Program-made: the position numbers and the translations under genes
Shown here: piece by piece, positions 1 to 64,000 of the stretch
How positions within the stretch are numbered: the stretch's first letter is position 1
How the letters are laid out: each line of letters begins with the position of its first letter
The notes under the pieces: generated by a model
What the model saw: only the letters and a program-made list of their open reading frames with translations
What the model was told of the DNA's origin: nothing
The model's database searches: none
Origin: Desulfomonile tiedjei DSM 6799
GTDB lineage: Bacteria; Desulfobacterota; Desulfomonilia; Desulfomonilales; Desulfomonilaceae
DNA: 64,000 nt
Direction: 5' to 3'
Assembly: GCF_000266945.1 (NCBI RefSeq)
Contig: NC_018025.1
Span: forward strand, 3,100,001 to 3,164,000

Positions 1-1557
1 CAGAGCGGAAACTACCGTGACTTCGGCCAGTCCCAGAAGACATCCCAGTTCCACAGCTTCCGTCAAATCCGTATTGAAAAGTTTCCCTCGATCATCGATG
101 GAAACCTGAGAGTATCGTTCCCTGAGCTGCTGCAATTCATCGAGTGCTTGGCGTAATCCCTGCTCATGACGAAATACCGAACATTCGAGAGACATAACTT
201 GCTGCACCAATTCTCGAATTTTGACGGCCTTTTCCCCGTTTGCCCGGTTCAGTATACTGTCGATTTTCGCGCGACTGTTGTCCGTTGCATCTTTCATGAG
301 TGTCGACCGGTCCAGTTGTCGAACGTCCTTGCTTATAGCCTGCCCTGCCCGCCTGCCAAAAACCACGAGATCCAGCAGTGAGTTACATCCGAGCCGATTC
401 GCTCCATGCACGGAAATGCACGCACATTCACCTGCTGCATAGAGGCCGGAAATAGGGTTGTTCTCTGCATCGAGAACTCGTCCGTCCAGATCCGTGGGAA
501 TTCCCCCCATCATGTAATGGCACGTAGGAGCTACGGGAAGAGGCTCAGTCGCCACGTCCACTCCCACATAGATTTTGGCAAACGATGAAATGTCCGAGAG
601 TTTTTGCTGCAGAAGATCCTTGCCCAGATGAGTTAAATCCAGATGCACGAAATCTCGACCGTCAATTCCGCGATCGTTCCGAATCTCCGTGACAATTGCT
701 CTGGAAACGACATCTCTTGCTGCAAGGTCTTTTATCGTCGGTGCATACTCCTCCATGAATCGCGCGCCATAACGATTTCGCAGCACCCCGCCTTCGCCTC
801 TTGCAGCCTCGCTGATGAGGACCCCGAGTCCATAGATTCCCGTTGGATGGAATTGCACGAATTCCATATCTTCCAACGGAATGCCTGCTTCATATGCGAG
901 ATACACTCCGTCGCCGGTGTTTGCGAAACAGTTGGAACTCGTCTTGTAGAGCTTTCCGTATCCGCCGGTAGCAAGCAGAATGGCCTGTGCATGAAAAACG
1001 TGCAATTCTCCGGTGGCCAGTTCATAGGCTGTCAGGCCGACTGCCCTTCCCTTTTCCATCAGTAATTCAATTATATGGAATTCCGAATACGTCTTTACAC
1101 GCCGCCTGAAAGCTTCCGAATACAGTGTATCCAGGATAACGCGGCCTGTTCTATCTGCCGCATAACATGCTCTTTTGACTGGACCTTCTCCGAAATTCCT
1201 GGTGTGACCTCCGAACGCACGCTGCGCGATGCGGCCGTCAGGAGTACGGCTGAAAGGCACTCCTATGTGCTCCAGCTCGTAAATGGCCCTGACAGAATCC
1301 AGAGCGAGTACTTCTGCTGCATCCTGATCCGTCAGGTAATCACCGCCTTTCACGGTGTCATACATATGCCATTCCCAGGAATCAGGCTCCTCGTTGCCGA
1401 GAACGGCTACTATTCCACCCTGTGCGGCTCCGGAATGCGACCTTGTTGGATACACTTTGGTTATGACCGCTACATCGGCATGTTCTCCGATTTCAAGAGC
1501 TGCACGAAGACCTGCAAGACCGGAACCGACGATTATCACATCGTGTTTAAAAATCAT
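1..1557 (-). CDS. sdhA: Succinate dehydrogenase/fumarate reductase flavoprotein subunit (C-terminus cut by window edge)
   Basis: FAD-bearing catalytic subunit of the succinate dehydrogenase/fumarate reductase family, interconverting succinate and fumarate at the membrane. The first 519 residues are visible; the family runs to about 580-650. Read from the ATG at 1555-1557, the N-terminus has the dinucleotide-binding motif GSGLAGLRAA. It is followed by RSHSGAAQGG, the region of the covalent flavin histidine in this family, then HTR, QFHPTG, SEAARGEGG with RF, HYMMGGI and GECACISVHGANRLG. These are the substrate and FAD contacts of SdhA/FrdA. It lies 76 bases downstream of citrate synthase on the same strand, so the two may share a transcript. 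The FeS and membrane subunits would lie left of the window. Sequence alone does not tell which direction is physiological. Confidence 0.93.
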   Translation of the reverse strand, partial: MIFKHDVIIVGSGLAGLRAALEIGEHADVAVITKVYPTRSHSGAAQGGIVAVLGNEEPDSWEWHMYDTVKGGDYLTDQDAAEVLALDSVRAIYELEHIGVPFSRTPDGRIAQRAFGGHTRNFGEGPVKRACYAADRTGRVILDTLYSEAFRRRVKTYSEFHIIELLMEKGRAVGLTAYELATGELHVFHAQAILLATGGYGKLYKTSSNCFANTGDGVYLAYEAGIPLEDMEFVQFHPTGIYGLGVLISEAARGEGGVLRNRYGARFMEEYAPTIKDLAARDVVSRAIVTEIRNDRGIDGRDFVHLDLTHLGKDLLQQKLSDISSFAKIYVGVDVATEPLPVAPTCHYMMGGIPTDLDGRVLDAENNPISGLYAAGECACISVHGANRLGCNSLLDLVVFGRRAGQAISKDVRQLDRSTLMKDATDNSRAKIDSILNRANGEKAVKIRELVQQVMSLECSVFRHEQGLRQALDELQQLRERYSQVSIDDRGKLFNTDLTEAVELGCLLGLAEVTVVSAL

Positions 1558-1633
1558 GTTTCCTTCCGAGTAGTTAGAGCAATGCGTATCAGTATGTTCT
1601 CGATGAATGCAGGAAAACAGACTACAGACGTTT

Positions 1634-2818
1634 CTATCTTCTGGAGTCCACAGGTTCGTATACGCACCCCATGAGTCCACAGTACTGCCCCACGTATTCG
1701 GCTTGAGGTCTGTACAGCATGGGTTTATCTTGAGCCTCTGCGAATTTCTCCTCGATTATATGGCTGCACCAACCGGCAATACGGGATATGGCAAATATCG
1801 GAGTGAAAAGATCCCGGGGAATACCCATCATGTGATACACGGGTGCGCTGAAGAAATCCACGTTCGGTCTGATTTCACTTTTCCCGCGTCTATCGAACTC
1901 CCGGACTGCCACTCGTTCCACTGTCTTGGAGAGGTAATCCCATTTTTCCTGGCCCGTTTTTTTGCCGAGTCGGGTAGCCATCTCTTTCAGGTAAACTGCC
2001 CTGGGATCTATTGTTTTGTACACGGCATGCCCCATGCCCATGATGCGATTGCCGTGATCGATCTGATCTTTAACCCATTGTTCGACGTCCGGCACGTCAG
2101 CGAGCTCAAGAAGCATGCCCATGACGCGAGTATTCGCGCCTCCATGCAGACTTCCTGAAAGTGCGCCGATTCCGGCAGTTACCGCGGCATACATATGGGC
2201 GCGAGTAGAAGCAACTTCTCGGCATGCAAATGTGGACGCATTGAAGGTGTGATCCGCATGCAGCACAAGGCAGACATCGAGGTCCTTCGCTATTTCGGGA
2301 TCTGGCTTTTCACCTTTGAGTTGCCAGAGAAAATTCTCCGCGTGCGCGAGATTGGTGTCAGGTGGCAGCGGTTCCAGGCCGTTTCTAATCCTGTTCCAGG
2401 CAGCAGCGACAGCGGGCATGCGTGCAATCAGGCGAATCGCCATGTTCACGTTGGCATTCCTACCTGCACCCTGCAAGTCGGGATCGTCTGGGGCCAACAT
2501 GGGCACCGAGGCTTGTAGGACGTCCATGGGATCGGCGGTTTTGGGCATTGCTTTTAATGCAGTAATAACGTGCTGCGGTAATTCTCGGCCGGCCTTCACT
2601 TTCTCTTCAAATCGGCTCAACTCTTCTTTGGAAGGCAAATTCCCTTCCAGCAGCAGATACGCTACTTCCAAAAAGGTCGACCTTTCCGCGAGTTCCTCGA
2701 TTCTATAGCCTCGATAGATGAGAACTCCCTTTTGGCCGTCGATAAAGCTGATTTTTGTATCGGCTACCGCAACCCCCCTCAGGCCGATATTCTTTACGGA
2801 TACTATTTCTGCTGACAT
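1634..2818 (-). CDS. gltA: Citrate synthase
   Basis: Condenses acetyl-CoA and oxaloacetate to citrate. The family signatures are clear: HADHTFNAS, GSLHGGANTRVM and GMGHAVYKTIDPRA carry the active-site histidines. RPNVDFFSAPVYHMMG carries the catalytic aspartate, and a C-terminal block contains SRIAGWCSHIIEE. The open frame extends 13 codons further upstream, but I chose the ATG at 2816-2818 because GAGGGGAGC sits immediately before it and the following residues (MSAEIVSVKNIGLRG) match the usual start. At 394 residues it resembles the short bacterial type. With the flavoprotein just downstream it forms a TCA-cycle segment. Confidence 0.95.
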   Translation of the reverse strand: MSAEIVSVKNIGLRGVAVADTKISFIDGQKGVLIYRGYRIEELAERSTFLEVAYLLLEGNLPSKEELSRFEEKVKAGRELPQHVITALKAMPKTADPMDVLQASVPMLAPDDPDLQGAGRNANVNMAIRLIARMPAVAAAWNRIRNGLEPLPPDTNLAHAENFLWQLKGEKPDPEIAKDLDVCLVLHADHTFNASTFACREVASTRAHMYAAVTAGIGALSGSLHGGANTRVMGMLLELADVPDVEQWVKDQIDHGNRIMGMGHAVYKTIDPRAVYLKEMATRLGKKTGQEKWDYLSKTVERVAVREFDRRGKSEIRPNVDFFSAPVYHMMGIPRDLFTPIFAISRIAGWCSHIIEEKFAEAQDKPMLYRPQAEYVGQYCGLMGCVYEPVDSRR

Positions 2819-2918
2819 GCTCCCCTCGTATGACGGTCTCGGATGGCCTTGACCCAATGATGCATTATTTACAGCAAACCACGGCGTGGTTCGATTGTAC
2901 CGGTCATCATGATATATT

Positions 2919-3422
2919 CTAGCCTACTCTGAAGAACAAGTCCCGTTTCGCTCCACATACAGGACACTTTTCAGGAGCAATTTCTTTCGAAGTATAACCA
3001 CACCGATCACACACATAATAGTACACTTCAGGAACGTTTTGACCTGATTCGAGCAATTGGATGGCTTCCTGATACAAAGTTCCATGCACTTTTTCCACTT
3101 CATTGGCCCAGTGAAACGATCCACTCGCTTTACCGAATTTCTGTTGCTTCGATTGAGCAAGGAATTTGGGATACATTTGGGTGAATTCGTAATGCTCTCC
3201 ATCGTATGCAGCCTTGAGGTTTTCGATTGTAGATTTAATTTCCTGGAGCACGGATAGATGATTGCGAGCATGAACAGTCTCGGCAGCCGCAGCAGCCCTG
3301 AACAAATTTGCTACCCCTTTTTGTCCCTCCTGTTCTGCTTGGCGCGCGAATGCCAGATATTTGCAGGATGCTTGCGACTCCCCCAAAAACGCGTCCTTTA
3401 CGTTTTGTTTAGTATCGTTCAT
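2919..3422 (-). CDS. rbr: Rubrerythrin
   Basis: Cytoplasmic non-haem iron peroxidase that reduces hydrogen peroxide in anaerobes. The 167-residue protein has the two-part family layout. A four-helix ferritin-like domain carries diiron-ligand glutamates in GESQAS, AAETVHARNHL and NEVEKVHGTLY. A C-terminal rubredoxin-type knuckle has Cys138, Cys141, Cys153 and Cys156 (CDRCGY and CPVCGA). AAGGAGAGCC precedes the ATG. It lies between gcdA and gltA on the same strand, with gaps of about 100-170 bases, so it may be transcribed separately. It probably works alongside the superoxide reductase at 54909. Confidence 0.95.
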   Translation of the reverse strand: MNDTKQNVKDAFLGESQASCKYLAFARQAEQEGQKGVANLFRAAAAAETVHARNHLSVLQEIKSTIENLKAAYDGEHYEFTQMYPKFLAQSKQQKFGKASGSFHWANEVEKVHGTLYQEAIQLLESGQNVPEVYYYVCDRCGYTSKEIAPEKCPVCGAKRDLFFRVG

Positions 3423-3541
3423 GGCTCTCCTTCGCGAGTACTATTTCTCTACCTGTAATTCAATACACTAAGAGCAAACTAAATTATGAACAATATATTA
3501 TCACGGAGAATCGATAACGGCAATTGGCGGGAAGAATAGCT

Positions 3542-3574
3542 GCGGGACCTGCATTCGGCTAAAGCGGGTCCCGC
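3542..3574 (-). terminator. Hairpin downstream of gcdA, possible terminator
   Basis: The arms GCGGGACC (3542-3549) and GGTCCCGC (3567-3574) are perfect inverted repeats around a 17-base loop, 16 bases past the gcdA stop. No clean T-run follows on the minus strand, so intrinsic termination is only plausible. Confidence 0.45.
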
Positions 3575-3589
3575 AACAGAAACACAGGG

Positions 3590-5323
3590 TTATCCTTTAA
3601 TGATTCTGGGAAGCATCATCTGATGGTGAGGACAGATTGAATCGGGATTCTGATAGGCGCCGCCAATGAATGATGTCATGTACTTACGCATCAGCGTAAA
3701 TGGAATCACCTCATCCACGAATCCCCTCTTGGCGCAATATATCGGTCTTGAATTCTCGTAATACTGCCGTGCAAGTTCATTCATTTTGTCGATGACAGGT
3801 TGCAGAGGTCTTCCTGCATCTTTTTCTTTGACCAGACGGCGTGCAAACGATGCGGCCGACGCTGTTTCACCATGCATGACGTAAATCTCGGAGGTGGGAG
3901 TTCCCAAAGAAAACGTGCAGTGATTGTTTGCGGTAGGTCCGCCCATGATGTAATGAGCGGCAGCCGTTCCTTTCCGAAGCACGACGAGAAGCATCGGCAC
4001 ATTGGTCTGTTCTATGGAATAGATGAGGGACTGTCCGAGACCCAAGAGTTCCGCCTTCTCGGCAATGTCTCCCACATCGATTCCGGAAGTATCCTGGAAC
4101 CATACGATAGGAACCCGGTCTCTGCCGCACAATGTCACGAACTCATTCATCTTGATGAGACCCTGCCTGTACAGCTTACCACCTATTCCCGGATAGGGGG
4201 CGTACTCAGGATAGTCATTTCCCAGGAAACCCTGTTTATTCGCGATGATTCCGGCAAGAAATCCATCCAGCTTGACCAGACCGGTGTATACTTCCGGGCC
4301 GTACTTCGGTTTGAATTCCATGTGTTCGCTGTTATCGGAAAGGCGAGCCAGGATATCCTCAAAGCTGTAGACCATTTTCTGGTTCATAGGAATGATGTTA
4401 TTGAGATCTTCCTGATCGAACTTCGGCTCAGCCGGTGCAGCCACCCTGAAAAATTTCGGATCGAATGCAGGCACACCCTTCATGTATTCCTTGATTGTGT
4501 CGAGAACGGCTTCTTCGGTCTCGAAAACGGCCCGGAAGAATCCCGTAGCATCATAATGAACGGAAACGCTCCCGGGAGGGACTTCCCTGAAGTGGCGCGT
4601 GGCTTCGATAAGCTGCTCTGCCCCTTCTTCATCGAAGTACCCCTTGGGGCTCATTCCGCTCACGATTCCTCCCCCACCGACTGCGATGTTGCAGTCTTTA
4701 TGAGCAAGGAGAATAGTGGGACTGATTCCGTGATACCCTCCGCCTGCAGGGTTCGTTCCGTAGATTCCCGCTATAACCGGAATTCCCAGTTTCTCGAGTT
4801 CCGCGTGACGGAAGAATGTCGTGCCGCCTCCTCTGCGATCGGGATACACTTCCTCCTGTTCCGTGAGTTTCACGCCCGAGCAGTTAACTAACCATACGAG
4901 TGGCAGCCTTAGTCTTTTTGCGATATCGGTTACGCGCAAGACGTTTTCCGATTGTCCGGCAATCCAGGCCCCTGCCATCACTTTGTTGTCGAATCCGATA
5001 ATCACGGCCCACTTGCCGCTGATCTTTCCGAGACCGTCTACAACGTTGGTAGTTCCTTCTTCATTATTTGCAGGATTGAAGATGGAATGAAGAGGACACC
5101 AGGTTCCGGGGTCCACCAGGTATTCCAGTCTTTGCCAAATCGTGAGCTGTCCTCTCTGATTGATCTTCTCGGTCGGCAGCCCGGCTGACTTGACTTTCTC
5201 AATCTCTTTTTGCAGTTCTTCTTCAATTTTCTTGATTTGCGCGACGTTTTCTTCAGTCTGCTTTTTCTTGGAAGCGCTCAGCGGTTTGCCTATTTCGGCC
5301 ATTTTCTCGAAGTACGGTCTCAT
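3590..5323 (-). CDS. gcdA: Glutaconyl-CoA decarboxylase alpha subunit (biotin-dependent carboxyltransferase)
   Basis: Carboxyltransferase subunit that moves CO2 from glutaconyl-CoA to biotin in the sodium-pumping decarboxylase of glutamate fermenters and aromatic-acid-degrading syntrophs. The 577-residue length fits the GcdA branch (about 580-590) better than propionyl-CoA carboxylase beta (about 510). The start MRPYFEKMAEIGKPLS, the block NNEEGTTNVVDGLG, GKWAVIIGFDNKVMAGAWIAGQ and the glycine-rich oxyanion segments (NPAGGGYHG, GGGGIVSGM, ASAASFARR) are those of two tandem crotonase-type carboxyltransferase folds. No biotin carrier, beta or delta subunit gene is in the window. A related acyl-CoA carboxyltransferase with other specificity remains possible. 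Confidence 0.85.
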   Translation of the reverse strand: MRPYFEKMAEIGKPLSASKKKQTEENVAQIKKIEEELQKEIEKVKSAGLPTEKINQRGQLTIWQRLEYLVDPGTWCPLHSIFNPANNEEGTTNVVDGLGKISGKWAVIIGFDNKVMAGAWIAGQSENVLRVTDIAKRLRLPLVWLVNCSGVKLTEQEEVYPDRRGGGTTFFRHAELEKLGIPVIAGIYGTNPAGGGYHGISPTILLAHKDCNIAVGGGGIVSGMSPKGYFDEEGAEQLIEATRHFREVPPGSVSVHYDATGFFRAVFETEEAVLDTIKEYMKGVPAFDPKFFRVAAPAEPKFDQEDLNNIIPMNQKMVYSFEDILARLSDNSEHMEFKPKYGPEVYTGLVKLDGFLAGIIANKQGFLGNDYPEYAPYPGIGGKLYRQGLIKMNEFVTLCGRDRVPIVWFQDTSGIDVGDIAEKAELLGLGQSLIYSIEQTNVPMLLVVLRKGTAAAHYIMGGPTANNHCTFSLGTPTSEIYVMHGETASAASFARRLVKEKDAGRPLQPVIDKMNELARQYYENSRPIYCAKRGFVDEVIPFTLMRKYMTSFIGGAYQNPDSICPHHQMMLPRIIKG

Positions 5324-5852
5324 AAACCCTTTCCTCCCTCAGCCCTCTTTAAATCGTGGAATTCTTTCAGACAAAGTAGAATATCAAGTTGATATATTGT
5401 TTTCAATGCAAGAATGCTCGACGGAGCGTTAGATAATTCGGTAACCCGACCGTTTAAGCAAGCATGGCAGCGCATCTCACGCCATGAGATCCTGTAACAT
5501 CTATTCGCTTTCAAGCAGCAAATACTGGGGAAACCCTTCTTGTATAGCGGTTATCGAAAGTCTTGACGGAATCCAATGCCTGCAATGGGAAGAATCAGTA
5601 GCGCCGGCGTCCCTGCCGACGAGAACTGATTGATTTGTTTGGTGAATTGTTCGCCGGCACGGAGGCCGGCGCTACCAAGTGCTGGGAACTGCTCTTCACA
5701 ATCCGTGATTACTTTCGAGAATCGGTATTTAACCCCGCGTCTGGCGGGGCCCAAGCCCCTTCTTAAGAACTTTTAGCATTTGGTTCAAATAACGGTTTTT
5801 TCTATTGAAAAAACTGTTGTTTAAACAAGTGTTAAAAGTTTTTTGGAGGAGT
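5324..5852. other. Gene-free stretch with palindromic repeat
   Basis: Between gcdA and the DUF2225 gene I see no credible coding frame. The stretch contains the palindromic element at 5598-5675 and an AT-rich tract (about 5765-5850) before the hairpin at 5853. The upstream signals for gcdA should lie in 5324-5420. Confidence 0.5.
5598..5675. repeat. REP-like palindromic element
   Basis: The arms GTAGCGCCGGC (5598-5608) and GCCGGCGCTAC (5665-5675) are a perfect 11-base inverted repeat about 56 bases apart. The right half contains CCGGCACGGAGGCCGGC, whose complement shares the core GCCTCCGTGCCGGC with the elements near 31655 and 56664. Confidence 0.7.
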
Positions 5853-5886
5853 TTGAGGAACCTTTTTTACAGAAAAGGTTCCTCAA
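5853..5886. terminator. Perfect 14-bp stem-loop, likely terminator
   Basis: TTGAGGAACCTTTT (5853-5866) and AAAAGGTTCCTCAA (5873-5886) pair perfectly around a 6-base loop. It sits just past the stop of the DUF2225 gene, which ends at 5914 on the minus strand. The A/T pairs at the tip and the lack of a trailing T-run make it an imperfect intrinsic terminator. Confidence 0.5.
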
Positions 5887-5913
5887 GTATTACTGCTTGA
5901 AAGCGAATAGGTG

Positions 5914-6708
5914 TTAGAAGCGTTGGCGGTCGTCGTCAGGTTGTTCTGATTGTTCCCGGAGTTCATCCGGGGAATAATCGATTTTTTTCGGTGGAATGCT
6001 GCGTAAGGCAGGGAAAAGACCTTTGAATCTGGGGGAAAACTGTTCCATTTGGTCGGGAGCATAATGAGACCAGTATGGTGTCGAATCCTCCTCCTCGATC
6101 AGAACGGTCAGCAGCAAAGCGGGATATCGATACCGTGGATTATTGCCGAGAAACGTCAGCATCTCCTTACCTCTGAGAAACTCGGCCTTCCTGCGGTTAA
6201 TTTCTCCCAGCAGGTATATAACCATTCCCGGATCTCCTTTGGTAAGCCCGCGGCGAAGCGCATCGTCCAGGAAACGGTCTGCTTTGGTCAGGAGTTCTTC
6301 TTCTGCGTCGAGCGCTCCGATTTCCCGGGCAAACCACGAGCCCCTGAGTGCCAGTAAGCCCAAGTCTCGGGGGTTGAGGCCTTTTGCACGGAAGATCGAA
6401 GTAAGAGCCAGCCAACTACGCGCGCATTGCTCTTCCTCGGATTCGTGTTCAAAAAGTTCCAGATAATCTTGGGACTTGACCAGTTCCTTCACGTGTCCGG
6501 GGACTCGTTGATGGAAATCTTGTACTAAGCTCGTATAATGGCAGTGGGGACAGGTTGCTACGTCCGAGGATCGATTGCAGTCTTTAGGAACAACGCGAAA
6601 ATCCAAACCATATCCGAAAGGAGACGTGTTCATGCCCTCGACGGTTCGACAATGAGAAAAGTGATTCATGCACAGAGGGCAACTCACTACGAGCACTGAA
6701 TTGTTCAC
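5914..6708 (-). CDS. DUF2225 family protein with N-terminal zinc-binding cysteines
   Basis: Cytoplasmic protein of unknown function, matching the DUF2225 pattern. An N-terminal zinc-ribbon-like part has CPLC near the start and a second CPHCHYTS knuckle. A helical, TPR-like region of about 150 residues follows. I set the start at the GTG (6706-6708) because a full Shine-Dalgarno, AAGGAGG, lies five bases before it. An upstream ATG at 6729 has a weaker site. The protein is then 264 residues. It stands alone between a terminator-like hairpin and the divergent helicase gene. The family name is by pattern recognition only. Confidence 0.7.
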   Translation of the reverse strand: MNNSVLVVSCPLCMNHFSHCRTVEGMNTSPFGYGLDFRVVPKDCNRSSDVATCPHCHYTSLVQDFHQRVPGHVKELVKSQDYLELFEHESEEEQCARSWLALTSIFRAKGLNPRDLGLLALRGSWFAREIGALDAEEELLTKADRFLDDALRRGLTKGDPGMVIYLLGEINRRKAEFLRGKEMLTFLGNNPRYRYPALLLTVLIEEEDSTPYWSHYAPDQMEQFSPRFKGLFPALRSIPPKKIDYSPDELREQSEQPDDDRQRF

Positions 6709-6867
6709 GCAATCCTCCTTGAGATCCATAACTGAATTGCACCTCCCCGAAAACCCGCGACAGCGATACCATATCATAGGTGATGGCTTTTAGCCAAGCG
6801 TTTCTTGAACACGAACTTTCTTTCTGGAGACAAACTCACCAGAATGATTAAATTATCTGAGTGAAAT

Positions 6868-8796
6868 ATGAAAAAAACCGGTTATTCAAACATCGCATAC
6901 GAACAGGATTTGAACTCCGCGCAGCTTGAGGCTGTAACGGCTCCAGAAGGACCTCTGCTCATCATTGCCGGGGCCGGTTCGGGAAAGACCAGGACCATCG
7001 TGTACCGCGTTGCCTGGCTTGTGGAACAAGGGATAGAACCCGAATCCATCTTGCTGCTGACCTTCACGCGAAAGGCAGCCGAAGAGATGCTCTCGCGAGC
7101 ATCGCAGCTCCTGGGTCTCAGGCTGACCGCCATTGCCGGAGGTACATTTCATTCCACGGGCAACATGTTGCTCAGAAGGTATGCGGCCCTTCTCGGATTC
7201 GATTCATCCTTTTCCATTATGGATCAGGGCGATTCCGTGGAAGCCATCGACCATGTGAAGAAGAACCTTGTTCCTCCTTTGACCGATCCAAAAGGATTCC
7301 CGAAGACCAGAACCATTGCGGAAATAATAAGCAGAGCAGTCGGATGTGCATGCAGTGTGAATGAAGCAATAGAAAAGCGTTGTCCTCATTTCGGCGAATT
7401 TGCCCCGGAGATCGACATTATCAAAGTCAAGTATGAGGAACATAAAAAGAATAATAATCTTATGGATTATGATGATTTACTCGTGAACACGATTAAGCTT
7501 TTGGAGGAACATCCGAGGATCAGGACGGAAATATCTGAAAAATGGAGATATGTGCTCGTAGACGAATACCAAGACACGAACCGGCTTCAGGCTCGCATTG
7601 TGCAACTACTCGCCTTTACTCACGATAACGTCATGGTTGTGGGAGACGATTCGCAAAGCATTTACTCGTTCCGGGGCGCTGATTTTACGAATATCGTAGA
7701 ATTTCCGAATCTGTTTCCCGGAACGCGCATTATCCGACTGGAGGAGAATTACCGCAGCACCGCGCCCATCTTGAGTGTGACCAACAGCATCATTCAGCGG
7801 GCTGCTGCAGGTTACTCAAAGCGGCTTTTCACTCAGAAAACCGGAGGACCTCTCCCCATAAGCGCCCGTTCATCTACGGAACGCCAACAGAGTAAATTTG
7901 TCGTCCAGTGCGTGCGGGAATTAAACGAGCATGGCGTGGAACTGAACGAAATAGCCGTGCTTTTTCGAGCAGGGTTCCATTCCTTCGATTTGGAAAGCGA
8001 ACTGACGCGCAATAATATCGCTTTCGTGAAATACGGCGGATTCAAGTTCCTGGAAAGTCAGCACATAAAGGATGTGCTTGCGCATCTCAAAGTGATCCAC
8101 AATCCTGCAGACCGTTTGAGCTGGATTCGTATTCTCAAGCTTCTGCCGGGCGTCGGCGACAAGACCGCCCTTCAACTGGCCGGCACTATCTGCCAGGACG
8201 GCATACCCCGTTCCACTGCCCAGATCGTATCCAAGCCCCCGAAATATGGCAAAGATCTGGACCGGTTGCTTGAACTTGTTTTCCAACTCAAAAATGAGAC
8301 AAATCCCATATCGCAGAAAGTGGAACTCATAAATGCCTATTACTTCCCCGTGCTCAAGGAAAAGTACGACAACTATCCCAAAAGAATGCGCGATCTGGAG
8401 TACCTGGCGGATTTGACTTCGAGTTACAAGAGCCTGAATAGATTTCTCAATGACATGGCTCTCGAGCCTCCGGATGAGGAGAGAAGCTCCGAAAGGGAGA
8501 GACAGGACAGCCTGGTGCTCTCCACCATACACTCGGCAAAAGGTCTGGAATGGCACACGGTGATCCTCATCTGGGCGGCGGAAGGCCGCATCCCCTCCCC
8601 GATGGCTCTCGTATCTCCCGATGATCTGGAGGAAGAACGCCGACTTATGTATGTGGCAACCACAAGGGCCAAACACAATCTCGTTATTGTGGCTCCGCAT
8701 ACTGCACTGGATCGAACCCGGGGACAGGTCCCGGTGAAGCTCTCCAGATTTGTCGAGGAGATTCCGCAGGATTATTTTCGCACCTATTCCGTTTGA
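6868..8796 (+). CDS. UvrD/Rep/PcrA-type ATP-dependent DNA helicase
   Basis: Superfamily-1A 3'-5' DNA helicase for repair or replication restart. The motifs appear in order: Q-motif region near LNSAQLEAV, Walker A AGAGSGKT (34-41), motif Ia TFTRKAAEEM, motif II VDEYQDTN near residue 230, motif III VVGDDSQSIYSFRGA, motif IV ENYRST, motif V STIHSAKGLEW and motif VI RRLMYVATTRAK. At 642 residues it is shorter than UvrD or PcrA (about 720-740), mostly at the C-terminus, which ends soon after motif VI. The ATG at 6868 has only a weak ribosome-binding site. It is monocistronic and divergent from the DUF2225 gene. Confidence 0.93.
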   Translation: MKKTGYSNIAYEQDLNSAQLEAVTAPEGPLLIIAGAGSGKTRTIVYRVAWLVEQGIEPESILLLTFTRKAAEEMLSRASQLLGLRLTAIAGGTFHSTGNMLLRRYAALLGFDSSFSIMDQGDSVEAIDHVKKNLVPPLTDPKGFPKTRTIAEIISRAVGCACSVNEAIEKRCPHFGEFAPEIDIIKVKYEEHKKNNNLMDYDDLLVNTIKLLEEHPRIRTEISEKWRYVLVDEYQDTNRLQARIVQLLAFTHDNVMVVGDDSQSIYSFRGADFTNIVEFPNLFPGTRIIRLEENYRSTAPILSVTNSIIQRAAAGYSKRLFTQKTGGPLPISARSSTERQQSKFVVQCVRELNEHGVELNEIAVLFRAGFHSFDLESELTRNNIAFVKYGGFKFLESQHIKDVLAHLKVIHNPADRLSWIRILKLLPGVGDKTALQLAGTICQDGIPRSTAQIVSKPPKYGKDLDRLLELVFQLKNETNPISQKVELINAYYFPVLKEKYDNYPKRMRDLEYLADLTSSYKSLNRFLNDMALEPPDEERSSERERQDSLVLSTIHSAKGLEWHTVILIWAAEGRIPSPMALVSPDDLEEERRLMYVATTRAKHNLVIVAPHTALDRTRGQVPVKLSRFVEEIPQDYFRTYSV

Positions 8797-8857
8797 CCCT
8801 CTCGAGCGGTTTTACGAATAAGGCTTGTTTTATAGCCAGCAGAAACATTGATTATCC

Positions 8858-8886
8858 TTGATGCTTCCCTACTCTTTCTCTATAAT
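8858..8886 (+). promoter_or_regulatory. Sigma70-type promoter
   Basis: TTGATG (8858-8863), a 17-base spacer and a consensus TATAAT (8881-8886) lie about 140 bases before the start of the transporter-like gene at 9029. A strong match by eye. Confidence 0.65.
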
Positions 8887-9028
8887 CTGGCCTGTTTTGC
8901 TCAGGCTCCGAGCAAATCCCTTCAGAGAGCCGCATCTGCTGCACAGGAGAAAGAAAACAGCCTTATTCGGTCCCCCATGTATTTTGGGGATCAGGGGAAC
9001 TGAAATCCACGCGATCCAGTGAATCCGT

Positions 9029-11689
9029 ATGAAGCAGTTTCTGGAAAAACACCTCAAAGTATATCTTCACGAAGCCTCCAAGTTCATCTGGATTGCATGG
9101 ATATGCTTCGCAATTTTTCTCGTAACGGCAATCTTCAGAAACTATGTCGATACTGCATTTCTGAAGAGGTACGGCCCCAATTACATCCCCTATATGCTGG
9201 TGATAAACGCTATCCTGACGTTCTTCGTCATGGGGGTCATAGATCGACTGGGACGGAAATTTAGCGATTATATACTCCTATCAGCGTTCCTGGGGTTGTA
9301 CGGTGTTCTCGTCACACTTCTCTTCTTTACCGTCAAAGCCGATCTGAGCATCTCATACCCGATACTTTACCAGTTGCTCTACTTGCTGGATTCAGTTCTG
9401 CTCGTTTACCTGTGGAATATTGCAGGAGATCTCTTCGATGCCCGCCAAGGCAAGAGAATATTTCCCCTCATTACCGCAGGACAGGTGCTCGGGACCACTG
9501 TGGGGAGTTTTCTCACCCGACCTCTGACCGTCTTGTTGAGGGGCGAAGATCCGGTTCTCCTCGTGTTTGCGGGAATCTCGCTCGCAATTGCGGTGTACAT
9601 GTGGCGCACCGGGAGCGGATTTCTTTCCCATGTCAAACCGAAAATCCAGACTGTTCGCGGAGTAGCAAAAACTATCGGGCTGACCGAAGTTCCCCGATTG
9701 ATCAAAGAATACCCAATTGTGCGCTATCTGGTCGTTACCGGATTAATACCCAACATTTTGCTTCCCATTTTCTTCTTTCAATTCAGTGTGGTGGCCAACA
9801 GCACGTTTCATTCGGAACAATCATTGATCTCATTTTTGAGCATATTCCGTGGGACAACAACATTAGTTACCTTTGTCCTGCTCTTTTTCATGGGGAGAAT
9901 GTACTCCTCAATCGGGCTGGCCAACTCATCTATTGTTCAGCCATTGAATTTCGCGGTGCTCTTCGGATCCTTGCCTCTGTTCTTCAATATCTTTGTTGCT
10001 GCATACGGCCAGTTTTCCACAATACTCATTCAGAGAGCTATAGCCGGGCCTGTGAACAAGATTTTGTACAGCATTATCCCGTCTGACCTTCAGGCCTGGA
10101 GCAGAACGTTTATCCGAGGCAGTGTGTTGAAAGTAGGTATGCTTTCAGGCTCCCTCACCATGATATTTCTCAAGCCCTATCTTGCTCCCAAAAGTCTGTC
10201 GTATATCGCTTTTGTTCTCGCTCTTTACTGGCTTGTGGAGACACTGAATTTCCGAAAGCATTACACGAGAATACTGAAACAGGTTATTGCAGAAAAGCAG
10301 GTTGATTTCGAACAGATAGAAGCAGTACGGCCGTTCGAGGGAGCGGGAGCGACGGCAGAACTGGGGTCCGCTACTGTTGCCAATCGGGTAGAAGAGTCCG
10401 TTGAAATGCCGGAACGAGCTGCTCCGGTTATGGACCCCGAGATCGCTCTAAAACTCCTTGATGACGAGAACTCTCTCACGAGAGCGGAAGCAGCGGCTTC
10501 GTTTGCTCAATCAAAAGATATGCGTGCAGTGCGGAAGCTCATTCAGCTTCTGGAAGACACTGATGACGACGTGAGGCAAGCCGCGATTGAAGCGCTCATG
10601 GGGTACGGCGAACTCATTCTCCCATTCCTTGAAGTTTCCCTGTTGGAAGCGCCGCCTCGCACAAAGCAGGCTATTCTCGAAGTCATACGGCTTTCGGGAT
10701 TGACGGAATTTGAAATAGTGCCGTTTCTCGGTAAAGAACTTGCTCAAGCGTACTGGCATCTCATAGCAGTCAGAGATCTCGACCGAATAGAAGGTATGAG
10801 CGTGAAAATGCTCAAGGATCACCTTCTAGCGGCAAATGAGGAACACCTGAGTCTGATTTTCTATGCGTTATGGGTCTATCATACCGACATGAGACTCATG
10901 TACCAGGCACTTAAGTCCGAGTCCGCTTCTATTGCGGTCGAACTGGTAGAGAACTCCATACAAAAGGAATTGAGTCCGTATCTCATTCCGCTTATTGAAG
11001 ACATTCCCTTAAATGAAAAAATCGAGGAAGGCAGAAAGCTCTTTCCGCTTGTGCGCAAAGAAACTCCTGAAAGAGTTGTTACTTTTCTGGTGGAATCGGA
11101 CGATCCAATTACCCGTATGCTGGCGCTCTTCGTGATTGCCGAGCAGATGCCCGAATACTCCTTCTTGCCGGTTGTTGAATCCAGGCTCAGCGACGACCAA
11201 CCCCATGTTCGCGATATTGCTGATTACGCTTTGAAGCGCATTCTCCACGAGGACATAACCATGCCCGACATAATCGACAAAATCAATAAACTCAGGACTT
11301 TCACTATTTTTGAAGGGATGGGTGTTCGCGAACTGCATGCGATCTCCTCGGTGATTTCCGTTGAGACGTTCTCACCGGGAGAAGTCCTTATCAAGCAAGG
11401 AGAAGAGAACTCCTCCATCTATCTTATTGTTTCCGGACAGATAACTATCTACGAGAAATACGGCACAGACGAACAGAAGGCGAAAGCCACAGTTGGCGAA
11501 GGAGCATTCCTTGGAGAATTAAGCCTGTTCACCCGCATGCCTCCGAACGCAACGTGCGTGGCGGATGTCGTTACCGAAGCATATGTGTTGCGACATCATC
11601 AATTCCAGGAAATCATGAAAGTTTATCCGCAAATCGGAATAAATCTGTGCAGATTCTTTACTATGAAGCTCCGGCAGGTTGCTTATTGA
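9029..11689 (+). CDS. ATP/ADP-carrier-like membrane protein fused to HEAT repeats and a cNMP-binding fold
   Basis: An 886-residue, three-part protein. Residues 1-420 hold about ten to twelve hydrophobic segments in an MFS/nucleotide-transporter-like arrangement; IWIAWICFAIFL and a conserved block near DLFDARQGKRIFPLITAG are visible. Residues about 465-740 are helical HEAT repeats (for example NSLTRAEAAASFAQ and DTDDDVRQAAIEAL). Residues about 755-886 form a cyclic-nucleotide-binding-type barrel with FSPGEVLIKQGE, YLIVSGQITIYE and GEGAFLGELSLF. The phosphate-binding arginine of the usual RSAT motif is replaced (MPPNATCVA), so nucleotide binding may be lost. Transport of nucleotides is a guess from fold likeness; the soluble part could instead be a scaffold or sensor. 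A promoter lies at 8858. Confidence 0.75.
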   Translation: MKQFLEKHLKVYLHEASKFIWIAWICFAIFLVTAIFRNYVDTAFLKRYGPNYIPYMLVINAILTFFVMGVIDRLGRKFSDYILLSAFLGLYGVLVTLLFFTVKADLSISYPILYQLLYLLDSVLLVYLWNIAGDLFDARQGKRIFPLITAGQVLGTTVGSFLTRPLTVLLRGEDPVLLVFAGISLAIAVYMWRTGSGFLSHVKPKIQTVRGVAKTIGLTEVPRLIKEYPIVRYLVVTGLIPNILLPIFFFQFSVVANSTFHSEQSLISFLSIFRGTTTLVTFVLLFFMGRMYSSIGLANSSIVQPLNFAVLFGSLPLFFNIFVAAYGQFSTILIQRAIAGPVNKILYSIIPSDLQAWSRTFIRGSVLKVGMLSGSLTMIFLKPYLAPKSLSYIAFVLALYWLVETLNFRKHYTRILKQVIAEKQVDFEQIEAVRPFEGAGATAELGSATVANRVEESVEMPERAAPVMDPEIALKLLDDENSLTRAEAAASFAQSKDMRAVRKLIQLLEDTDDDVRQAAIEALMGYGELILPFLEVSLLEAPPRTKQAILEVIRLSGLTEFEIVPFLGKELAQAYWHLIAVRDLDRIEGMSVKMLKDHLLAANEEHLSLIFYALWVYHTDMRLMYQALKSESASIAVELVENSIQKELSPYLIPLIEDIPLNEKIEEGRKLFPLVRKETPERVVTFLVESDDPITRMLALFVIAEQMPEYSFLPVVESRLSDDQPHVRDIADYALKRILHEDITMPDIIDKINKLRTFTIFEGMGVRELHAISSVISVETFSPGEVLIKQGEENSSIYLIVSGQITIYEKYGTDEQKAKATVGEGAFLGELSLFTRMPPNATCVADVVTEAYVLRHHQFQEIMKVYPQIGINLCRFFTMKLRQVAY

Positions 11690-11906
11690 GCCTTTTGGAT
11701 TTCCGGAATCGCTAATTTCCACCAGCTTGCGTTCAACCGTGCCGAAATCCGATAGTTTTTCTTGCATTCCTCCTCTGCTCTACCATTCCTTTGGAATTTT
11801 GGTCTTCTTTTTAAACTTGTCTTTCGTACAAAATTCCATCAATGTACGTTGAACAAACGTATCCGGACCAAACATTCCCTTTCAAGAAATTCACGCGGAG
11901 AAGTGC

Positions 11907-13151
11907 ATGGATCGGCACAATTCCAAGGAAGAGCTTGTACAGGAGATTCGCGCTTTACGGCGAAAGATAAACGAACTCGAGAATCAGATAGCATCTACGC
12001 TTATACCGGGCAAGCACGAGGTCGGCCCGCAACCGGCGACGGAATTCGGGCGAAAATTTCTGGAAGCGATCCGCACAAAAGATTTTCTCCAGGGAATTCT
12101 CGATAGCTCGACACTCGTATCAATAGTGCTCACGGATTTGGATCAAAACGTGCTCTTCTGGAATACGGGCGCGCAGAACATCTTCGGATATTCATCAGAT
12201 GAGATGATAGGGAGCAAGATCACTCGTTTGTACCCTCCCGATGCTCTTAGCACAGAAACCGTGGAACAGCTTCGCACTGTGATCCGTACCAAGAGCGGAG
12301 CAGTACACGGAAACATGCAGCAACTCACCAAAGACGGCCGCACCCTTATCATCTCACTGGCACTGTCCCCGATGATCGACACGGACGGTGAAGTTCAGGG
12401 CATTCTCGGTGTGGGATTGGACGTTACTGAAGAAATTCTCCGGCAAGAGGAAATCCTCAAGCTCCTGGAGCAAGTCCAGACGACCCAGGATATGGCGGTC
12501 TTTTCTTTGGCCAAATTGGCCGAATCCAGAGATGCCGAAACCGGCTCGCATCTGATTCGCATTCAGAAATACTGCAGAATTCTCTGTAATCGGCTTTCCG
12601 ACATGCATCAATACCGCGATATCGTTACCGATCACTATACTACCGACCTGATACGCTCCGCTGTGCTCCACGACATCGGGAAAGTGGCCATGCCGGATTC
12701 TATCCTGTTGTCGCATGAGCTGTTCACGGTGACGGAACGAGAGATAATGAAACGCCACACTCTTCTCGGAGGCAAAGCTCTGGAAGAAGCAGTCACGACA
12801 CTAGGCGAAAAAAGCTTCCTGTCGTTAGGCATGGAGGTCGCCTATTACCATCACGAAAAATGGGATGGTACCGGCTATCCGTATGGATTGAAGGGAGAGG
12901 AAATACCTCTTTCAGCCAGAATCGTGTCGCTCGTCGATGTATATGATGCCCTAACCTCGGAGAGACGGTACAAGAGACCTTTCAGCCACGAAGAAGCCAG
13001 CCTGATCATTCAGGAGGGCCGGGCAAATCATTTCGATCCCGGATTGGTGGACGCTTTTTCCGATGTACAGCAGGAGTTCCACATTATTCGCGACGCAATA
13101 GCGGGACCGTTGACAGGATCCGATTTCTCGGAGACTATGGCCTCAATATAG
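11907..13151 (+). CDS. PAS-HD-GYP domain c-di-GMP phosphodiesterase
   Basis: Cytoplasmic signalling enzyme expected to hydrolyse cyclic di-GMP. It starts with a short coiled coil (residues 1-35). A PAS domain follows at about 55-180 (LDQNVLFWNTGAQNIFGYSS and GILGVGLDVTEEI), then an HD-GYP domain at about 190-385. All HD-GYP metal and signature residues are present: HDIGKVAMPD, the histidine in RHTLLGG, AYYHHEKWDGTGYP and DVYDALTSERRYK. No membrane segment or receiver domain is seen. The LUD gene begins 34 bases downstream, probably in the same transcript. Confidence 0.93.
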   Translation: MDRHNSKEELVQEIRALRRKINELENQIASTLIPGKHEVGPQPATEFGRKFLEAIRTKDFLQGILDSSTLVSIVLTDLDQNVLFWNTGAQNIFGYSSDEMIGSKITRLYPPDALSTETVEQLRTVIRTKSGAVHGNMQQLTKDGRTLIISLALSPMIDTDGEVQGILGVGLDVTEEILRQEEILKLLEQVQTTQDMAVFSLAKLAESRDAETGSHLIRIQKYCRILCNRLSDMHQYRDIVTDHYTTDLIRSAVLHDIGKVAMPDSILLSHELFTVTEREIMKRHTLLGGKALEEAVTTLGEKSFLSLGMEVAYYHHEKWDGTGYPYGLKGEEIPLSARIVSLVDVYDALTSERRYKRPFSHEEASLIIQEGRANHFDPGLVDAFSDVQQEFHIIRDAIAGPLTGSDFSETMASI

Positions 13152-13185
13152 TTGCAATGAAAACCGACCCAAGGCGAGGCACATC

Positions 13186-13689
13186 GTGACCGAATACCTG
13201 GTAAAAATCTTCACGGAAACCGCAGCCAATACGGCCGCCGACCCCGTGGTTGTGAACAGCTACGAAGAATTAAACAATATCATTGCACAGCTTGTTGAAA
13301 ATGACGGACCGGTCTATTGTCCGAGGATCACGGAAAAAGAAAAGGCCGTATCGATTCCTCAGGATCGCTTGACTGATAATTATCGCGAAGCATCGGTATG
13401 CATTGAAGAGGTTCGCGGAGCTATCGCCGAAACCGGAAGCCTGATTTGTACTAGTGAAAACGGCTCGACCGTACAGGCTGGATTGCTCCCGGCACACCAT
13501 ATTGCCATGGTCTCGTCACGTAATATTTACCATAAACTAGATGACTTCTTTGGCGCAGGCAGCTCACCCTTGCCCACAAACATCACCCTGGAAACCGGTC
13601 CCAGTCGTACTGCAGATATCGAATTGACTCTTACCATCGGTGTTCACGGCCCCGAGCGACTGAGCATTATCGTGTTTAACGAGGATTGA
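13186..13689 (+). CDS. LUD domain protein (LutC/DUF162-like)
   Basis: A 167-residue protein of the LUD family, whose best-known members (LutC, LutB) take part in lactate oxidation with FeS partners. The C-terminal signature GPSRTADIELTLTIGVHGP is nearly the LutC motif. The translation starts at GTG 13186 with GGCGAGG upstream. LutA and LutB are not neighbours, so lactate use cannot be inferred. It follows the HD-GYP gene at 34 bases and converges on mnmG. Confidence 0.85.
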   Translation: MTEYLVKIFTETAANTAADPVVVNSYEELNNIIAQLVENDGPVYCPRITEKEKAVSIPQDRLTDNYREASVCIEEVRGAIAETGSLICTSENGSTVQAGLLPAHHIAMVSSRNIYHKLDDFFGAGSSPLPTNITLETGPSRTADIELTLTIGVHGPERLSIIVFNED

Positions 13690-13725
13690 GCCCAAGGACT
13701 CCACACTCAAAACGTTGAAGATTCT

Positions 13726-15612
13726 TCATACGGCCTCTCGATTCTGTACGGTACTTCTCTGTTTTATCCTCACCATAAGAGCGGTCAATGCTGCTGGTGT
13801 CACCCCCGGAACACGGGAAATCTGCCCAAGGGATCTGGGCTGCACGGATTTCAGTTTTTCCTGGAGTTCGCGAGAAAGTCCGGGGATGGCTTCATAGTCC
13901 ATGTCTTCCGGGACGAGCACCTTTTCCATTCGCCTGAATTGCGCGGCTTCCCTGTTCTGCCGCTCGATATATCCTTGATATTTTATTTGAATCTCAATCT
14001 GTTTGGCTACTCGAACATCGATGACAAGAGGAAGGATTCCCAGATTCATCAGATCCTCGAGCATTATTTCGGGCCGTTTCAACAGCTTGTTTCCTGAGAT
14101 CGTTTCCCGGAGTTCTTTTCCTCCCCTGGACATAATGAGATCGTTGATCTGTCCACCGGGCGTCACTCGCACGCTGTCCAGGAATTCGATGCGAGACTCC
14201 ACCTCACGCATTCGCTCATCCAGCTCGTTGCCCATGAATTCAGGGATCAGCCCCAGTGAGACTCCCTTCTTCATAAGCCTTTCCGAAGCATTGTCTTCCC
14301 GCAAAAGCAGGCGATATTCAGATCGGGAGGTGAACATTCTGTACGGTTCATTTACGCCTCGGGTAACTAAATCGTCCACCATAACGGCCATGTACGATTC
14401 GGACCTGTCCAGAAGAAAAGGCTCTCGTCCCAGCACGGAATGAGCAGCGTTGATTCCGGCCCACAATCCCTGTGCTGCAGCTTCCTCGTACCCGGAAGTT
14501 CCATTGATCTGGCCGGCGAGATACAGGCCCTGGATGAGTTTGGTCTCGAGCGTAGATTTTAGCGCAGTCGGATGAATATAATCGTATTCTATGGCGTACG
14601 CGGGCCTGACGATTTCCGCGTTCTCCAATCCCGGAACCGACCGGACCAGGTCTACTTGGATTTCCGGCGGTAAGGAATTTCCCAACCCCTTTAAATACAC
14701 TTCCGACGTGTGGAGTCCTTCAGGTTCCACTACAATAGGATGTCTCTCGCGATGAGGAAATCGCGCGACCTTGTCCTCCAGGGAAGGACAATACCGAGCC
14801 GGAGTTCCTTGAATAATCCCCGAATACAACGGTGATTTCAGAAGATTTCCAGCTACGATCTCGTGGGTCCTGGGTGAAGTATAGGTCTTGTAACAAGACC
14901 GTCTGGGCCTGTCGATCCGGGCTGTACGGAGAGAAAAAGGACTGAAATGTTCATCTCCCGAGTCCTTCTCCATAGCCGCAAAATCTATTGTGGAACCTTT
15001 GGCTCGAGGCGGCGTGCCTGTCTTGAAACGTCCATGGGGCAGTCCAAGGCTTTGCAGGTGCAACGCGAGTTCCCTCGCCGGGAATTCGCCGGAACGTCCT
15101 GCACCGTACGATACGTTTCCCACGTGGATGGTTCCGTCCAGAAATGTCCCGGTCGCGAGGATCACCACACGTGAAGTTACTTCGTATCCGGACCTTTCGA
15201 TTATGCCTATGCATCGATTGTCCCGGACGAGCAATCGTTCAACCATTTCCTGCCGTATCAAAAGATTCGATTCTCGTTCGACTGCCGATTTCATCGCCAG
15301 GGAGTAATCGAGTCGATCGCATTGCATCCGGGATCCCTGCACCGCAGGACCTTTACTGGTACCGAGGATCTTATATTGAATACAAGAGGCGTCTGCCGCC
15401 CTGCCCATTTCTCCGCCGAGTGCATCGATCTCCTTGACCAGGTGTCCTTTTCCCAGCCCTCCAATAGATGGATTACAGGGCATCAGCCCCACGGTATCGG
15501 CATTGAGGGTGTACATCCATACGGAAAGCCCAATCCGGGCGCACGCCAGAGCCGCCTCGCACCCGGCATGACCGGCTCCCACGACAATGATATCTACATC
15601 CTGAGCACACAT
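13726..15612 (-). CDS. mnmG: tRNA uridine-5-carboxymethylaminomethyl modification enzyme MnmG
   Basis: FAD-dependent enzyme (GidA) that, with MnmE, modifies U34 of tRNAs reading NNA/NNG codons. The N-terminus has [14 protein letters not shown], then [14 protein letters not shown] and [18 protein letters not shown]. The middle has FKTGTPPR and [15 protein letters not shown], and the C-terminal MnmE-binding region includes DYEAIPGLS and PGVTPAA. I chose the ATG at 15610-15612 ([17 protein letters not shown]), with a GAGG eight bases before it. The open frame runs 19 codons upstream, to 15669. Length is about 628 residues, as expected. Confidence 0.96.
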
Positions 15613-15762
15613 GAAATGTCCTCGCACCATGAACCATTCGAGAATTGAGGTACAAGTATACGGTATCATGCGCCAGGATCAAGTGGACAAAATAGAGGCT
15701 GGGCAAGTGGAGAGCGCGCTGCTCGTGGAGCCGTCAAATAGTTAATAAACTACTTTAGCATA

Positions 15763-15804
15763 TTGATACAAGTTGCCATATGCATTAAATTATTTTTGTA
15801 TCAA
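15763..15804. promoter_or_regulatory. Inverted repeat in AT-rich intergenic region
   Basis: TTGATACAA (15763-15771) and TTGTATCAA (15796-15804) are perfect 9-base arms 24 bases apart. They lie between divergent mnmG and the exported-protein gene at 15984. A regulator or looping site is possible; it is too AT-rich to be a terminator. Confidence 0.4.
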
Positions 15805-15894
15805 ACACAACAAAGCTTAAAGTTGATGTCGAAATCGAACTCATGTTTTTTATCACTTAAACGAATTATCCTCCCAGATTCAGGCTCCTTTGTA

Positions 15895-15923
15895 TTGACC
15901 ACTTACCTCAAAAATGATAATGT
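15895..15923 (+). promoter_or_regulatory. Sigma70-type promoter
   Basis: TTGACC (15895-15900), a 17-base spacer and TAATGT (15918-15923) lie 60 bases before the start codon at 15984. Confidence 0.6.
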
Positions 15924-15983
15924 AGGTTTATAAAGTTTGAAAACAGATTGGTTTATTTATCTTTTTTTCAAAGGAGTATGGGT

Positions 15984-16442
15984 ATGGTTTACAGACTCAT
16001 ATGCGTTGGTCTTGTGTTGGTGTTCCCGTTCCTCATAATAGCTTCTGCTCAGGCATCCTATTGTGGCCCGGGAGTGTGTCCGCCACCATTGAAAGTGCCT
16101 GTTTACGGAAATGCGGCTCCGGGCATGATGCCTCCAATGGCGGGTCCTGCTATGGCTGGTCCGCGGCCCATGGCGGGCTGTTTCCCTCAGCCCTGTCCTC
16201 CGCCTTCATGCGGACCTGAGGAAGGTTTCAACCCGATTGCAAAATTGTTCTCTGTTATCACGTTTCCTTTCAGAATGATTGGCAGCGCTTTTTCCAAGAA
16301 ACAGTGCGAGCAGAATTTCTGTGCACCTCAGGGATGTATGCCCCTGGCACCTCCGTGCGGTCCGCCTCCGGTGACCAAATGCAAACCTGGTCCTATGCAG
16401 AAAGCACCGGCCTTCGGATACGGTCCCATGGGATACAATTGA
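15984..16442 (+). CDS. Exported Pro/Gly/Met/Cys-rich protein of unknown function
   Basis: Unrecognised. AAGGAG seven bases before the ATG at 15984 fixes this start over the upstream in-frame ATGs. The protein, 152 residues, opens with a signal peptide (VYRLICVGLVLVFPFLI, cleavage likely after AQA). About 60 residues rich in proline, methionine, glycine and cysteine follow (CGPGVCPPP, GMMPPMAGPAMAGP, CPPPSCGPEE). A less biased segment (FNPIAKLFSVITFPFRMIGSAF) and a second Pro/Cys-rich tail complete it. At least ten cysteines in CxxxxC-like pairs suggest disulfide cross-linking or metal binding in the envelope. It has its own promoter at 15895. Confidence 0.7.
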   Translation: MVYRLICVGLVLVFPFLIIASAQASYCGPGVCPPPLKVPVYGNAAPGMMPPMAGPAMAGPRPMAGCFPQPCPPPSCGPEEGFNPIAKLFSVITFPFRMIGSAFSKKQCEQNFCAPQGCMPLAPPCGPPPVTKCKPGPMQKAPAFGYGPMGYN

Positions 16443-16472
16443 GATCTGATTTGGGGGAATAGTAATTCAGTG

Positions 16473-16497
16473 CGGAGGGAACCTCTGGTTTCCTCCG
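16473..16497. terminator. Stem-loop between converging genes
   Basis: CGGAGGGAACC, loop TCT, GGTTTCCTCCG form an 11-base stem with one G-U pair. It lies 30 bases after the exported-protein stop and 50 bases before the end of the converging LOG gene, so it could serve both strands. There is no T-run. Confidence 0.5.
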
Positions 16498-16547
16498 AAT
16501 TCTTCATACCACCTGCCCTACTCTGCACAATTTCTCCTTACAATCCC

Positions 16548-17204
16548 TCACAATATGACGATACGTTTTATAGCTGCAACTGCAGCGGCAGGATCGTCAA
16601 CACACTGAAGCAGTTCCATGTCGTCAGGGCAGATCATACGATGCTTCATTAACATGGTTTTCTTGATCCATGAGATGAGATCCTTCCAGTAATCCTTTCC
16701 TAATAGAATTACCGGAAACGGCTTTATGCGATTCGTTTGAATCAAAGTGAGAGCTTCGAACATCTCATCCATAGTTCCGAATCCTCCGGGAAGAATAATG
16801 TATGCGACCGCATACTTGACAAACATAACCTTCCGCACAAAGAAGTACCGGAAATCGATGCTGATGCTCGTGTAGGGATTCGCTGTTTGTTCTCTGGGGA
16901 GTTGGATATTGAGACCGACCGATTTACCTTTGGCCTCGAATGCGCCTCGATTGACAGCCTCCATAGCGCCGGGACCTCCTCCCGTTACTACGGAGAAGCC
17001 GCTTTCCGCCAGCAGGCGACCGACTTTTCTCCCCAATTCGTATACAGGGCTGGATTCGGTGATGGAGGCAGAGCCGAACACGGAAACCGCCGGATATATT
17101 TCCTGCAAGTGCTCTATCCCGTCGACAAATTCCGAAATTATCCTGAAAATGCGCCAGCTTTCGTTGGCGCTGAGATCGTCGATGACGTATTGCTTATCGT
17201 TCAT
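16548..17204 (-). CDS. LOG family nucleotide 5'-monophosphate hydrolase (TIGR00730-like)
   Basis: Rossmann-fold protein of the lysine-decarboxylase-like/LOG family, whose characterised members cleave ribose-5-phosphate from nucleoside monophosphates. It shows VTGGGPGAMEAVNRGA, the phosphate-binding glycine-rich segment, and PGGFGTMDEMFEALTLIQT, which is the PGGxGTxxE signature. It has 218 residues. AAGG lies five bases before the ATG at 17204. It is single and divergent from the gene at 17571. The name lysine decarboxylase, often given to relatives, should not be used. Confidence 0.9.
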   Translation of the reverse strand: MNDKQYVIDDLSANESWRIFRIISEFVDGIEHLQEIYPAVSVFGSASITESSPVYELGRKVGRLLAESGFSVVTGGGPGAMEAVNRGAFEAKGKSVGLNIQLPREQTANPYTSISIDFRYFFVRKVMFVKYAVAYIILPGGFGTMDEMFEALTLIQTNRIKPFPVILLGKDYWKDLISWIKKTMLMKHRMICPDDMELLQCVDDPAAAVAAIKRIVIL

Positions 17205-17440
17205 GAATACCTTCTTTTTGCAGGGGCTTGTGTAATAAAGAGAGGGAAGACTTGAGAAATCACCGAGTCGATTCTAGAATCGTCCTCGGGGCTTGTCAAC
17301 CTTTAAAGGCTGGAATTACGAGAGCTTTCATAAATCCGCGTTCACCGTTTCAGGCGCATTTCCCTATGTGTCGGGTGGCGAACGCATCCATTCAGATCAC
17401 CAGTGTTCCGTTAGCACCGGTTCCTTCTACCTCGATAGTC

Positions 17441-17466
17441 GATATCTGCGAATGCTTGCAGATATC
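17441..17466. promoter_or_regulatory. Perfect 9-bp inverted repeat
   Basis: GATATCTGC (17441-17449) and GCAGATATC (17458-17466) flank an 8-base loop about 105 bases before the start of the next gene, in a 366-base divergent intergenic region otherwise without visible features. A regulator-binding site or leader hairpin is possible. Confidence 0.35.
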
Positions 17467-17570
17467 TCGGTATTGATGTATGAGGAGTGATACTGACCGG
17501 CCACATGTTTTGCCGTCTGGAACGGGGAAATCTCTTCCGTACCAAAGTACGGTGGGAAAGAGGCTTATGC

Positions 17571-18035
17571 ATGGATCTGACGGAATACACTCGGGAAACC
17601 CTTCACGGGCTGGAGGGGGTATTCGTAATCGTCGAAACATTGAAAGCCGATATAGAAGCTGACGGTCTGACCGCAAACGACCTTAAGTCTCTTGTGGAAT
17701 CGAAGCTTTCTGCCACAGACATAAAGATCCTGACTGATGAAGAATGGCGTGCCTCGGCGGATCACCCCTGGCTTTACGTAAGCATCAATACGATAAAGTT
17801 TCTCGCCGGTCATTTTTATTCTCTCGATTTACAGTTGAGACAAGAGGTCTCAATTGTTCGCGAGGCTACTGTCTCCACGAGTGCAGCGACCTGGGAACTC
17901 GGGTCCGTAGGATTTTCCGTAATTACGGAAGTGCCCGGTCGTGTACGTGCTGTCCTTGAAGGGTTCCTCGACAGGTTTATCCAGGACCATACTTTGGTGA
18001 ACACCCGGCAGGAGGAATCGTCCATACCCCGGTAA
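17571..18035 (+). CDS. Conserved-looking protein of unknown function
   Basis: Unrecognised, 154 residues from the ATG at 17571, which has AAAGAGG seven bases upstream; the frame is open further upstream. No signal peptide or membrane segment is seen. The N-terminal part (GLEGVFVIVETLKADIEADGLTANDLKSLVESKL) and WLYVSINTIKF alternate strand and helix like a small alpha-beta domain. It stands alone before resB. Confidence 0.6.
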   Translation: MDLTEYTRETLHGLEGVFVIVETLKADIEADGLTANDLKSLVESKLSATDIKILTDEEWRASADHPWLYVSINTIKFLAGHFYSLDLQLRQEVSIVREATVSTSAATWELGSVGFSVITEVPGRVRAVLEGFLDRFIQDHTLVNTRQEESSIPR

Positions 18036-18203
18036 CATGGTTAATCGTCATTTTCTGCACGTTTCATAGGGTGTGAAGGTTTGTTGTGTTCGGACAAAAG
18101 TGATATAACTTCAGGGAGTAAAGCCGCGCGCTCATAAAAATGCAAAAGGGCGTTGCAGTTCCGAAAGTAAACGAATTCATCCGTTAGGGGAGACGATCCA
18201 TAT

Positions 18204-19553
18204 ATGAAGGGAAGAGTTGCGGGGAATTCTTCTTCCACTGAGGAGAAGGGTTCCATCATATCCAGTATCGGCGGGTTCTTCACATCCGCCCGGACCACTA
18301 TTGTTCTTCTTTTTCTCCTTGCAGCAGGCTCGGTTGTCGGAACCATTGTTCCTCAGACACATGAGATAGGTCCGGTTACTTCATTCTCGTCCAGACTGAT
18401 TGTGATATTGGACTTGAACAATGTGTACAGGAGCTGGTGGTTCTCTTTCTTGCTGGTTCTCCTGTCTTTAAACCTCCTCGGGTGCTTAATTGAGAGACTC
18501 CCGGCAATCCCTGGTGAGTGGAAAGGAAGATCCCGAAGAAGTACCTTTAGCCTTAAGCTAGCTGATACCAGGTCCCCTGCGAAGCTCATCGAAATTCTGC
18601 TTCCCAAACTGAATACATTCATGAATCGTGAGCCGGAGCGCTCGGCAAAAAGCGATGAATTCGTGTGGATTAAAGATCGAATATATCTCCTTGGATTTCC
18701 CCTTATCCACATAGCTATAATTGTGATCCTCTTGGGTGGTGTCATAGGTCTTTTTTACGGATACCGCGGACATGTTTTGATAAAGGAAGGCTCATCCGCA
18801 CAGCAATTCTCGCTGAATTCGGGAGAAACCAAAACACTTCCCTTTGCCATCTCTGTGACGGCCTTTTCTCTGACCCGGTATCCCAGCGGAGAACCCAAAG
18901 AGTTCAGAAGTGACGTAAGAATATTAGAAAACGGCAAAGAAGTGCGCAGTGGATCCATTCTCGTGAATCATCCTCTCACCTACAAAGGGATTTCCCTCTT
19001 TCAATCCGATTACCGGGTTGTCGATGTGAAAGAAGTGAGACTGACCGTTACGGGACCGGACTCGAACAAGTCCGATCTGCTGCTTCGTCCTCAAAGTACC
19101 CAGACGATTCCCGGGACAGACTACGAAGCTCGTCTGATGAGCCTCGACCCGGGGACCACGCAGCGCGGAGCCGGAGTGGATTTGGCGGTGAATAAGCAAG
19201 GAGAAAATCCTCGTTCCCTCCGTGTATACAAGAAGACCGGTCCGGTGCAACTTGGAGACGTCCAGCTAGCTTTTGCCGATTACACCCCGTTGTATGCGAC
19301 GGGGCTTCAGGTAGGGTACGATCCGGGTACACTCGTTGTATGGATTGGATGTGGATTACTCGTTATAGGATTTTTCCTTACGCTGTTCACGAATTTTCGC
19401 CGAATCAACCTCACTCTTACGAGAGAGGAAACTCGTACTGCTATCCGCGTTTCCTGCAGAAGTAGAAGTATGAGAAAAGAATTCCGAAAGTCCGTAGAGG
19501 AAATCATACGAGGAACTCTGCAGTCTCGCTCTCCGCAGACCAAAATGAAATAG
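18204..19553 (+). CDS. resB: Cytochrome c biogenesis protein ResB (Ccs1)
   Basis: Membrane component of System II haem delivery and ligation to c-type apocytochromes. Three N-proximal transmembrane segments (TTIVLLFLLAAGSVVGTIVPQ, WWFSFLLVLLSLNLLGCLIE and FPLIHIAIIVILLGGVIGLF) are followed by a long periplasmic domain. A last membrane helix near residues 385-405 (TLVVWIGCGLLVIGFFLTLF) completes the ResB layout. GGGAG precedes the ATG. ccsA starts 8 bases downstream, so the two form an operon and make a complete System II core. Confidence 0.92.
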   Translation: MKGRVAGNSSSTEEKGSIISSIGGFFTSARTTIVLLFLLAAGSVVGTIVPQTHEIGPVTSFSSRLIVILDLNNVYRSWWFSFLLVLLSLNLLGCLIERLPAIPGEWKGRSRRSTFSLKLADTRSPAKLIEILLPKLNTFMNREPERSAKSDEFVWIKDRIYLLGFPLIHIAIIVILLGGVIGLFYGYRGHVLIKEGSSAQQFSLNSGETKTLPFAISVTAFSLTRYPSGEPKEFRSDVRILENGKEVRSGSILVNHPLTYKGISLFQSDYRVVDVKEVRLTVTGPDSNKSDLLLRPQSTQTIPGTDYEARLMSLDPGTTQRGAGVDLAVNKQGENPRSLRVYKKTGPVQLGDVQLAFADYTPLYATGLQVGYDPGTLVVWIGCGLLVIGFFLTLFTNFRRINLTLTREETRTAIRVSCRSRSMRKEFRKSVEEIIRGTLQSRSPQTKMK

Positions 19554-19560
19554 GAGACTC

Positions 19561-20394
19561 TTGCTGGAATCAACTATGAAGAGTATCGAACTGATTACGT
19601 ACGTTACTTTCGGATACTTGGCCTGTTCGGTCCTGTATCTCATTGCTCAAGTGTCCGGATCGCAAACAAAGACAATAAAAAGGTATCTTTTAGGGGCGCT
19701 GATCTTTGTATTCGCACTTCATACCGGGGCCATAGGCCTCAGGTGGATTGAGTCCTACCAAATGGGTATCGGCCATGCGCCTCTCTCGAATCTTTACGAG
19801 TCTCTGGTATTTTTTGCGTGGTGCATAGCGCTTGCTCTCATCGTCGCACGTTTCAGATTCGATATGGACCTGCTGGTCTTGCTGGGATTGCCCCTGGTCA
19901 CCCTGGTGCTTGCATCCACTTCTCTCATGGACCCCAGTATTAAGCCCCTGATCCCAGCGCTGCAGTCAAACTGGTTGATTGCTCACGTGATCACCTGTTT
20001 TCTGGGGTATGCGGGCTTTGCCGTTTCCTTTGTGGCTGCGATTCTGCTGTTAATGGCAAGAGAATCTGATTTTTTTGCCAGGCACCTGCCAAGGCGGCAG
20101 ACGCTCGATGAGATAGTGTATAGGTCAATTCTTGCAGGATTTCCCATGCTTACCATTGGAATTATCACCGGTGCCGCTTGGGCGGATTATGCCTGGGGAA
20201 GCTACTGGCAATGGGATCCCAAAGAAACGTGGTCGCTCATCACATGGCTCGTGTATTCCGCATTTCTCCATGCTCGTCTGACGAGAGGTTGGACAGGACG
20301 CAAGACCGCATTATTGTCGATTATTGGATTCGGTGCAGTCTTATTCACGTATTTCGGCGTAAATTACCTCCCCGGTTTACACAGTTATTTCTGA
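19561..20394 (+). CDS. ccsA: Cytochrome c biogenesis protein CcsA (ResC)
   Basis: Haem-handling membrane partner of ResB. Eight or so hydrophobic segments and the tryptophan-rich WGSYWQWDPKETWSLITW motif identify the CcsA/CcmC superfamily. Histidines in GIGHAPLSNLYES, LIAHVITCF and SAFLHARL fit the family's haem ligands. The start may be TTG 19561 (GGAG four bases before) or ATG 19576. The final residues end in the usual FGVNYLPGLHSY. Confidence 0.95.
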   Translation: MLESTMKSIELITYVTFGYLACSVLYLIAQVSGSQTKTIKRYLLGALIFVFALHTGAIGLRWIESYQMGIGHAPLSNLYESLVFFAWCIALALIVARFRFDMDLLVLLGLPLVTLVLASTSLMDPSIKPLIPALQSNWLIAHVITCFLGYAGFAVSFVAAILLLMARESDFFARHLPRRQTLDEIVYRSILAGFPMLTIGIITGAAWADYAWGSYWQWDPKETWSLITWLVYSAFLHARLTRGWTGRKTALLSIIGFGAVLFTYFGVNYLPGLHSYF

Positions 20395-20421
20395 TGTAAA
20401 GCTCCGGTGAAGACAGGTCTC

Positions 20422-21471
20422 ATGAACCTTAGAGATATCGGCAGACTCTTCATTCTCGGTTTCAGAGGAACTGAGTTTTCTCGCGAACTCCAGTCGTTTC
20501 TGAAAGACCTCAACCCCTCGGGAGTAGTTCTCTTCTCCCGCAACATCAAGTCTCCCATGCAGGTAGCGCAACTGAATCACGACCTCCAGGTTTTCGGGCG
20601 CGCCTCGAATGGCCTTTTCATAGGAGTGGATCAGGAGGGGGGCCGTGTTCGCCGCCTGAAAGAGGGATTCACAGAATTTCCGCCTGCCCTCGAACTCTCT
20701 TCGCGTCCCGATCCGGAAGCTTCGGTGCGTCATTTCGCTCGCAGAACGGCTGAAGAGCTGACGCTTACAGGATTCAATCTTGACTTCGCTCCTGTGATGG
20801 ACGTGATCGGCAGTCCCGAAAACCTGACTTCATCGGTCATCGGAGACAGATCCTTCGGATTCGATCCCGACAAAGTGGCTCGTTTGGGGACTACTGTTAT
20901 TCATGAGTTCCGTTCCAAAGGGATTATCCCGTGTTGCAAGCATTTTCCCGGACATGGCGGGACGCTTGTCGATTCACATGTGGACCTGCCCATGGACACG
21001 AGGGAATTTGAATCGATTGAGCGCCTGGATCTGGTTCCGTTCCGCTCCGCCGCGAAAATGCAGGTTGAGATGATGATGACTGCCCATGTACTGTATCCAT
21101 CAATGGATAAGCTCTTGCCTGCGACCCTGTCCGGTGCGATCCTAAACGGACTGCTCAGAGAGAGACTCTCCTATGGCGGGATCGTGATTACTGACGATCT
21201 TGACATGGGAGCCGTTGCAGACCGCTATTCCGTTGAAGATGCATGTACTATGGCCTTTACTGCAGGAGCGGATTTGCTTCTCATCTGCAACAATCCTGAG
21301 AAAGCTTTTCGTGCTCGTCAACGTATATTCGAAGCTCTGCAATCCGGAGAGATTCCCGAGTCGAGGCTGATGGATTCGATTACCCGTATAGAAAAACTCA
21401 AATCAGCATATATGAGTTCCCTCGTACCATGCGACATGTCCGCAGCAAGGAATCAGTTCGGACGTTCCTAA
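20422..21471 (+). CDS. nagZ: Beta-N-acetylhexosaminidase (glycoside hydrolase family 3, NagZ-like)
   Basis: Removes terminal N-acetylglucosamine from muropeptides in peptidoglycan recycling. It has the family-3 barrel with VDQEGGRVRRL, DFAPVMDV, the catalytic loop KHFPGHGGT and the nucleophile segment ITDDLDMGA. The absence of a signal peptide suggests cytoplasmic action. I chose ATG 20422 with AGG close upstream; a GTG at 20407 is in frame. It follows ccsA by 27 bases and may be in the same operon, though no functional link is obvious. Confidence 0.9.
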   Translation: MNLRDIGRLFILGFRGTEFSRELQSFLKDLNPSGVVLFSRNIKSPMQVAQLNHDLQVFGRASNGLFIGVDQEGGRVRRLKEGFTEFPPALELSSRPDPEASVRHFARRTAEELTLTGFNLDFAPVMDVIGSPENLTSSVIGDRSFGFDPDKVARLGTTVIHEFRSKGIIPCCKHFPGHGGTLVDSHVDLPMDTREFESIERLDLVPFRSAAKMQVEMMMTAHVLYPSMDKLLPATLSGAILNGLLRERLSYGGIVITDDLDMGAVADRYSVEDACTMAFTAGADLLLICNNPEKAFRARQRIFEALQSGEIPESRLMDSITRIEKLKSAYMSSLVPCDMSAARNQFGRS

Positions 21472-21489
21472 ACCGTACAATGAAAGTGT

Positions 21490-23358
21490 TCAAAGACTGC
21501 GGGAATCTCCACGCGATCGTTCCTGATGCAAAGGATTCATGGGAAGCCAAACCGTAACCAGTGTCCCGGTTGCGTCCGAAGTAAGAGAAATAGATCCACG
21601 ATGATCCTCGATGCTCTTCTTGGCCAGAGCGAATCCGACTGCACCTCGAATACCTTCTGTCGTAACAAAAGGATCGAACGCCTTTTCCAGATCCGTCGAA
21701 CAAATCGGCTCGCCTTTATTGTGTATCTTTAGTTGGAAATAGGATTTGGATTCCAATTCTCCAGTGCGCTGCGCTTTCTCGCCGGGAGTTGTTACCCTCG
21801 TGCTGATATGAATCAACTCATGGGGAGGAGAAGCTTCCAACGAGCTTGCCAGTAGATTCCGGACCATGTCTTCGAATTTCTCCGGGTCCAGCAGTAACTG
21901 CCCCAAATCCTCTTCGAGGTCCAGCTCCACCAACAGGTTCTTCTCTCGTATTATCCATGTGTTAATTCCTACAACGTATTCTATCAGCTTATTCGGATTC
22001 ACTTTCCGGAGACTGACTGCATCATGTTTTGTGAAATCTATGAGTCTCCTCAGAATTTTCTCCAACCTCGCAACTTCTTTGATAATGATCTGAAAATTGT
22101 CGCTGTTCATTACCGGATCGAACCTGCCGGTTGCGGACTCCTTTGCCATTCGTCGAGCAAATCCTCCGATTATGGTCAAAGGCTGACGCAATTCGTGTGC
22201 CACCCTTGCAGTATGTTCCGCAAGCACTTTTGCCTCTCGGGATTGAACGATGTGTTCGTACAGCTCGTCAATCGTCCTGATCTTCTCCACCAGTTCTGCC
22301 TGGACTCGTTTGCGTTCCGAGATGTCCTGTTTCATCACCCAAAACCTGACCAGCCCTTTTTCCTGAAAACTTGCTACCAGGGTGTTTTCGAAATACCTGA
22401 CTGTGTTGTCAGGACCTGTCTCTGCAGTCTCGAACGATTTGACCGCAAATTGTTGCTCGATCCAAGTTTCCAGATAATGCACGTGATCTCGGGGTAGTAT
22501 TGTATTCAGGGATATTCCCTTCAGTTCCTCACCATTCTGCAATCCATAGAATGTGGCAAATGTTCCGTTCGCTTCAGTAATTTTGGCACGTAACACAAGA
22601 TCGAGCAGTTCATCCTCTTTGTGGTCAGGCTTGACCTGACGCCCCAGCGCGAATTCTGCTATTCCTATCGGGAATATGTCTACAAGAGCTCGATATTTCT
22701 TATTCAGAATGAGTTCGTGCTTCACTGCAGTCAAATCTTCGAGCAACACAAGAATTGTCCGCTGATGCCCGAACCTCATCGATCTCAGATGCATTCTGCC
22801 CCAGAGTTTGCTTTCTCCTTTGCCAATCAGGCCTTCTCGGAACTGAGGTCTTCTTTCGGTCAAGAGTCTGATGAACATGTCTCTTACTGCATCCGAATCT
22901 TCTGCAAAGAGCGAAAAGAAAGATCGCGGCTTGTCAGAGACGAGACAGAGTTTCAGGAATGCATTATTGGCGAATTCTATGGTCCCGAATTCATCCACCA
23001 GTAAAATCGGCATGGGTATTACTTGAATGAGCTTCCCGAAAGAAGCCATCGTGATCCACCTGACGTCGAAACTTCCCGTTTCCGTCACGCTTTTGCGTTG
23101 GGGTTCATCCGATTCAGGGGCAGAAATCGTTGAAGCGTTCGGGAAAGGCACTGGCAACTGTTCGTCCTGACCCGCTTCATCGAGAACCGGGACTTGTTCA
23201 TCCGGGTCCCAAACCAGCTCGGTCGTTCGCTGTGGATCCGGAACATGAGTCGGGACGGCGGACTGATCCCCTGCAGCGGCTTCCAATTTTGTCAATCGTC
23301 GGCGGATATCCCGGAGTTCTCGAATTAACTGATCTTTTGTTTTTTCTTCGTCTTTCAT
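21490..23358 (-). CDS. PAS-domain histidine kinase with degenerate ATP-binding domain
   Basis: Cytoplasmic sensor kinase-like protein of 622 residues. A coiled coil at the N-terminus and a Pro/Asp-rich linker precede two or three PAS-like domains (LLVDEFGTIEFANNAFLKL; a second with GTFATFYGLQNGEEL; ending KQDISERKR). The HisKA H-box VAHELRQPLTIIGG has His388. In the ATPase part the N-box reads NLLASSLEAS, so the metal-binding asparagine is serine. The glycine-rich G2 lid reads IRGAVGFALAKK instead of GTGLGLA. It may be a pseudokinase or depend on a partner. No response regulator is adjacent. The start is ATG 23358; TTG 23373 is in frame. Confidence 0.8.
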   Translation of the reverse strand: MKDEEKTKDQLIRELRDIRRRLTKLEAAAGDQSAVPTHVPDPQRTTELVWDPDEQVPVLDEAGQDEQLPVPFPNASTISAPESDEPQRKSVTETGSFDVRWITMASFGKLIQVIPMPILLVDEFGTIEFANNAFLKLCLVSDKPRSFFSLFAEDSDAVRDMFIRLLTERRPQFREGLIGKGESKLWGRMHLRSMRFGHQRTILVLLEDLTAVKHELILNKKYRALVDIFPIGIAEFALGRQVKPDHKEDELLDLVLRAKITEANGTFATFYGLQNGEELKGISLNTILPRDHVHYLETWIEQQFAVKSFETAETGPDNTVRYFENTLVASFQEKGLVRFWVMKQDISERKRVQAELVEKIRTIDELYEHIVQSREAKVLAEHTARVAHELRQPLTIIGGFARRMAKESATGRFDPVMNSDNFQIIIKEVARLEKILRRLIDFTKHDAVSLRKVNPNKLIEYVVGINTWIIREKNLLVELDLEEDLGQLLLDPEKFEDMVRNLLASSLEASPPHELIHISTRVTTPGEKAQRTGELESKSYFQLKIHNKGEPICSTDLEKAFDPFVTTEGIRGAVGFALAKKSIEDHRGSISLTSDATGTLVTVWLPMNPLHQERSRGDSRSL

Positions 23359-23656
23359 GATGTCGTCGAGCAAAGGCTCAGCCCCTAAATCGCATGTCTA
23401 TGAAGGCTAGGGTGGAACATTTTTGAACCAAATCCGAAATCGATTTTGATATAGTGTTCATTATAGTGCGGACGGGTTCGGAGGCATACCAAAAGTTACG
23501 CTGTCTTCTCGATCGAATAAGGGGTTTTTGAATGCATGCCCATGTGAAAGAGAACCTCAACTCGTCGAGGAACACCACTATCGCGGGAAAATTGCACAAC
23601 TTCCGACTTTCTAATCCTGAAAGTACATGAGCACGACCCCGAATCGGAGGAAATCC

Positions 23657-24124
23657 ATGCTTAAGATGAAAATCTCCAGGGCGATCTTGTGTTCGATCGC
23701 TGTAATCCTTTTTTTCGGCGAACTTTCTCAAGCATCATCCATTCTATTCGTAAGAGTGCCAGAAGACAGAATCAACCGCGAATACGTGGCAAAATCCCGT
23801 CAGATCACCGATTCTCTTTATGCCAACTGGCAGCAGAGCAAATTCGAACCGCTATCGAGTGAATTCACGCCCGAAATGCAGAAGGGATTGACTCCCCAGA
23901 TGCAACGTCAAGCTTTCGAGCAGATCAGGTCGATTTTCGGTGATTATCGAGGAATGGAACTTGTGGAAGTCTTGAAGCCACGCTTTTTGTTCCCAAGAGG
24001 AACGATTTACCGTTTCAAAGGAGTTTACTCAAAATCTCAACAGCCGGAAATACGGGTTGTTTTCGACTCCTCGGGCAAGGTATCGGGAATGTGGTTGAAA
24101 TTCTGGAAAGACGAATTGCAGTAA
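23657..24124 (+). CDS. Small exported protein, DUF3887-like
   Basis: A 155-residue protein with a clear signal peptide (SRAILCSIAVILFFGELSQAS). A compact domain follows, in which YVAKSRQITDSLYANWQQSKFEPLS and LTPQMQRQAFEQIRSIFGDYRGMELVEV resemble DUF3887 growth/adaptation-type domains. It ends with a short beta region (VVFDSSGKVSGMWLKFW). GGAGG seven bases before ATG 23657 decides the start. The family assignment is tentative. It is alone, with repeats downstream. Confidence 0.65.
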   Translation: MLKMKISRAILCSIAVILFFGELSQASSILFVRVPEDRINREYVAKSRQITDSLYANWQQSKFEPLSSEFTPEMQKGLTPQMQRQAFEQIRSIFGDYRGMELVEVLKPRFLFPRGTIYRFKGVYSKSQQPEIRVVFDSSGKVSGMWLKFWKDELQ

Positions 24125-24240
24125 GAATTCTGAATTCTGAGATCCGTACAGAGAAACTCATACCTATGTGCAATCAAGGTAGGAAGATCGGTCAGGAAAG
24201 CTTCTCGTAACAGCATTTCGCATTTATAGTAAATGCCAAA

Positions 24241-24386
24241 ATTAGTATCCGATTGAAGATTAGGAATATTGGTGGGTGCCGTGCCCCCGTGCCGGCACAT
24301 CTTCAATATGATCAATGATATCGATAGAATGGACCGGCAGAGACGCCGGTCCCTACCAATATCCCGTAATTCACACGCGGGATAAG
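24241..24386 (+). repeat. Dispersed repeat A, copy 1
   Basis: About 146 bases, similar over its whole length (roughly four in five positions by eye) to 31610-31756 in the same orientation. Shared stretches include TCCGATTGAAGATTAGGAA, GGTGGGTGCCGTGCC and CGTGCCGGCACATCT. Internal palindromes (GTGCCGTGCC... GGCAC; GGACCGGC... GCCGGTCC) make it REP/MITE-like. The region 24125-24700 around it holds no gene. Confidence 0.8.
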
Positions 24387-24517
24387 CGACAGAATTTTTA
24401 GCACTGACTATATGCACATAAAATAAGAACATCCTGCTCATCTTGATGGGACTGGCCCTAGGCCTGACCGAAGATGCATTTACGAACTCACAGGCATAAA
24501 CCATCAAAGAAAACAGA

Positions 24518-24600
24518 TGATTGTCATTGCAAGGAGCGCAGCGACGTGGCAATCGCCTGGGACTCAGGCGCTTAATTTCACGCGATTGCTTCGCTTAGCT
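24518..24600. repeat. Palindromic repeat with ATTGCAAGGAGCGCAGCGAC core
   Basis: The text CATTGCAAGGAGCGCAGCGA followed by GGCAATCGC is of a type I recognise as a dispersed repeat in many bacterial chromosomes. Arms GCAATCGC (24549-24556) and GCGATTGC (24582-24589) pair, with an inner hairpin GCCTG/CAGGC (24555-24569). Confidence 0.6.
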
Positions 24601-24700
24601 CCCGCCAGGAACTCCACCAGTTGCACCACCTGCGCCGCCGCCACTTCCGGGACGATCAAAGACAAACCAAGGGAGAGGAATAAATCTTCTCTCTCTTACT

Positions 24701-24982
24701 TCAGAATCCGCCCCGACGCCAGCCTCTTCCATAGTAACCTCTACCATGTGCGCCGTAATGTCCCGGATACCCGTACCAGCCGTATGAGCCATAGCCCCCG
24801 TATCCGTCGTAACCACCGTATGCGCCGTATGCGGTATTTCCAGGCATGGCGGAACCAGGACCGAACACGGTATTCGGTATACCGGGAACCGGCCACTTGC
24901 TAGCCGTGTAAGCCCAACACGTGCAAGCACCAAATGCCAGCATGGCAAGAACTGCAAAAATCATGATGGATTTCTTGATCAT
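24701..24982 (-). CDS. Small exported Gly/Tyr-rich protein
   Basis: Unrecognised, 93 residues. AGGAGG eight bases before ATG 24982 sets the start; the frame is open to 25129. A signal peptide (IKKSIMIFAVLAMLAFGACTCWA) is followed by TASKWPVPG. A tail of about 50 residues is dominated by glycine, tyrosine and later arginine (GAYGGYDGYGGYGSYGWYG, then GRGYYGRGWRRGG). Such tails are common in envelope or adhesive low-complexity proteins. It lies 52 bases after the histidine kinase gene on the same strand. Confidence 0.7.
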   Translation of the reverse strand: MIKKSIMIFAVLAMLAFGACTCWAYTASKWPVPGIPNTVFGPGSAMPGNTAYGAYGGYDGYGGYGSYGWYGYPGHYGAHGRGYYGRGWRRGGF

Positions 24983-25034
24983 ACTCTCATCCTCCTGTCC
25001 ACTGGGACCATTCTCATTCATGAACTTGTTTCTA

Positions 25035-26771
25035 TCATCTTTCCATACGATCGGGAATAGTAAAGTAAAAGGTGGAACCGGTCCCAACTTCGGATTCCAC
25101 CCAAACCCGCCCGTGATGGCGTTCCACAATTTTCTTAACTACTGCCAGTCCTATTCCCGTCCCATGAAAAGGCCCCTTCTTGCTTAACTGCTGAAAAATG
25201 ACGAAGATCCGTTCAAAGTACTTTTGTTGAATTCCTATCCCGTTGTCTTTTACCGAAAATATCCATTCGTTTCCATTTTGTTGTGCGGACACATGGACCT
25301 TCGGCGATATGGCAGGTCCGAATTTCAAGGCGTTTCCGATAAGATTCTGCAGAAGCTGAATCAGTTGAATCGGATCGCCCATAAGTATTGGCATATGATT
25401 GCAGGTTATTTCCGCACCTTTCTCCTCTATGAGACTTCTCAAATTCTTTATAGACTGGTTCAAGACTTCCTTCATATCCACAGGTCCAAACGCCTGCCCC
25501 CGAGTGTTAAGGCGGGAATATGCCAGAAGATCTTGTATCAGGGCCCTCATCCTTCTTGCGCCATCAACAGCAAAGTCGATCAGTTGATCGGAGTCTTTGT
25601 CGAATTTCCCTCTATGCTTTTTCTCAAACAGTTGCAGAGCGCTCGCTACAGTTCGCAAAGGTTCCTGTAAATCGTGAGAAGCCACATAAGCGAATTGCTG
25701 AAGGTCCTCATTCGACCTGCTCAGTTCCGCGAGTGTCTGTTTGAGAGCATCTTCTACTCGCTTGCGTTCGGTGATGTCGATATTGACCTCAAGGACGAGG
25801 ACGGAGCCGTCGGTGTCTACAAAGGGGAAGTCGTAGGCATCCATAATGGAGCCTTCCGGACCTATGAATTCCCAGTGATGAGGCTCGCCGGTTTTCAGCA
25901 CGTTGAAAGATTCGCAAAACTCACAGGGCTCTTTCCGGCCAAAACGATAATCAAAGCACCGACGTCCGCGATCCTCGCCGAATTTCTCACGGGAACCGCG
26001 GTTGGCAAACGCGACTTGATAATCCGGTTTCAACAGGCACACCATGACAGGCATCGTTTCCAGGATGTCGAATAATTTTTGCCGCTCGGTCGCTACAGCT
26101 TCCTTCGCGTTCTCCAGTTCCGCAGTCCGCTTCTGAACTCGAACCTCCAATTCGTCATGGGCTTTTTGGAGTGCCTCCTCTGCCCGATGCCGATGGATGA
26201 TCTCGCTCTGGAGTTGTTCGTTGGCCTTTGTCAATCTGGCAGTGCGTTCTCGGACCAACTCTTCGAGGTGCTGGCGGTGTTTCCTGAGTTCCGCTTCCGA
26301 TGCCAGGCGCTCGGCTGTCGTTCCCACAAGACCGGCGAGAGCCAAGTAGATATTGAGCAGATCCTTCGGAAATAACCCGGAGGACCTATGCCCCACAAGC
26401 AACACTCTCGTGACCTGGTTTTCCAGGGAGATGGGCAAAAAGGCTATTACAAGGGGTTCCGGTGTTGACGAAACGAATCGCCAGCTAAGGAAACCACTGT
26501 CAAGGACCTCGGCGATTTCTTCGTTCACCTCTGCTGCAAGGTCCATTCTTTCGCGAAGTTCAGTGGAGAACGTCCAATGGCAAACTGCTATTTCCCCGTT
26601 TGAGCGGCGGTCTCCGAAACCGCCCAGATCCGCGCCCCAAAAATTGACCAGAAGTTTGCTCGTCTCGCTCCACACATCCTGATGGATCGTCAAACGAGCG
26701 AGATACTGGGCAGTCTTGATGAAGGCATCCAGATAATTCGCTTGTCCGGGAAATATGGTTTTCGTCGTCAC
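25035..26771 (-). CDS. GAF/PAS sensor histidine kinase coupled to the corrinoid methyltransferase operon
   Basis: Cytoplasmic kinase of 578 residues. It has an N-terminal GAF-like sensor (about 15-165), a coiled coil (about 160-250), and a PAS domain (about 235-335). The PAS domain carries a cysteine pair, Cys283 and Cys286 in EPCEFCES. The HisKA has FAYVASHDLQEPLRTV with His366. The ATPase domain is intact (NLIGNALKF, DNGIGI, HGTGIGLAVVKK). The start GTG (26769-26771) overlaps the stop of the RACo-like gene, indicating translational coupling. The placement suggests it senses redox state or a methyl donor and regulates this operon, but no response regulator is next to it. Confidence 0.88.
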   Translation of the reverse strand: MTTKTIFPGQANYLDAFIKTAQYLARLTIHQDVWSETSKLLVNFWGADLGGFGDRRSNGEIAVCHWTFSTELRERMDLAAEVNEEIAEVLDSGFLSWRFVSSTPEPLVIAFLPISLENQVTRVLLVGHRSSGLFPKDLLNIYLALAGLVGTTAERLASEAELRKHRQHLEELVRERTARLTKANEQLQSEIIHRHRAEEALQKAHDELEVRVQKRTAELENAKEAVATERQKLFDILETMPVMVCLLKPDYQVAFANRGSREKFGEDRGRRCFDYRFGRKEPCEFCESFNVLKTGEPHHWEFIGPEGSIMDAYDFPFVDTDGSVLVLEVNIDITERKRVEDALKQTLAELSRSNEDLQQFAYVASHDLQEPLRTVASALQLFEKKHRGKFDKDSDQLIDFAVDGARRMRALIQDLLAYSRLNTRGQAFGPVDMKEVLNQSIKNLRSLIEEKGAEITCNHMPILMGDPIQLIQLLQNLIGNALKFGPAISPKVHVSAQQNGNEWIFSVKDNGIGIQQKYFERIFVIFQQLSKKGPFHGTGIGLAVVKKIVERHHGRVWVESEVGTGSTFYFTIPDRMER

Positions 26772-28411
26772 TCTCCTTGCGATGGCTGGAGGTACAAATG
26801 CTCCAAGAAGATGTCGTCAAAATTAGGACACTGGGATAGATTAACAATCTTTAGACTATTTCTGAGGAGCGCCAGATGTCGAGCAGCAATATCTGATAGC
26901 ATAACGTCCGCGCACCCGGCTAATGCCGTGTTTCCACAGAGTTCGACAAGCTCTGGTTGTATTTTGGGCAATAACCCTATCTGCTGGGCATTGGCAATAT
27001 TTAGGAAACTGCCGAAAGCCCCACCAACACAAAGGCGCCGCAAATCTTTGTAATCCATGTTCGCCCGCTCAAGCAAGACATGTATTCCCGTCCCAATCGC
27101 GGCTTTGGCTCGCTGAAAAACATCTACTCCATTTTTTGTCAGAAAGATACCCGGCTTGTCTCCCACGAGCGCAAATCCAGTTCCAGGAATAGACGATGTG
27201 AACCGGCCCATGTTGGTTAATCTGTCCGTCTTCACCAGGTTGGCAATAAGGTCTACCAATCCCGAACCGCAGATGCCACGCGCTTGACCGTCGCCGATGA
27301 CTGCAAAATCAAATATTCCATCTTGTTGTTCATCTACGCGATAAATGGCCCCGGATTCCGCGGGAAGTCCGCATTCAATGCCACTTCCCTCGAACGCAGG
27401 CCCTCCGGCGGCAGAAGTCACCCACAAGGCTTGACCGTCCCATAACGCTATCTCGGAATTGGTACCAAAATCAATGAAAAGGCAACCGGCTCCGTTTTCG
27501 GTGAGACGGGTCGTCACAACGCCCGCCAGTAAATCAGACCCTACAAAGCCACCCAACGGCGGTATGACCTCTATCCTCGCGTTGGGATGAACGTTCCAAG
27601 CCACAGCCCAGGCATCCGTATGGCTGGGCAAACAATCAATGGCTCTCGTCCAGTGGCTTGGCTGAAGCAACTGACTGTAATTTCGCCCCGATAGCAGCGC
27701 CAGCATCGCTGTGTTTCCCACCAGGACAATACTCTTGACCCGTTGAAGGTCGATTCCTTCTCTGGAGGAGATGTCCCACAGTGCCTCCCCTATGGCTTTG
27801 ACGATTTGTCGGCTCATAACTTCCGCCTGCTCGGAGGACTCGGACGCGGTGATCAGCCGGGTCATAACGTCCGAACCAAAAAGCATCTGCGGATTGGGGC
27901 CATAACGCCCCGCCAGGCATTCACCGTTGGCAAGGTCAAGTAAAGAGAGACTGATGTGAGTTGTTCCCAGATCCACTGCCAGGCCGTAAGTATCTTTTTC
28001 CTTCTCTCTCAAAGGGAAAGCAGCGAAACGCGCGGTACATCGTCCTTCTCTAGAGGAAAGGCTTCTCCAGTCTGATTCAGGAGCGGGAGAAAGGATTACA
28101 ATCTGCAAATCTTGCCTGGGAATTACCTGGCAGGCCAACCGAACGCCTTCGGTAAGTTGTTCTTCATTGAGATATGTACTCTCATTTGGCTTGGGTTCGT
28201 CCACATGACCTGCTTCAACCCGCACGAGGCACAGACCGCACGCCCCCGTCCCTCTGCATCCCGCACGAACCCGAACATCGGCCCCGTCCAAGATCTCTCG
28301 CAGGGACTGACCCGGGCTGAATGGGATTCGTCGCTCCTCTTTTTCCGATTTGACGGTCAGCGTCGGCAGAGAATCACCTTCTCTCTCTCGTTGCCGCAAC
28401 CATAGCGGCAA
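26768..28411 (-). CDS. RACo/RamA-type corrinoid-protein reductive activator
   Basis: ATP-dependent activator that re-reduces inactive cob(II)alamin in corrinoid methyltransferases. An N-terminal 2Fe-2S ferredoxin domain has CRGTGACGLC and a later ACQV cysteine. A linker and an actin/ASKHA-like DUF4445 domain follow (GLAVDLGTTHISLSLLD, LFIDFGTNSEIALWDG, AAGGPAFEGSGIECG, GICGSGLVDLIA, LCVGGAFGSFLN). The start is uncertain: no ATG lies before the ferredoxin part, the frame stays open to TTG 28480 inside the upstream gene, and TTG 28411 has GAGG at a distance. It overlaps both neighbours, the MtaA-like gene upstream and the kinase downstream. Confidence 0.88.
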   Translation of the reverse strand: MPLWLRQREREGDSLPTLTVKSEKEERRIPFSPGQSLREILDGADVRVRAGCRGTGACGLCLVRVEAGHVDEPKPNESTYLNEEQLTEGVRLACQVIPRQDLQIVILSPAPESDWRSLSSREGRCTARFAAFPLREKEKDTYGLAVDLGTTHISLSLLDLANGECLAGRYGPNPQMLFGSDVMTRLITASESSEQAEVMSRQIVKAIGEALWDISSREGIDLQRVKSIVLVGNTAMLALLSGRNYSQLLQPSHWTRAIDCLPSHTDAWAVAWNVHPNARIEVIPPLGGFVGSDLLAGVVTTRLTENGAGCLFIDFGTNSEIALWDGQALWVTSAAGGPAFEGSGIECGLPAESGAIYRVDEQQDGIFDFAVIGDGQARGICGSGLVDLIANLVKTDRLTNMGRFTSSIPGTGFALVGDKPGIFLTKNGVDVFQRAKAAIGTGIHVLLERANMDYKDLRRLCVGGAFGSFLNIANAQQIGLLPKIQPELVELCGNTALAGCADVMLSDIAARHLALLRNSLKIVNLSQCPNFDDIFLEHLYLQPSQGE

Positions 28412-29387
28412 TGTTTTCCGGCCTCGATTCCAGAGGAATTTCACAGCCGGATGACAAGATAAAGCCCCTTCGATCAGCAAAAAGGCCGATCAATCTGGAC
28501 GACTCGGCAGCAATTGCGTCAGGATTAGCCTGAACGAAGTCAAGGCACTTTATGTTGCCATCGAGGCAAGTCTGAGGGAGGGCGCTCCGAGCATCCAGCA
28601 GATTAACCTCGCAGTCAATATTCGCGATGTCCACTCCGGCCTGTGGATAAAAGGGTAAGATGCCATGGGTCGGCCCGGCAATATGGAGCCAGTTGGCTAC
28701 AGCCCCCGCCTGTTTGAAGGTTTGGAACACTCTCTGGAGACGAGGGAGTACCATGTCGCGGAAGAACTGGTACGGAATGACCGCTTCCGAAGAGGACGGG
28801 TCGAAAACCAGAGGCAGATGTGCACCTGCTTCGATCTGTGAAATCCCGAACTGAAGGGCGACCTCCGTGGCATAGTCCAGCAAACGGGAAAATCGTTCAG
28901 GCTCATCCACCGCCAGGTACAGGGCTGCTTCGATACCAAGCAATTGGGTCGCCACGGTCATCGGTCCCACCACGCAACCGACTACCAACACGTCATCTCC
29001 TACCTCTTGCCGCATAATGCCCAACGCTTTCAGCAGATCCGGCATGCGCCCCGCTCGGCGAGGATCGGGTACCGAGAGCCGTTCAAGGTCAGTCCCATCA
29101 GAAAGAGCGTAGGTCCTGACTATTGGATACTGGTCTGCTCGATAGGTCAGGACAGAACCCGCGGCCTCAGTCTCAACACTTGCATCCATCAAAGCAAAGA
29201 CAGCGTCGTAATCGTAGCGTTTCAGCGCTTGAATCTGACATCGCGCCAGCAGTTCCCCACTCCGGACATATTCGCCCACAGGGACTCCTGCCAGGACAGC
29301 AGCATGACCGAAAACCTGACCGATCACCGGCACGCGATCCGGAGGTTGGAAATTCACCGCCGCCTTGATTCGTTCGATGCTGTTCAT
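28374..29387 (-). CDS. MtaA/CmuA-type uroporphyrinogen-decarboxylase-family methyltransferase
   Basis: Zinc-dependent methyltransferase of the uroporphyrinogen decarboxylase fold, transferring methyl groups between a corrinoid protein and a thiol or similar acceptor. It has 337 residues with the family start NSIERIKAAVNFQPPDRVPV, WLHIAGPTHGILP with candidate zinc-ligand histidines, and the C-terminal SSGCEIPLESRPENI with the ligand cysteine. ATGA overlap with the corrinoid gene shows coupled translation. No separate substrate-specific MtaB-type enzyme is present, so this protein might itself demethylate the donor. The substrate is unknown. Confidence 0.88.
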   Translation of the reverse strand: MNSIERIKAAVNFQPPDRVPVIGQVFGHAAVLAGVPVGEYVRSGELLARCQIQALKRYDYDAVFALMDASVETEAAGSVLTYRADQYPIVRTYALSDGTDLERLSVPDPRRAGRMPDLLKALGIMRQEVGDDVLVVGCVVGPMTVATQLLGIEAALYLAVDEPERFSRLLDYATEVALQFGISQIEAGAHLPLVFDPSSSEAVIPYQFFRDMVLPRLQRVFQTFKQAGAVANWLHIAGPTHGILPFYPQAGVDIANIDCEVNLLDARSALPQTCLDGNIKCLDFVQANPDAIAAESSRLIGLFADRRGFILSSGCEIPLESRPENIAAMVAATRERR

Positions 29388-30022
29388 TGTTCACCTTCGA
29401 CAACGCGATCAAGATATCGTGCGCCATCGAAAGCGGTTTGGGCGACGAAATCAACGTTCAGGCTCTCGGCGGAGGCTTGCTTCAACGCTGCCCCGCCCGC
29501 CATCACCTTAATATGACCGAGTCCCTGGCTGCGCATTTCATCCCTGATCTGTCTCACCTGAGGGATCAGGCTGGATATCAAACCGCTGACCGCAACAGCA
29601 CGTGCGCCTTCTCGCTCCGCGATTTCGATCAGTCTGTCTGTGGGGCAATCCTTGCCACAGTCCACGACATGGTATGCTTTTGCCATCAACAAGACTTTCA
29701 GGATATTCTTCCCCAGGTCGTGTACGTCCCCCTCCGGACTCGCCATTACAACAGTTCCCTTTGTTCGAAGTGAAGTAGCGCCGGCAGGATACAGCTCTTT
29801 CATGACTCCCATCACTGCCCTTCCGGTAAGCATGATTTCCAGCAAGTTGAACTGCTCCATTGTGCACTTACCGTCCAATTGCTGCATCGCCGCTTCCATC
29901 CCCTCAGTGACTATCCGCTCGTCTTCGACTCCTGTGCCACGAAGTCTTCTAGCTTCGGCAATCGCCTGAACCTGGTCGCCGTCAAGCAAAGCCTTCACCA
30001 GTTGGTCCATCGGTGTTTTCAT
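29384..30022 (-). CDS. Corrinoid (B12-binding) methyltransferase protein
   Basis: Methyl carrier of a three-component methyltransferase system. An N-terminal helical cap (residues 1-85) precedes a Rossmann-like B12 domain. Its motif GDVHDLGKN carries the cobalt-coordinating histidine (residue 101 counted from the ATG); SGLISS and the AGGAA loop complete the DxHxxG/S/GG signature. ATG 30022 with AGGA upstream is preferred to GTG 30028. It is the first gene of the operon leading to the MtaA-like, RACo-like and kinase genes, about 185 bases after the promoter at 30210-30237. Confidence 0.92.
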   Translation of the reverse strand: MKTPMDQLVKALLDGDQVQAIAEARRLRGTGVEDERIVTEGMEAAMQQLDGKCTMEQFNLLEIMLTGRAVMGVMKELYPAGATSLRTKGTVVMASPEGDVHDLGKNILKVLLMAKAYHVVDCGKDCPTDRLIEIAEREGARAVAVSGLISSLIPQVRQIRDEMRSQGLGHIKVMAGGAALKQASAESLNVDFVAQTAFDGARYLDRVVEGEQ

Positions 30023-30209
30023 GGTCACTCATCCTGCCCATAACGGCCCGGAATTGGGCGAAATCGAGCCGTTCTTCCGGAAATGCGGGCCGGTCGGTCA
30101 TTGCATGGTTGCCCTTTCACACAAAGAACCCGCTGCCACTCCCCGACAAGGCGTCACAGGGGACTAAATACGTCGAAGCACGCTTGAAGAGCCACTTGTG
30201 AAGGTCCAA

Positions 30210-30237
30210 ATTTAACTCACCAATGTACATTGGTCAA
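30210..30237 (-). promoter_or_regulatory. Promoter of corrinoid operon with embedded palindromic operator
   Basis: On the minus strand TTGACC (30237-30232), 16 bases and TTAAAT (30215-30210) form a sigma70-type promoter. The spacer and the end of the -35 box are occupied by the perfect 16-base palindrome ACCAATGTACATTGGT (30219-30234), the classic layout of a repressor operator. The regulator gene is not in the window. Confidence 0.65.
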
Positions 30238-30584
30238 GTAAAGTAGAAGCCCATTTCCGGTAGACACCTGACCCACGTACGTTTTTCGGTTTGAATGGTT
30301 CTTTAGAAAAGCGAGAAGAGGGTTTGGGAGCAGACGTTAGACGCGTTGTCCGGTTGACGTCGGTATTCCGGGTCTGCATTCTCAATACTGCAGCAAATAA
30401 GTATTTCGCAATACTAAACAGTCACTTAGGGCAGTGTTTCACAACATTCCGAGAAATGTTCCAGCACTTTCATAGGAAAATCAGAAGGGCAGTTTTTGCC
30501 CATATCCCGGCCTACTTCCCTTTCATCCGTACACAAAAAGGCCTTTTTGTTGATAACCATTTGATTTGACTTGCTTTAATTGTT
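30238..30584. other. Gene-free stretch
   Basis: A frame of 92 codons at 30291-30569 has no ribosome-binding site, no recognisable domain and an unnatural composition, so I do not call it. Nothing else is visible before the promoter at 30585. Confidence 0.4.
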
Positions 30585-30612
30585 TTGACTTTTGGTGTGG
30601 AGATGTTATACT
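30585..30612 (+). promoter_or_regulatory. Sigma70-type promoter
   Basis: TTGACT (30585-30590), a 16-base spacer and TATACT (30607-30612). The next gene starts at 30846, leaving a leader of about 225 bases without an obvious open frame. Confidence 0.6.
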
Positions 30613-30845
30613 GAGTTGACAATTTTTGTCTTTATTTTTTTGTTTCTTTGATTTATTGTTGTTGACAATTCCTAGTCCCTACAAATCTTGACCGTTTCTC
30701 TCAACATGCCTTAACGGGATCTGGTACAGATCGCGGGACTGATTAATTACTCCAAGAAATGCCAGTCGCAGTGTTCTGACTCAAACGAGTCCGGTTCTTT
30801 CGTGAGGGTCGGTGCAGAAGTCGCTGTTTATCAAAAGGAGATAAA

Positions 30846-31199
30846 ATGCTCAGATATTTTCTCGTGCTGGTCATTGTGTTAAGTTTGTGTGGAGCGGCTG
30901 AGGCTTCTGCAACGTGCACGGGGTATGTGACTTCGCTGGACGAGATTCACGCGAAGATCGATGAATTGAAGGATGTAATCTTCCTTAATTATCAAAAGTC
31001 AGGATTCACTCTGTGGGTGCCGTTTTATTACTGGGCATGTGGTGGTGGGGAACAAATTTTCTACTGTTATACGATTCTGCCATTGGGAACGCGAGACGCG
31101 AATTTTATCGACAGCGTGAGCAAATCCTGTTTGGATTGCATTTCGGAGCCCGTCTATGTTCCCATACGAATTAACAGAGGTAGCATAGCTCGATCCTGA
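30846..31199 (+). CDS. Small exported cysteine-containing protein, unknown
   Basis: Unrecognised, 117 residues. AAAAGGAG lies six bases before the ATG. A signal peptide (RYFLVLVIVLSLCGAAEASA) leaves a mature part of about 95 residues with five cysteines (CTG, ACGGG, FYCYT, and the pair CLDC). The tail VPIRINRG is short and basic. Periplasmic location with disulfides is likely. The promoter at 30585 probably drives it, and a tiny membrane protein gene follows 59 bases downstream. Confidence 0.68.
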   Translation: MLRYFLVLVIVLSLCGAAEASATCTGYVTSLDEIHAKIDELKDVIFLNYQKSGFTLWVPFYYWACGGGEQIFYCYTILPLGTRDANFIDSVSKSCLDCISEPVYVPIRINRGSIARS

Positions 31200-31258
31200 C
31201 CGCGGTTCGTTTCAACACGGTCAGGTATCGGCTCGTTGCCCAAACAACGGAGACACCG

Positions 31259-31351
31259 ATGCTTGCAGCACTACATACCTTTGATGGATTCATTCTTGGA
31301 TTCGTCGCAGGAATGCTCTTCATGTATATGATGATTTTTAACCGCTTCTAA
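31259..31351 (+). CDS. 30-residue single-pass membrane micropeptide
   Basis: ATG 31259 is preceded by GGAG with six bases spacing. The 30 residues begin MLAALHTFDGF and continue through one hydrophobic helix (ILGFVAGMLFMYMMIF) to a short basic end NRF, followed by TAA. This is the typical shape of bacterial membrane micropeptides. It probably shares the transcript of the exported protein at 30846. Function unknown; comparative evidence would be needed to raise confidence. Confidence 0.5.
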   Translation: MLAALHTFDGFILGFVAGMLFMYMMIFNRF

Positions 31352-31418
31352 TAACCATTCACAGGAACCCACCGGATCGACAATTGTGACGCATCCCGTT
31401 CCAAGAACGACTGATACC

Positions 31419-31546
31419 GATTCGCTTTTCTTTTTGTAATCTGGCAGGCTGGAGGTATCCTTCGCTCCGGACGACGCAAAGCCGTCTAATCACTCCGCTC
31501 AGAACACCTCAGCCTGCGCCATCTCATATGCATAATTGCGAAATGG
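31419..31546 (+). repeat. Dispersed structured repeat B, copy 1
   Basis: 128 bases about 90% identical by eye to the reverse complement of 46952-47079. It has a long imperfect stem (AGGCTGGAGGT... ACCTCAGCCT) closing about 45 bases that contain GGACGACGC... GCCGTC. It fills most of the gap between the micropeptide gene and repeat A copy 2. Confidence 0.85.
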
Positions 31547-31609
31547 TATGAGTTACCTGATTTGGATCGGCTCTCCTCAAATGGTCCGATGTACAGCAAT
31601 TCCTATAAA

Positions 31610-31756
31610 ATCAGTGTCCGATTGAAGATTAGGAATTTTGGTGGGTGCCGTGCCTCCGTGCCGGCACATCTCCAATATTAATGAATGATATCCATAGGAT
31701 GGACCGACTGGGACGGCGGTCCCAACTAATATCTTATATTCGAGCGCAGGATAAGG
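31610..31756 (+). repeat. Dispersed repeat A, copy 2
   Basis: Second copy of the element at 24241-24386, same orientation, with the same order of internal palindromes. It ends 24 bases before the stop of the oxidoreductase gene. Confidence 0.8.
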
Positions 31757-31779
31757 ACCGGGCAATCGCTCTAAGCGCA

Positions 31780-33696
31780 TTATTCTTGAGCTGCTGCGCC
31801 GGACATTCTCAGTCCGTGCCGTACCCTTTTGCAGTCGGAGCAGAAACGTTCGTTGTGGTCATATTCGGGCAATTGGATTCTCTTACCAATCTGTTTAAGG
31901 AATACTTTAGGGGCAAAAAACTTTCCGCATCCCTCGCACTCCTGCATCCTCACTCTGTTGATGATGGTTCCCGCCATCAGCAACAGGCGTTCGCCGCCAT
32001 GTTCTTCCATTTGGAGAGCACCGGTCGGACAGATGTTGACGCACGTGCCGCATCCGATGCAATGGGGTAGACCGTGAACGTAGTCCTTAAGAATGAGAGA
32101 ATTCTCACCTGCATGATAAAATCTGATCGCAGGTTCCCTGAGAACCTCCGCACATACTTCGACGCACTTTCCGCAACGTTCGCACACATCACAGCGCATA
32201 CACCGCTTTGCTTCCTGCTGTGCAGCGGTCTCATCCAGACCGAGCTCGACACGATCGAAAGAAGTCATCCTGCGGTACAAGTTTATGAGCGGTATTTCCT
32301 GGCGCTGAATGAAAGCTTTGTCCTGATACGTCATACGTATGGGAGCAACCATACGGCGAGGACGAGGAACAGTCCGTAGCGGGAGCGATTCGCCTCTGAG
32401 AAAACAATGAATGGCTTGTGCAGCCTTCTTGCCGGCTCCGATTGCCTGAACGACAGTAGCTGGACCGGTCACGGCATCTCCACCGGCGAACACGTCGCGA
32501 ATACTGGTCTGAAGGGAATACGGCATTGCCTTGATCGTTTGTCCTCTGGATAATTCCAGATTGCCCAATCCGGGAAGGTCTGCCACATGCGGTCTCTGAC
32601 CTATGGCAGATATCACCGCATCCACCGGAATGTCGTATTCCGAATCGGGCAGAGGTACAGGTCTTCTACGGCCTGTTTCGTCAGGTTCCCCGAGTCCTGC
32701 CATGATGCATTCGATTGCTTTCACCATTCCGTTTGTACCAACTATTGCAGTTGGGATAGTGAGCTGATGAAAATGCACTCCTTCCTCGGCCGCCTGCACT
32801 ATTTCCTCAAAATGGGCCGGCATCTCCGATCGTGTTCTTCTGTACAGAACGTTCACCGAAGAGCACCCCAGTCGCACACAGGTTCTCGCTGCGTCAATTG
32901 CAGCGTTTCCTCCGCCGATAATTGCAACTCTGTCCCCCGGCTTCACTTTCCGGCCGAAAGAAACGTCCCTGAGAAACGTCAACACATCGATCACTTGAGG
33001 AAATTCCTGTTCTCCACGGATCCCGAGTCGGCTGCTTTCCCATGCTCCGATACCCAGGAAGAAGGCATTGAATCCTTCTTTTCTCAAGTGGTCCAAAGTC
33101 AAGTCGCCTCCAACAGGGGTGTTGACTCGTATCTCCACTCCCATTGCTTTTATCGCGTCGATCTCGCGATTGACCAGATCTCGGGGCAATCGATATTCCG
33201 GGATACCTGTCACCATCATACCGCCGGGATGTTGAAGTGCCTCAAAAATGGTTACTCCATATCCCTCTATGGCAAGATAATAGGCGGCTGTTAAACCGGC
33301 AGGACCAGATCCTATGACAGCAATTTTTTCTTTGAAGCGATTCTTTGGCTCGGGATTCTTGTACTGACCCCCCGCCAAAACCATTTTGGCAGCGAGTCCT
33401 TTAAGATCCTTGATGCAGAGCGCTTTGTCGAGATAGCGTCTTTGGCACCAGGATTCACAGGGATTGGGGCAAACGAGTCCACATACCCAGGGGAACGGAT
33501 TGTCTTCACGTATAATTTCTATAGCTTCCTCGTATTTGCCCTGACCTATGAGGGCAATGTACGAGGGAATATCGATACCTGCGGGGCAATTCAGTTGACA
33601 TGGTGCTGATGATTCATGCTTCAGCCCATCAGCTTCATACACTATCCTCGTTCTGTCCGCTCCCGGACCTGGAGGGAACAATAAATGTGAGCTCAT
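31780..33696 (-). CDS. GltD-like FAD/NAD(P) oxidoreductase with extra FeS clusters
   Basis: Flavoprotein of the glutamate-synthase small-subunit family, which passes electrons between NAD(P)H and FeS partners. From ATG 33696 (638 residues) the order is as follows. The N-terminal FeS-helical domain has CQLNCPAGIDIPSYI and CGLVCPNPCESWC. The FAD motif is VIGSGPAGLTAAYYL, the NAD(P) motif IIGGGNAAIDAARTC, and GGDAVTGPATVVQAIGAGKKAA follows. The C-terminal ferredoxin region has CMRCDVCERCGKCVEVC and CIGCGTCVNICPTGA. A last cysteine set, CEGCGKFF... FCSDC, resembles a zinc ribbon. No GltB partner is adjacent, so glutamate synthesis is not implied. GTG 33777 is an alternative start. Confidence 0.9.
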   Translation of the reverse strand: MSSHLLFPPGPGADRTRIVYEADGLKHESSAPCQLNCPAGIDIPSYIALIGQGKYEEAIEIIREDNPFPWVCGLVCPNPCESWCQRRYLDKALCIKDLKGLAAKMVLAGGQYKNPEPKNRFKEKIAVIGSGPAGLTAAYYLAIEGYGVTIFEALQHPGGMMVTGIPEYRLPRDLVNREIDAIKAMGVEIRVNTPVGGDLTLDHLRKEGFNAFFLGIGAWESSRLGIRGEQEFPQVIDVLTFLRDVSFGRKVKPGDRVAIIGGGNAAIDAARTCVRLGCSSVNVLYRRTRSEMPAHFEEIVQAAEEGVHFHQLTIPTAIVGTNGMVKAIECIMAGLGEPDETGRRRPVPLPDSEYDIPVDAVISAIGQRPHVADLPGLGNLELSRGQTIKAMPYSLQTSIRDVFAGGDAVTGPATVVQAIGAGKKAAQAIHCFLRGESLPLRTVPRPRRMVAPIRMTYQDKAFIQRQEIPLINLYRRMTSFDRVELGLDETAAQQEAKRCMRCDVCERCGKCVEVCAEVLREPAIRFYHAGENSLILKDYVHGLPHCIGCGTCVNICPTGALQMEEHGGERLLLMAGTIINRVRMQECEGCGKFFAPKVFLKQIGKRIQLPEYDHNERFCSDCKRVRHGLRMSGAAAQE

Positions 33697-33976
33697 GTAT
33701 TTCTTCCCAGGAATGGAGTTCAAACCGGCAGACCGCTGTTTCTGAGCGAGACCTAACCAGACCGACGGTTTAGCCACTGAGAGTGATTTCTGTCTCGAAG
33801 CGGTATTCTGTTCGCGCCATCGTCAAAACGTAACGCGCAGAGGGGCGAATTGTGCCGATCGCCCTTCCGCATTCCGAGACAATATAATAGGATACAGGGC
33901 CCATGAAGTCAACTGTTCGACCATAGGACTTTGTAATGACTGTAGCTATATTCCAGTGACAACGTTCGAAAAGTCC

Positions 33977-34006
33977 TTGACTTTAAGGTACTTTCCCATG
34001 TATTAT
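33977..34006 (+). promoter_or_regulatory. Sigma70-type promoter of polysaccharide export gene
   Basis: TTGACT (33977-33982), an 18-base spacer and TATTAT (34001-34006), about 190 bases before the lipoprotein start at 34194. Confidence 0.55.
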
Positions 34007-34117
34007 CAAGTGGCGTAGAGTGACGAACTTACTTGTATGAATTTAGGTCTTTAATCGCATTAAAGATTTTTCGTGTTGCATTTTGTTAGCAAGTATGGAA
34101 GCACTGCGCACTTTTAT

Positions 34118-34164
34118 GGAGGATCGTGAAGAAGGACATCCGAAGCCAGAATCCTCCATTTTTT
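34118..34164 (+). terminator. Attenuator-like hairpin in leader of the export lipoprotein gene
   Basis: GGAGGAT (34118-34124) pairs with ATCCTCC (34151-34157) and is followed by ATTTTTTG, giving an intrinsic-terminator shape. It sits between the promoter at 33977 and the coding start at 34194. The 26-base loop is long, so strength is uncertain. Confidence 0.4.
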
Positions 34165-34193
34165 GTGTAATGGGTTAAGGATACTTTTCTTAA

Positions 34194-35285
34194 ATGTATA
34201 ATTACAAGAGGTTATCACGAATTACTCATGTTGCGATGGTAGGCATCCTTTGCATTCTGCTGTCGAGTTGCATCGGTCTCATGCCATCGCCATTCAGACC
34301 TTCCCCGGGCCCACAAAAGACTCCCCAAGTAACCGATCTCGCAGAAGCGTTTGATATTGTATGCAGAAATTATCGGCTCGGACCGGACGATCAACTATCA
34401 CTTCTCTTTCAGCCGCAATGGAGTGTTCCACCCGGAAGCTTCAAACTGGACACACTGGATCAGATCAAAGTTAAGTTCATTTTGGACCCGCAACTGAATG
34501 AAGATGTGATTATTCGACCTGACGGCATGATCACTCTTCAAGCCATAGGAGATGTTCGCGCAGCAGGGCTGTCGCCCCAGGAACTGGCAAAACGCATTGA
34601 AGAGAAGTTTCTGGAAACCAATATTTTTAGCAAGGACGATGCCCGAGGAGAACTCAAGGATTATCAGCTCGTGACCGTCCATGTGGTGAGTTTCTATGAA
34701 AAAGTGAATAAGCTGGTTCAATCGCTTACTACTCTCACAGCCGGCAGTCAAAAGCAGATTGTAGTCAAACCTGATGGAACCATTGATTTGCCTCTCCTGA
34801 AGGATCGGGTGATGTGTGCAGGTTACACTGTCAGGGAAGTCGAGAATACGGTAAATCGTCTGTACAGGGAGAGTGTCCTGGAACACGCCGTTGCATCTCT
34901 TTCTCTTCAGCAGGCAAATTCGAGACGGGTGTACATCATGGGTGAAGTCCGTAACCCCGGTGCTTATCAGGTTACTCAGCCGATCACTGCGCTCCATGCT
35001 TTGGCTCTTGCAGGGGGGCATATTTCGGATTCAGCCGATCTCACCAGCGTAATCCTTATTTCAAAGAATATATATGGCAAGCCAATTGGAAGGCGTCTCG
35101 ATTTAAAGAAAATTCTTGATGTCGGCGATATGAGTTCGGCAATTTTGGTTAAGCCGTACGATGTGCTCTTTGTTCCAAAGACGTATGTTCGAGACCTGCG
35201 TATCTTCATGGAACAGTATATCACAACGATTTCAGAGTTCACTAATCTTGTGAATACCTTAGGCGGTACCAGTACAAGCAATTGA
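34194..35285 (+). CDS. Polysaccharide export outer-membrane lipoprotein (Wza-like, SLBB domain)
   Basis: Outer-membrane channel-type lipoprotein for polysaccharide export. The signal peptide ends at the lipobox LLSSC (Cys26). A poly-export domain follows (YRLGPDDQL and the block VIIRPDGMITLQAIGDVRAAGLSP), repeated as IVVKPDGTIDLPLLKDRVMCAGYT. An SLBB domain comes next (VYIMGEVRNPGAYQVTQPITALHALALAGG), with a C-terminal segment that could form the membrane helix. Chain-length, polymerase or glycosyltransferase genes are not nearby, which is unusual. Confidence 0.9.
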   Translation: MYNYKRLSRITHVAMVGILCILLSSCIGLMPSPFRPSPGPQKTPQVTDLAEAFDIVCRNYRLGPDDQLSLLFQPQWSVPPGSFKLDTLDQIKVKFILDPQLNEDVIIRPDGMITLQAIGDVRAAGLSPQELAKRIEEKFLETNIFSKDDARGELKDYQLVTVHVVSFYEKVNKLVQSLTTLTAGSQKQIVVKPDGTIDLPLLKDRVMCAGYTVREVENTVNRLYRESVLEHAVASLSLQQANSRRVYIMGEVRNPGAYQVTQPITALHALALAGGHISDSADLTSVILISKNIYGKPIGRRLDLKKILDVGDMSSAILVKPYDVLFVPKTYVRDLRIFMEQYITTISEFTNLVNTLGGTSTSN

Positions 35286-35796
35286 TCTCCCTGTCACCCC
35301 GTGGACTTCCCGGATGATCTGAATCGCTGTATTAATATTACTCTCTTTACCTGTGGCGCAACAATCGGTGATCCCCCCGGGTCTAAGCGTACCATGGGAA
35401 GAACCTCTTTGTTTTTCGACAGCGATCTGTTGCCATGCCCAGCACCAATACCAGAAACATTATTATCATCATCAAGGAAAGTACGACTCCGAGAACAACT
35501 CATCATGGAACCGACCTCCGGTGGGCCTCTAGACTGGGAGAGCAACAGAGATGGTCAAGATGTTGAGTAACGGAGTAGAAGAATTCTCGCTGGGACTTTT
35601 TATATTCCAGTTTCTCATACCAAGAGAGGGAGGATCGCAAAACACCAGCGAATCTATGTAGCTGGAAAATTAGGTCATTCTGTACCCAGCGATTCTTGTC
35701 ACGTCTTTCTTACAGAACCGGGGTTTACTTCTGATGGAAGATCTGATAGTTTAGTTTTACTTACAGTACAGCACTTCTATTAGTGAGGTTAAAACA
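35286..35796. other. Gene-free stretch
   Basis: About 510 bases after the export lipoprotein. An 89-codon frame (35301-35570) overlaps an equally long antisense frame, lacks a ribosome-binding site and matches nothing I know. I see no clear repeat or promoter apart from the AT-rich tract near 35740-35790 upstream of the next gene. Confidence 0.4.
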
Positions 35797-36114
35797 ATGA
35801 CCGGACTGGTTGTGACCACGATAGAGGAGCTTAAGGCCATCCAGAAGAACCGGCCGCATCCCGCTATCATTATCGAATCCGAACTGGCCAACAACCTCCT
35901 TGTTTCCGGAGTCATCACGCCATTGGAAAACGGCGGAGGCTCGCAAAGGCAGATCACCAAGCTCAGAAAAGAGAACAGATCTTTCCCCATGTCAGAAGTC
36001 ATGGAAGTGCTACACGATCTCAGCACGTACAATGAATTCGAGCTGATACATGGACCTCATGGCAAGCAGATAAGGATTTACCCCAAAGCCTGCACTCGAA
36101 GAGAAGGCAACTAA
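35797..36114 (+). CDS. Small soluble protein of unknown function
   Basis: Unrecognised, 105 residues, with GAGG eight bases before the ATG. It begins with strands and helices (GLVVTTIEELKAIQ, HPAIIIESELANNLLVSGVI). A basic, polar central loop follows (GGGSQRQITKLRKENRSF), then a helix and beta hairpin with HGPHGKQIRIYP. No signal peptide or cysteine motif beyond one cysteine near the end. It precedes two other plus-strand genes at gaps of over 200 bases. Confidence 0.6.
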   Translation: MTGLVVTTIEELKAIQKNRPHPAIIIESELANNLLVSGVITPLENGGGSQRQITKLRKENRSFPMSEVMEVLHDLSTYNEFELIHGPHGKQIRIYPKACTRREGN

Positions 36115-36347
36115 AATTTCGGGGTCGGGCTTCTTCGGAGTCCGACTCCTCCCGTCACGTGAATCGACTCGCTTGCACCTTCAGAAATATGCCGGTTTGC
36201 TCGGCTCAGCATCCCCACGACAAAAAAACTTCGGAATCACCGGTCGTCTTTTCGCATCTTTTTCTGTAAAGCACTGTCAAAGAGGACGTAGGCTCACGGC
36301 TTGAACCGCTGCTGACAACGTTCATTTATAGGAAAGAGAGAGAGTCC

Positions 36348-36581
36348 ATGAAATGCCAATCTGACTACGGTCCTCCCGAAGATGTTTTGATGCAGAGCGA
36401 TGAATGCATAGAACCCTGGTGGGAGTCTGAGGCCGAACCGCCTCAGTCGATGGTTCCAGAAGCCCCGAAGAGTCCAGCGGAAACCATAATCGAACATGAG
36501 GCGCTGCGCAGAGGTTTGGTGAAGGTGGATGAAAACGGGGAACCGTGCATGTCTTGTCCCGATCAAGAAGAGAATCCGTAG
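36348..36581 (+). CDS. Small acidic protein with CxxC tail (family shared with 58534)
   Basis: Unrecognised, 77 residues, with GGAAAGAGAGAG before the ATG. The first half is acidic and Pro-rich. The end, EALRRGLVKVDENGEPCMSC followed by PDQEENP, closely parallels the end of the protein at 58534 (REAVRRGLLRVGGSEDELCL then TC). The shared pattern is RRGL-x-[KR]-V, about six residues, then C-x-[ST]-C. This supports it as real coding sequence. The cysteine pair could bind metal or be redox active. Confidence 0.65.
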   Translation: MKCQSDYGPPEDVLMQSDECIEPWWESEAEPPQSMVPEAPKSPAETIIEHEALRRGLVKVDENGEPCMSCPDQEENP

Positions 36582-36692
36582 CACGGATCTACACGGTCTC
36601 CTCCAGTTTCGATTCAGAGAATCGCTGCAGTGGTAATCAGAGGAAATAAAGAAGATTCCTTGCTGCTGCAGATGTCCTTGTTTGGCAAGAGA

Positions 36693-37742
36693 ATGGAAAT
36701 AAAGGCTTATTTGATATGCATGCTTGGCATAGCGATGGTATCGGGCATCGGTTTGGATTCAGATGCAGAATCCGGATACTTGCGGTCTCATCACACGGAG
36801 AACGGGTTCAGAAACATCGACAGCGGAAATTCCAGGGGGTTCATTGATTTCTTGAAATGGCAATGGGAACGATTCAGATCGAATCGCCCCAATCGGGAAC
36901 CACCTCAATTTCAATTGTATCGTAATAATCCTGCTTCGCTGAAATCCAATAACACGAGACCGTCTATCACCTGGATAGGTCACGCCACAGTCCTGATGCA
37001 ATTAAACGGAAAGAATATCCTTACCGATCCTCAATTCTCCGAACGCGCTTCTCCGGTGCAATTTGCCGGCCCCAAAAGGGTGATTCAACCGGGGATTGCA
37101 CTGGAGGATCTACCTCCTATAGATTTTGTTCTCATTTCCCACGATCATTACGATTCTCTCGATACTGAATCGGTGAAACGCCTTCGCCGGAGACACAACG
37201 GTGCAGACACAGTGTTCTTTGTGCCCCTGGGCCTCAAGAAATGGTTTCATGATGTGGGAGTGACGAACGTCATAGAGATGGATTGGTGGGACACGCGAAT
37301 CGTGGATCATCTCGAGATCATTTGCGTTCCGGTTCACCACTGGAGCCAGCGAGTTCCTTTCGTGCGAAATAAAACACTTTGGTCGGGCTGGGTTGTGAGA
37401 GATGAAAGTTTCAAGTTTCTCTTTTCAGGCGATTCAGGGTACACGCCTTTGTTCAAAGAAATAGGCAAGAGACTCGGCCCTTTCGATCTGGCTGCAATTC
37501 CCATAGGAGCGTACGAACCTCGTTGGTTCATGGGGCCTCACCATATTTCTCCTGAAGAGGCTGTACAGGTACACCAGGATGTGAGATCCAAGAAGTCTGT
37601 GGGAATTCACTGGGGTACGTTTGTGCTCAGCGACGAGCCCCTGGATGAGCCGCCTCGAAAATTAGAGGAAGCCAAGAAAGAAAAAGGAATCAGATCCGAC
37701 GAATTCATCGTGTTACAGCATGGAGAAACCTTGTGGTTATAA
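36693..37742 (+). CDS. Exported metallo-beta-lactamase-fold hydrolase, NAPE-PLD/UlaG-like
   Basis: Metal-dependent hydrolase of the NAPE-PLD/RomA branch. It has IGHATVLMQLNGKNILTDP, ISHDHYDSLD, VPVHHWSQR, FSGDSGYT and GIHWGTF. The usual HxHxDH reads HDHYDS, so the second-site histidine is serine, which may leave a single metal. MEIKAYLICMLGIAMVSG at ATG 36693 resembles a signal peptide; the frame is open to GTG 36630, so the start is uncertain. The natural substrate cannot be told. It converges with the transglutaminase gene. Confidence 0.82.
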   Translation: MEIKAYLICMLGIAMVSGIGLDSDAESGYLRSHHTENGFRNIDSGNSRGFIDFLKWQWERFRSNRPNREPPQFQLYRNNPASLKSNNTRPSITWIGHATVLMQLNGKNILTDPQFSERASPVQFAGPKRVIQPGIALEDLPPIDFVLISHDHYDSLDTESVKRLRRRHNGADTVFFVPLGLKKWFHDVGVTNVIEMDWWDTRIVDHLEIICVPVHHWSQRVPFVRNKTLWSGWVVRDESFKFLFSGDSGYTPLFKEIGKRLGPFDLAAIPIGAYEPRWFMGPHHISPEEAVQVHQDVRSKKSVGIHWGTFVLSDEPLDEPPRKLEEAKKEKGIRSDEFIVLQHGETLWL

Positions 37743-37764
37743 ATAATTCCAGGACCTTCTGTCT

Positions 37765-39861
37765 TCACGACGCGTTCATCTTTACAGATTTCGCTGATAT
37801 TCTCTTGAGATCCGAGACCATTTTTTTCCGGGCATGTTCCAGGCGACCGATGGAAAAGGTTTTCTTGCCGAATCGTTCGTCAAAGTAGGTGCGCATAAAC
37901 TCCGCCAGCGTTTCAGCAACATGTGGAGCGTTTTCCGAGACTTCCATAGCGTTGAGTTCGTGCCACTGGTGCACCTTATCCAGGAAGCCTGCCCGAACGA
38001 GATCCTGCATAGCTGAAAGATAAACTGAAGAAGGTGGGCGACGGTTCCTGCGAACCGTGTACGCTCCCAGGAATAGAGATAAAGCCCCCACCGCCCCGCA
38101 AAGCGCGACAACAAAATATGGCCGAAGAATTGAGCGGATCTCCTCGAATTCTATGTCAGAATCGAACAATTCCTGGATTACCGAATAGATTCGTCGTTGA
38201 TCTCCCCTGTCGAAATACACCACATATTTCGTCCACTTTTTCTCAATAGTGTCATAGAGATCCGTTGCAAACTGCCGAAGATAACTCTGTGTTTCCAATC
38301 GAGAGGCAGGAGTGGGTTCGAGCAGCGTCCACTGGTCGTCTCCCAAACCGGCTTCAACCCATGCGTGGGCATGTGCGAATCGTACCGTGTATTCACCGGG
38401 TTCCGATGAGCGTTCCATACCGGAGAAGCCTTCTACAACGCGGGCAGGAATCCCTTCAGCCCTGAGAAGCAAGCACAACGCGCCTGCAAAATATTCACAG
38501 TGTCCCGAGCGGCTCTGAAATAAGAAATGTTCTATCGGATGAGCATCCGGAGGTGGAGGAGAAGGCTCAAATTCATACCGAAAATGGTCCCTCAAACCGG
38601 AAACCAGTCGCTTGGCTTTTTCGGACGGCAGAGTCGCTCCTGCAGAGAGTTGCCGGGCAAATTCCGCAATTTTCGGTGTGATTCCCGTCCTGTCCAGATT
38701 AACGATCTCGGATCTTCGACCCATAGGAAAAGGTCTGTTCAGGACAGTAACTTCATAGGAATCCGAGAATAGGAATGGAGAATCGACGAGGATTTCTCCA
38801 GTCGGATCTATGTACAGGGGGTGCCGCATCCGACCGAATGCACTGATGGGAAGACCGCTGGCATAAATGGTATTTGTCTGAAGCTTGTACGGGATGAACT
38901 GATAGACAGTGGCAATAGAGTAATCTACAGGTACGGGTCTGCCGGCTGCTTTCCTGCCCTCGGCAGCCGTCCAATTCTTGCCGTCAAACTTCTCCAGGGC
39001 TCTTCCTCGCCAGTAGGGTTCTTTGGAAAGAGTCCCCCCTTCGAGCTTCACCAGAAAGGCAATACGCTGCCTATCACTCATGCCCATCATTTCCCGATAA
39101 GAAATCCGTTGGGCCATGCTGCTCAATTCCCCGCTTCCCGACATGGCCATTCTAAATCCCGGCATAGAAAAAAACGGACGCGGCAGAAGCACAAAAGACA
39201 ACAATGTACCGGCTACCACCACAATCGTGTACTTCGCCAGGCGTCCTGCAGGAACATTCTCAGGTTCCCGTCTTCCGGTTACCCGGTCATCCTGAGCGAG
39301 TCTACCCTTTCGGGCCGCATGAAATAGCAGAAGACTTGTCATAAACAAGAACAGATAGAGAGGGAGCAGAAGACCGAACAAAATGTGGTTCGTAATGATG
39401 CAGTTGATGAGTATCAGTCCCAAACTTAGAAGAAACACCTGCTCGACATTACGATCGGTTAAGACATTCAGCACTCGGACCATGAGGATTCCGAAAGAGA
39501 AATGAACAATCAGAGAAGGGAGTGAGAGTCGACCCCGAAAAACAACAGCGAAGCACACGAGGAGTACAAGATATATGCCAAAAAGAACGAATCCGGTCCG
39601 TTCGGATACGAGAAAAGGTGAGCCGTAATCGCGTCGCAGCAGTGCAAGAACAATCAGCGGAAGCAACAGGAGGAAGAGCGGGTGAAGTCCGCTCTCTATG
39701 CACGTAGAAGCGATGGAGACTGCAACCATAGCAGACAGAGACCATCGAAAAGCGCGATACCGATCCGGAGCAATGGAGACGAAAAAAAAGCCTCCGGGAA
39801 ATTCTTTCTTTCTCCCGAAAAAACTGCTCAAAAATGGAAGACTAGCGAGCCAGGATCGCAT
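37765..39861 (-). CDS. Membrane transglutaminase-like protein (TgpA/DUF3488 type)
   Basis: 698 residues. About six transmembrane helices lie in the first 220 residues, followed by a periplasmic region with the transglutaminase core. RSGHCEYFAGALCLLLRAEG supplies the catalytic cysteine, AHAHAWVE the histidine and WTLLEPTPAS the aspartate-region equivalent. One further membrane helix (near 585-605) and a cytoplasmic tail complete the TgpA layout. It overlaps the DUF58 gene by 20 bases and is the last gene of moxR-DUF58-tgpA, a widely conserved trio of obscure envelope function. Confidence 0.92.
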   Translation of the reverse strand: MRSWLASLPFLSSFFGRKKEFPGGFFFVSIAPDRYRAFRWSLSAMVAVSIASTCIESGLHPLFLLLLPLIVLALLRRDYGSPFLVSERTGFVLFGIYLVLLVCFAVVFRGRLSLPSLIVHFSFGILMVRVLNVLTDRNVEQVFLLSLGLILINCIITNHILFGLLLPLYLFLFMTSLLLFHAARKGRLAQDDRVTGRREPENVPAGRLAKYTIVVVAGTLLSFVLLPRPFFSMPGFRMAMSGSGELSSMAQRISYREMMGMSDRQRIAFLVKLEGGTLSKEPYWRGRALEKFDGKNWTAAEGRKAAGRPVPVDYSIATVYQFIPYKLQTNTIYASGLPISAFGRMRHPLYIDPTGEILVDSPFLFSDSYEVTVLNRPFPMGRRSEIVNLDRTGITPKIAEFARQLSAGATLPSEKAKRLVSGLRDHFRYEFEPSPPPPDAHPIEHFLFQSRSGHCEYFAGALCLLLRAEGIPARVVEGFSGMERSSEPGEYTVRFAHAHAWVEAGLGDDQWTLLEPTPASRLETQSYLRQFATDLYDTIEKKWTKYVVYFDRGDQRRIYSVIQELFDSDIEFEEIRSILRPYFVVALCGAVGALSLFLGAYTVRRNRRPPSSVYLSAMQDLVRAGFLDKVHQWHELNAMEVSENAPHVAETLAEFMRTYFDERFGKKTFSIGRLEHARKKMVSDLKRISAKSVKMNAS

Positions 39862-40918
39862 GATCTTCTCCGTACCGGCTCCAGGTCAGATTTCCCGATT
39901 CATCGACTTCCACCAGAATACCATCTGCTTCTTGGCAAACGGTATTCCGGTCCCTATTCGTGTCCCACAACGCAAGGATAGTCAGCAACTCTCGGACAAA
40001 TTGCTTGCCCATACCCGGCCCAATGTTCAATCCGGGCCCTTGAAGACGTAAGGGAGCACGTGTTCGCGAGAAATGAACAATGAGAGAAGCCGCCTTGGAT
40101 AAGGCTTGTTCAGACGCATTTCGTGAAATTCGCACGATCACTTCGAGCGCATCCTCTTCAGCCGGCACTTTTGTTATCAGTGTTCCGGTACGGGCGGTTT
40201 TTTTCCATTCAATATGCTTGTAAGAATCGCCAGGGACATAATCGCGAAGCAAAAACGGCACAGTTCCAAAGAGGTTAACCCGCTCGACTCCTTTTCCCAT
40301 GCTTCCATACCAGTAAGGCATCTCATCGTGCACCGGTTGGATTTTCGGGAAAACCAGCACATCGCTAGCTTCGCAGATTGTCTTTGAATACCAGGCCAAT
40401 CCGAAAGGAAATGAAGATTTAACCGTTGCCGAGCCGATCCGGATATTCCCTCTGTTTGGTGTGGAGCACACAAGCCGGCAGGTTTGTTTTTCATTGTGCT
40501 TGAGTTCGGGAACGGTTACCCCTTCAGATCCGCAGATCAACGGATCGTTCTCTCTGATCGTCAGTAATGCAGAATGGGTCTCACCTTGTACCGTGAAAAT
40601 ATACTCCACAGAAAAATGCGATTGCGCAAACACCTCCTCCGGAAAACGACGGACTGCTCGTATATTCCGAAGATTCTTACGTGCCATGACATGAGAAACA
40701 GCAGCAAATCCAATTGCCAGAGAAAACATTACGATAAGAAAGTTGTTAGCCGTTCCTATTGCTGAAATAGGCAACCAAACGAGGAGAAACACCAGAACCC
40801 AACCGTATGGGGTCAATCTTATACGAATCTTCTCTTGAGCTCTGTCGACAATGGGTATTTTCACTGGAGCAAGTCTGAATCGATCAGATCGGTCCGTTGA
40901 CCGATTGGAGTACGTCAT
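39842..40918 (-). CDS. DUF58 domain protein
   Basis: 358 residues. Two adjacent transmembrane helices (about 37-75) precede a soluble part with the DUF58 signature FLLRDYVPGDSYKHIEWKK followed by TARTGTLITK, leading into a degenerate von Willebrand A-like fold. DUF58 proteins are encoded with MoxR ATPases and transglutaminase-like proteins, as here. The start overlaps the end of moxR by 35 bases and its end overlaps the transglutaminase gene, so all three are translationally linked. Confidence 0.92.
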   Translation of the reverse strand: MTYSNRSTDRSDRFRLAPVKIPIVDRAQEKIRIRLTPYGWVLVFLLVWLPISAIGTANNFLIVMFSLAIGFAAVSHVMARKNLRNIRAVRRFPEEVFAQSHFSVEYIFTVQGETHSALLTIRENDPLICGSEGVTVPELKHNEKQTCRLVCSTPNRGNIRIGSATVKSSFPFGLAWYSKTICEASDVLVFPKIQPVHDEMPYWYGSMGKGVERVNLFGTVPFLLRDYVPGDSYKHIEWKKTARTGTLITKVPAEEDALEVIVRISRNASEQALSKAASLIVHFSRTRAPLRLQGPGLNIGPGMGKQFVRELLTILALWDTNRDRNTVCQEADGILVEVDESGNLTWSRYGEDHAILAR

Positions 40919-41822
40919 TCAAAATGGTTTTCTTCATTTCTCTCACACTGCCTTCCACCGGCCCAGTAATGAGCACTCTGTGCAAGGCAACGGACACGAA
41001 TATTCTCCGCAGGTCTGATGGTATCACATAATCCCTGTCTTCCATGAGTGCAAGCGCCTGCATGGCTCGTTTGAGATGAAGGGCGCCTCGGGATGAAAGT
41101 CCGAGTTTGATTTGCGGATGAAATCTCGTTGCATGAACGATATCCAGAACATAGTCCATCACCGACGCATCGATATGGACCTCACGGACGCGTTCCTGGA
41201 GCACCGCTAAACCTTCCGGATCGGTCACGGCCTCAATGCGTTCAGCAAAATTATGCTCGATATCTCTCTCCAGAATCTCCCTCTCATGCTTCCGATCGGG
41301 ATACCCGAGAGTGATTGTGAGCATAAAGCGATCCAACTGGCTCTCGGGAAGATCGAAAGAACCGAATCGTTCCACCGGGTTCATGGTCGCTAACACGAAG
41401 AATGATGGGGGTAACTTGCGAGTGATCCCGTCTACCGATACTTTTCCTTCCGCCATCGCTTCCAACAATGCGGACTGAGTCCTGGGTGTAGTCCGGTTTA
41501 TCTCATCAGCAAGAAGAACCTCAGTAAAGATCGGTCCCTCTTTGAATTCAAATTCGGATGTCTTGGGATCGAATACATTCACCCCGACTACGTCGGATGG
41601 CAATGTATCGCTCGTGAACTGGATCCGTCGAAAACGCACCCCCATAGCCCGAGCTGCTGCCAAAGCCAGGAGAGTCTTTCCGACTCCGGGAATATCTTCA
41701 ATCAGGACGTGTCCTCGTGCAAGCAGCCCTATAAGGACGTTTCTAATTTCTCTTTCCTTGCCGACAAGGACTCCGCAAATCGCATGTACCAGTTGATTGA
41801 TTGTTTCGGACGGCCTTTTCAT
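40884..41822 (-). CDS. MoxR-family AAA+ ATPase
   Basis: Chaperone-like ATPase, probably acting on the DUF58 partner. It has Walker A IEDIPGVGKTLLA, VNVFDPKT, Walker B VLLADEINRTTPRTQSALLEAM, sensor 1 LATMNPVE and the arginine-finger region ESQLDRFML, then the lid with LSSRGALHLKRAMQALA. I prefer ATG 41822 (AGAGG six bases before); the frame continues to ATG 41924, which would add 34 residues without family likeness. It is first gene of the trio. Confidence 0.93.
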   Translation of the reverse strand: MKRPSETINQLVHAICGVLVGKEREIRNVLIGLLARGHVLIEDIPGVGKTLLALAAARAMGVRFRRIQFTSDTLPSDVVGVNVFDPKTSEFEFKEGPIFTEVLLADEINRTTPRTQSALLEAMAEGKVSVDGITRKLPPSFFVLATMNPVERFGSFDLPESQLDRFMLTITLGYPDRKHEREILERDIEHNFAERIEAVTDPEGLAVLQERVREVHIDASVMDYVLDIVHATRFHPQIKLGLSSRGALHLKRAMQALALMEDRDYVIPSDLRRIFVSVALHRVLITGPVEGSVREMKKTILNDVLQSVNGPI

Positions 41823-41969
41823 ACCACGCCTCTGCACACAGCCCCGGAAGGGGATACTTCTAAGATAAGAATATTCCATTGTCGGGACGACACTGTCAAC
41901 AGGCACAGAGATTACCTTGCTCATAGTTCCTTCGGATGATCGAAGACTTCGGCATTTTCCCTGAACTTG

Positions 41970-41978
41970 TGTTATAAT
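41970..41978 (+). promoter_or_regulatory. Extended -10 promoter
   Basis: TGTTATAAT (41970-41978) is a TGn-extended consensus -10 box about 50 bases before the start at 42029. No good -35 box is seen, as is usual for extended -10 promoters. Confidence 0.5.
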
Positions 41979-42028
41979 TTGCGAAACCTAGCCAGAGTTA
42001 AACTTGCCAAAATCTGAGAGGTCCGCCA

Positions 42029-42646
42029 GTGGTGTACAGCATGCAGTCAAATCCGCTTATAGAAGCAGCATTCCCATCTCCGGTTTACTTGAGCTTTATC
42101 GAGATTCTCCAGGAAGGGTTCATGCTTCCTGCTATGACAGGAACAAGCATCAGGGAAGTCCTCTGCAGTCAATGGGGAGTGGAAAACGACTATTTGGATC
42201 ATAGGATTAATACGGTCTTCCTGGACGGCAAACCAGTGGACAACGTAGATTCCGCAATCATCGTCGACGGCAGCGTGCTTGCGCTTTCTGCATCAATGCC
42301 CGGATTCGTGGGGGCGGCGCTGAGGAAAGGCGGATTCTATGCACCAATGCGCAGCGGGATAACCTACACCGAATCGATGACAACCGACGTCCATACCCGC
42401 TGTATCTTCACGTTGAAACTGTTCAATCTGGTAGCAGAAGAATTGGGCTCCAGTTTCCTCGTGAAAGGTGTTTGGTTGCCGAGCGCTTCTTTTCGCGAGT
42501 TTCTCTCCAGGCACGAGAAGAGCCTGTCAGATCGATGTTCGCGCTGGAATCTGGACGATCGAAATCTGAATCTGGCGGATCTGCTTAAATCGCCCATATG
42601 GAAAGACTCGGAATTCGTTCACTTTCGTGTTTCCGTTTCAGACTGA
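42029..42646 (+). CDS. Conserved-looking protein of unknown function with a beta-grasp-like N-terminus
   Basis: Unrecognised as a named family, 205 residues from GTG 42029 (GAGAGG seven bases before). The first part (LPAMTGTSIREVLCSQWG, INTVFLDGKPVDNVDSAIIV, DGSVLALSASMPGFVGAALR) has the small-protein look of a ThiS/MoaD-like beta-grasp with a hydrophobic turn. The rest is alpha-beta without motifs. Two cysteines are scattered. It sits between the MoxR trio and the RND genes; its start is 43 bases before the adaptor start, so coupling with the pump is possible but unproven. Confidence 0.6.
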   Translation: MVYSMQSNPLIEAAFPSPVYLSFIEILQEGFMLPAMTGTSIREVLCSQWGVENDYLDHRINTVFLDGKPVDNVDSAIIVDGSVLALSASMPGFVGAALRKGGFYAPMRSGITYTESMTTDVHTRCIFTLKLFNLVAEELGSSFLVKGVWLPSASFREFLSRHEKSLSDRCSRWNLDDRNLNLADLLKSPIWKDSEFVHFRVSVSD

Positions 42647-42688
42647 ACGTACACACATTTTTGCGTTTACAACAGGAAACGAGCTACC

Positions 42689-43864
42689 ATGAATCCTAAA
42701 GGGTTGAAAGAGATTCGGCTGCTCTGCCGGCTGGTCCTTCTTCTGAGTCTGTGCTCGAGCTTTTCAGCTTGTAGCAGATCCGATATGCAAGCCCACAAAG
42801 AACCGCCCCCGGTTCCCGTTTCCATTGCTGAAACGGTGCAGCAGGACACTCCCTTTTTTCTGGATGCAATCGGGAACGTTGCCGCGTTGAATACAGTTGA
42901 CGTGAAATCGAGAGTCACCGGAGAACTCATCAGGAGCTTCTTCAAAGCGGGGGATTATCTTACGGCAGGACAGGAGATGTTTACCATCGATCCTGCTCCC
43001 TTCGAAGCAAAAGTAAAGGAAGCGCAAGCGAAGCTCAACCAATCAAGGGTACAATATGAGCAAGCCCGGCGCGAATACGCGCGGTTTCAGGTACTCTATT
43101 CTGAAAAAGCAGTGAGTCAGGAGCAGCTTGAGACAAAACAGGTTGATATGAATTCCAAATTGTACCAGATGGAGCTTATTCAGGCTGAACTTGAAACAGC
43201 CCGTCTCAATCTGGGCTACTGCTTCATAAAATGTCCTTTGGATGGAGAATCAGGCGAAATCTTCATAGATAATTTCAACATTGTGAATGCCAATCAAGAT
43301 CGCCTGGTAACTCTGAAGCAAATCAAACCGATCAAGGTAAAATTTTCCGTGCCTGGAAAATACCTCGACCAATTGAGGAAGTATCATGCAGAGGGAAACG
43401 TTACGGTGTACGTTTCCGGCACCAGTACGGAAGACCTCACCGCCGGGCGCCTCACTTTGATTGACAATGCCATTAACCTCAAAACGGGCATGATTCCTCT
43501 TGAAGCGACGTTCGAAAATACAGATGGAAAGTTGTGGCCCGGCCAGTTCGTGCGTGTGCGGTTGGAACTCACGGTCAGCAAGAATGCCATTCTGGTCCCC
43601 CAAAGATCGGTGAACGAAGGACCCCAGGGACAATATGTGTGGGTGATGAACTCGGATAGCACCGTAGCAATAAAACCCGTGAAGATTGACCGAAGAAACG
43701 GAGAAATGGTTGTGCTCGCCGGAGGATTGGGTGCGGGAGAAAGAGTAATAACGGACGGGCAGCTCCTGTTGCGTCCGGGAGCGAAAGTCCTCGTCAGATC
43801 CGAGACGCAGCTCAAGCAGGTCGAGAAGACTCCTAATATGAAGACTTCGGAAAGCGGTTCATAG
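42689..43864 (+). CDS. RND efflux periplasmic adaptor lipoprotein
   Basis: Membrane-fusion subunit linking an RND pump to an outer-membrane channel. The signal peptide ends in FSAC, a lipobox-like site (Cys28). The order is beta-barrel and lipoyl halves (VDVKSRVTGELIRSFFKAGDYLTAGQ and the second half after the hairpin), a coiled-coil hairpin of about 70 residues, and the family block GRLTLIDNAINLKTGMIPLEA. LWPGQFVRVRL and VPQRSVNEGPQGQYVWV follow. It closely resembles MdtA/AcrA adaptors. The permease gene begins 4 bases downstream. No TolC gene is in the window. Confidence 0.94.
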   Translation: MNPKGLKEIRLLCRLVLLLSLCSSFSACSRSDMQAHKEPPPVPVSIAETVQQDTPFFLDAIGNVAALNTVDVKSRVTGELIRSFFKAGDYLTAGQEMFTIDPAPFEAKVKEAQAKLNQSRVQYEQARREYARFQVLYSEKAVSQEQLETKQVDMNSKLYQMELIQAELETARLNLGYCFIKCPLDGESGEIFIDNFNIVNANQDRLVTLKQIKPIKVKFSVPGKYLDQLRKYHAEGNVTVYVSGTSTEDLTAGRLTLIDNAINLKTGMIPLEATFENTDGKLWPGQFVRVRLELTVSKNAILVPQRSVNEGPQGQYVWVMNSDSTVAIKPVKIDRRNGEMVVLAGGLGAGERVITDGQLLLRPGAKVLVRSETQLKQVEKTPNMKTSESGS

Positions 43865-43868
43865 CCGC

Positions 43869-46800
43869 ATGGGTATCATCGAGCTTTTCGTACGACGTCC
43901 GGTCCTGACCATCACGATCATGGTGGCTATGATATTCTTTGGCATATTAGGATATGTCAAACTTCCTGTGGCCGCCCTCCCGCAAGTCGATTTTCCAACA
44001 CTTTCCGTATCCGCTTCTCTGCCCGGGGCGGACCCTGAAACCATGGCATCCAGCGTCGCCACTCCTCTGGAAAAGCAGTTTTCTTCGATAGAAGGACTCC
44101 GGACGATGAACTCGTCCAGCAGCCAGGGAACAACCACGATAAATCTGCAATTCGATCTTTCGCGTCGAATAGATGCTGCTGCCATGGATGTCCAGGCAGC
44201 GATAAGCAGGGCCAGCGGATTACTCCCACCGAATATGCCGAGTCCGCCTACCTTTTACAAGATCAACCCGGCGGAACATCCGATTTACTACATGGTCATC
44301 CATTCGGATGCCATGCCCCTGTACAAAGTGAACGATTATGCCGAGACAATCGTCTCCAATTCACTTGCAGTCGTCCCCGGGGTTGCCCAAGTAATCAACT
44401 ATAGCCAGCAAAAATTCACGGTAAGGATACGTGTCAATCCGGATCTCCTCGCTGCCAAACATATTAGTGTAGACGAAATAACAAATGCTGTCTCCTCGCA
44501 GAATGTGAACCTGCCGCTGGGGACTCTCGACGGGAAGCATCAGACCCGCACGTTGAAGGCCTCCGGCCAACTCATGAACGCAAAGGCGTACGAACCGATT
44601 ATTGTCTCGTATGTAGAGGGCCAGCCGGTTCGTTTGGACGAAGTGGCGACTGTAGAGGACAGCATTTACGCGGACAAGATCGCATGCTATTACGCAGGTA
44701 AGAAATGTGTTGCTCTGGCAATTCAGCGACAGCCCGGATCGAACACCATAAGTATCGTCGATGAGATCGAACGGGTGATGCCTTCCATTCGAGCCGCATT
44801 GCCGCCTACGGTTCAACTGGAAGTGGTGTACGACATGTCGGAATCCATACGGGCTTCTGTGGATGACGTCAAACTGACACTCGTACTCGCGATCGTTCTT
44901 GTGGTCCTGGTAGTCTTCATTTTCTTGCGCAATGTGTCCGCCACAATTATTGCGAGCATCGCTATTCCGCTTTCTATTGTCAGCACGTTCATCGTTATGT
45001 ACCTGTCCGGGTTTTCGCTTGATAACCTTTCACTTATGGCGCTCGTATTGTCCGTAGGGTTTGTCGTGGACGATGCAATAGTGGTGCTCGAGAACATTGT
45101 CCGACATCTTGAAATGGGGAAGAAACCGTTTCAAGCGGCATTGGACGGTGCGAAAGAAATTGTCTTCACTATTGTCTCCATGACCTCCAGTCTCGCAGTT
45201 GTGTTCACTCCAATTATGTTTATGGCAGGCATATATGGGCGTGTTCTCAACGAATTTGCAGTGACCATAACCGTTGCGATTCTGGTCTCCGGGGTCGTAG
45301 CGCTGATGGCGAGTCCTATGCTCAGCAGCAGATTGCTTCGGCCGCAGACGAGACTTGCCGAATCAGACCCTATATTCGGGACCATGCTGAAGTATTATAC
45401 GAAGACCCTCGGCATGGCCATTCATCACAGGCGCATTACACTGGGTTTGGCCGTAGCAATGCTTTTCGCCACAGGCTATCTCTTCTACATTATGCCGAAG
45501 GGTTTCATCCCTGCAGTCGATATGAATTATCTGATCGGTTTCTGCATCGGTGACCAAGGAGTCTCACCGGATGAAATGGAGAACAAACTGAAGGAATTGG
45601 CCCCGGCTATTCAAGCAAATCCTCAGGTGAGATCCGTTCTTACTGTTTCGGGGTATCCTCAAAGAAACCAGGGATTTTCCATAGCATTTCTTAAAGACCG
45701 TCCGCCGAGAACAGTTTCCGCGCAAAAGGTGATGGCTCAACTTGCTCCCGTGGTGAATTCGTTTCCGAGCCTTCTTGCATTCTATTCCGTGCCGCCTCTC
45801 ATTGAAATCAGCACGGAAGTATCTGCAAGCCCTTATCTTTTTATCCTGCAATCTCCGGACACGAAAACTCTCTTTCAGAGCGCGGAAGCCCTGACGCATG
45901 CTATGTACGGCCTGCCACAGATCACTGGAGTCAACTCCAATCTGTACGTCAAGAATCCCGAAGCATTCATTCAAATTGATAGAGACAAAGCGAGTTCCGT
46001 GGGCATTACTGCCCGGAATCTGGAAGAAACCGCTTTTTCCTCCTATGGTCAACGGGAAATCTCGAACATTTATGGAACAACCGACACGTACAAAGTGGTC
46101 ATAGAAGTTGAAAAAGATCTCCAGCGTTATCCTGAACAACTGACTGCTCTTTACATGAAGAACGACAACGGTGAAATGGTCAGGTTGGATGCAGTTGCAG
46201 ATGTACTTCCTCAAATCGGTCCGCTCACCGTGAATCATTACGGACAGCTTCCGTCGGTGACTGTTTCTTTCGATACAGCTCCCGGTTTTGCATTGGGCCA
46301 GGCCACGGAAGCTTTAAGAGAACTTGCAGCTCAAACACTCCCCAGTTCGGTGAGCTACAGATTCGGTGGAACAGCGGAAGCTTTCGAGCAGTCCATCGGC
46401 AGTCTGACTGTTCTGCTTTTCATAGCAATCGTCATAATCTACATGATACTTGCCTGTTTGTACGAGAGCTTTCTTCATCCGTTGACCATCATTGCCGGCC
46501 TACCTTCCGCTGCATTCGGAGGACTCCTGGTGTTGTGGCTGTTCGGGATGGAGTTGAATCTTTACGGTTTTGTCGGACTTTTCATGTTAATCGGCATAGT
46601 TAAGAAGAATGCAATCATGGTTGTCGACTTTGCTATAGAAGCCGAGCGGCATGGCAAATCCCCTTTGGACGCGGCGGTGGAGGGTTCTATAGTCCGTTTC
46701 AGGCCGATTATGATGACGACTATCGCAGCCATAGCGGGTATGGCTCCAATTGCATGGGGTTATGGTGCAGGAGGCGATTCCAGGCAGCCACTCGGTCTTG

Positions 46801-46949
46801 CAGTTGTGGGTGGCCTTCTGCTTTCACAGGTGGTGACGCTTTATCTGACGCCGGTTGTGTACTCGTATCTCGCTGCTTTTCAGGAGTATTTGCGAAAACG
46901 CAATGCTGCCAAAAGAGAGCTTCTGGGTATTCCAGATGAACGTATCTAA
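43869..46949 (+). CDS. RND multidrug efflux permease (AcrB/MdtB/C-like)
   Basis: 1026-residue inner-membrane proton-driven pump with the HAE1 layout of twelve transmembrane helices and two large periplasmic loops. It has the N-terminal FVRRPVLTITIMVAMIFFG and the block LPGADPETMASSVATPLE. The proton-relay helix has VGFVVDDAIVVLENI, the GFIPAVD segment leads the second half, and LFMLIGIVKKNAIMVVDFAIE plus FRPIMMTTIAAIAGMAP complete it. Substrate range cannot be predicted. It forms an operon with the adaptor gene; the repeat B copy starts 2 bases after its stop. Confidence 0.95.
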   Translation: MGIIELFVRRPVLTITIMVAMIFFGILGYVKLPVAALPQVDFPTLSVSASLPGADPETMASSVATPLEKQFSSIEGLRTMNSSSSQGTTTINLQFDLSRRIDAAAMDVQAAISRASGLLPPNMPSPPTFYKINPAEHPIYYMVIHSDAMPLYKVNDYAETIVSNSLAVVPGVAQVINYSQQKFTVRIRVNPDLLAAKHISVDEITNAVSSQNVNLPLGTLDGKHQTRTLKASGQLMNAKAYEPIIVSYVEGQPVRLDEVATVEDSIYADKIACYYAGKKCVALAIQRQPGSNTISIVDEIERVMPSIRAALPPTVQLEVVYDMSESIRASVDDVKLTLVLAIVLVVLVVFIFLRNVSATIIASIAIPLSIVSTFIVMYLSGFSLDNLSLMALVLSVGFVVDDAIVVLENIVRHLEMGKKPFQAALDGAKEIVFTIVSMTSSLAVVFTPIMFMAGIYGRVLNEFAVTITVAILVSGVVALMASPMLSSRLLRPQTRLAESDPIFGTMLKYYTKTLGMAIHHRRITLGLAVAMLFATGYLFYIMPKGFIPAVDMNYLIGFCIGDQGVSPDEMENKLKELAPAIQANPQVRSVLTVSGYPQRNQGFSIAFLKDRPPRTVSAQKVMAQLAPVVNSFPSLLAFYSVPPLIEISTEVSASPYLFILQSPDTKTLFQSAEALTHAMYGLPQITGVNSNLYVKNPEAFIQIDRDKASSVGITARNLEETAFSSYGQREISNIYGTTDTYKVVIEVEKDLQRYPEQLTALYMKNDNGEMVRLDAVADVLPQIGPLTVNHYGQLPSVTVSFDTAPGFALGQATEALRELAAQTLPSSVSYRFGGTAEAFEQSIGSLTVLLFIAIVIIYMILACLYESFLHPLTIIAGLPSAAFGGLLVLWLFGMELNLYGFVGLFMLIGIVKKNAIMVVDFAIEAERHGKSPLDAAVEGSIVRFRPIMMTTIAAIAGMAPIAWGYGAGGDSRQPLGLAVVGGLLLSQVVTLYLTPVVYSYLAAFQEYLRKRNAAKRELLGIPDERI

Positions 46950-46951
46950 TG

Positions 46952-47079
46952 CCATTTCGCAATTATGTATATAAGATGACGAAGGCCGAGGTGTTCTGAG
47001 CGGAGTGATCAGACGGCCTTGCGTCGTCCGGAGCGAAGGATACCTCGAGCCTGCCAGATTACAAAAACAAAAGCGAATC
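46952..47079 (-). repeat. Dispersed structured repeat B, copy 2
   Basis: Inverted copy of 31419-31546. Differences at the stem base (TGGAGGT/ACCTCA in copy 1, TCGAGGT/ACCTCG in copy 2) keep the pairing, suggesting conserved structure. It separates the RND operon from the RNase operon. Confidence 0.85.
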
Positions 47080-47123
47080 GATATAACAGACTGTTCTCAG
47101 TCTGCTTGGTTCGGAGGTGGTGA

Positions 47124-47519
47124 GTGTCTTGCGTAAAATACTGGATTCTTCTGCTAGCTCTTACCATCGCCTGTGCTCTCCCCTTCACAGCACAAGCGGA
47201 CTCGGTTTCGATCTTCACTGCCGATTCTCACCACAGTACCCAAGCCATTATAAAAGCAGGAGATCTGCCGCACCAAGCGCAGAATACTCTGGCACTGATC
47301 AAGAGAGGCGGCCCCTTCTCGCATCCCGAAAAAGACGGCACCGTTTTCGGCAACCGAGAAGGTAGGCTTCCACACAAACCGAGAGGCTATTATCGGGAGT
47401 ACACAGTGCCAACTCCGGGGGTCCGCGGAAGAGGGGCTCGTCGCATTGTGGCTGGTTCTTGCGGTGAGTTTTATTATACCGACGATCATTACACAACGTT
47501 CAGACGAATCCTGGAGTGA
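47124..47519 (+). CDS. Exported guanyl-type ribonuclease (barnase/RNase Sa fold)
   Basis: 131 residues. GGAGG six bases before GTG 47124 sets the start. A signal peptide (YWILLLALTIACALPFTAQA) precedes a microbial ribonuclease domain. ALIKRGGPFSHPEKDGTVFG is followed by YYREYTVPTPGVRGRGARRI and FYYTDDHYTTFRRI. By analogy with RNase Sa, Glu92, Arg106/Arg107 and His122 are the catalytic residues, all present. It should cleave RNA after guanine outside the cytoplasm. The next gene overlaps its stop and encodes a barstar-like inhibitor, strong support for a toxic RNase. Confidence 0.9.
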   Translation: MSCVKYWILLLALTIACALPFTAQADSVSIFTADSHHSTQAIIKAGDLPHQAQNTLALIKRGGPFSHPEKDGTVFGNREGRLPHKPRGYYREYTVPTPGVRGRGARRIVAGSCGEFYYTDDHYTTFRRILE

Positions 47520-47527
47520 AGATCTTG

Positions 47528-47968
47528 ATGAAATTAGGTGAGCTCCTGAAGAAAACTGAAGCATCCGGGGTTTATCTTCTGGATGAAGCAATACCTGCCT
47601 CAGAAGTAGAACATCTCGTCCGTGGTCTCGATTTCACGTTTTTTCATCTTCAGGGCAGCCGAATTCTCTCAAAAACGGATTTCCTCATAGAGATTGCCGC
47701 GACTTTACGTTTCCCCGATTACTTCGGTTATAACTGGGATGCTCTGGCGGATTGCATGACTGACATTACCGGCGGAGATGAGAACAGCCGAGTTATCCTT
47801 TTCGACAGATTCGATCTCTTTGCGGAGAATTCTCCCGCTGAATTTGCTACAGCTCTGGAAATTTTTGGCGAGTCGGCAATTTTTCTCTCCCAGAGAGGAA
47901 TCGGCTGCTTCGTACTGCTCCAGGGAAGAAGATCTGCCGCTCCGGAACTCCCCAAAGTGGAGAACTAA
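47528..47968 (+). CDS. Barstar-family ribonuclease inhibitor
   Basis: Cytoplasmic inhibitor expected to neutralise the adjacent RNase. After an N-terminal strand-helix (GVYLLDEAIPASEVEHLVRG) it has the barstar signature FPDYFGYNWDALADCMTDI, whose acidic/aromatic helix fills the RNase active site in barstar. The core is about 100 residues; a tail of 30 follows. ATG 47528 has GGAG eleven bases before; TTG 47525 and GTG 47516 (inside the RNase stop) are alternatives. Overlap or near overlap with both neighbours implies coupled synthesis. Confidence 0.88.
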   Translation: MKLGELLKKTEASGVYLLDEAIPASEVEHLVRGLDFTFFHLQGSRILSKTDFLIEIAATLRFPDYFGYNWDALADCMTDITGGDENSRVILFDRFDLFAENSPAEFATALEIFGESAIFLSQRGIGCFVLLQGRRSAAPELPKVEN

Positions 47969-48972
47969 TGGGAAAAACAGGCAAAGAGAATTACCTTACC
48001 GATGTACAAGGAATCCTGATAGGACATTTCACGTCCTTGGAGTCAGCTTCCGGAGTGACCGTCGTGCTCTGTCCGAAGGGGGCCACTGCTGGAGTCGATG
48101 TTCGTGGAGCTGCACCCGGGACCCGGGAAACAGACCTGCTTGCACCGCTGAATCTGGTGGAACAAGTACAAGCCGTGGTGCTATCCGGAGGATCCGTGTA
48201 CGGACTTTCAGCTTCAGACGGTGTGGTGCGATGGCTGTCTGAACAGGGTATGGGCTTTCCGCTGCCGGATAGAAAAGCCGTACCGATCGTACCTGCGGCT
48301 GTATTGTTCGATCTCGGCCGAGGCAAGGATTTTGTTCCGCCCGTGGGTCCGGAGTGGGGACGGATCGCCTGCGAAAACGCAGTTTCAAAGTATAACGGTC
48401 TCGGATGCCTTGGAGCTGGAACCGGTGCGGTGTCCGGAGCCATAAAGGGTGGCTTGGGATCGGCGAGCGAAGTCCTGGCATCAGGCATTACGGTAGCTGC
48501 AATAGTCGCAGTGAACTCGCTGGGATCGGTGATCGACTCGAGAACCGGCCTCGCGTGGGAACTGGAAACGGAGATTGATGACGAGTTCGGCCCGATTGCG
48601 AGACGCCGGGTCAAATTGCCTCAACCTGAACCACCGGCTGCAGCCGCCAACACTACAATCGGGTTGATAGCGACCGATGCGGTACTCACGAAGGCGCAAG
48701 CTATGAAAATTGCTCAAATGGCCCATGATGGTCTGGCTCGGGCAATCAGGCCTTGTCACACCATGTTTGACGGAGACACGATCTTTTGTGTTGCCACCGG
48801 CATCCACGATCTGCCGGACACTCCGGGCTTCTTTGTGGCTCCCAAAGCGGTCGCCCTGAATGACATCGGAAGATCTGCAGCAGACTGCATGAGTAGGGCA
48901 ATTATCAGAGGAATTGTGGAAACCCACAGTCTGGGAACAGCGGTCGCCCTGAGAGATCTGGAGGCATTCTGA
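47968..48972 (+). CDS. P1 family (S58, DmpA-like) peptidase
   Basis: Self-cleaving N-terminal-nucleophile hydrolase of the L-aminopeptidase/D-esterase family. The 334 residues show VRGAAPGTRETDLL, VLSGGSVYGLSASDGV, GCLGAGTGAVSGAIKGGLGSAS and NTTIGLIATDA. The threonine pair in NTTIG is where the family cuts itself to make the active nucleophile. The start ATG shares its A with the barstar stop (TAATG), so it is the third gene of the unit. Why a peptidase should go with an RNase pair is unknown. Confidence 0.92.
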   Translation: MGKTGKENYLTDVQGILIGHFTSLESASGVTVVLCPKGATAGVDVRGAAPGTRETDLLAPLNLVEQVQAVVLSGGSVYGLSASDGVVRWLSEQGMGFPLPDRKAVPIVPAAVLFDLGRGKDFVPPVGPEWGRIACENAVSKYNGLGCLGAGTGAVSGAIKGGLGSASEVLASGITVAAIVAVNSLGSVIDSRTGLAWELETEIDDEFGPIARRRVKLPQPEPPAAAANTTIGLIATDAVLTKAQAMKIAQMAHDGLARAIRPCHTMFDGDTIFCVATGIHDLPDTPGFFVAPKAVALNDIGRSAADCMSRAIIRGIVETHSLGTAVALRDLEAF

Positions 48973-49088
48973 ATCTGCACGAGGAACACATTTCCTGCTT
49001 CGTACCCGTTCGACACATTGATCCGGTTGTTCTTCCGAGAAGCGTGCTTGCAGAGAGTTCTGGAGTCCCTGATTAGAAATTTGAAAAT

Positions 49089-49122
49089 CCCGGGGGGACT
49101 CACGTGGTTCCCCCGGTTTTTG
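49089..49122 (+). terminator. Rho-independent terminator
   Basis: CCGGGGG (49090-49096) pairs with CCCCCGG (49110-49116), followed by a T5 run. It lies 117 bases after the peptidase stop and before the converging gene at 49189. Confidence 0.7.
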
Positions 49123-49188
49123 GAACGTGGCAGGCGGTATCTACGGTCTTTTTATGCTAACCAGTGCTCTTCGCGGCCGCGAACGACA

Positions 49189-49569
49189 TCAGGCTTGATA
49201 ATGGGGCTGATCTCTGTGGCCCCTCTTGGCTTCTTCTTCGCTTATGATGTTCTTGACATTCGACAGGAATTCTTTGGTTTTTTCTTCCTGGGTCTCTTGA
49301 GCTTCCTTCATACTTTCCCAGGCATGTTTTTGGTACTCGGAACTCTGTTGGTACGATTTGAGGAAAATGCTCATGTTCTGTTCGAGCATTCGGTTGGCGG
49401 TCGATACTCCCGTTTCATAGCTCATGCGCATCGCTTGCAGCATTTGACTCATGGAGTCTTGCATAAGGCTTTGCCATTGTTTCATCCAGGGCGTCATCAT
49501 TTCCAAATAGATCTTGTCCCACAATTCGATAGAATCTTTGTTTAATTTGCTCATCTGCTCATGAAGCAT
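49189..49569 (-). CDS. Small helical, phasin-like protein
   Basis: 126 residues, GGGGAG before ATG 49569. Almost wholly helical and rich in Met, Gln, Glu and Lys (WDKIYLEMMTPWMKQWQSLM, MSQMLQAMRMSYETGVSTAN, then a charged end EAQETQEEKTKEFL). This resembles phasins or PhaE-like small subunits but carries no diagnostic motif. A longer plus-strand frame over the same bases is cysteine/phenylalanine-heavy and lacks a ribosome-binding site, so I treat it as the shadow. Confidence 0.65.
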   Translation of the reverse strand: MLHEQMSKLNKDSIELWDKIYLEMMTPWMKQWQSLMQDSMSQMLQAMRMSYETGVSTANRMLEQNMSIFLKSYQQSSEYQKHAWESMKEAQETQEEKTKEFLSNVKNIISEEEAKRGHRDQPHYQA

Positions 49570-50074
49570 ACTTTCTCCCCTTTCAATTCTCTTAACACGT
49601 GTTCAAAATCGCAAGAAAAAACAAGGAGGCAATTTGCAGGACGATACAACAATTACGAGACGATTCAACTTGATCCACCTGCTCGACACTATGCGCAATA
49701 GTTGCCTTCTTGCTTTACCGACGAGAACGTGCTCCTGCAAAAGTACAAGCATGTTCGTACTCGAGAAGAGCAAATCCTGTGCCGTTACTGGAGATGCAAG
49801 AAAACTTCAATATAATTAGTGATTCTTATTCGCATTGAGTCCGCCTGCCTTAGAATAGGGGCGAAAATCATCCACGTTCAAACGAGACGATCCATTTTTC
49901 CGGTTGTTCTCAATAGGTTAGCCCGTTTCTTGCCGAGGGGGAATTTTCGGCCGTCGTCCTCTGGATCTACCGTCTACTCTCCCGGGAAGGACTTGTTCCA
50001 CACGGATAAAAGACCATTTACTTGATGGGGACTTACTGCCCATCCCGTACGCCCCGTTCCGTCAAATATTCGTA
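49570..50074. other. Gene-free stretch
   Basis: About 505 bases upstream of the phasin-like gene and downstream of the CDF gene. Short frames of 60-68 codons are present but without ribosome-binding sites or recognisable features. I see no repeat or clear terminator. Confidence 0.4.
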
Positions 50075-51163
50075 CTAACCGATTCGTTTATGGCTGGGGG
50101 CGTCGCCGATGAGATTTTTCCTGTGCCATTCTTTTTCTTGAGTAGGGTCTTCCTGACGATGATCGCAGATCCTATTCGCGCATACGGGACAATCGGGGTC
50201 CAAACAGGGGTCCAGATGAACCAGGATATCCGGCGCTTTGTAGTGTTTCGTGAAAAGTCCCTCTATGAGCTTCACCTCTGAATGGGCCTCCTCCAATGGA
50301 AGATCCCGGGGTAAGATCAAATGGAAATCGATGTGGACTCTCTGCCCCGATCTCCAGGCCCGGAGCCGGTGAACATCTATCCACTTGTTTTTCTTATGCT
50401 CTGCCAGAATGGCGCAGACTTCATCGAGAAGCTCGGGATCGGCCTTGTGCATCAAACCGCCAAAGGCCCTTCTGACCAGCGTTGTTCCCCAGAAAATTAT
50501 GTTTGCTCCGGCAACACATGCGATGATCCCGTCCAGTCTGAACCAGCCGGTATAGTGAACGGCCCCGAGGCCCACAAACACCGCTGAGGAGGTAAACACG
50601 TCACTCATGAGATGTTTGCCATCCGCCTCGAGAACCAGCGAGCCGGTTCTTCTTGCGATTTTGAGCAGCACCATAGCGAGAATGAGATTACCGACAGCAG
50701 CCGTAACGAGAAACAAGAGTCCTGGCCCAAGGTTAGGGAGTTCCAGCGGATAGAAGATCTGCCTCAAGCCCTCATAAAAGACCCCTCCCGCAGCTAACAT
50801 AATGAGAGCGCCTTCAAATCCCGCTGAAAAGAATTCTATTTGACCATGTCCATATGGATGGCTCTCATCAGCAGGTTTGTGAGAAACAATGACACTGACG
50901 AATCCGAAAGCTGCAGCAACAACATTGATGATTGATTCCAGGGCGTCCGACAATATTGCCGATGAACCGGTGATCCAAAAACCATAAAATTTGAGCCCCG
51001 TTAACAAGGCACCTACAATGAGTGCGGCAAGCATGGCTCGCGTGTCTGACCTGAAGTCACCTGTCCCGGATTGAGAGTTGTGCTGTTGCCAATCTTCGCC
51101 TTTCGAGGTACATGCGGTCAGGGGATCGTCTTTATTCACCGTCTTCTCCGGATCATAGCTCAT
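50075..51163 (-). CDS. Cation diffusion facilitator (CDF) transporter
   Basis: Divalent-metal/proton antiporter in the inner membrane. The first 50 residues are hydrophilic. Six transmembrane helices follow, including the metal-site pairs SDALESIINVV in TM2 and HLMSDVFTSSAV in TM5, with PADESHPYGHGQIEFF before TM3. The cytoplasmic C-terminal domain has RSGQRVHIDFHLILPRD and an unusual Cys-rich end, DPCLDPDCPVC with a later C, which may sense or bind zinc or iron. In TM2 the usual HxxxD site starts with Ser-Asp, as in several iron/zinc members. ATG 51163 is preferred to GTG 51184. Confidence 0.9.
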   Translation of the reverse strand: MSYDPEKTVNKDDPLTACTSKGEDWQQHNSQSGTGDFRSDTRAMLAALIVGALLTGLKFYGFWITGSSAILSDALESIINVVAAAFGFVSVIVSHKPADESHPYGHGQIEFFSAGFEGALIMLAAGGVFYEGLRQIFYPLELPNLGPGLLFLVTAAVGNLILAMVLLKIARRTGSLVLEADGKHLMSDVFTSSAVFVGLGAVHYTGWFRLDGIIACVAGANIIFWGTTLVRRAFGGLMHKADPELLDEVCAILAEHKKNKWIDVHRLRAWRSGQRVHIDFHLILPRDLPLEEAHSEVKLIEGLFTKHYKAPDILVHLDPCLDPDCPVCANRICDHRQEDPTQEKEWHRKNLIGDAPSHKRIG

Positions 51164-51391
51164 CGCAACATACTCTAGTATCACAGTCTTTGCTCGGGGA
51201 AAAGCGATCCAAGATGTATAGCTTGCGTCTGCACTGTCATCATCTTAAGACATCCACGAGAACGCAATAGACGATTTTTTGTCTAATTTAAAGAATGTGG
51301 AAGAAATCGTGGATACATCAATTTACTTGAAGTACGCGACAGCCTGATACAACCATTTAATTACCCGGACACGACAGAACAGGAGCAATTG

Positions 51392-51748
51392 ATGAACAAG
51401 GTCAAACTGATCGCACTGGCTGCGGTCATCGTGATATTCACGGGGGCAACTGTAATGGCCCAGTATAGAGGTCCCAGCAGTCAAGCTCCGGCATCGGGCA
51501 GAATATACTACTATTATGGTCCCTATGACCAGCCGTATTCGGATTGGGGACTGCCCTCGGGGAGTGGCGCCGATACCAGTCTGTGGGGACAGGGTTCGCC
51601 CTCCGGACAGTCGGGCGGTTCCCCTTCCGCTCAGTACCAGACCAGTGGCCGCGGTATTGGAGCGGCTGACGGATCTGTTTCCGGTGCCGCCTCTCCGTCA
51701 GGTCAATCCGGAGGATCTCCTTCGGCACAATACAGGACCAGTTGGTGA
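51392..51748 (+). CDS. Exported Gly/Ser-rich protein with duplicated 17-residue motif
   Basis: Unrecognised, 118 residues, with GGAG six bases before ATG 51392. After a signal peptide (KLIALAAVIVIFTGATVMAQ) comes a tyrosine cluster (RIYYYYGPYDQPY). Then the motif SPSGQSGGSPSAQYxTS occurs twice (51596-51646 and 51692-51742). The two DNA copies differ at many third positions while the protein is nearly identical, so the motif seems under selection. Secreted or surface, function unknown. Confidence 0.65.
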   Translation: MNKVKLIALAAVIVIFTGATVMAQYRGPSSQAPASGRIYYYYGPYDQPYSDWGLPSGSGADTSLWGQGSPSGQSGGSPSAQYQTSGRGIGAADGSVSGAASPSGQSGGSPSAQYRTSW

Positions 51749-51784
51749 CGAGAATAGGGTCTACCCGCGAAAAGGGGCAGACCC

Positions 51785-52486
51785 TCAACCCAATTCGAGA
51801 ACAGCCTTTATAGGTAAATGATCGGAGGCAATCTTCGCAGTGACACTTTTATGCACCGTGAATTCCTTGAGAATTTTTTTCGGACGCACAAAAATTCTGT
51901 CAAGAGCAAATAGAGGGAACATAGTAGGATAAGTGGCTAGTGTTGGTCCTTTTCCCAGACGTTTTGTCAAACGGTGCTTCGCTGGACTAAGCGGCGACCA
52001 TATGTTGAAATCCCCCATGACAACAGTGTACTGAACATGACCGATAGAGAGGGATTCCAACAAGATGTCGACTTGTGCCCTGCGTTCCGATGCTCGTAAT
52101 CCCAGGTGTGTTGCCACCACTCGAAGGATGGTTCCATTCACATCGAGGTCCACGTCCAATGCTCCTCTCGGCTCCCTCGATCTGACGCTCAAATCCAATC
52201 GCCGAAGCCTGGACACGGGATATCTCGTTAACAGCACATTCCCAAAGTTTTCACCGTTTCTACAGAAGGTCGGTCCTGCAATAAGCTCGAGACCCGTAGT
52301 CTTCGTAATGTCCTGCATCAAACGACTGAACGCTTCATTTTCGGGAAAGCAGGCTTCCTGAAGCGCTATCACGTCTGCCTTCAATTCATCGAGCACCTGG
52401 ATGATGCGCCGCGGATTGTACGAACGATCCATGCCGTTCCACGCGTGCACATTATAGCTTGCTATCGAAATGCGACTGCCTCTCAC
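51785..52486 (-). CDS. Endonuclease/exonuclease/phosphatase family protein
   Basis: 233 residues of the EEP fold: SIASYNVHAWNG, VIALQEACFPENEAF, RYPVSRLRRLDL, VVATHLGLRASERRAQVDIL, VVMGDFNIWSP and the final SDHLPIKAVLE. These are the metal and phosphate-binding motifs of this superfamily (DNase I, sphingomyelinase, phosphatases). GTG 52486 is fixed by AAGGA seven bases before it, 11 bases after the PLD/VTT stop; the frame is open far upstream by chance. No signal peptide. In other bacteria EEP proteins are found fused or linked to PLD/VTT proteins, suggesting one lipid-related pathway. Confidence 0.88.
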   Translation of the reverse strand: MRGSRISIASYNVHAWNGMDRSYNPRRIIQVLDELKADVIALQEACFPENEAFSRLMQDITKTTGLELIAGPTFCRNGENFGNVLLTRYPVSRLRRLDLSVRSREPRGALDVDLDVNGTILRVVATHLGLRASERRAQVDILLESLSIGHVQYTVVMGDFNIWSPLSPAKHRLTKRLGKGPTLATYPTMFPLFALDRIFVRPKKILKEFTVHKSVTAKIASDHLPIKAVLELG

Positions 52487-52497
52487 TTGTGCATCCT

Positions 52498-54687
52498 TCA
52501 AGCAGCACCATGTCGCTTTGCTGATGAGAGAGGTCCTCGCTGCCACCTCTTTCTGACAAGAAAGATGGTTGCTGCGGATACAGCCGCTATAGCGAGGACA
52601 ACAATAAGACTTTTGAAATTTGGATTCTCCCACGCCGATTTCAGACTCCCTGCAAAGAGAGAGATAATGACGATACCCGGCAACAATCCCAGAAGCGTTC
52701 CTGTCACGTAGTTCACGAATTTCACCCGGGAAGCACCCATGACGAGATTTACCAGCGGAAAAGGCGCAATAGGCAGAAGGCGAATGGCTGCTATAGTAAG
52801 AGAATTCTGTTGAGCAAGGCGTTTGCTTATTTTGTTCACCCTGTTGCCTGCAATGTTTCGAATGGTGTCTCGACCGACGAGACGGCCTATACCGTACGAT
52901 ACCGTAGCTGCTCCGAGACAACCGATAACTGCATAAAGAAAACTTAGCCAAGGCTCGAAGATCAGTGCTGTCGCAGCTATGAGGAGCGTTATCGGAACCA
53001 TTACAAGCGTTCCGGCGACGTACGCAAGGGTCACCAGCAACGGAGCCGCATCGTTTTGACGTAGCCCGCCCCCCCAAATAGCGAGACTGTCGGCAGTGAT
53101 CAGCTCTCTCAGAGGTCCCCATTTCCACAGGACAGATAATCCGGCGATTACGAGGATCATTGCTGCCAGTTTCCACAGCGTCGGTCCATGGGACATTTTG
53201 AGATCTTCAGGAACGAAGTCATCAATCATCTTTTCAAGGTTTACCGGCCTTTCCGGATCGACCACATTCAAGGTCGGTGCAATCGCCTCGATCCATTCCG
53301 GCACCTGAGGAGACAAACGCTTCAGGCTTCGTTCCGAATTCCTCAAATGCTCGATAGTCTTCACCAGTGATTGAGAACGAGCCAAATTTGGTTCGATAAT
53401 TTCGGGGGATGAACCCAGGTGTTCTGCCAGAAGTTTGTTTCTCAGTCCGCCTATTTTTTTTCGAATGCGGTCCTCTCCCGATGATTCCAGAGCGACATCA
53501 CATTCCGTGTCTAATCCCATAGATCGATTGCTCAAGTTTGACGATCCAATCCTTACCAGGTCATCGTCTACAACCATGACCTTAGAATGAATAACCATGT
53601 CCCCTGTTTCCATACCTGGTAATACGGGATAATAAACGCCCAGCCTGTCGAACGCATCCGCTTGCAAAAGACGCTTGAGGGCAAGAGCCCGGAGCGCGTC
53701 CATGGTCCCTTCTTCTAGCCAACCGGCACTCTTGTGCGGAAGAATTAGAACGATTTCCGGTCCGTAAGAATCTGTCAGACGATCGGCGAGAGCGTGAATG
53801 ACACTATCTGAAGTAAGATATTGATTTTCAATATAAATGAATTTGCTCGCGCTGGCAATGGCATCTCTGTACAAATGCTCGATTTCATGAACCGGCGGTG
53901 GTTTCACATAACCAGGATCCGTCCTCGCAATTGCGACTGTGACATCTTCCAGGTCCGGTGCATTTTCTGCAGGCCAGTAATAATCATCATGCGGAAGTGG
54001 TGGAACAAGCCGGATTCCGGAAGCCCTGTACCATCTTCGCCTGAACACATCGCCAAGTGCTTGCGCAACATCTCCATCCAAGAGAATCTGAACGTCATGA
54101 AATGGATTATGTATGTTTCCATCGGGCTCCATCCTTCGCGGATCGTTCACGATGTGTTCCGACGTGTCCCAACGGCCTTTTCCGAAGTCCATCCCTCCGA
54201 CAAAAGCAATACTGTCGTCGATCACCACTATCTTCTCGTGGTGTGACGCTCCAAGAGGATGCCTGTCATCGAGCATGAATTGAACACGTGAATGGGTCTG
54301 CCATCCTAGCTTGAATACCGGCATAAATTCTCTGTCCAACATAAAGAGGCTCGAAAAATCCCAGAGCAGAATGTAAGCTCGAAGATCGGGTTTGCCGGCA
54401 ACTACCCTGTCGAGAAAGCGGCCGAACCTGCTTGATTCGATTTCCGTACTGTTCCTCCGCAATAAGGAAACTCGACTGTCAATATCCCAACCGGCAATGT
54501 AAATTGTCGATTTCGCCTGCTCGACCGCTCGCACGAATGCAGTAAAATACGAAGCGCCATCAATGAGAAACGAGACATTGCGAGCCTTCCTCTTGCTGGA
54601 GCAATTTCTTCCTTCTATGAGAACTCCTTCGTGTTTCTTATTTCGGAATACCATTTCTTTTTCCATCGTCTGACCGAAGCTCCTCAT
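52498..54687 (-). CDS. Phospholipase D-type enzyme fused to a VTT/DedA membrane domain
   Basis: 729-residue fusion. Residues about 35-440 are a two-HKD phospholipase D/cardiolipin-synthase-like enzyme: ASHHEKIVVIDDSIAFVGGMD and MVIHSKVMVVDDDLVRIGSSN, both with intact His-Lys-Asp. Residues about 500-715 form a SNARE-associated/VTT (DedA-like) membrane domain with several helices (PITLLIAATALIFEPWLSFL, YGIGRLVGRDT, LTIAAIRLLPIAPFPLVNLV). It likely makes or remodels phospholipids and moves them across the membrane. ATG 54687 or 54666 may be the start. The EEP gene follows 11 bases after. Confidence 0.92.
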   Translation of the reverse strand: MRSFGQTMEKEMVFRNKKHEGVLIEGRNCSSKRKARNVSFLIDGASYFTAFVRAVEQAKSTIYIAGWDIDSRVSLLRRNSTEIESSRFGRFLDRVVAGKPDLRAYILLWDFSSLFMLDREFMPVFKLGWQTHSRVQFMLDDRHPLGASHHEKIVVIDDSIAFVGGMDFGKGRWDTSEHIVNDPRRMEPDGNIHNPFHDVQILLDGDVAQALGDVFRRRWYRASGIRLVPPLPHDDYYWPAENAPDLEDVTVAIARTDPGYVKPPPVHEIEHLYRDAIASASKFIYIENQYLTSDSVIHALADRLTDSYGPEIVLILPHKSAGWLEEGTMDALRALALKRLLQADAFDRLGVYYPVLPGMETGDMVIHSKVMVVDDDLVRIGSSNLSNRSMGLDTECDVALESSGEDRIRKKIGGLRNKLLAEHLGSSPEIIEPNLARSQSLVKTIEHLRNSERSLKRLSPQVPEWIEAIAPTLNVVDPERPVNLEKMIDDFVPEDLKMSHGPTLWKLAAMILVIAGLSVLWKWGPLRELITADSLAIWGGGLRQNDAAPLLVTLAYVAGTLVMVPITLLIAATALIFEPWLSFLYAVIGCLGAATVSYGIGRLVGRDTIRNIAGNRVNKISKRLAQQNSLTIAAIRLLPIAPFPLVNLVMGASRVKFVNYVTGTLLGLLPGIVIISLFAGSLKSAWENPNFKSLIVVLAIAAVSAATIFLVRKRWQRGPLSSAKRHGAA

Positions 54688-54908
54688 AACGCAACAATTG
54701 TCTGTTCAAGCTCGAAACCGTGTTCTCTCCCTATGACTTCTTCATCAATTTCCGGGTTCTCTTCATATACTAATGCTGCTTCAGCCCAGAGTTTTATTCT
54801 GAACCAGAAGCCGGATCTGACCTGCTTGAACACGCCTGCAAAACCGGTTACCATCTGTACAAACAATATGTATGTTCATCCGATTGATACTGAAAAGGAG
54901 GAATTGAC

Positions 54909-55313
54909 ATGGCAAGAATTGGCGAACTCTATCAGGCTGCGGATTGGAAAACTGAAAAACATGTACCGGTGATCGAGTGTGCCGACGAGGTGGCTGCGGA
55001 AGAAATGTTCGATGTCTCGGTGTCCCTCGGGAAAGAAATAGCGCATCCGAACACCACAGAACACCATATTATGTGGATCAAGGTACATTTCAAGCCGAAT
55101 GAAGACAAGTTTTCGTACGATCTGGGTAGTTTTGAATTCAGTGCCCATGGAGCATCCGTTGAAGGGCCGAATACAGGGCCGGCCTATACCAACCATTCGG
55201 TAGTATGCAGAATCAAGCTGAAGAAATCCGGAGTTCTTTTCGCTAGCGCGTACTGCAATATTCATGGTCTTTGGGAGAATTCGAAGCCGATAAACGTGCG
55301 TCAGCAACTTTAA
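54909..55313 (+). CDS. Superoxide reductase (neelaredoxin, one-iron desulfoferrodoxin)
   Basis: Reduces superoxide to hydrogen peroxide in anaerobes without making oxygen. The 134 residues carry the square-pyramidal iron site ligands His18 (EKHVPVIE), His46 and His52 (HPNTTEHHI), and Cys116 and His119 (YCNIHGLWE). The N-terminal desulforedoxin FeS4 domain is absent, so it is the one-iron type. AAAAGGAGG lies before the ATG. It is divergent from the PLD/VTT gene and monocistronic. Its product peroxide would be handled by the rubrerythrin at 2919. Confidence 0.95.
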   Translation: MARIGELYQAADWKTEKHVPVIECADEVAAEEMFDVSVSLGKEIAHPNTTEHHIMWIKVHFKPNEDKFSYDLGSFEFSAHGASVEGPNTGPAYTNHSVVCRIKLKKSGVLFASAYCNIHGLWENSKPINVRQQL

Positions 55314-55353
55314 TACTTAGGTTTAATTTAATATTTTAACCATTTGATTTTAT

Positions 55354-55382
55354 TTGACACATTGAGATCACTGTGATATTGT
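55354..55382 (+). promoter_or_regulatory. Sigma70-type promoter
   Basis: Consensus TTGACA (55354-55359), a 17-base spacer and TATTGT (55377-55382), about 80 bases before the AMIN-domain gene. Confidence 0.65.
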
Positions 55383-55460
55383 CTTCCTGCGCTCTCCTCT
55401 TCGTTCGAATTTCAAAAAAGCATGTTTTTGAGCAGGGCGAGTTCATAGAGGTTTGAGGAT

Positions 55461-56363
55461 ATGAAGACATTATCACGGTTGATCTTGGTGTTCTTACTGG
55501 TTGTTGTGGTTGTCGGCACAGCCTTTGCGGATCCCACCACTTTGACAGCAGTTCAATTATCTCCTGATCTCAGAGTATTGACTGTAACCTTTCAAGGACA
55601 GCCCGGGAAGCACTCCGCATTTGTGATCGAGAATCCTTCCCGTCTGGTGATAGATTTCGATGAGACTGCACTCGCACGGATTACCACCAGAGTCCCAGTT
55701 CACCGAGAACCTGTCGACATGATACGAATTGGACAAGAGAACGGCCGTGCCAGAGTGGTGGTCGATTTTGGAAACCACCCAGTGCCGCCTTTCAAGCTTG
55801 ACCGCCGACATGATTCAGTCGTGGTACACCTCGGGAGTGGTTCAATCGGAGGTAGACCCGCCCCTCCGAAACAGCAACAAGCTCAGGCTGTCAAACCGAA
55901 ACCTCCGACCGCGAGAGAATCCCGTTTGAACTCTCCGCCGGCTAAACGAAACGATCTGAACGTGAAATCAGCAGGCATTGCAGAAAACTTGATCTACGTA
56001 GAAGTTACGGATGAAAAAGACCCCAAACGCGCGTATCGGCTGGTTTTCGATCTGGATAAGACTGATTTCAGTGTTCGAGGTGCCACAGTGAGCGATCCCA
56101 CGGGCAGTGTGAGACGCTTCCATCTCGTTTCCAGTGAATCCACCCCTCAGGCCAAGGTTGATTCTCTTGAGAAAAAAGAGACTCCTCCTGCCGTCGAGTC
56201 TTCTCCGTCCGGAAAGGGCAAGTTCAAATGGGGACTCCAGAGTGGACCTCAGACCGGACTTCAGTCTGATGACGAGTTTACAGAACAGGAAAGCATGACG
56301 AGGGGACCGCTCAAGATGGAGCGATTCCAGTTGAAACCGCGCCAATCCGCACAGACGAACTGA
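55461..56363 (+). CDS. Exported AMIN-domain protein
   Basis: 300 residues with a signal peptide (RLILVFLLVVVVVGTAFA). An AMIN domain at about 27-130 follows (LRVLTVTFQGQPGKHSAFVI, NPSRLVIDFDET, IRIGQENGRARVVVDFG), the small beta fold that binds peptidoglycan or directs envelope proteins. A Pro/Gln/Lys-rich linker (about 133-170) leads to a second, partial domain (NLIYVEVTDEKDPKRAYRLV) and an unordered C-terminus. It lacks the amidase or secretin domain usually fused to AMIN. The promoter at 55354 is its own. Confidence 0.85.
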   Translation: MKTLSRLILVFLLVVVVVGTAFADPTTLTAVQLSPDLRVLTVTFQGQPGKHSAFVIENPSRLVIDFDETALARITTRVPVHREPVDMIRIGQENGRARVVVDFGNHPVPPFKLDRRHDSVVVHLGSGSIGGRPAPPKQQQAQAVKPKPPTARESRLNSPPAKRNDLNVKSAGIAENLIYVEVTDEKDPKRAYRLVFDLDKTDFSVRGATVSDPTGSVRRFHLVSSESTPQAKVDSLEKKETPPAVESSPSGKGKFKWGLQSGPQTGLQSDDEFTEQESMTRGPLKMERFQLKPRQSAQTN

Positions 56364-56365
56364 TT

Positions 56366-56629
56366 ACCAATTTGCTCTCAAAGTTGGACGAAAATCCCCT
56401 CTACCCCCCCTTTATAAGGGGGGGTAGAGGCATAGGCGTTAAAATAACGTGCTTGATTCACCAAAATCCCCCTAACCCCCTTTAGAAAAGGGGGCGGAAA
56501 GCCAACTTCTGCTCCCCCCTTTGGTAAAGGGGGGCGAGGGGGGATTTTTCTAACCCATTGATTTTGATATGGCTCCATTCTTATTTTAACGCCTATGGGG
56601 GTTAGAGGGGATTTTGAATGCAAATTGGT
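56366..56629. repeat. 264-bp composite inverted-repeat element
   Basis: The outer arms ACCAATTTGC (56366-56375) and GCAAATTGGT (56620-56629), the middle AAAATCCCCTCTA and TAGAGGGGATTTT, and the inner CATAGGCGTTAAAATA and TATTTTAACGCCTATG are in mirrored order. Between them are C-run/G-run hairpins (CCCCCCTTT... AAGGGGGG type). MITE-like, non-coding, starting 3 bases after the AMIN gene. Confidence 0.75.
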
Positions 56630-56663
56630 ATGACATTGTTTCGTTGCTTCATACTGCACGTGT

Positions 56664-56684
56664 GGCCGGCACGGAGGCCGGTCC
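56664..56684. repeat. Short GGCCGGC palindrome with repeat-A/REP core
   Basis: GGCCGGCACGGAGGCCGG followed by TCC shares the core (complement GCCTCCGTGCCGGC) with elements at 5598-5675 and 31610-31756. A further palindrome GGCCGGC-GTCGCA-GCCGGCC lies at 56799-56818, before the DUF362 stop. Confidence 0.55.
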
Positions 56685-56848
56685 CCTACCGGGCACCCAT
56701 CCCGCGTTTCGCGGGACATCTCCCCGATCCGCATTGTCCCCGTCAGTGACATCCGCACGAGCTTCCTGACAAAGAATATCCAGCAAGATTATCGGAATGG
56801 CCGGCGTCGCAGCCGGCCTATCTACAAATCAAGTACAATGACAGTCAG

Positions 56849-58279
56849 TCACAGAAAGCGATTCATGAAGCGATGGAATCGCATGTTCCAATAAGCGACG
56901 TTGATCGGAATCAGATTTCTGGGATCGAAATTGACATTGGGGATCCTTCCTATGGAGGACAAATAATTCACGTGTGCAGCAACTGAAACGGGACATCCTT
57001 TGGCGTGAATGTACCTCGAAGAGGTGTTTGCATAGCACTCCAGCAATGAACCGAATATTTTTAGCAGCATATCGTTTGAAGGTGTCCGGTTCTCATCAAC
57101 CTCTTTAGTGCTCCTGTATTTACCTTCTATTTTGACGTGCTTCCCATCCAGTGTTCCTTCCCAGCGCGTGCAATCTCCGGCAAAAATTACTCGCTCGTCC
57201 GGCGCAAGGTCCAATGGTCCTTCAACTTGGCCGACCACATATCTGACTTTTCTCATGCGTTGAAGGACATCCGGATAGTACATCTTAAATATGTGGATGG
57301 CTTCCTGAAGAGCGCCGGGGCATCCTCCCCAACAGTAATCCGCTGAATGCGATTCAGGAAAAGTGCCGACAGTACAGGAGAGATTCCCGGTATCCTTGAA
57401 ATAGCTATCGATATGTTCCATGCAGAACTCAAACCCGCGGTTTCTGTCCTGAACTTCGCGGAGAGGCAAATCACCGCCGATATCAATGAGTTCCATGTCG
57501 ATGGGACCAAATCCGCGTTCCGCCGCGAGCCGCAAATGGACAATCGTGTTGGGATCCACGTTAACCATATGGCTGCAGATCGTATCCACCGCACAGGGGT
57601 TGATGCCCATGATTATAGCTCCCATGGGAAACGGTGTGGGGGTGAGCATCATCTTCTGGCCCGCTACTATGGCGTCTACAGCGATAAAATCCGTTTGTAT
57701 CGTTTCCTGAAGGTCTGCGATTTTGTGTTCCAGAAAGCTATTGTGATCGACGAGCCTATGTCGGTCGTCCTGAATCCCGATCAGATTCTTGAGGCTCAGA
57801 GTTAACCGTGTCCAGGGATGAGCTTTGAATTTGGGAAGATTGATGAAGCAATCGCATTGGGTAACCGGCTTTGGAATAAACATGGAATCGCGCAGGCGGT
57901 AGGGATTGGAGAGTTTGACTGAAATTTGTTTTTCTTCATCAAAATAGCAGGGCTTCGCATGATTTCGAGATAAGACTTCCTCGTACCCGGCGTTCTTGTA
58001 TGAAAATCTTGTAGGTACGGTAATTCCGGAGCGTTCTCCAACGAGGATTTCCTCTATTCCGTCCCCTGCCCTTTCTTTCAGCGCTCGAATCACTCCATCG
58101 ATGAATTCCGCCCGGGTATATGCATGCGGAAACACCTCATGGGCTATTACACAGTTGGGTTTAAGCAAGATCTTTCCGCGCGGCGTGACACCCAATTCTT
58201 GCATGCCTTCTTTTACGATGGCAGCAATTGAAGCAGGCTCGTAATTCTCGCATCTATAGATAAGGACTTTCTGTTTCAT
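56849..58279 (-). CDS. DUF362 family protein
   Basis: 476-residue protein of the DUF362 family, frequent in anaerobes and of unproven function. It has ILLKPNCVIAHEVFPHAYTR, ILVGERSGITVPTRF, NLPKFKAHPWTRLTLSLKNL (the family core KxHxxT/S-LKN), VDAIVAGQ and NPCAVDTICSHM. Later, CWGGCPGALQEAI and CTRWEG contain cysteines, and there is no ferredoxin domain of the kind found in many relatives. It is transcribed alone, with repeats downstream. Confidence 0.88.
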   Translation of the reverse strand: MKQKVLIYRCENYEPASIAAIVKEGMQELGVTPRGKILLKPNCVIAHEVFPHAYTRAEFIDGVIRALKERAGDGIEEILVGERSGITVPTRFSYKNAGYEEVLSRNHAKPCYFDEEKQISVKLSNPYRLRDSMFIPKPVTQCDCFINLPKFKAHPWTRLTLSLKNLIGIQDDRHRLVDHNSFLEHKIADLQETIQTDFIAVDAIVAGQKMMLTPTPFPMGAIIMGINPCAVDTICSHMVNVDPNTIVHLRLAAERGFGPIDMELIDIGGDLPLREVQDRNRGFEFCMEHIDSYFKDTGNLSCTVGTFPESHSADYCWGGCPGALQEAIHIFKMYYPDVLQRMRKVRYVVGQVEGPLDLAPDERVIFAGDCTRWEGTLDGKHVKIEGKYRSTKEVDENRTPSNDMLLKIFGSLLECYANTSSRYIHAKGCPVSVAAHVNYLSSIGRIPNVNFDPRNLIPINVAYWNMRFHRFMNRFL

Positions 58280-58533
58280 GATACTTCCGTGTCCCGGATT
58301 TTAGGATACCAATTTTCAACCTACCAGGTTTTGGAGTGGTCGGAAATATCTAAAAGCACTTTTGAATGAGCAGTCGTGACTTACTGTTTAACCCTTGACA
58401 ATACGAGGCGTTCGCAACAGAGAGGAAACAGTTCTGATATGAGAGTGGATCTCTGAATCCTGACTGCAAAGCACCGCAAAAGTGAAACTTCATGCGGGCA
58501 ATCGGTTACTTATAATAGAAAGGGGACAATTTC

Positions 58534-58809
58534 ATGGAAAATTTATCTGATTACGAAGCAAAAGTTGAGAGACTCGTCCGGGAATGGGACGAGCGAATCG
58601 AAAATCTCCGGGATGAATCCAGTCACGCGATCGATACGCATAAAAAAAGAATAGATGAAGAAATAAGCCAACTCATTATGAAAAGAGAGGCTGTGCGACG
58701 AGGGTTGTTGCGAGTGGGCGGTTCGGAAGATGAACTGTGTCTCACGTGCAAAGAGCCGGACGAAACCCTTGGCTCTGTTTTCACAAAAGAAGGCAACGAG
58801 AAGGCATAA
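58534..58809 (+). CDS. Small coiled-coil protein with CxxC tail (family shared with 36348)
   Basis: Unrecognised, 91 residues with GAAAGGGG before the ATG. Residues 1-50 are a charged coiled coil (YEAKVERLVREWDERIENLR). Then comes KREAVRRGLLRVGGSEDELC and LTCKEPDE. The tail repeats the pattern of the small protein at 36348. The gene is 59 bases upstream of the baeRF-type gene and probably co-transcribed. The cysteine pair suggests metal binding or redox switching. Confidence 0.68.
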   Translation: MENLSDYEAKVERLVREWDERIENLRDESSHAIDTHKKRIDEEISQLIMKREAVRRGLLRVGGSEDELCLTCKEPDETLGSVFTKEGNEKA

Positions 58810-58868
58810 CACATATGGTTTGCGAAAACCGTCGGAAAAACGGGCAGATTCCGAGGAGAGGTGTCTGA

Positions 58869-60023
58869 ATGAACACATTTACCCTGGAAGATTTAAAGAC
58901 TCTCTTGGAATGCCAAGGAGGACCCTGTATATCAATATACCTTCCGACTCACAAAAAGGGGGGAGATACCCAACAAGATCCGATCAAGCTCAAGAATCTT
59001 CTCAAAACGGCAGAAGAGCGGCTCATGCAAAGGGAAATGCGGACCGTTTCCGCAAAGGAATTGCTGGCTCCAGCCCAGGATCTAATTTCCGACACACGTT
59101 TCTGGTCGTACCAATCCGACGGTCTAGCTATTTTCATCTCTGAAGGACAGTTTATCCTCCACAATGTACCTCTCTCATTTGAGGAACTTGTGGTAGTGAG
59201 CGAACGTTATCATACAAAGCCTTTGCTTCAGCTACTAACGGGGGATGGGCGATTCTATGTTCTTGCGCTGAGTCAAAATAAAGTGAGACTTCTCGAAGGC
59301 ACAAAGTTCAGTGTGAATGAAATAGAGCTAGAGAACGTTCCTTTAAGCAAGCAAGAGGCACTCGGATATGATAATTTCGAGAGACAATTAAAGTGGCGTG
59401 GACAGAAACCTCCCACGTCAGCCGGAAAACAAGCCGGAATTTTCCACGGACATGGAGAAGGAACTGAAGAGAGCAAAGATCAAATTTTGCTTTTCTTCCG
59501 AGCCGTTGACAAGGGTCTGAGAGATATCGTGCATTGCGACGGTAATCCGATGATCCTTGCCGGAGTCGATTATCTGATTCCCATTTACAAGGATGCCAAT
59601 ACGTGTCCCAAGCTGATTGACGGATGGATCAGCGGAAACCCGGAAAGTCTCAGTGCGGAACAGATCCATGAACAGGCCTGGAAAATAATAGAACCGCATT
59701 TCGCACTCGCTCAGAAACAAGCGGTAGAACTGTACTACAGTCTGGCGGGTACGGGAAAGACAAGTCCACACCTTGATACCGTGATAAGAGCAGCATATTC
59801 AGGAAGGGTGGATACGCTGTTTGTCCCTGTGGGCGTCCAAAGATGGGGGAAGGTAAACCCGGACGATTTCAGTTCGGAACCACATGATGAGCAAATGCCT
59901 GGAGATGAGGATCTGCTGGACGCAGCGGCAATACAGACCATTCTGAATGGAGGCACTGTCTATGCCGTGCAACCGGATCAGGTTCCCGACAATCGATATA
60001 TCGCGGCGATTTTGAGGTATTGA
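58869..60023 (+). CDS. baeRF (bacterial archaeo-eukaryotic release-factor-like) protein
   Basis: 384 residues matching the eRF1-like baeRF families: LEDLKTLLECQGGPCISIYL, then PIKLKNLLKTAEERL, FWSYQSDGLAIFISEGQF, FYVLALSQNKVRLLEGT, and the end part VDTLFVPVGVQRWG and AAAIQTILNGGTVYAV. baeRF proteins are thought to act on stalled ribosomes or in stress, by relation to release factors, but this is not shown for this one. No GGQ motif is seen in its usual form. GGAGAGG precedes ATG. It follows the small CxxC-tail gene and precedes DUF72. Confidence 0.8.
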   Translation: MNTFTLEDLKTLLECQGGPCISIYLPTHKKGGDTQQDPIKLKNLLKTAEERLMQREMRTVSAKELLAPAQDLISDTRFWSYQSDGLAIFISEGQFILHNVPLSFEELVVVSERYHTKPLLQLLTGDGRFYVLALSQNKVRLLEGTKFSVNEIELENVPLSKQEALGYDNFERQLKWRGQKPPTSAGKQAGIFHGHGEGTEESKDQILLFFRAVDKGLRDIVHCDGNPMILAGVDYLIPIYKDANTCPKLIDGWISGNPESLSAEQIHEQAWKIIEPHFALAQKQAVELYYSLAGTGKTSPHLDTVIRAAYSGRVDTLFVPVGVQRWGKVNPDDFSSEPHDEQMPGDEDLLDAAAIQTILNGGTVYAVQPDQVPDNRYIAAILRY

Positions 60024-60075
60024 TGAAGGAGTATATTTTCCGTGAGCCACAAATCCAAGCATATCCTTTTTCACC

Positions 60076-60834
60076 ATGAATAAGCGTCCAAGCGTCAATA
60101 TCGGGACTTCCGGGTGGCACTACAATCATTGGATCGGGCCGTTCTACCCGGAAGATCTTCCAAAGAGAAATTTCTTTCAGCATTATGCAAAAAAGTTTAT
60201 GACCGTAGAGATCAACAACTCTTTCTATATGCTTCCTCAGACAAAGACTTTTGAATCATGGAAAGACCAATCTCCGGCCGGTTTTCTCTACGCGGTTAAA
60301 GCAAGCAGGTTCATCACGCATATGAAGCGGCTCAAGGACCCGGACCGCTCTCTCCCGGAATTCTTTCGGAGAGTGGAAATCCTGGAAACGAAACTGGGGC
60401 CGATTCTCTTTCAATTGCCGCCTCACTGGAAGTACAATGAGGAACGATTTCAACAATTTCTTGCTGCATTGCCACGTTCGCACAGGTACGCTTTTGAATT
60501 CCGGGACCAGAGCTGGATCAACGATAATGCCTTGGCACTCCTGAAAAGGTACGGCGCTGCCCTGGTTTTGTACGATTTCGGAGAGCTTTCCGTCCCAAAA
60601 CAGGCTACAGCGGATTTCGTATATGTGCGGCTTCATGGTCCCGGAGGACCGTACGAAGGCAGCTATTCACTCGAAGAGCTGAGAACCTGGTCTGATGCCA
60701 TTGCTGCCTGGAGTGACGACGGACTGGATGTTTTCTGTTACTTCGATAACGACCAGTGCGGCTATGCCCCGAAAAATGCAATCCAGTTGATGGAGCTTGT
60801 TCAATCTGCTAGGAAAGGTTCAAGACGGAAATGA
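60076..60834 (+). CDS. DUF72 domain protein
   Basis: 252 residues with the DUF72 TIM-barrel-like signature: VNIGTSGWHYNHWIGPFYP, VEINNSFYMLP, YAVKASRFITHMKRL, ILFQLPPHWKYNEERF, YAFEFRDQSW, FVYVRLHGPGGPYEGSY and CYFDNDQCGYAPKNA. Function unknown for the family. The ATG has no ribosome-binding site, but a 13-codon frame starting GTG 60042 (AAGGAG upstream) ends across the ATG, so translation may be coupled to that mini-frame. It is 52 bases after the baeRF gene. Confidence 0.9.
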   Translation: MNKRPSVNIGTSGWHYNHWIGPFYPEDLPKRNFFQHYAKKFMTVEINNSFYMLPQTKTFESWKDQSPAGFLYAVKASRFITHMKRLKDPDRSLPEFFRRVEILETKLGPILFQLPPHWKYNEERFQQFLAALPRSHRYAFEFRDQSWINDNALALLKRYGAALVLYDFGELSVPKQATADFVYVRLHGPGGPYEGSYSLEELRTWSDAIAAWSDDGLDVFCYFDNDQCGYAPKNAIQLMELVQSARKGSRRK

Positions 60835-60900
60835 AACAGGTATAATGCGCAACAGGTCGATCGCGACCACTATTCTCATCAGAGCAGAGCATTCGATTTC

Positions 60901-61395
60901 ATGAAAAATTTTCTCAATATAGCGATCAGGGCACTGATCATCGCCGTGGTATTCAGTCTGGTGGGGCTGGGACTAAACGCGGTATCTCCCACCGGTGTCC
61001 CGCTGATTTATACTCCCCCCGAGAAATTGGTTGTGAGCGGAGTCTCAATACCTCTCATCAATGAGGTTGAAGCGCGCCGATTTCTTGAAGATCCCTCTTC
61101 AGTCTTCGTCGACACGCGGAATGAAGAAGATTTCTCGGAACGCCACGTGAAAGGCGCTGTGTTTCTCCATCCCAACTCCGTAGAGGAACGTTTTCCTGAA
61201 GTACAGCCGCTGATCCCTGAAGAAAGCCGCGTCATTCTCTACTGTTACGGTCCCGAATGTGATATGGCTGAACGCGTCGCGGAGTTTCTGGCACAGTTGG
61301 GTTATAAGAACATGATGATCATGTCTGCCGGGTTCAAAAGCTGGGAAAAAGCCGGTTTTCCTTCAGAGTCCTCGAAACGAAGAGAACGCTCCTGA
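60901..61395 (+). CDS. Membrane-anchored rhodanese-like protein
   Basis: 164 residues. One N-terminal transmembrane helix (ALIIAVVFSLVGLGLNAVS) is followed by a single rhodanese domain facing the periplasm: SSVFVDTRNEEDFSERHVKGAVFL, the active-site loop ILYCYGPECDMAERVAEFL and AGFKSWEKAGFP. The active-site cysteine in YCYG is present, with a second cysteine in the loop. It probably handles sulfane sulfur in the envelope. It follows DUF72 at 66 bases. Confidence 0.88.
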   Translation: MKNFLNIAIRALIIAVVFSLVGLGLNAVSPTGVPLIYTPPEKLVVSGVSIPLINEVEARRFLEDPSSVFVDTRNEEDFSERHVKGAVFLHPNSVEERFPEVQPLIPEESRVILYCYGPECDMAERVAEFLAQLGYKNMMIMSAGFKSWEKAGFPSESSKRRERS

Positions 61396-61459
61396 TCGGG
61401 ACCTGTTTTCAAATTTACTCGGTCCCTAAGGTAGACACATTCCAGGCGAGGTTATGATA

Positions 61460-61615
61460 ATGGACAAATGGTTCAGGATAGCGCTCTTTTTCGTGCTCGC
61501 CGTTTTTAGTGCTCAGCTTGTATTCGCTCGGGAGGGAAGACTTCCCGACCGACCGGCCGACAACATTGAGACGACAAAAAGCATAAAAGTGGCTACGAAA
61601 CCGGCTTCCGGCTGA
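61460..61615 (+). CDS. Signal-peptide segment of the HEAT-repeat gene, ending at in-frame UGA
   Basis: ATG 61460 has GAGG eight bases before it. 51 residues comprise a signal peptide (WFRIALFFVLAVFSAQLVFA) and a polar linker, closed by TGA (61613-61615). The reading frame continues without another stop into the HEAT frame at 61652, so this is either the beginning of one recoded or mutated gene or a free small exported peptide. The UGA would be codon 52 of 437. Confidence 0.55.
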   Translation: MDKWFRIALFFVLAVFSAQLVFAREGRLPDRPADNIETTKSIKVATKPASG

Positions 61616-61649
61616 CAACGAACATCGAGATCGGGCAGATCTCTCGTTG
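61616..61649 (+). promoter_or_regulatory. Hairpin directly after in-frame UGA, resembling a bacterial SECIS
   Basis: CAACGA (61616-61621) pairs with TCGTTG (61644-61649). GAGATC (61627-61632) pairs with GATCTC (61638-61643). The loop is GGGCA, with a 5-base bulge on the 5' side. The upper stem starts 11 bases after UGA and the loop 17 bases after, within the published bacterial SECIS geometry, with G at the first loop positions. Confidence 0.35.
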
Positions 61650-61651
61650 AC

Positions 61652-62773
61652 ATGCTCAAAGATCCGAATGCACGCGTACGCCAACAAGCAGCCGAAGCCA
61701 TAGTCGGCACCTCCAGTTGTCCTGACGATTTATTGCAGCCTCTCCTCGAACTGCTCAATGATGAGGATCCGAAGGTCGTCCAAGCTGCAATTGTTGCCCT
61801 GGGTCGCGTCGGGAAAGGTAAGTCCGAAGTGGAAGAGTCACTTCTCAGATTCACCAGTGATTCGAATCCTCTCCTGAAAGAGTCTGCCGTAATTGCACTT
61901 GCCCGGCTGGGACGCGTCGATGACCAAACCATTTCCATACTCCTGAAAACATTGGAATCTTCAGATGACTCATTAAGAACCTCGGGAGTCGCTGCAATCG
62001 GAATGGCTGATGAATCTCAAGCCGTCAGACTCATTCCTGAATTGATCCGGAACCTGGAGACCGGACAAGAAAGGGCATTCGGGAGTTCGCGTGCCGCCCT
62101 GTTGCTGATGAAGGATCGTTGCCGTCAATCTCTTGACCGGATAGTCGCTGTTTATGAGAAGGTGCCTCACGAGCGAAAGCCCGATATACTCAAAATACTT
62201 ATTCAGCTTGATTCTACGGGCGAGCATTCTCTTCCGGTTCTGACGGCAGCATTGAAAGATTCAAATCTTGAGATGAGAAAGATTGCGCTTTACGGAATGA
62301 TCAGAACCACCAAAGACGGAGATGTTCTCAAGCCGTATCTCGAAACCGCGTTGAACGATGCAGACCGGGAAATACAGATCGCTGCATTGAGATACCTGCA
62401 CGCACATGCAGACAAAATGCCTGATCTGTTCCCGAAAGTGCTTGCTTTGACAAAGCACGATAAGCCACAGGTCAGAATGGCTGCCGTCAATGCTCTCGTG
62501 CCTTTTAAGGCACAGTCATCGGAAAGCTTCAAAGTTCTGAATGATATAGTACAACACGACAGCGATCCCCAGGTTCGAGCGAACACCTGTGCTGCTCTCG
62601 CCCGTATGGATCTGGATTGGGCACCGAAAATTCTGCCTTTACTGGAGCATGTTTCCCAGACCGAAGAAGATGCAAAGCCGAAGGACTCCGCAAAAGCTGC
62701 TCTAAAAAGCCTGCGTCGTCGTCTGGCTTTGGACCGGGACACCATGATTCCCGGAGAAGAATTGGGACGATAA
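61652..62773 (+). CDS. HEAT-repeat protein (downstream part, possibly continuous with 61460)
   Basis: 373 residues composed of HEAT or PBS-lyase-like repeats from first to last residue (for example DPNARVRQQAAEAIVG, DPKVVQAAIVALGRVGKG, SNPLLKESAVIALARLG, KPQVRMAAVNALVPF and SDPQVRANTCAALARM). Such solenoids are protein-binding scaffolds. Its ATG at 61652 lies within the first repeat and has no ribosome-binding site, so it is probably not an independent start; with the segment from 61460 it would be an exported protein of 437 residues. Confidence 0.75.
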   Translation: MLKDPNARVRQQAAEAIVGTSSCPDDLLQPLLELLNDEDPKVVQAAIVALGRVGKGKSEVEESLLRFTSDSNPLLKESAVIALARLGRVDDQTISILLKTLESSDDSLRTSGVAAIGMADESQAVRLIPELIRNLETGQERAFGSSRAALLLMKDRCRQSLDRIVAVYEKVPHERKPDILKILIQLDSTGEHSLPVLTAALKDSNLEMRKIALYGMIRTTKDGDVLKPYLETALNDADREIQIAALRYLHAHADKMPDLFPKVLALTKHDKPQVRMAAVNALVPFKAQSSESFKVLNDIVQHDSDPQVRANTCAALARMDLDWAPKILPLLEHVSQTEEDAKPKDSAKAALKSLRRRLALDRDTMIPGEELGR

Positions 62774-63234
62774 CGTTTTCGTCATTGCCTCGAATATCTC
62801 TCCCCAATAGCCCCATAAGCGTTAACTTTGTATCCCAATCTCTTCGTCCCTCTGGGACGAACGGAAATAGCCCGGCGATGAATCGCCGGGAAAACCAATC
62901 AAACAAACTTCGTAGTCCTGCAGGGAGGATTGCCGGGTCGGATGTCCTGTAAGGAATCAACCGTCCTTCCAGGACTCAAAACAGCGATGAATGCTCGTCA
63001 ACCGGCGATAATCACCGGCCTATTATCAGCCGGTCCTCCGGAACAAAAGGGAAGCAAAGACTAAGCTAACGCATACTCCCACATGGCCCCCTAGAGGCGG
63101 CCTCCACCAACACTCCTCTCGGACATTGATTGCGGCAATTTCTGTAGGCACTCGTCCCATATTTCTAGGACGTTCGGGAGAATCTATCTGCATTATCTCC
63201 CTTCTCAATTTCCGTGAGGATCCGCGTCGAGTCA
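62774..63234. repeat. Gene-free stretch with palindrome cluster
   Basis: Perfect hairpins CGTCCC-TCT-GGGACG (62845-62859) and CCCGGCGAT-GA-ATCGCCGGG (62871-62890) and further GCCGG palindromes near 63000-63035 mark a REP-like cluster. Frames in this part lack ribosome-binding sites and domains. No promoter is evident. Confidence 0.55.
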
Positions 63235-63270
63235 TAAAAAAAGGGAGTCCGTCGGGACTCCCTTTTTTTT
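63235..63270. terminator. Bidirectional rho-independent terminator
   Basis: GGGAGTCC (63243-63250), loop GTCG, GGACTCCC (63255-63262), flanked by an A-run and a T8 run, 18 bases past the NrfD-like stop. Confidence 0.88.
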
Positions 63271-63287
63271 ACTGGATTGTGACCTGA

Positions 63288-64000
63288 TCAGTGAGGGATT
63301 TCTACAGCCTTTTCCTTCACCGTGATAGCAACTCTGTAGAGTACGGACAAGATGAAGAATCCCAGCGCCCACACTCCCAAGGTGATTGCCATTTCCGTTG
63401 CCGTTGGACTGTAATCGGTTATCGTCTCCAGGGGCGAGGGAATGTAACCGGTGAGGACCAGGGTCACACCCTTTTCGATCCAGAGACAGATGAAAACCGA
63501 CGCACAGGCTATGGTCAACGTAGTTTCGTTGTTACGGGTCTTCGGATTGATCAGGAGCGCTATGGCAACAAACGCCAACACTACGGCCGTCCACATCCAC
63601 GGGACGAGGAATGCGTGTCCATGGAATCCGGTGAACAGGAACGTGAAGTGATTCATGTGCTCGGGAATCTGACTGTAAAATACGGTAAAGAGTTCACAGA
63701 GCACGAAGAACACACTGATAATCATCGCGTACGTGATAATCTTGGCAAGAGTCTGGATTGCTTCCCAACCCGCATCAAATTTTGTGTACCTTCTGAGGAA
63801 AAGACAGAAGAGAATCAGAAGCGAAGGACCGGAAGCAAATGCGGATGCCAAGAATCTCGGTGCCATGATTGCAGTCAACCAGAAGCCGCGGCCAGGCAGA
63901 CCGGCATACAGAAACGCTGTGACTGTATGAATACTGACTGCCCAGGGAATGGAAAGATAGATCAATGGTTTGACCCAGGAAGGAGGCGGTGCGCCTTTGC
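63288..64000 (-). CDS. NrfD/DsrP-like membrane subunit (N-terminus cut by window edge)
   Basis: Multi-pass quinone-interacting subunit of respiratory complexes (NrfD/PsrC superfamily; DsrP, HmcC and QrcD in sulfate reducers). The visible 236 codons hold about six transmembrane helices. SIPWAVSIHTVTAFLYAGLP and IMAPRFLASAFASGPSLLIL resemble the DsrP/NrfD core, and a last helix precedes a short cytoplasmic end. The frame is open to the right edge, so the start is outside. FeS, cytochrome or catalytic subunits should lie to the right; which complex it belongs to cannot be decided here. A strong terminator follows. Confidence 0.88.
   Translation of the reverse strand, partial: KGAPPPSWVKPLIYLSIPWAVSIHTVTAFLYAGLPGRGFWLTAIMAPRFLASAFASGPSLLILFCLFLRRYTKFDAGWEAIQTLAKIITYAMIISVFFVLCELFTVFYSQIPEHMNHFTFLFTGFHGHAFLVPWMWTAVVLAFVAIALLINPKTRNNETTLTIACASVFICLWIEKGVTLVLTGYIPSPLETITDYSPTATEMAITLGVWALGFFILSVLYRVAITVKEKAVEIPH

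What the first reader, a model, noticed from the sequence alone, without database searches (positions are those of the whole stretch)
61460..62773. HEAT-repeat gene crossed by an in-frame UGA with a SECIS-like hairpin right behind it
Seen: a start with ribosome-binding site and signal peptide (61460), one in-frame TGA (61613-61615), then an unbroken HEAT frame. The second half's own ATG lacks a ribosome-binding site and falls inside the first repeat. Directly after the TGA lies a two-part stem-loop (61616-61649) whose upper stem begins 11 bases and whose loop begins 17 bases after the UGA, with a G-starting loop. Known: bacterial SECIS elements have the loop about 16-37 bases after UGA and a G in the first two loop positions, and deltaproteobacteria are rich in selenoproteins. 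Inference: this may be a selenocysteine codon in a protein class not known for it. The residue context (ASG-U-QRTS) is not a typical redox motif, so a nonsense mutation, sequence errors (a shifted frame around the A5 run at about 61578 is also open) or regulated readthrough are serious alternatives.
Basis: partly seen in the sequence, partly recalled or inferred. Interest (0 to 1): 0.72.

Follow-up and report, generated by a model that had tools for sequence, protein, structure and literature searches.

The report
Selenocysteine-containing HEAT-repeat protein of sulfate reducers
A bacterial gene that looks broken by a stop codon is one member of a family, not previously described as far as I could check, of exported selenium-containing helical-repeat proteins in which the stop codon is kept on purpose to insert selenocysteine, and the genes sit beside those for sulfate respiration.

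Summary
In detail: an in-frame TGA (61613-61615), an open frame to 62773, and directly behind the TGA a two-part hairpin (61616-61649) with its loop 17 nt downstream. Alone the hairpin is weak evidence: 16.6% of window codons carry a bSECIS-like hairpin by chance, 0.7% under the strict form this one meets. The family decides it. Of 19 homologues from 15 Desulfomonilaceae genomes, 18 have TGA at the same codon and one has TGC (Cys). Synonymous codons are frozen exactly over U+1..U+11 (excess 0.375 versus 0.026 elsewhere), the mark of an embedded RNA element. The genome has tRNA-Sec(UCA), SelA, SelB and SelD. I conclude that the TGA encodes selenocysteine in a HEAT-repeat selenoprotein family found neither in the 2026 catalogue of 119 prokaryotic families nor in NCBIfam. 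Most members carry C-x-U at the A/B loop of the first HEAT repeat; the window copy is a fast-evolving paralogue with S-x-U. Orthologues sit in a conserved cluster beside aprBA-qmoAB; the window copy lies between a rhodanese gene and dsrMKJOP. The biochemical role is unproven; I favour exported selenol redox or sulfur handling.

The parts
61444..61451 (+). Ribosome-binding site AGGCGAGG, 8 nt before ATG 61460
   Evidence: sequence
61460..62773 (+). Sec-HEAT gene read through TGA: 437 aa, Sec at residue 52, stop TAA at 62771-62773
   Evidence: (Pfam HEAT_2 4.5e-40)
61460..61528 (+). Predicted N-terminal signal peptide (about residues 1-23, ...AQLVFA); cleavage not tested with a dedicated predictor
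   Evidence: sequence; helix 2-23 in AlphaFold model
61613..61615 (+). In-frame TGA, selenocysteine codon
   Evidence: same column is TGA in 17 other homologues and TGC in one
61616..61649 (+). SECIS-like hairpin: lower stem CAACGA/TCGTTG, upper stem GAGATC/GATCTC, loop GGGCA starting 17 nt after the UGA
   Evidence: same position in relatives; synonymous constraint U+1..U+11 in the family
61640..62740 (+). HEAT-repeat solenoid, residues about 61-427
60901..61395 (+). Rhodanese-domain gene with N-terminal hydrophobic segment, 64 nt upstream on the same strand; homologues precede two other Sec-HEAT genes (G009b, G011a)
63288..64000 (-). dsrP (runs off the window), nearest gene of the convergent dsrMKJOP genes
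   Evidence: NCBIfam DsrP, DsrO, DsrJ, DsrK, DsrM above cut-offs

Best explanation
The TGA at 61613 is a selenocysteine codon. SelB with Sec-tRNA-Sec(UCA) reads it with the help of the hairpin at 61616-61649, giving a 437-residue HEAT-repeat selenoprotein with a predicted signal peptide and Sec at residue 52. The gene belongs to a family spread through Desulfomonilaceae, whose main branch lies in a conserved cluster next to aprBA-qmoAB and carries a C-x-U motif in the A/B loop of the first HEAT repeat. The window gene is a rapidly evolving paralogue, next to a rhodanese gene and dsrMKJOP, that kept the Sec and the hairpin but not the first HEAT helix or the partner Cys. Shown computationally: UGA conservation, RNA-level constraint, Sec machinery, fold, gene neighbourhood. 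Inferred: actual Sec insertion, export, and function. The most likely function is an exported selenol redox or sulfur/metal-handling protein, docked through its solenoid to a partner and serving or protecting the sulfate-respiration machinery.
For: Homologues: 18 of 19 have TGA in one column and one has TGC; downstream of it the spacing to the conserved L..xL.D....VR block is identical in all. Synonymous-codon conservation excess is 0.375 at U+1..U+11 versus 0.026 elsewhere, and the best of 391 ten-codon windows starts at U+1. A hairpin with its loop 17-18 nt after UGA and [N]G[G/U] at the loop start appears in 14 of 18 UGA members under the strict rule. The window copy has it at the same place although its peptide there (QRTSRSGRS versus NKPARAVPP) and stem sequence differ. 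In the Cys member the hairpin is reduced to 4 bp. Machinery: tRNA-Sec with TCA anticodon, selB (19), selA (20), selD, itself with an in-frame TGA (21). Separate assemblies carry the gene, with organism names. Neighbourhoods. Structure.
Against: There is no peptide or 75Se evidence. Base-pair covariation in the hairpin is not significant (few compensatory changes), and four UGA members (G000b, G002, G006, G007) do not give the strict hairpin as the MFE structure. Only one Cys homologue was found. The window copy has no close orthologue, a very long branch and no partner Cys. Function rests on gene neighbourhood alone.
Confidence: 0.93

Rival explanations
1. The window copy is a decaying paralogue: the family is a real selenoprotein family, but this gene has lost useful Sec function and its UGA is a fossil.
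For: Branch several times longer than the others; partner Cys and first HEAT helix missing; no close orthologue found.
Against: All codons on both sides of the UGA remain open across a branch of about 2.7-3.5 changes per site; HEAT_2 is still 4.5e-40; coding-type GC pattern after the UGA like that of neighbouring genes; the hairpin is kept at the same position with a different stem sequence; two other members beside rhodanese genes (G009b AGGU, G011a CGGU) also lack the C-x-U pattern yet keep UGA.
Confidence: 0.05
2. The UGA is decoded as cysteine or another amino acid (selC*/selB* tRNA-Cys system, or near-cognate read-through).
For: The genome has a second selB with an adjacent tRNA-Sec-like gene, resembling the selC*/selB* pair reviewed in PMC7609411; some selC* tRNAs have UCA anticodons.
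Against: Here that second tRNA has a GCA anticodon and so reads UGC/UGU, while a canonical UCA tRNA-Sec with SelA and SelD is present. UGA rather than UGC is kept in 18 of 19 members.
Confidence: 0.02
3. Nonsense mutation or sequencing error (for example an indel near the A5 run at about 61578).
Against: The same UGA lies at the same homologous codon in independently sequenced genomes; the distances from the start codon to the UGA (residue 52 here, 52-53 in relatives) and from the UGA to the conserved block agree.
Confidence: 0.004

Closest known systems
Bacterial selenoproteins with CxU motifs (Table 1 of PMC13188914: ferredoxin-thioredoxin reductase NF041072, UshA-like NF041198, rhodanese form 3 NF041203, Trx-like Sec.1)
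   Same: UGA-encoded Sec, bSECIS right behind it, C-x-U motif
   Different: Those are thioredoxin, rhodanese or enzyme folds; this is an all-alpha HEAT solenoid with a predicted signal peptide, and no member of the alignment matched any NCBIfam selenoprotein model
PBS-lyase/HEAT proteins (CpcE, CpcF, NblB, PRK13800 C-terminal region, DVU0298 family)
   Same: HEAT/E-Z type repeats; weak family-level matches
   Different: Matches shown are far below curated cut-offs; Sec site and SECIS are not part of those families; here predicted exported
E. coli fdhF-type bSECIS
   Same: Hairpin immediately 3' of UGA with G and G/U at the start of the loop (model as summarised in PMC13188914)
   Different: Most members have a 4-nt GUUC loop with a bulge on the 3' side; the window copy has a bulge-free 6-bp stem and a 5-nt GGGCA loop; comparison with fdhF itself is from memory
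selC*/selB* tRNA-Cys system (reviewed in PMC7609411)
   Same: Same genome carries such a tRNA plus second selB
   Different: GCA anticodon, does not read UGA; not required for this gene

Membership tests
Bacterial selenoprotein | In-frame UGA followed by a continuing conserved coding frame | tested here: met
Bacterial selenoprotein | UGA conserved, or replaced by Cys, in homologues | tested here: met
   18 TGA, 1 TGC of 19
Bacterial selenoprotein | bSECIS: 3-9 nt loop, 4-16 bp stem, G in first two loop positions, 16-37 nt spacing, MFE <= -7.5 (PMC13188914) | tested here: met
   window copy: loop GGGCA (5 nt), 6 bp, 17 nt, -13.6 kcal/mol; 14 of 18 UGA members meet a stricter form
Bacterial selenoprotein | Hairpin supported by base-pair covariation | tested here: inconclusive
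   not above shuffles; support comes instead from synonymous-site constraint
Bacterial selenoprotein | SelA, SelB, SelD and tRNA-Sec(UCA) in the genome | tested here: met
Bacterial selenoprotein | Selenium or Sec detected in the protein | not testable with these tools
   needs mass spectrometry or 75Se labelling
Known selenoprotein family (Table 1 of PMC13188914; NCBIfam) | Match to a curated selenoprotein family model or presence in the catalogue | tested here: not met
   no HEAT entry in the catalogue; no NCBIfam selenoprotein model among the matches of the 19 members
HEAT-repeat protein (Pfam HEAT_2) | Above gathering score and alpha-solenoid fold | tested here: met
   136 bits versus 27.7; all-helical model, pLDDT 85; Foldseek hits are HEAT/ARM solenoids

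The most novel reading that the evidence does not exclude
The Sec-HEAT family is a dedicated selenium-dependent accessory factor of dissimilatory sulfate reduction in Desulfomonilaceae: an exported solenoid whose selenol (often a C-x-U pair) handles sulfur, metal or redox equivalents for the Apr/Qmo and DsrMKJOP electron-transfer machinery, with a second branch working with rhodanese, MauE/DoxX and DGC proteins.
Probability: 0.3. Interest if true: 0.78.

Novelty: new member of a known kind. Interest (0 to 1): 0.62.

Why it matters
It adds an all-alpha HEAT-repeat scaffold to a selenoproteome described as mostly thioredoxin-fold, found in most Desulfomonilaceae genomes searched and next to the core genes of sulfate respiration. 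Standard gene callers that stop at TGA would cut these genes in two. Because Sec is kept where the neighbouring Cys is not always kept, the family offers a direct test of what selenium does outside proteins with a classical redox fold.

Tried and rejected
(1) Accepting the hairpin alone as proof: rejected, 16.6% chance rate for the loose model and only z -1.4 against synonymous recoding. (2) Covariation as proof of the stem: not significant. (3) search for related loci with the window protein or with the full alignment: no relatives, or alignment too diverse; a closer subset worked. (4) Wider distribution: profile search of 395 phylum genomes at E<=1e-40 found only Desulfomonilaceae; the phylum sample is not exhaustive. 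(5) A tree to place the window copy with the other rhodanese-linked members: unresolved, long branch. (6) The idea that rhodanese next to dsrMKJOP is an ancestral arrangement: not supported in the seven rhodanese loci read, which lack dsr genes nearby. (7) DGC gene in this genome: none. (9) One Pfam call failed on wrong coordinates and was replaced by the NCBIfam call.

Full report
WHAT IS THERE. The window (genome position C1:3100001-3164000 of a 6,500,104 + 26,923 bp assembly; those sizes match Desulfomonile tiedjei DSM 6799 from memory, and the relatives found by name are mostly Desulfomonile and Desulfomonilaceae) holds at 61460-62773 a frame with a good ribosome-binding site, a hydrophobic N-terminus ending in AQLVFA, one in-frame TGA at 61613-61615 and 385 further open codons. 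Pfam recognises HEAT repeats (HEAT_2 4.5e-40). The hairpin behind the TGA is exactly as described: lower stem CAACGA/TCGTTG, upper stem GAGATC/GATCTC, loop GGGCA, 17 nt between UGA and loop.

CHANCE. The published bSECIS constraints (loop 3-9 nt, stem 4-16 bp, G in the first two loop positions, spacing 16-37 nt, MFE <= -7.5; PMC13188914) are met by 16.6% of codons sampled from long window ORFs, and a strict version by 0.7%. Against synonymous recodings of the same peptide the window hairpin is only z -1.4. The hairpin is therefore suggestive, no more. It is the only TGA in the window that passes a scan for a read-through frame plus a bSECIS-like hairpin.

HOMOLOGUES. A search of 60 related genomes with the read-through protein returned, in the bacterial family of the window, full-length homologues that nearly all contain exactly one TGA. 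Read through, most carry ELGC[GSTA]U[NSK][KR]PARAVPPLIEALKDP. In the alignment of 19 homologues from 15 genomes (27-62% identical to the first row) the U column is TGA in 18 and TGC in one (G008b). Placement does not depend on the U itself: the distance from U to the following conserved block (L at U+10, L at U+14, D at U+16) is the same in all rows. Eight of these loci were also obtained with organism names from separate metagenome assemblies (coding checked), which makes a sequencing error very unlikely.

RNA-LEVEL SELECTION. On the codon alignment, pairs of sequences with the same amino acid share the same codon far more often than codon usage predicts, and essentially only right after the UGA: mean excess 0.375 for U+1..U+11 against 0.026 elsewhere; of 391 ten-codon windows the best starts at U+1. 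Ala at U+4 is GCG and Pro at U+8 is CCG wherever those residues occur in the alignment, with hardly an exception. The shared hairpin is GAGGGCG-GUUC-CGCC(U)CUC, its loop 17-18 nt after UGA, with G at position 22 counted from the U of UGA in all 19 rows. The window copy differs at nearly every residue there (QRTSRSGRS for NKPARAVPP) and in stem sequence, yet folds a hairpin at the same place with a G-starting loop. In the Cys homologue the stem is reduced to 4 bp. Formal covariation is not significant, because the element is too uniform in most members.

MACHINERY. The genome has tRNA-Sec with anticodon TCA (69.5 bits), selA (599 bits), selB (404.5 bits) and selD with its own in-frame TGA. It also has a second selB (291 bits) just downstream of a tRNA-Sec-like gene with anticodon GCA, matching the selC*/selB* arrangement reviewed in PMC7609411; that tRNA would read UGC/UGU, not UGA.

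PROTEIN. AlphaFold (nine-row alignments) gives an all-helical solenoid for the window copy (pLDDT 85; helices from residue 62 to 428), with Sec52 in a low-confidence stretch 22-59. In the group represented by L068 the first HEAT helix is residues 39-51 and the next 56-66, so C51-T-U53 lies at the end of helix A and in the A/B loop. Foldseek hits are generic HEAT/ARM solenoids. The Sec column is the only thiol/selenol position kept in every member; the partner Cys is C-x-U in most, C-x-x-U in G011a, absent in G009b and in the window copy.

NEIGHBOURHOOD. The main branch lies in a conserved cluster: SEC-C/TPR protein, CxxCxxCC (PF03692) protein, Sec-HEAT, divergent from aprB, aprA and the qmo-type genes that follow, usually with gyrB-gyrA on the other side (qmoA/qmoB named from order and HdrA-like matches, gyrB/gyrA from sequence recognition). 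I counted SEC-C plus CxxCxxCC in 11 of the 12 loci read, and aprA nearby in 10. The window copy lies 64 nt after a rhodanese gene and is convergent with dsrPOJKM, all five above NCBIfam cut-offs. Two other members (G009b, G011a) follow rhodanese genes 51-53% identical to the window's, with MauE/DoxX and DGC genes in between and an ArsP-type permease (G009b) or a thioredoxin_3 gene (G011a) nearby. The Cys form (G008b) is next to a thioredoxin_3-domain gene, with an ArsP permease nearby. Rhodanese homologues in the seven other loci read are not beside dsr genes, so the dsr neighbourhood of the window copy may be particular to this genome.

MECHANISM. Shown by computation: conserved UGA, conserved RNA element, machinery, fold, neighbourhood. 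Inferred: Sec insertion by SelB; export by the N-terminal signal; a redox, sulfur or metal-handling role of the selenol, with the solenoid docking a partner. That role is a guess from C-x-U and from neighbours in sulfur metabolism; I put the sulfate-respiration link at about 0.3.

NOVELTY. The 2026 catalogue of 119 prokaryotic selenoprotein families (PMC13188914), deep-Sep (PMC12013277) and three other papers name no HEAT-repeat selenoprotein; full-text searches of the library gave only unrelated papers; no NCBIfam selenoprotein model matches. Subscription papers and supplementary tables were not searched. I therefore call it a new selenoprotein family within a known kind.

Noticed in passing
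genome G000 C1:3562734-3564838 (L037, L045): Second tRNA-Sec-like gene with a GCA (Cys) anticodon directly upstream of a second selB: looks like the selC*/selB* pair described for Syntrophobacterales. No check was made of which mRNAs it serves.
   Followed up: partly
L022/L091 (G008:C82, Sec-HEAT homologue at L091:9355-10587 -): The one Cys-containing homologue has TGC TGC at the Sec site and a decayed 4-bp hairpin, next to a thioredoxin_3-domain gene with an ArsP permease nearby: a candidate Sec-to-Cys conversion with SECIS decay.
   Followed up: partly
L095 and L096 (G009:C73, G011:C265): Second gene context of the family: rhodanese, MauE/DoxX, DGC zinc-binding, Sec-HEAT, with ArsP permease (L095) or thioredoxin_3 and TauE/SafE genes (L096); no DGC gene in the window's own genome.
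   Followed up: partly
L084-L089, L092, L094, L097-L099: Conserved cluster of a SEC-C/TPR protein and a CxxCxxCC (PF03692) protein upstream of Sec-HEAT, mostly divergent from aprBA; neither protein has a known role in sulfate reduction as far as I know.
   Followed up: partly
58869-60023: baeRF-family protein (bacterial archaeo-eukaryotic release-factor-like, baeRF_family3 6.1e-48) two genes upstream of the rhodanese gene that precedes Sec-HEAT; probably coincidence.
   Followed up: no
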